NCBI GenBank assembly: GCA_003695725.1
Contig: RFHX01000305.1
Location: 1-14,032 of the forward strand
Direction of reading: 5' to 3'
DNA: 14,032 nt
Source: J061 sp003695725 [NCBI: Candidatus Schekmanbacteria bacterium]
Lineage (GTDB): Bacteria; Schekmanbacteria; GWA2-38-11
Both the position numbers and the translations under genes were made by a program. Positions 1 to 14,032 of the stretch are shown here, piece by piece (positions within the stretch are counted from its first letter, which is position 1; the number at the start of each line of letters is the position of its first letter). The notes beneath the pieces are model-generated. The model made no database searches. It had not been told where the DNA came from and saw only the letters and a program-made list of their open reading frames with translations.

Positions 1-2
1 AC

Positions 3-329
3 ATAAAACTAATCAAATTTAGACCTGAACAACAGCTTGCTGAAAAAAGAAGAATTCTTATAGAGGAATTAGGAAGATTAAAGAGAAATATGGAAATGAA
101 GATTTTTAAAGATATTTCAAAACTAAAAGAAGTAAAAGCCAAACTGCTTCTCCTTTCTCCTTATGCCCAATTAGATAGAGGTTATATGATTGCAAGAAAA
201 CTGCCGGAATTGTCAGTTGTCAAAGGTGTTGAAGATGTTGAGAAAGGCAACAGAATCAATCTTTTGGCTAAAGGAGGTGAAATTGACTGCACCATCGATG
301 AAGTAACAAAGAAAGAAAGGGAAAAATAA
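3..329 (+). CDS. xseA: Exodeoxyribonuclease VII large subunit, C-terminal part (5' end outside window)
   Basis: The reading frame is open from the first bases of the window and ends in TAA, giving the last 108 residues of XseA. Exonuclease VII degrades single-stranded DNA in both directions to short acid-soluble oligonucleotides, in mismatch repair and damage processing; the large subunit carries the catalytic domain. What is visible is the family's C-terminal part: a long charged helix, then the hallmark segment LLLLSPYAQLDRGYMIARK (family form LSPLAVLxRGYAI) and a short beta-rich tail ending in KGGEIDCTIDEV, matching the family's closing 'dG...c.V' pattern. The catalytic and OB-fold parts lie upstream of the window. 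xseB follows after 64 bp, the usual partner arrangement. The identification rests on this tail and on the adjoining xseB. Confidence 0.9.
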   Translation: MKLIKFRPEQQLAEKRRILIEELGRLKRNMEMKIFKDISKLKEVKAKLLLLSPYAQLDRGYMIARKLPELSVVKGVEDVEKGNRINLLAKGGEIDCTIDEVTKKEREK

Positions 330-393
330 TTATCTGTAAATTTCTAAAAAAAATTTCCCATTTGTGCTATGATATAGAAACTGGAGTTTAAAA

Positions 394-663
394 ATGAAAA
401 AAGGAAGTTTCGAAGAATCCTTCAAAAAACTTGAAGAAATAGTGAAAAAGCTTGAAGAGGGGAATATTACACTTGAAGAATCTGTAAAGCTTTTTGAAGA
501 AGGGATAAAGCTGAACAAAGAATGCAATGCAAAATTGGAAGAAGCAGAAAAGAAGATAGAAATTTTAACAAAAGATATGGAAGGGAAACTATCAACCAAG
601 CCCTTTGACGAAGAGGAAATAGAAGAAATTGAAGAAGATGATGAAGATGAAGCCCCCTTTTAA
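394..663 (+). CDS. xseB: Exodeoxyribonuclease VII small subunit
   Basis: An 89-residue XseB, slightly longer than the usual 70-80. The family signature is clear: FEESFKKLEEIVKKLEEGN followed by TLEESVKLFEEGIKLNKEC, two amphipathic helices that form the small subunit's hairpin. Several copies of this subunit bind the long C-terminal helix of XseA to form exonuclease VII. The start is supported by a GGAG-type ribosome binding site in 'ctggag' upstream of the ATG. The unusual part is the tail, roughly residues 71-87, almost pure Glu/Asp and encoded by a GAA/GAT-rich purine run; it is probably disordered. The gene sits between xseA and ispA, a common order (xseB-ispA-dxs in E. coli). Confidence 0.95.
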   Translation: MKKGSFEESFKKLEEIVKKLEEGNITLEESVKLFEEGIKLNKECNAKLEEAEKKIEILTKDMEGKLSTKPFDEEEIEEIEEDDEDEAPF

Positions 664-741
664 AAAACTGCCTTCATTCATTTACACTCCCAAATGCATA
701 TCCTTCAAAAGAGTCAAATTTTGTTGTACGATATATATACA

Positions 742-1632
742 ATGGAAATTGAAAAATACATAAAAGCACGAAAGAAACTCATCAACGAAGAGTTGGACAG
801 ACTTCTTCCCAATCCGACTACTTATCCGCAGTCTATCAAAAAGTCTATGAGATACAGCACATTTGCCGGGGGAAAAAGATTAAGGCCTATTCTCTGTCTT
901 GCAACCTGTGAATCGTTAGGAGGAAGTTTTAGAAAAGCTCTTCCCTTTGCCTGTGCAATAGAAATGATTCATACATACTCTCTAATCCACGATGACCTGC
1001 CGGCATTAGACAATGATGATTTTCGCAGAGGTATGCCTACAAATCACAAAAAATTTGGTGAATCAACAGCGATTCTGACAGGAGATGCCCTCTTGACATA
1101 TGCATTTCAAATAATGACAGCGCCTGAAACAATAAAGAGAGTAGGTGCTGAAAAGGCAGTAAAAATTTCAAAGGATATAGCAGATAAAGCTGGAATATTC
1201 GGTATGATTGGAGGACAGGTTGCAGATATTGAATCTGAAAAGAAGAATATCAGCAAACAAAGGCTTCGATTCATTCACCTCAACAAGACAGCAGCTCTTA
1301 TTACCGCATCAATAAGGACAGGGGCAATCGTTGCCGATTGTTCAAAAAAAGAGCTTGAAAAATTGACAAATTTCGGCGAAAAGATAGGTTTAGCCTTTCA
1401 AATTAAAGATGACATTCTTAATGTGGAAGGTTCAAAGGATTTGACGGGCAAAAGCGTTGGAAGCGATGCAGAAAAAGGGAAAGCAACATATCCTGCTTTG
1501 TATGGCCTTGAAAAATCAAAAAAGATTGCAAAAAAGTTAATCGAGGAATCTGATTCTATTATTGAATCTATGAATTTGAAATTCTCATATTTAAAAGATA
1601 TTGCGCAAATGGTTCTATCGCGCAACAATTAG
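742..1632 (+). CDS. ispA: Short-chain polyprenyl diphosphate synthase (farnesyl diphosphate synthase type)
   Basis: Predicted to condense dimethylallyl/geranyl diphosphate with isopentenyl diphosphate to farnesyl diphosphate in the cytosol, feeding undecaprenyl, quinone and other lipids. Numbered from the ATG at 742 (296 aa, the usual length), the substrate motif GGKRLRP is at 43-49 and the first Asp-rich motif DDLPALD at 84-90. The two-residue insertion in that motif, with Tyr five residues before it, is typical of bacterial farnesyl synthases, so C15 is the likely product. The second Asp-rich motif at 223-227 reads DDILN rather than DDILD; the conserved GK..YPAL block follows. An in-frame ATG at 694 would add 16 residues (312 aa) unlike family N-termini, and neither start has a clear ribosome binding site; I prefer 742 because MEIEKYIKARKKLINEEL aligns with the normal start. 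dxs follows after 28 bp. Confidence 0.93.
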   Translation: MEIEKYIKARKKLINEELDRLLPNPTTYPQSIKKSMRYSTFAGGKRLRPILCLATCESLGGSFRKALPFACAIEMIHTYSLIHDDLPALDNDDFRRGMPTNHKKFGESTAILTGDALLTYAFQIMTAPETIKRVGAEKAVKISKDIADKAGIFGMIGGQVADIESEKKNISKQRLRFIHLNKTAALITASIRTGAIVADCSKKELEKLTNFGEKIGLAFQIKDDILNVEGSKDLTGKSVGSDAEKGKATYPALYGLEKSKKIAKKLIEESDSIIESMNLKFSYLKDIAQMVLSRNN

Positions 1633-1660
1633 AGTTTAGAATAGCAAGGTTTTAAAATTA

Positions 1661-3574
1661 ATGGCTAATATTTTAGACAAAATAAACACGCCTGCAGATA
1701 TAAGAAAACTATCTGCCAAAGAGCTTAATCAGCTTGCTGATGAAATAAGAGAATTTATTATAGATGTAATTTCTCAGCGGGGAGGACATCTTGCGTCAAG
1801 TCTTGGGGCAGTTGAATTGACGATAGCGCTTCACACGGTTTTCAATACACCTTCGGATAAAATCATATGGGATGTTGGACATCAAACTTATCCTCACAAG
1901 ATTTTAACAGGAAGAAAGGAAAAATTTAAAACCATCAGAACCTATGGGGGATTAAGCGGCTTTCCCCATCCCGAAGAAAGCGAATACGACCCATATATTG
2001 CAGGCCATGCAAGCACAGCTATTTCCATCGCTTTGGGCATCCATCAGGCAATAGAAAAAAAAGGCACAGGACAAAAGGTAGTGGCAGTCGTAGGCGATGG
2101 TTCACTAACCGGAGGCCTTTCATTTGAAGCCCTTAATCATGCTGGGCAACTGAAAAAGAATTTCACTGTCATACTGAATGACAACAAAATGTCTATTTCG
2201 CCTAATGTTGGTGCTCTGTCAGCTTATCTTTCAAAAATAACGACTGGCACAAAATATATGAAATTTAGAAAAGAGGTAGAGCTCTTCTTGAAAGCCATTC
2301 CTCGAATCGGTTCACAGGTTGCAAAAAAAGTTAAACAGATCGAGGAAGCCCTGAAAAGTCTTATTGTGCCGGGAATTCTTTTTGAAGAATTAGGTTTCAA
2401 ATATGTAGGACCAATCGACGGCCATAACATACAACACCTCATAGAGACCCTCAAAAATGTCAAAGATATTCCAGCGCCGGTGTTGGTTCATGTAATTACC
2501 CAAAAAGGCAAAGGTTATCCTCATGCGGAAGACGATCCTTCCACTTTTCATGGCGCATCTCCCTTTGACATTGAAAGCGGTATATTCAACGGGAAAAAAC
2601 CGAGAAAATCCTACACTCAGATATTCGCTGACACACTTCTCAAAATAGCAGAAAAGGATAAAAAAGTTGTTGCCATAACAGCGGCTATGGCAGAAGGGAC
2701 AGGGCTTTGCCGTTTCAGGGAAAAGTTTCCAGACCGATTCTACGATGTTGGAATTGCTGAACAGCATGCAGTAACATTCGCTGCAGGTTTGGCTTCACAG
2801 GGAATGAAACCTGTTGTTGCCATCTATTCAACCTTTCTACAGCGTGCCTATGACCAAATAATTCATGATGTATGCATACTAAAAATGCCTGTCATCTTCG
2901 CTATCGACAGAGCAGGAATCGTTGGTGCTGACGGAGCGACTCATCAGGGCAGTTTTGACCTCTCATATCTCAGGATAATTCCTAATATGACGATTATGGC
3001 GCCAAAAGATGAAAACGAATTACAGCATATGCTATATAGTGCCTTTACAATAAACGGTCCAGTTGCCATTAGATATCCGAGAGGGATGTGTGAAGGGGTC
3101 GAAATGGATGAAGAATTCAAACACATTCCTTACGGAAAAGCAGAAATTCTTACACAGGGAAGAAATGCACTGATAATCGCTTGCGGCAATATGGTGCATA
3201 GAGCTCTTTGTGCAAGTGAAGCCTTGAAAAAAGAAGGGATAAAAACAACTGTCCTCAATGCGCGCTTTGTAAAACCCATTGATAAAGATACTATTCTGTC
3301 TCTTGCAGAAAAAATGCACAACATCGTGATTGTTGAGGAAAATGTCAAATCAGCAGGGCTTGGAAGCGCTGTTGAAGAGTTGTTGTTTGAAGCAGGAATC
3401 GAAAAAGTAAATCTTAAATTGATTGGCATCGAAGATGAATTCGTCGAACATGGCAGCCAAAAAGAGCTTCGAGAAAGATATGGCCTAACAGAAGAAGGAA
3501 TAAGAAAAGCTGTAAAAGAATTGCTCAGTCATAACACTTTCTATCATAAATTTGTAAAGAGAAAAAAAGCTTAA
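1661..3574 (+). CDS. dxs: 1-deoxy-D-xylulose-5-phosphate synthase
   Basis: Dxs condenses pyruvate and glyceraldehyde 3-phosphate, with thiamine diphosphate and Mg2+, into 1-deoxyxylulose 5-phosphate, the first and flux-controlling step of the non-mevalonate isoprenoid pathway. The 637-residue protein is full length (family about 620-640). Visible motifs: DVGHQTYPHKILTGR at 71-85 with substrate-binding His74; the thiamine-diphosphate motif GDGSLTGG from 145 to NDN at 173-175; FEELGFKYVGPIDGH at 241-255; the catalytic Glu in AEQHAVTFAAG (Glu367); and DRAGIVGADGATHQG at 416-430. The C-terminal transketolase domain runs to about residue 620 and is followed by a basic tail ending KRKKA. An AAGG sequence upstream acts as ribosome binding site. 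It lies 28 bp after ispA, as in many bacteria, and the two genes act in one pathway. Confidence 0.98.
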   Translation: MANILDKINTPADIRKLSAKELNQLADEIREFIIDVISQRGGHLASSLGAVELTIALHTVFNTPSDKIIWDVGHQTYPHKILTGRKEKFKTIRTYGGLSGFPHPEESEYDPYIAGHASTAISIALGIHQAIEKKGTGQKVVAVVGDGSLTGGLSFEALNHAGQLKKNFTVILNDNKMSISPNVGALSAYLSKITTGTKYMKFRKEVELFLKAIPRIGSQVAKKVKQIEEALKSLIVPGILFEELGFKYVGPIDGHNIQHLIETLKNVKDIPAPVLVHVITQKGKGYPHAEDDPSTFHGASPFDIESGIFNGKKPRKSYTQIFADTLLKIAEKDKKVVAITAAMAEGTGLCRFREKFPDRFYDVGIAEQHAVTFAAGLASQGMKPVVAIYSTFLQRAYDQIIHDVCILKMPVIFAIDRAGIVGADGATHQGSFDLSYLRIIPNMTIMAPKDENELQHMLYSAFTINGPVAIRYPRGMCEGVEMDEEFKHIPYGKAEILTQGRNALIIACGNMVHRALCASEALKKEGIKTTVLNARFVKPIDKDTILSLAEKMHNIVIVEENVKSAGLGSAVEELLFEAGIEKVNLKLIGIEDEFVEHGSQKELRERYGLTEEGIRKAVKELLSHNTFYHKFVKRKKA

Positions 3575-3580
3575 GGGAGG
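3575..3580 (+). promoter_or_regulatory. Strong ribosome binding site of the DUF362 gene
   Basis: GGGAGG begins immediately after the dxs stop codon (3572-3574) and ends 5 nt before the ATG at 3586. It is the best plus-strand Shine-Dalgarno sequence in this operon and fixes the DUF362 start. The tight placement argues for translation linked to dxs. Confidence 0.8.
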
Positions 3581-3585
3581 ATTAG

Positions 3586-4668
3586 ATGGCTAAATCCAAA
3601 GTCGCTGTTTTAAAGACAACACCTGAAAGAGTAATCGAAGATTATGGCAAACTTCTTGAAATGGCAGATTTCGAAAACTTCCTCGACAAAGATAAGCCTG
3701 TAATCTTGAAAGAAAACATATCATGGCATTTTCTTTTTCCTGGCGCAAATACAACGCCTTGGCAGCTCGAAGGGTCAATAAAAAAATTAAAGGAGAAGGG
3801 CTATAATGATTTAATAGCTGTCTCTAATGAAACAGTGGTAACCAACGCCTTCAAAGGTGAAAAACTTAATAAATTTACACCTGTATTTGAAAAATACAAT
3901 ATTCCTGTTAAGTACAACTTTCTCCCGCAGGATATGAAATGGATAAGATACGAACCTAAATCAAAAATGCATGTTCTTCATAAAATTTATCCTAAAGGAA
4001 TTTACCTTCCTGATTTTTTCTTCGATAAAAATATTCTCCACCTTCCAACAGTAAAAACACATATCTATACAACAACAACAGGTTCAATGAAGAATGCTTT
4101 CGGTGGATTATTAAATACACGCAGGCATTACACTCATAGTGAAATCCACAAGACTCTTGTTGATTTATTGAAAATTCAGAAGGAAATCCACTCAGGAATC
4201 TTTGCGGTAATGGATGGGACAACCTGTGGCAATGGTCCCGGCCCTCGTACAATGTATCCTGTTGAAAAGGATTTGATTCTTGCAAGCGGAGACTGTGTGG
4301 CAATCGATGCTGTTGCAAGCAAAATGATGGGATTTGATCCAATGAGTCTCGAATATATCAGAGTCGCTCATGAAGAGGGCTTGGGAACCGGAAGAATCGA
4401 AGAAATTGAAATTGTGGGAGAAGATATTTCAGGGCTCAACTTTGGTTTCTTCGTAGGCGACAATATGGCAAGCCGAGTAGGAGATGCGCTTTGGTTCAGC
4501 CCGCTGAAAGTATTTCAAAAGCTCTTTTTTCATACTCCTCTCGTATATCTCTTCGTATTTGGTTCATTCTTTTACCATGATTATCTTTGGTATCCAACCT
4601 TTGGAAAAAGTAGAGTCAATAAATGGCTCAATGAATCAAAGTGGGGCAAACTTTTTCAGCAGTATTAG
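3586..4668 (+). CDS. DUF362 family protein of unknown function, coupled to dxs
   Basis: A 360-residue DUF362 protein; no biochemical function is established for this subgroup, and I do not assign one. Family blocks seen: LKENISW at 41-47; the core signature LPTVKTHIYTTTTGSMKNAFGG at 153-174, abbreviated here as LPxxKTH...TGSMKNxFG; DGTTCGNGPGPR at 210-221; and GDCVAIDAVASKMMGFDP at 235-252. Many DUF362 proteins carry a ferredoxin domain with CxxCxxC motifs; this one has only two cysteines (214 and 237), so it is unlikely to hold a [4Fe-4S] cluster of that type. Beyond the domain there is a C-terminal extension with a hydrophobic stretch at about 312-329 and an aromatic-rich tail, which may contact the membrane. 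GGGAGG lies 5 nt before the ATG and the gene begins 11 bp after dxs, so it is almost certainly in the isoprenoid operon. It ends directly against the convergent nadA. Confidence 0.85.
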   Translation: MAKSKVAVLKTTPERVIEDYGKLLEMADFENFLDKDKPVILKENISWHFLFPGANTTPWQLEGSIKKLKEKGYNDLIAVSNETVVTNAFKGEKLNKFTPVFEKYNIPVKYNFLPQDMKWIRYEPKSKMHVLHKIYPKGIYLPDFFFDKNILHLPTVKTHIYTTTTGSMKNAFGGLLNTRRHYTHSEIHKTLVDLLKIQKEIHSGIFAVMDGTTCGNGPGPRTMYPVEKDLILASGDCVAIDAVASKMMGFDPMSLEYIRVAHEEGLGTGRIEEIEIVGEDISGLNFGFFVGDNMASRVGDALWFSPLKVFQKLFFHTPLVYLFVFGSFFYHDYLWYPTFGKSRVNKWLNESKWGKLFQQY

Positions 4669-5607
4669 TCAATCGCGCGGTATATCAATCATTCTTTTAA
4701 GGGCAATAAAGGCTTTTTTTCTTATCTCTTCCTCAACTTTTACAACAGGCGTCAAGGTTTCAAGAGAATTTAAAATATCAAGAAGGCGTGTCAGCTTCAT
4801 ATTGGGACAAATCATCAAATTATCAGCAGGAAGATAGAACCTTTTATCAGGATTTTCTTTTTTCATACGGAAGAGAATTCCCTGCTCTGTTCCTATTATA
4901 AATTCCTTTGAAGGATTTTCCTTGACAAATTTATACATTCCTGAGGTACTGCATATATGGTCTGCATGCCTGACAACCTCTGGTGGACATTCAGGATGGA
5001 CCACTAAAAGTGCATTGGGATGTTCCTTTTTTGCCTTTATGACATCTTCCTCTTTCAGTAGGTGATGGGTAGGGCAAAATCCTTCCCAGGGAATAATTTT
5101 CTTTGAAGTATGTTTTGCAGTATTCATTGCAAGATTCTTATCAGGCACCATCAATACAACATCTTCCTTCACAGAATTGACCACATTCACAGCGTTTGCA
5201 GATGTACAGCAAATATCACTGACGGCTTTTACATCTGCCGAAGAATTTACATAGCAAACTGTAACCGCCTCTGGATATTTCGACTGCATCTTCTGCAATT
5301 CTTCTGCCGTAACCATATCTGCCATTGGACAGCCTGCTTCATAGCGCGGGAGAATGACTGTTTTTTGAGGAGAAAGGATACTGGCGCTTTCAGCCATAAA
5401 ATGGACTCCGCAAAAGATGATAACATCAGCGTCACTCTTTGATGCTTCAATACTCAATCCAAGTGAATCGCCGCAAATATCGGCAATCTCTTGCACTTCA
5501 TCTCTCTGATAGTTGTGAGCAAGGATGATGGCATTTCTTTCCTTCTTTAATTTTAAAATCCTTTCCTTCAGCTCTTCGTCGGAAAAGACATTGTCCATTT
5601 CTTTCAT
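4669..5607 (-). CDS. nadA: Quinolinate synthase A
   Basis: NadA condenses iminoaspartate with dihydroxyacetone phosphate to quinolinate, the precursor of the NAD ring, using an oxygen-labile [4Fe-4S] cluster. The 312-residue protein is of the compact type. The three cluster cysteines are visible: Cys93 in [10 protein letters not shown], Cys178 in GFCPTHH and Cys267 in ICPNMK. Other family blocks are AHNYQ (30-34), GVHFMAE (67-73), [10 protein letters not shown] (118-127), VHPEC (203-207) and STSGM (220-224). The ATG is preceded by an aGGAGaGGGAG ribosome binding site about 7-15 nt upstream. The gene follows pgpA by 20 bp and is probably co-transcribed with it. No nadB or nadC is in the window. 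Its stop codon abuts that of the convergent DUF362 gene with no base between. Confidence 0.98.
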
Positions 5608-5627
5608 CCAAAAACTCCCTCTCCTTT

Positions 5628-6074
5628 TCAGATATATCTAATAAAAACCTGCATCAATATATTTCCATAAATCCCTGCTACAACATCATCGAGCATTACT
5701 CCAGTACCGCCTTTTATCCTTTCAACTGCTCTGCCCGGAAAAGGCTTTATAATATCCATAATCCTAAAAACAACAAACCCTACAATCAAATTCTTTAAAC
5801 TAAAGGGGATCAGAAAAAGTGTTATCAACATCCCAACCACTTCATCAATAACAATCTCTGAACTATCTTTTCTTCCATAATATTCTTCTGCCTTTGTTGC
5901 TGCTATACTGCCAGCAACAAAAAGTACAGACACAATAGCAATGAAAAAGAATGGTGATAAATCATCAATAAAATAATATATTGCCAGCCCCCCAAGACTT
6001 CCAAATGTCCCGGGCACAATAGGGGCATATCCCAGATAAAAGAATGAAACAAATAAAATAATTAGTTTCTTCAT
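5628..6074 (-). CDS. pgpA: Phosphatidylglycerophosphatase A
   Basis: PgpA dephosphorylates phosphatidylglycerol phosphate to phosphatidylglycerol in the inner membrane. The 148-residue protein is of family length and very hydrophobic, with about four membrane segments. Family motifs are present: [13 protein letters not shown] at 15-27, [10 protein letters not shown] at 73-82, [11 protein letters not shown] at 103-112, and [17 protein letters not shown] at 122-138, whose acidic residues correspond to the conserved metal/phosphate site. No clear Shine-Dalgarno precedes the ATG, and the best promoter (6092-6120) would give a leader of only about 10 nt, so initiation may be close to leaderless. 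The gene reads divergently from fic and lies 20 bp before nadA. Confidence 0.95.
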
Positions 6075-6091
6075 TGAAGGGAATATACAAA

Positions 6092-6120
6092 ATTATAAGA
6101 GTATCTGTCAAATATGCAAA
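6092..6120 (-). promoter_or_regulatory. Candidate sigma-70 promoter for pgpA-nadA
   Basis: Read on the minus strand, TTTGCA (6115-6120) and TATAAT (6092-6097) are separated by 17 nt. The -10 matches consensus fully and the -35 matches 4 of 6. The inferred start is near 6085, about 10 nt from the pgpA ATG. AT-rich DNA makes chance matches common, so this is a moderate call. Confidence 0.4.
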
Positions 6121-6178
6121 AAAATGGATAAATGCAAATATTTCAGCAGATAACAACAGTTGAAACTATATGATTGAT

Positions 6179-6206
6179 TTGACACACTTGTAAGTTTTAT
6201 TATACT
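6179..6206 (+). promoter_or_regulatory. Near-consensus sigma-70 promoter for fic
   Basis: TTGACA (6179-6184, perfect) and TATACT (6201-6206, 5 of 6) are separated by 16 nt. Transcription would begin near 6213, giving a leader of about 50 nt before the fic ATG at 6263. The -10 hexamer lies inside the inverted copy of the GTATAATAA repeat, so a protein bound there would block polymerase. Confidence 0.6.
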
Positions 6207-6259
6207 TTCAAGCCATAAGGTATAATAACTCCAAAGTCTTTTGTACAAAAGTATAATAA
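6197..6259 (+). repeat. Triplicated nonamer GTATAATAA, one inverted, two direct: putative operator
   Basis: The nonamer GTATAATAA occurs inverted at 6197-6205 and direct at 6220-6228 and 6251-6259. The first two form an inverted repeat with a 14-nt spacer. The two direct copies start 31 bp apart, about three helical turns, which puts them on the same DNA face. The outer copies extend to a 14-bp inverted match: TTTTATTATACTTT (6195-6208) against AAAGTATAATAAAA (6248-6261). One arm covers the fic -10 box and the other lies against the start codon. The repeat resembles a -10 box, so part of the signal could be overlapping promoters. Confidence 0.5.
6238..6251. promoter_or_regulatory. Perfect 14-bp palindrome upstream of fic
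   Basis: CTTTTGTACAAAAG is its own reverse complement, with no mismatches, and ends 11 nt before the fic ATG. It overlaps the start of the third GTATAATAA copy. It could be a dimeric repressor site; in the mRNA it cannot form a useful hairpin because it has no loop. A role in fic control is inferred from position. Confidence 0.45.
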
Positions 6260-6262
6260 AAA

Positions 6263-7417
6263 ATGGATATTGCTGAATTTAACGAAAATAAGCCCGGCAG
6301 GATTATAAAAGCTTTGCAAGGATATGAAGCTTTTGTTCCCAATCCACTGCCGCCTGATATTAAACTTAGCTGGAGTTTAGTAAAGGAGATTTCAGATGCC
6401 GAAAGAAATTTAAGCCGCCTTGAAAGCACCGTAAATTTTCTACCTAATCCAAAATTACTCATCAATCCCTTCGTCAGAAGGGAGGCTGTCCTTTCAAGCC
6501 AAATTGAAGGGACACAGGCATCTCTTTCTGACCTTTTCTATTTCGAGGCACTGAAAACCACGGAAAAGGATCTTCCAGATGTAAAAGAAGTATCCAATTA
6601 TGCCTTTGCACTGGAGTCAATCTTCGAAGAAAAAAACAATACAGAATTAACTCTGGAATTTTTAAAAGAACTTCACAAAAAACTTTTCAGAAATACAAAT
6701 AAAGGATTCAATAGTCCGGGAGAATTTAGAAAATCTCAAAATTGGATAGGTCCTAAGGGATGCACCTTAAATGAAGCCTTTTTCGTGCCTCCGCCTCCTG
6801 AAGAGATGAAGAATGCATTAAAGGAATTTGAAAAATATCTTATAACACCTTCACATCTGCCTGCGCTTATAAATATTGCTCTTATCCATTATCAATTTGA
6901 AACAATCCATCCCTTTAATGATGGCAACGGAAGGATAGGCAGAATTCTTACGGTAATGCTTCTTCATAAATACGGGTTGTTATCAAAACCGCTTCTTTAT
7001 TTAAGCGCTTATTTTGAAAAAAACAGAAGTGAATATTACCGATTGCTTCTTGCAGTCAGCCAAAAGGGAGAATGGGAAAAGTGGATTAGATTTTTTCTCC
7101 GAGGCATTTCAGAGCAATCAAGAGATGTAGTTGAAAGGATAAACCTCCTTCTTTCTATTAGACAGCGGTATAGAAACAAGTTGCAGGCAGTCCGTTCTTC
7201 TGCTCTTTTGTTAAAACTCATCGATGACCTTTTTGCAAATCCTGCAATAACAGTCAGTCGAGTAGCTGAATCCTGCAACATTACACCGCGCGCCGCACAA
7301 AAAAATATCGACAAACTTTTAGCTGAAGGTATTTTAAAAGAAATTACAGGCAAAAAGAGAAATCGGGTCTATGTTGCTTCAGAAATAGTCAGAATAATCG
7401 GTGAAAATAAGTTATAA
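6263..7417 (+). CDS. Fic-family protein AMP-transferase with N-terminal inhibitory motif and C-terminal winged helix
   Basis: Fic enzymes usually transfer AMP from ATP to hydroxyl groups of target proteins. This 384-residue protein has the standard three-part layout: a Fic N-terminal region with the inhibitory motif S78-S-Q-I-E82-G83, matching (S/T)xxxE(G/N); the Fic core with a complete active site HPFNDGNGRIGR at 216-227 (catalytic His216, phosphate-binding Asn/Arg loop); and a winged helix-turn-helix at about 310-380 (TVSRVAESCNITPRAAQKNI then RVYVASEIV). The inhibitory motif N-terminal to the active site makes it a class II, self-inhibited Fic. The length and order resemble the Shewanella oneidensis Fic protein. 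No antitoxin-like ORF lies beside it. It has no ribosome binding site, sits alone between two minus-strand housekeeping operons, and follows a promoter with operator-like repeats, suggesting self-control through the winged helix (inferred). The target is unknown. Confidence 0.93.
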   Translation: MDIAEFNENKPGRIIKALQGYEAFVPNPLPPDIKLSWSLVKEISDAERNLSRLESTVNFLPNPKLLINPFVRREAVLSSQIEGTQASLSDLFYFEALKTTEKDLPDVKEVSNYAFALESIFEEKNNTELTLEFLKELHKKLFRNTNKGFNSPGEFRKSQNWIGPKGCTLNEAFFVPPPPEEMKNALKEFEKYLITPSHLPALINIALIHYQFETIHPFNDGNGRIGRILTVMLLHKYGLLSKPLLYLSAYFEKNRSEYYRLLLAVSQKGEWEKWIRFFLRGISEQSRDVVERINLLLSIRQRYRNKLQAVRSSALLLKLIDDLFANPAITVSRVAESCNITPRAAQKNIDKLLAEGILKEITGKKRNRVYVASEIVRIIGENKL

Positions 7418-7418
7418 A

Positions 7419-8018
7419 TCACAGAGAAGTTATTTCTTTAAATAAATCTTCCACTTGTCGCCTTAAATCATCGATTGTGCCGCTATTGTCAATTACGTAA
7501 TCTGCCCGTTTGACTTTGTCATCAATAGGCATCTGGGAATTGATTCTATTTTCAGCATCTTCCTTCTTCATTCCTCTCAGCTGAATCAACCGTCGCATTT
7601 GCTCTTCTCTTGTTGAAGAAATGACAATAACCTTTTCTACTGTTTTATCCAACTCCGTTTCATAAAGAAGCGGGGCATCAAGAATAATAATATCATTGGG
7701 ATGAGTCCGCTCCAATTCAGCTTTCTTTTCTCTTATTTTTTTAATTATTAAGGGATGTGTAAGAAGGTTGAGCTTGTTCAAGAGTATTTTATCCGAAAAG
7801 ACCATTCTCCCCAACTCTTCCCTATTGAGACTGCCGTCAGGATTCAATATCCCTTCACCAAATGTTTTTGCGACAATCTTCAACAGAGGGCTATCCTTTG
7901 AAAGCAATTCTCTTGCAATCTCATCGGCATCGATAATGTGTGCTCCCAACTCACTTAATATTTTAGACGCTGTGCTTTTGCCGGTGCAGATACCACCTGT
8001 GAGCCCATAAAAGGGCAT
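7419..8018 (-). CDS. coaE: Dephospho-CoA kinase
   Basis: CoaE phosphorylates the 3' ribose hydroxyl of dephospho-CoA with ATP, the last step of coenzyme A synthesis, in the cytosol. The 199-residue protein has the P-loop GGICTGKST at 8-16 (the usual form is GGIGSGKST; the GxxxxGKS core is intact), IIDADEIAREL at 28-38 with the conserved DAD, and LDAPLLYE at 113-120, with a lid region rich in Arg around 137-158. A GGAGG ribosome binding site lies inside the last codons of hisI, and only 6 bp separate the two genes, so coaE is the last gene of the his operon. Its stop lies 1 bp from that of the convergent fic. CoA synthesis has no direct link to histidine, so the pairing is probably one of convenience. 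Confidence 0.96.
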   Translation of the reverse strand: MPFYGLTGGICTGKSTASKILSELGAHIIDADEIARELLSKDSPLLKIVAKTFGEGILNPDGSLNREELGRMVFSDKILLNKLNLLTHPLIIKKIREKKAELERTHPNDIIILDAPLLYETELDKTVEKVIVISSTREEQMRRLIQLRGMKKEDAENRINSQMPIDDKVKRADYVIDNSGTIDDLRRQVEDLFKEITSL

Positions 8019-8024
8019 AGTTTA

Positions 8025-8408
8025 TCAACCTCCATAAGTTTTTTCAGGATCAAACATCTTTTTGCCAACTTCTTCTACAGCACCATTTGATAAATTAATC
8101 TTTCTGTAAAAACAGGTCCTATAACCTGTATGGCAAGCGGCAACATTCTGTTTGACTTTGATCAATAGAGCATCTTTATCGCAGTCAAAATATACTTCTT
8201 TTACCTCTTGCGTATGACCCGATGATTCACCTTTCATCCAATACTGCTGCCTTGACCTGCTCCAAAAATGAGTCTTTCCCGTTTCAAGAGTCTTCTTTAA
8301 AGATGTTTCATTCATATAGGCGACCATAAGGACCTCATTGTTTTCAATATCCTGAATAATAGTTGGAATGAGCCCCTGACTATCATATTTCAATTCTTTC
8401 AAATCCAT
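8025..8408 (-). CDS. hisI: Phosphoribosyl-AMP cyclohydrolase
   Basis: HisI opens the purine ring of phosphoribosyl-AMP, the third step of histidine synthesis. The 127-residue protein is a single-domain HisI; there is no HisE (PR-ATP pyrophosphatase) extension, so HisE must be encoded elsewhere. Metal sites are visible: the Mg2+ aspartates and a zinc cysteine in DCDKDALL (Asp75, Cys76, Asp77, Asp79) and the other zinc cysteines in [12 protein letters not shown] (Cys92, Cys99). The family block [20 protein letters not shown] spans 46-65. The gene starts 1 bp after the hisF stop; an AGGA ribosome binding site in 'cgaggatataaa' overlaps the end of hisF. Confidence 0.97.
8029..8033 (-). promoter_or_regulatory. 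coaE ribosome binding site embedded in the hisI end
   Basis: Read on the minus strand, GGAGG is formed by the last two glycine codons of hisI just before its TGA, and lies 10 nt before the coaE ATG. It ties coaE translation to hisI and fixes the start at 8018. Confidence 0.7.
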
Positions 8409-8409
8409 T

Positions 8410-9174
8410 TTATATCCTCGCGTTTACACCTTTCGATTTTAAATATTCTTTAACCTCTTTTATTGTATATTCTCCATAGTGAAATATTGAAGCGGCAAGT
8501 GCGGCGCTTGCCCCTCCAACCGTAAGCCCTTCATAGATATGTTCCAAAGTGCCCACTCCTCCAGAAGCAATAACAGGAATCCCCGTTTTATCAACGATTG
8601 ACCGTGTAAGTTCGATATCAAACCCTTCCTTTGTGCCATCTCTGTCCATACTCGTCAACAGTATCTCACCTGCACCTAAATCTTCAGCCCTCTGCGCCCA
8701 CTCAACAGCATCAATACCGGTTGGTGTGCGTCCCCCATGAATATAAACCTCCCATTCATCATCTTTTCCTTCTTTCCTCTTAGCATCTATGGCAACAACA
8801 ATGCATTGAGAACCAAATCTTAAAGCTGACTCTTTTATTATCTCAGGTTTATTCACTGCCGCTGTGTTGATTGATACTTTATCAGCTCCTGCCTTTAATA
8901 AATCTCTTATATCTTCCACATTTCTAATACCACCTCCCACTGTAAGAGGCATAAAGACTTCACTTGCTGTTTTTCTTACAACATCAATCATTATAGGACG
9001 CTTTTCGTGAGAGGCAGTAATATCAAGAAATGTCAATTCATCTGCCCCCTGCTGGTCATAAATCTTTGCCTGCTCAACAGGGTCACCTGCATCTCTAATA
9101 TTTACAAACTTTATTCCTTTTACTACTCTCCCTTCGCGCACATCAAGGCAGGGAATTATCCTTTTAGCTAACAA
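8410..9174 (-). CDS. hisF: Imidazole glycerol phosphate synthase, cyclase subunit
   Basis: HisF is the (beta/alpha)8-barrel subunit that uses ammonia from HisH to turn PRFAR into imidazole glycerol phosphate and AICAR. The 254-residue protein has the catalytic aspartates Asp11 (IIPCLDV) and Asp130 (VVAIDAK), the phosphate-binding glycines VGGGIR (79-84) and ASGGVG (203-208), and [13 protein letters not shown] at 174-186. The start codon is TTG at 9172-9174: the resulting N-terminus [11 protein letters not shown] matches the family, an excellent GGGAGG lies 9 nt upstream within hisA, and the next in-frame ATG is far inside the barrel. The gene overlaps the end of hisA by 11 bp. Confidence 0.97.
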
Positions 9175-9886
9175 TCTCTATTGCCTCCCTTAAATTTATC
9201 TTCCCTTCGTAGATAGCCTTTCCTATAATAACACCTTCAAGTTTCCCATTTTTCAACGAATTGAGTTTCTTTATATCTTCAAGAGTTGAGACTCCTCCTG
9301 AAGCCACAATAGGAATAGATGTAAGAGCAAGAATCTTCTCCATAAATGAAAGATTTGGACCTTTTAGCATGCCATCTTTTGATATATCTGTGCAAATGAA
9401 TGCACAGGGATTAAATCTTTCCATTTCTTTTATGAAATCCTCAACATCCGTTGCACTGTCCTTTTCCCATCCCTCTACTGCAACCTTACCTTTCAAGGCA
9501 TCAATGCCGACAACTACTCTTCCGGGAAAATCCTGACAAAGCTTTGCCAAAAGGTCTTTATCTTTATATGCGGCAGTGCCAAGTATGATCCTTTTCACTC
9601 CTAAATCAAGATAGAGCTTTGCTGTTTCATAATCTCTAATTCCTCCACCCACTTCAAGGGCGGCTTTGCCCTTCTTGATCAAAGTTTCAATAGTCTTCAA
9701 ACTGCATGGTTTACCTGTGCGCGCACCGTCTAAATCAACAATATGAATAAGCTTCGCACCTGCTTCCTTGAAAGATTCAGCCACTTCGAAAGGGTCATTG
9801 GAATAAACCTTCTCCTTCGAAAAATCCCCTTGTATAAGGCGGACACACTTGCCATTCCTCAAATCTATTGCAGGAATTATCAGCAT
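9164..9886 (-). CDS. hisA: ProFAR isomerase (phosphoribosylformimino-AICAR phosphate isomerase)
   Basis: HisA opens the ribose ring of ProFAR to PRFAR in an Amadori rearrangement, supplying the HisF/HisH synthase. From the ATG at 9886 the protein has 240 residues (family about 240-245) and begins [17 protein letters not shown], the usual N-terminus. Catalytic Asp8 and Asp129 ([15 protein letters not shown]), GGGIR (80-84), [13 protein letters not shown] (166-178) and ASGGVS (195-200) are present. An ATG four codons upstream (9898, giving 244 residues) is possible, but the 9886 start has a GGA 7 nt before it and fits the family better. The start overlaps the end of hisH by 7 bp (19 bp with the longer start), which suggests translational coupling. 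HisA and HisF are ancient paralogues with the same half-barrel repeats, which explains their similar motifs. Confidence 0.96.
9184..9189 (-). promoter_or_regulatory. Ribosome binding site that decides the TTG start of hisF
   Basis: GGGAGG on the minus strand lies inside the 3' end of hisA, 9 nt before the TTG at 9174. Its strength offsets the weak start codon and supports the 11-bp hisA/hisF overlap. Confidence 0.75.
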
Positions 9887-10518
9887 TTTTTTATCCATTT
9901 TCCAAAGTTTTCGAGTACCTTTAATCCTGCTCTTTGACTTTTCTCAGGATGAAACTGCGTTGCAACAATGTTATCCTTCCAAACACTCGATACAAACTCA
10001 ACACCATAATCGGTCGTTGTCAACACAACTGATTCATCAGAGGGCTTGACATAGTAAGAGTGGACGAAATAAAAAAATTCTCCGTCTTTAATACCCTTTA
10101 GAATAGGAGATTTGCCTTTAATTTTTATGCGATTCCACCCCATATGGGGCACTTTAAGAGTTTCTCCTGTATCCTTATCCTTCATTTTCCTATCAAAGGC
10201 AATAACCTTTCCTTTGATAATATCAAAACCTTCTGTTAAGCCAAATTCTTCACTTGTTGAAAATAACACTTGAAGACCCAAACATATTCCAAGAAAAGGC
10301 TTCCCTGTTTTTATGAAAAACCTTATGGATTCTTCAAGCTCTAACCGTTTGAGATTATCCATACAATCTCTGAAAGCGCCTACGCCGGGCAAAACCAAGG
10401 CATCAGCAGTTTTAATTACAGAAGAATCACTTGTAAGGCAGGCGTCGAGTCCAACATATTCAAGTGCTTTTTGGACTGACCGGAGATTGCCCATACCGTA
10501 ATCAACAACTGCAATCAT
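9880..10518 (-). CDS. hisH: Imidazole glycerol phosphate synthase, glutaminase subunit
   Basis: HisH is the class I glutamine amidotransferase that hydrolyses glutamine and channels ammonia into HisF. The 212-residue protein carries the catalytic triad Cys79 in GICLGLQ, and His190 and Glu192 in QFHPEKSQ, plus the oxyanion-strand block PGVGAF at 44-49 and the HisH-specific VPHMGWN at 123-129. The ATG overlaps the hisB stop by 4 bp (ATGA), a classic coupling overlap; no strong ribosome binding site is seen. It lies between hisB and hisA, next to its partner's gene group. Confidence 0.97.
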   Translation of the reverse strand: MIAVVDYGMGNLRSVQKALEYVGLDACLTSDSSVIKTADALVLPGVGAFRDCMDNLKRLELEESIRFFIKTGKPFLGICLGLQVLFSTSEEFGLTEGFDIIKGKVIAFDRKMKDKDTGETLKVPHMGWNRIKIKGKSPILKGIKDGEFFYFVHSYYVKPSDESVVLTTTDYGVEFVSSVWKDNIVATQFHPEKSQRAGLKVLENFGKWIKKC

Positions 10519-11114
10519 AAATCAAGCACACCCTTAGTTGACGGGATAGAGGCATTTTTTCCCGAAATGGCACAAGCCCTTTTTAGCGCAACAGCAAGTG
10601 CTTTAAATATTGCTTCACAAATATGGTGTTGGTTTTTGCCGTATAAAAGAGAAATATGTATGGTAGTTGCTGAATGCACAGAAAAAGCGCGCAAAAATTC
10701 CTCGATCAAGGAATAGTCGAATCCCTCAAACCTCTTTTTTGGCATCTTCACATCATAGTAAAGATAAGGTCTTCCGCTAATGTCAATGACAACACGGGCA
10801 AGCGATTCATCCATAGGTATGAATGCCTCACCATACCGTTCAATGCCCTTCCTCTTGCCTAACGCTTTTCTGAATGCTTGTCCAATTACAATTCCTAAAT
10901 CCTCAACAGTGTGATGGCAATCGACTTCTGTATCGCCTCTTCCCTGAATTCTCAAGGAAAAACCTCCATGCTTTGCAAAAAGCTCTAACATATGATTCAT
11001 AAAAGGTATTCCTGTATCAATCTTGACAGCCCTCTTACCGTCAAGGTTGAGATTGACTTTAATCTTGGTTTCAGCGCTCTCTCTCTTGATATTCGATTTT
11101 CTTTCAGCAGACAT
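10515..11114 (-). CDS. hisB: Imidazoleglycerol-phosphate dehydratase (monofunctional)
   Basis: HisB removes water from imidazole glycerol phosphate to give imidazole acetol phosphate. It is the dehydratase alone, without the histidinol phosphatase domain fused in enterobacteria. From the ATG at 11114 it has 199 residues, the family length. The two manganese-binding blocks are clear: DCHHTVED (65-72) and NQHHICEA (161-168), with FMNHM at 38-42 and a family-like end PSTKGVLDL. A longer frame from a TTG at 11144 exists, but GAGG 8 nt before the ATG at 11114 and family length favour the shorter start. It is the first gene of this six-gene minus-strand operon; hisG, hisD and hisC are not upstream, since the next gene is a divergent kinase. 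Confidence 0.96.
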   Translation of the reverse strand: MSAERKSNIKRESAETKIKVNLNLDGKRAVKIDTGIPFMNHMLELFAKHGGFSLRIQGRGDTEVDCHHTVEDLGIVIGQAFRKALGKRKGIERYGEAFIPMDESLARVVIDISGRPYLYYDVKMPKKRFEGFDYSLIEEFLRAFSVHSATTIHISLLYGKNQHHICEAIFKALAVALKRACAISGKNASIPSTKGVLDL

Positions 11115-11120
11115 ATTATC

Positions 11121-11126
11121 AACCTC
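11121..11126 (-). promoter_or_regulatory. Ribosome binding site that decides the hisB start
   Basis: GAGGTT on the minus strand, with its GAGG core 8 nt before the ATG at 11114, supports this start over the in-frame TTG at 11144, which has only AT-rich sequence before it. Confidence 0.65.
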
Positions 11127-11154
11127 AGAATTTTTTTTAATCAATTTTTAAAAT

Positions 11155-11181
11155 ATCATAAATTGGCAATTAAGTATTCAA
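11155..11181 (-). promoter_or_regulatory. Candidate promoter for the hisB-coaE operon
   Basis: On the minus strand TTGAAT (11176-11181) and TATGAT (11155-11160) are separated by 15 nt, shorter than ideal. The 11115-11295 intergenic region must hold the promoter of this operon, but the match is weak and the DNA is AT-rich. No run of histidine codons or attenuator-like hairpin is seen before hisB. Confidence 0.3.
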
Positions 11182-11217
11182 AAAAATGTCTATCGATTTC
11201 TATTTCTTGAAATATCC

Positions 11218-11246
11218 TTGCCATAAGAGTATTCATTAAATAGAAT
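11218..11246 (+). promoter_or_regulatory. Candidate sigma-70 promoter for the sensor kinase
   Basis: TTGCCA (11218-11223, 5 of 6) and TAGAAT (11241-11246, 5 of 6) are separated by the ideal 17 nt. The start would be near 11253, about 43 nt before the kinase ATG at 11296. This region is divergent from hisB. Confidence 0.5.
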
Positions 11247-11295
11247 TCTATAACAGGTCAAAAGTTAAATAAACGAGGGAATAGGCAAAGTTATT

Positions 11296-13914
11296 ATGAC
11301 AAAAAATTTGAAAACTTTTTTGCTCAAAAGAGTCTTAGTACATATTGCTTTAATCGTCCTTCTAATTACATTCTTCCTCTATATAGTTAGCCAAATTTAC
11401 ACACTAAATATGGATGAGCTAAAAAAGGAATATACAAACCGACAGCTTCTCATAACCTTTCAATCGGCAAAGCAGATAAAAACTTATTTTGAAGATTTGA
11501 GCAGAGAATTCAGTCTTATCCATACAATTGTCAAGATGGGACAGATGGCTATAAAGAAAGATGCAGATTTAGTATTGGACACAGCATCCTATCTCGGAGA
11601 GGTGGAGAGGGAGGAAATTGATACCTATTTTGCCGCTGATGGGAACGGGATTTTAATTTGGAATTCTGAAAATAACAGCAAATTTGCAATCGAAATTCCA
11701 GCTAAAATCCTCAACACATTAAAAACAAACAAAAAATTGAATTACTTTCTCTTTAGAGGCTTGAAGGATAAAAATGGGAATATAAGTAGTGAAAAAATAA
11801 TTTTTCTGAAGCCCTTTTTCGACAATCCAAAAAATCCCGAAAAATTGACGAGAATTGCAGGTGCTGTAATAAACCTGAAAAGTCTCTTTGATAAATTTGT
11901 AAAGCCAATAATGGCTGACAATGATATGTCAGCTTGGGTTATTTCTTCTGAAGGAATAATCCTTTATCTTCCAAGACACGAAAAGATGGTAAGCAACAGC
12001 ATATTCAAAACAGATGAAAGCTGTTTCAAATGCCATAAAAATTTTAAAACGGAAAATAAAATTCTAACCAACAATCAGTTCAAGGGGTCCTATTTTATTA
12101 AAAGACGCTCAATGCTTGTATCATCATCAACCTCCGATAATCCCGGCTTATCCTTCAAAGTGGTTACAAGCACCCCTCTCGCTTCTGTGGCGAGACGCGC
12201 ACGATTGAGCTATCTCTATATGATTATTCTTTCAGTATCAGTAATTCTTGCCTTAATAATTTCAGGAGGATACACAATCAGGGTAAACCGCAAAAGGGCG
12301 AACGCCCTTCGCGAAAAGCTCCGAGATCAGGAAGAAATCCTCTACTTGAAAGAATTCAATGAAAATATCATAAGGAATCTGCCTGTTGGAATAGTAGTCA
12401 TTGATAAGGAAAGAAAAGTTCAGACAGTAAACAATGAAATTATAAGAATGGGAGAAAAGACAGGGCTCAACTGGTCATATGATATGCTGGGAAAAGATGT
12501 AGCAGAAACAATGCCTGAAAATTTAAGGGAATCTGCCATTTCAAACTACAATTATGTTTTAAAAGAAGGCAATCAGTATCTGAACCCAATGATTGTCTTT
12601 AAAGGCAGCAAAGGAAAGCTTTTGTGTTCTGTAAGAATAAGTCCTCTGAGGGATGCAAAAAACAATATCGTTGGTGCAATCATAATGCGTGAAGATATAA
12701 CTGAACAGAAGCGCCTCGAAGCTGAAATAAAGGAAACGAAAGATTACTTGGAAAAAGTCTTTGAAGCATCTGTTGACGGTATCATAGTTACAGACGAAAA
12801 AGGATACATAAGAATGGCTAACGATGCTGTATGTAAAATGCTTGGATATGAAAAGGAAGAACTCATTGGGATGTATACAACCGAACTTTCCACGAAAGAA
12901 TCTCAGCACATTCAGGACCAGCTGAACATATTGGAAACACTGAGGAAAGAGGGCAAAAGCGCCCCTACTGAAGTCACTTACAGGCGTAAGGACGGTACCT
13001 TTATCCCTATCGAGCAAAGCACAGCTTTTGTTTATGATGACAAAGGGAACCTTGTTGGCGCAGTGGCTGGAATGAGGGATCTCACAGAAAAAAAGAAAGC
13101 TGAAGAAAGACAAAAAGAACTTCAACAGCGACTCATTCATTCTGAAAAACTCGCCTCTATTGGCCGCCTTGCAGGAGGAATCGCCCACGAAATCAACAAC
13201 CCTTTAAGCGGTGTTATAACAAATCTTGGGATGATAAAAGATATAGTTGTGCCTGATCCGGGAGAAATTCTCAAAGAATGCGAGCAGGCAAATGCCGGTG
13301 CGGAATGCACTAAAAAGATGGCAGAGTTCTATGAAAAATATCTCAAGCTTGAAAAAAAGAGACAGCGCCTTCTTGAAACTGCCTATAAGGGAGGAGATAG
13401 ATGTAAAAAGATTATCCAAGACCTTCTCGTCTTTGCACGGCCATCGGCTAAACGAGAAGAAGAAGAAATAAATTTAAATACCTGCATCGAAGAAAGTCTC
13501 GAAATCATTCACAATCAGCTCATTTTGAACAATATAACTGTAAATAAAAAACTGAGTGAAGGATTAAAGCCCATAAAAGGAGTCAAAAAAGAGCTTGATC
13601 AAATTTTTCTCAATTTCTTTGTAAATGCCTTTCATGCTATGAAACCTGATGGAGGTGAATTGTCAATCGAAAGTTTCAATGACAACAGTAATGTAGTAGT
13701 GAAAGTTTCAGATACGGGCTGTGGAATGACTCCTGAAGTGATGAATAAAATCTTTGACCCCTTCTTTACCACAAAAGATGTGGGAAGCGGCACAGGTTTG
13801 GGACTTTCTATTGTCTATGAAATAATACAAAATCACAATGGTACAATCGATGTAAAAAGCAAAGTCAATGAAGGCACCACATTTACCCTAAAATTTCCTG
13901 TAGCACAGAAATAG
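11296..13914 (+). CDS. Membrane sensor histidine kinase with CxxCH (c-haem) extracytoplasmic domain and two PAS domains
   Basis: An 872-residue sensor kinase. Order of parts: membrane segment about 13-34; extracytoplasmic Cache-like domain about 35-304, holding CFKCH at 243-247, a c-type haem-binding motif; second membrane segment about 305-327; coiled linker; PAS about 355-470 (NLPVGIVVIDKERKV); PAS about 481-597 (ASVDGIIVTDEKGYI); DHp domain with phospho-accepting His631 in GGIAHEINNPLSG; and an ATPase domain with N-box Asn777, DTGCGM (806-811), FDPFFTTK (820-827) and GTGLGLSIV (832-840). The motifs fit the NtrB/ZraS-like group. Between His631 and the RCKKIIQDLLVFAR block (702-715) the spacing is about 30 residues longer than usual, with Cys662 and Cys671 at the predicted hairpin tip. 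The ribosome binding site is weak (AGG 11 nt upstream). No response regulator follows in the window. The ligand is unknown; redox or a haem-bound gas is plausible. Confidence 0.93.
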   Translation: MTKNLKTFLLKRVLVHIALIVLLITFFLYIVSQIYTLNMDELKKEYTNRQLLITFQSAKQIKTYFEDLSREFSLIHTIVKMGQMAIKKDADLVLDTASYLGEVEREEIDTYFAADGNGILIWNSENNSKFAIEIPAKILNTLKTNKKLNYFLFRGLKDKNGNISSEKIIFLKPFFDNPKNPEKLTRIAGAVINLKSLFDKFVKPIMADNDMSAWVISSEGIILYLPRHEKMVSNSIFKTDESCFKCHKNFKTENKILTNNQFKGSYFIKRRSMLVSSSTSDNPGLSFKVVTSTPLASVARRARLSYLYMIILSVSVILALIISGGYTIRVNRKRANALREKLRDQEEILYLKEFNENIIRNLPVGIVVIDKERKVQTVNNEIIRMGEKTGLNWSYDMLGKDVAETMPENLRESAISNYNYVLKEGNQYLNPMIVFKGSKGKLLCSVRISPLRDAKNNIVGAIIMREDITEQKRLEAEIKETKDYLEKVFEASVDGIIVTDEKGYIRMANDAVCKMLGYEKEELIGMYTTELSTKESQHIQDQLNILETLRKEGKSAPTEVTYRRKDGTFIPIEQSTAFVYDDKGNLVGAVAGMRDLTEKKKAEERQKELQQRLIHSEKLASIGRLAGGIAHEINNPLSGVITNLGMIKDIVVPDPGEILKECEQANAGAECTKKMAEFYEKYLKLEKKRQRLLETAYKGGDRCKKIIQDLLVFARPSAKREEEEINLNTCIEESLEIIHNQLILNNITVNKKLSEGLKPIKGVKKELDQIFLNFFVNAFHAMKPDGGELSIESFNDNSNVVVKVSDTGCGMTPEVMNKIFDPFFTTKDVGSGTGLGLSIVYEIIQNHNGTIDVKSKVNEGTTFTLKFPVAQK

Positions 13915-13979
13915 CCAGCCAATTCAAGAAAAGATTTTTTATGTTTAAGAAGAGAATTTAGCTAAACAAAATATTTCAT

Positions 13980-14032
13980 TCATAAAAGCGTTGAATAGAG
14001 GGTTTCAATTTTTGCTATATAGCTTTCTGCAC
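13980..14032 (-). CDS. Possible C-terminal end of a minus-strand gene (truncated by window edge)
   Basis: Only one minus-strand frame at the right edge stays open: it enters at 14032 and ends in TGA at 13980-13982, giving 16 residues AESYIAKIETLYSTLL. The composition is helix-like and reads as a plausible protein C-terminus, convergent with the kinase gene 65 bp away, like the other convergent pairs in this window. Sixteen codons are far too few to identify the gene, and the frame could be open by chance. Confidence 0.25.
   Translation of the reverse strand, partial: AESYIAKIETLYSTLL

What the first reader, a model, noticed from the sequence alone, without database searches (positions are those of the whole stretch)
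12022..12036. CxxCH haem motif in the outer domain of a histidine kinase
The sequence shows Cys243-Phe-Lys-Cys246-His247 between two membrane segments, on the predicted extracytoplasmic side where c-type haem is attached. Sensor proteins with haem c in a periplasmic PAS/Cache-like domain are known from Geobacter and related bacteria. This kinase probably senses redox state or a haem ligand such as NO, CO or O2 (inference). Candidate distal ligands in the domain include His76, Met81, Met84, Met206, Met211 and His228.
Basis: partly seen in the sequence, partly recalled or inferred. Interest (0 to 1): 0.6.

Follow-up and report, generated by a model that had tools for sequence, protein, structure and literature searches.

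The report
Double-Cache sensor kinase binding haem c
A bacterial membrane sensor kinase carries, in its outer sensing domain, a conserved attachment site for haem in a kind of domain (double Cache) where I found no such cofactor described, so the cell probably uses a covalently held haem outside the membrane to sense redox state or a gas such as nitric oxide.

Summary
Window 12022-12036 encodes C243-F-K-C246-H247 between two membrane segments of an 872-residue histidine kinase (11296-13914, +); these are the outer domain's only cysteines. All 47 rows read (window included) that score 120 bits or more with the family profile have CxxCH at this site; 35 rows read that score 77 or less, ordinary dCache_1-like sensors, lack it. 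The genome has System II haem-attachment genes (ResB plus CcsA). A haem-c sensor kinase is therefore well supported, though not shown biochemically. With the motif masked, its profile matches non-haem dCache sensors almost perfectly and sCache_heme hardly at all, so haem was probably acquired separately. By score the family is common in one unnamed phylum (86 of 395 genomes); 28 of 40 loci examined have an NtrC-type regulator directly downstream. Two structure predictions failed (pLDDT 32 and 35), so haem placement, ligation and the sensed signal remain inference.

The parts
11296..13914 (+). sensor histidine kinase, 872 aa: TM1 - double Cache with CxxCH - TM2 - PAS - PAS - HisKA - HATPase_c
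   Evidence: ORF and translation; Pfam PAS, HisKA, HATPase_c over cut-off; dCache_1 only weakly in this member (E 0.064) but over the cut-off in 3 of 4 relatives tested
11308..11412 (+). first membrane segment (residues 5-39)
   Evidence: hydropathy
11413..12198 (+). extracytoplasmic double Cache domain (about residues 40-301)
   Evidence: alignment A1 and Pfam dCache_1 in 9 of 10 members at E up to 1, best 3.6e-19; dCache structures such as 3lib and 3c8c among the weak PDB hits of A1
11986..11988 (+). Met231, proposed distal haem-iron ligand
   Evidence: M in 45 of 47 haem-type rows, in 1 of 35 rows without the motif
12022..12036 (+). CFKCH haem-c attachment motif; His247 = proximal ligand (inferred)
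   Evidence: present in all 47 rows read that score 120 bits or more with A3, absent from the 35 read that score 77 or less
12199..12285 (+). second membrane segment (residues 302-330)
   Evidence: hydropathy
12361..13104 (+). two cytoplasmic PAS domains (about residues 356-469 and 485-603)
   Evidence: Pfam PAS_10, PAS_9, PAS, PAS_4
13162..13905 (+). HisKA and HATPase_c kinase core (residues 623-870)
   Evidence: Pfam

Best explanation
This is a two-component sensor kinase whose extracytoplasmic dCache_1-type domain carries one covalently bound c-type haem in its membrane-proximal Cache module. Haem is attached to Cys243 and Cys246 by the genome's System II (ResB/CcsA) machinery. His247 is the proximal iron ligand and Met231 the likely distal one. 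A change at the iron (oxidation, or displacement of Met231 by a small ligand such as NO) would release Met231, shift the segment before TM2 and, through TM2 and the two PAS domains, change kinase activity; in relatives the likely partner is an NtrC-type sigma-54 regulator. Supported by sequence comparison: domain type, conserved motif, conserved Met231, maturation genes, partner type in relatives. Inferred: that haem is attached, the ligation and the switch. A redox switch is somewhat more likely than a dedicated NO sensor.
For: Invariant C, C, H at the site across 10 rows, nine of them of 17-44% identity to the window, and in all 47 rows scoring 120 bits or more; Met231 in 45 of 47 against 1 of 35; ResB (E 4.5e-79) next to Cytochrom_C_asm/CcsA (E 4.7e-59) in the own genome; 483 CxxCH-pattern sites against 73 for the reversed pattern in the own genome, any frame; 3 of 4 related kinases over the dCache_1 cut-off; NtrC-type regulator directly downstream by sequence pattern in 28 of 40 loci, with REC and sigma-54 AAA+ by Pfam in 3 of 3 tested (Fis-type HTH over its cut-off in 2 of the 3). 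Precedent in another family: in GSU0935 Met60 binds the reduced haem and leaves on oxidation, and NO or CO displaces it (PMC8396549, passages); a signalling sCache_heme protein binds NO tightly and forms no stable O2 complex (PMC12889525, parts 1-3 of 6 of the text).
Against: No spectrum, no structure: both AlphaFold2 runs gave pLDDT 32 and 35. The window's protein matches dCache_1 only at E 0.064. Two rows (L021, L022) lack the Met. The window's kinase has no readable response-regulator partner: the contig ends 118 bases after the stop codon, and the his-linked orthologues L128 and L129 show none directly downstream. Met231 lies where other dCache rows mostly carry F, I, L or V, so it could be a core residue kept by descent. 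The family profile was built from rows with the motif, so score and motif are not independent; the tree without the motif columns separates the two groups with 2 changes, not 1.
Confidence: 0.72

Rival explanations
1. Same haem-c double Cache, but a dedicated nitric oxide sensor: reduced haem binds NO, Met231 is displaced, and redox state as such is not the signal.
For: A signalling-fused sCache_heme protein behaves as an NO sensor and not an O2 sensor (PMC12889525); NO displaces the axial Met60 of the Geobacter sensors (PMC8396549).
Against: Those domains belong to another family. No NO-related genes were sought in this genome. Some haem-type loci lie near genes with several CxxCH, which fits respiration and redox control as well.
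Confidence: 0.3
2. The domain is a PF11845 (sCache_heme) module fused behind a second Cache module, i.e. a member of the known Geobacter/Tll0287 family.
For: Unmasked profile comparison gives modest scores (87.0% with the two CxxCH in register, 45.3%); both are Cache-related and both carry CxxCH.
Against: No PF11845 hit at E up to 1 in any of 10 members. With the motif masked the score falls to 8.0%, while masked haem dCache against dCache rows without the motif stays at 99.9%, E 2.9e-37. In Tll0287 one conserved stretch, ending the match, follows the motif; here three strands seem to follow (my reading; the model has pLDDT 35).
Confidence: 0.07
3. The cysteines hold no haem: a CxxC disulfide/thiol switch or a bound metal (for example zinc), with His as a further ligand.
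For: Two Cys and one His alone cannot distinguish these by sequence.
Against: The following His is invariant in the 10 rows of A1, the 13 of A3 and the 23 of A5, as haem c needs and a CxxC thiol switch does not; the companion Met suits haem rather than zinc (recalled chemistry); the genome is rich in the CxxCH pattern and has System II.
Confidence: 0.1

Closest known systems
sCache_heme / DUF3365 / Tll0287-like (PF11845): Tll0287, GSU0582, GSU0935
   Same: Extracytoplasmic Cache-superfamily sensor with CxxCH, about half of them fused to kinases, MCPs or cyclic-di-GMP enzymes (PMC12889525); Met as distal ligand in one GSU0935 haem (PMC8396549)
   Different: Single Cache, other sequence family (no PF11845 hit; 8.0% with the motif masked); motif apparently in a later loop; in GSU0935 Met60 lies 80 residues before the first Cys, here Met231 lies 12 before it
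dCache_1 (PF02743) double Cache sensors, whose known ligands are mostly amino acids (PMC4822843 passage)
   Same: Same domain by profile (9 of 10 members at E up to 1; 3 of 4 kinases over the cut-off; 99.9% profile match with the motif masked)
   Different: The 35 non-haem rows read have no CxxCH; F, I, L or V stands at the Met231 place in 27 of them
DcrA of Desulfovibrio vulgaris (MCP with periplasmic haem c, redox/oxygen)
   Same: Haem c in a periplasmic sensor domain, redox or oxygen signal (PMC8396549 passages)
   Different: A chemotaxis transducer; its domain family was not compared here

Membership tests
dCache_1 (PF02743) | profile match over Pfam's cut-off | tested here: inconclusive
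   window protein E 0.064, 13.2 bits against 45; three of four related haem-type kinases tested score 66.7-76.9 bits, the fourth (L133) 18.8
dCache_1 (PF02743) | two tandem Cache modules between two membrane segments | tested here: met
   domain of about 260 residues between segments 5-39 and 302-330; dCache_1 matches span 237 residues in L138 and 254 in L140; by length and profile, not by structure; L005 has a shorter distal half
sCache_heme / Tll0287-like (PF11845) | match to PF11845 | tested here: not met
   no hit at E up to 1 in 10 of 10 members; the family does occur elsewhere in this genome (G000:C168)
sCache_heme / Tll0287-like (PF11845) | CxxCH motif | tested here: met
[quoted passage not shown]
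   domain length fits a double Cache; what follows the motif argues for another loop, but the models have pLDDT 32-35
c-type haem protein | CxxCH on the extracytoplasmic side and a haem attachment system in the genome | tested here: met
   topology by hydropathy; ResB + CcsA
c-type haem protein | covalently bound haem in the protein | not testable with these tools
   needs purified protein
two-component histidine kinase | HisKA with phospho-acceptor region and HATPase_c | tested here: met
   PF00512 44.1 bits, PF02518 93.1 bits, both over cut-off

The most novel reading that the evidence does not exclude
A second, independently evolved haem-c sensor domain in the Cache superfamily ('dCache_heme'): an ordinary dCache_1 sensor gained CxxCH plus a paired methionine in the loop and helix between strands 2 and 3 of its membrane-proximal module, by rewriting residues in place rather than inserting a long piece, and then spread as the input of mostly sigma-54-linked kinases in at least four phyla, mainly one large one. 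Two origins at different places of one fold would mean that the Cache pocket is readily converted to haem sensing.
Probability: 0.55. Interest if true: 0.68.

Novelty: new variant of a known kind. Interest (0 to 1): 0.52.

Why it matters
The February 2026 preprint that defines sCache_heme calls it the first known Cache domain with a covalently attached cofactor (PMC12889525). A haem-c double Cache of separate descent would extend that to the double Cache sensors, give a testable signal (redox or NO) to kinases that profile libraries list only as dCache/PAS kinases, and supply two natural experiments in turning a ligand pocket into a haem pocket.

Tried and rejected
Structure: AlphaFold2 on the whole domain with one relative (collected, pLDDT 32) and on the proximal module (collected, pLDDT 35); too poor for any fold search, so none was run and no haem was placed.

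PDB search with the single protein gave one hit at E 2, taken as chance; with the profile A1 16 weak hits, several to dCache structures, the top one a ribosomal protein. NCBIfam has no matching family for four haem-type sensor regions: weak hits far below cut-offs in three, none in the fourth.

Rejected: membership in PF11845; His228 and the other named ligands. A genomic link to multihaem cytochromes was kept only as weak support: 13 of 38 haem loci against 4 of 37 arbitrary stretches (p 0.026) and 0 of 20 loci of dCache kinases without the motif (p 0.002); the threshold of three motifs was mine, and those 20 loci may largely be one orthologous group (not tested). The arbitrary stretches were fixed positions in four one-contig genomes and the start of contig 1 in 20 others. 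Rows dropped: duplicates L017-L020 and L078 and the broken copy of G004 (L010/L024, whose neighbouring piece carries CYQCH); L045 (no envelope); L125 (partial) before the tree; L046 never entered (no A3 hit); of 20 sCache_heme loci two (L159, L166) gave no usable ORF and were not in the profile. In one search, two of 40 haem and three of 40 arbitrary stretches under 9 kb were not counted. The careful tree did not finish; the quick tree was used. One search read minus-strand loci in the wrong frame and was redone.

Full report
The observation. The window holds one ORF at 11296-13914 (+) of 872 residues. Codons 12022-12036 encode Cys243-Phe-Lys-Cys246-His247. Hydropathy puts membrane segments at residues 5-39 and 302-330, and the charges flanking them put the domain between on the outside (inference). 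These two cysteines are the only ones in residues 34-308; about 0.0007 CxxCH would be expected there by chance. The cytoplasmic part has two PAS domains, HisKA and HATPase_c, and no HAMP was listed.

What the domain is. The window protein alone matches dCache_1 (PF02743) only at E 0.064. An alignment of ten rows (A1: the window and nine relatives of 17-44% identity to it) has just six invariant columns: P173, G220, M231, C243, C246 and H247. Nine of its ten members match dCache_1 at E up to 1, best 3.6e-19, and none matches PF11845. Three of four kinases from related loci score over the dCache_1 cut-off (76.9, 76.4 and 66.7 bits against 45; the fourth, L133, 18.8). The A1 profile finds 16 PDB sequences weakly, among them 3lib and 3c8c, which are listed as dCache_1 structures in PMC4822843 (passage), and 4wy9 at E 0.0017 (a double Cache from recall); its top hit, a ribosomal protein at E 0.001, must be chance. 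So the domain is most likely a double Cache domain, divergent in this species.

Conservation against relatives that lack the motif. A1 was run against 386 genomes of 327 genera, and 77 had a match; A3 (13 rows of the membrane-proximal module, all with the motif) against 395 genomes of the phylum of G263, and 136 had a match. I read ORFs from the fetched loci, which are the best matches and a choice of the weaker ones, not all. After removing duplicates, 47 rows (the window included) have CxxCH at this site and 35 have none. The split follows the A3 score: every row at 120 bits or more has it; the rows without it score 30-77 bits; the only other rows in that range (L010 and L024, 30.1 bits) are the downstream ORF of the broken G004 copy, whose CYQCH lies in the piece before it. 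Since A3 was built from rows with the motif, score and motif are not independent, but the gap is wider than I would expect from these few columns alone (inference). By my count from the table, 86 of 395 genomes have a match at E up to 1e-33, and the next best is 3.5e-24; I read haem-type loci of 51 of those 86, all with the motif. In the wider sample, 8 of 386 genomes match A5 (23 rows of the same module) at E up to 1.2e-37 (G000-G004, G100, G263, G366), the next best at 8.9e-19. In two further phyla asked, 2 of 4 genomes (that of G100) and 1 of 1 (that of G004) have it.

Distal ligand. Common descent could account for part of this, but in A5 few other positions are kept so well: invariant are one G and the C, C, H; W, L, F, E, P and this M are nearly so.

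Descent. With the CxxCH letters masked, the haem-type proximal module matches the module of the 35 non-haem rows at 99.9%, E 2.9e-37. The masked profile against 18 sCache_heme sequences, also masked, gives 8.0%, and sCache_heme against the non-haem rows 8.8%. Unmasked, sCache_heme against the haem type gives 45.3% (87.0% with another alignment, where the two motifs fall in register), so nearly all the similarity is the motif itself. A quick tree of 81 rows without the motif columns needs two changes of state, one origin not excluded, against a mean of 26.5 for shuffled labels, 0 of 500 as low. Against a single clean clade, two haem rows (L012, L014) group with 14 non-haem rows at support 84, several branches are long, and the careful search was not finished. 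The haem rows thus lie among dCache-type sensors; one gain is likely but not shown.

Place of the motif. In the alignment with the double Cache structure 4wy9 the motif falls after the stretch GtLlyhp and before three stretches that I read as strands; the model of the proximal module shows the same order, but at pLDDT 35, so this is a hint. In Tll0287 (5B82) one conserved stretch follows the motif up to the end of the match. The preprint places the sCache_heme motif in an insertion between strands 3 and 4 (PMC12889525, parts 1-3 of 6 read). I infer different loops and a separate acquisition.

Machinery. PF01578 is found once in the own genome; it lies next to a ResB-family gene, and Pfam confirms both (ResB E 4.5e-79; Cytochrom_C_asm E 4.7e-59): the pair known as System II (name recalled). 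The CxxCH DNA pattern occurs 483 times against 73 for the reversed pattern, in any frame. A separate PF11845 protein lies on another contig; 21 of 98 genomes searched have that family.

Neighbourhood. The kinase stands divergent from hisB in the window, L128 and L129 (PF00475 in all three) and in L130 (hisB by eye): four of the four genomes of the order in hand. The contig ends 118 bases after the stop codon; directly downstream come an LVIVD-repeat protein in L128 and a gene on the other strand in L129, no regulator. In the 40 haem loci taken, the next gene downstream is an NtrC-type regulator by sequence pattern in 28 and a lone receiver domain in 1; Pfam confirmed REC and sigma-54 domains in three of three tested, the Fis-type HTH over its cut-off in two. 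Genes with three or more CxxCH lie in 13 of 38 haem stretches, 4 of 37 arbitrary stretches and 0 of 20 stretches around dCache kinases without the motif.

Literature. PMC12889525 states that sCache_heme is the first known Cache domain with a covalent cofactor; one sentence of its discussion calls its P. azotoformans protein a 'dCache protein', which I take for a slip, since everywhere else in the parts read it is an sCache_heme protein. PMC8396549 (passages) reports Met60 bound in the reduced and released in the oxidised form, and its displacement by NO and CO. PMC3460858 (passages) says ten G. sulfurreducens periplasmic sensor domains have haem-c motifs; I could not check whether any is a double Cache. 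PMC3831638, PMC4822843, PMC2825233 and PMC8199190 were seen as passages only. Eight searches of open-licence papers showed, in their listings (capped), no paper that I could recognise as describing haem c in a dCache domain; subscription papers are not held.

Reading. Most likely a haem-c redox sensor in which oxidation or a small ligand releases Met231 and moves the segment leading to TM2. Haem attachment, ligation and signal are inference; motif, domain, conservation and maturation genes rest on the calls cited.

Noticed in passing
G000:C168:4917-5321 (L153): The same genome also carries an sCache_heme (PF11845) protein, open frame 322 aa, E 1.5e-26; 21 of 98 genomes searched have the family.
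   Followed up: partly
G000:C250:138-464 (L013) and G000:C237:25346-25612: Short ORFs (157 and 103 aa) matching the N-terminal half of the same sensor; the first runs towards the start of its contig. The genome may have more paralogues than the assembly shows.
   Followed up: no
G000:C15:158-4153: 23 CxxCH-pattern sites on one strand within 4 kb, probably a very large multihaem cytochrome or a run of them.
   Followed up: no
L133 and L135: Haem-type paralogues with an NtrC-type regulator directly downstream stand near genes with 7-12 CxxCH motifs in two genomes of the order.
   Followed up: partly
L010 (G004:C5): A haem-type copy broken by an in-frame stop and apparently lacking the middle of the domain, motif CYQCH kept; it could be decay or an assembly fault.
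   Followed up: no
window 6263-7417 +: Fic/DOC family protein with Fic_N.
   Followed up: no
window 3586-4668 +: DUF362 protein.
   Followed up: no
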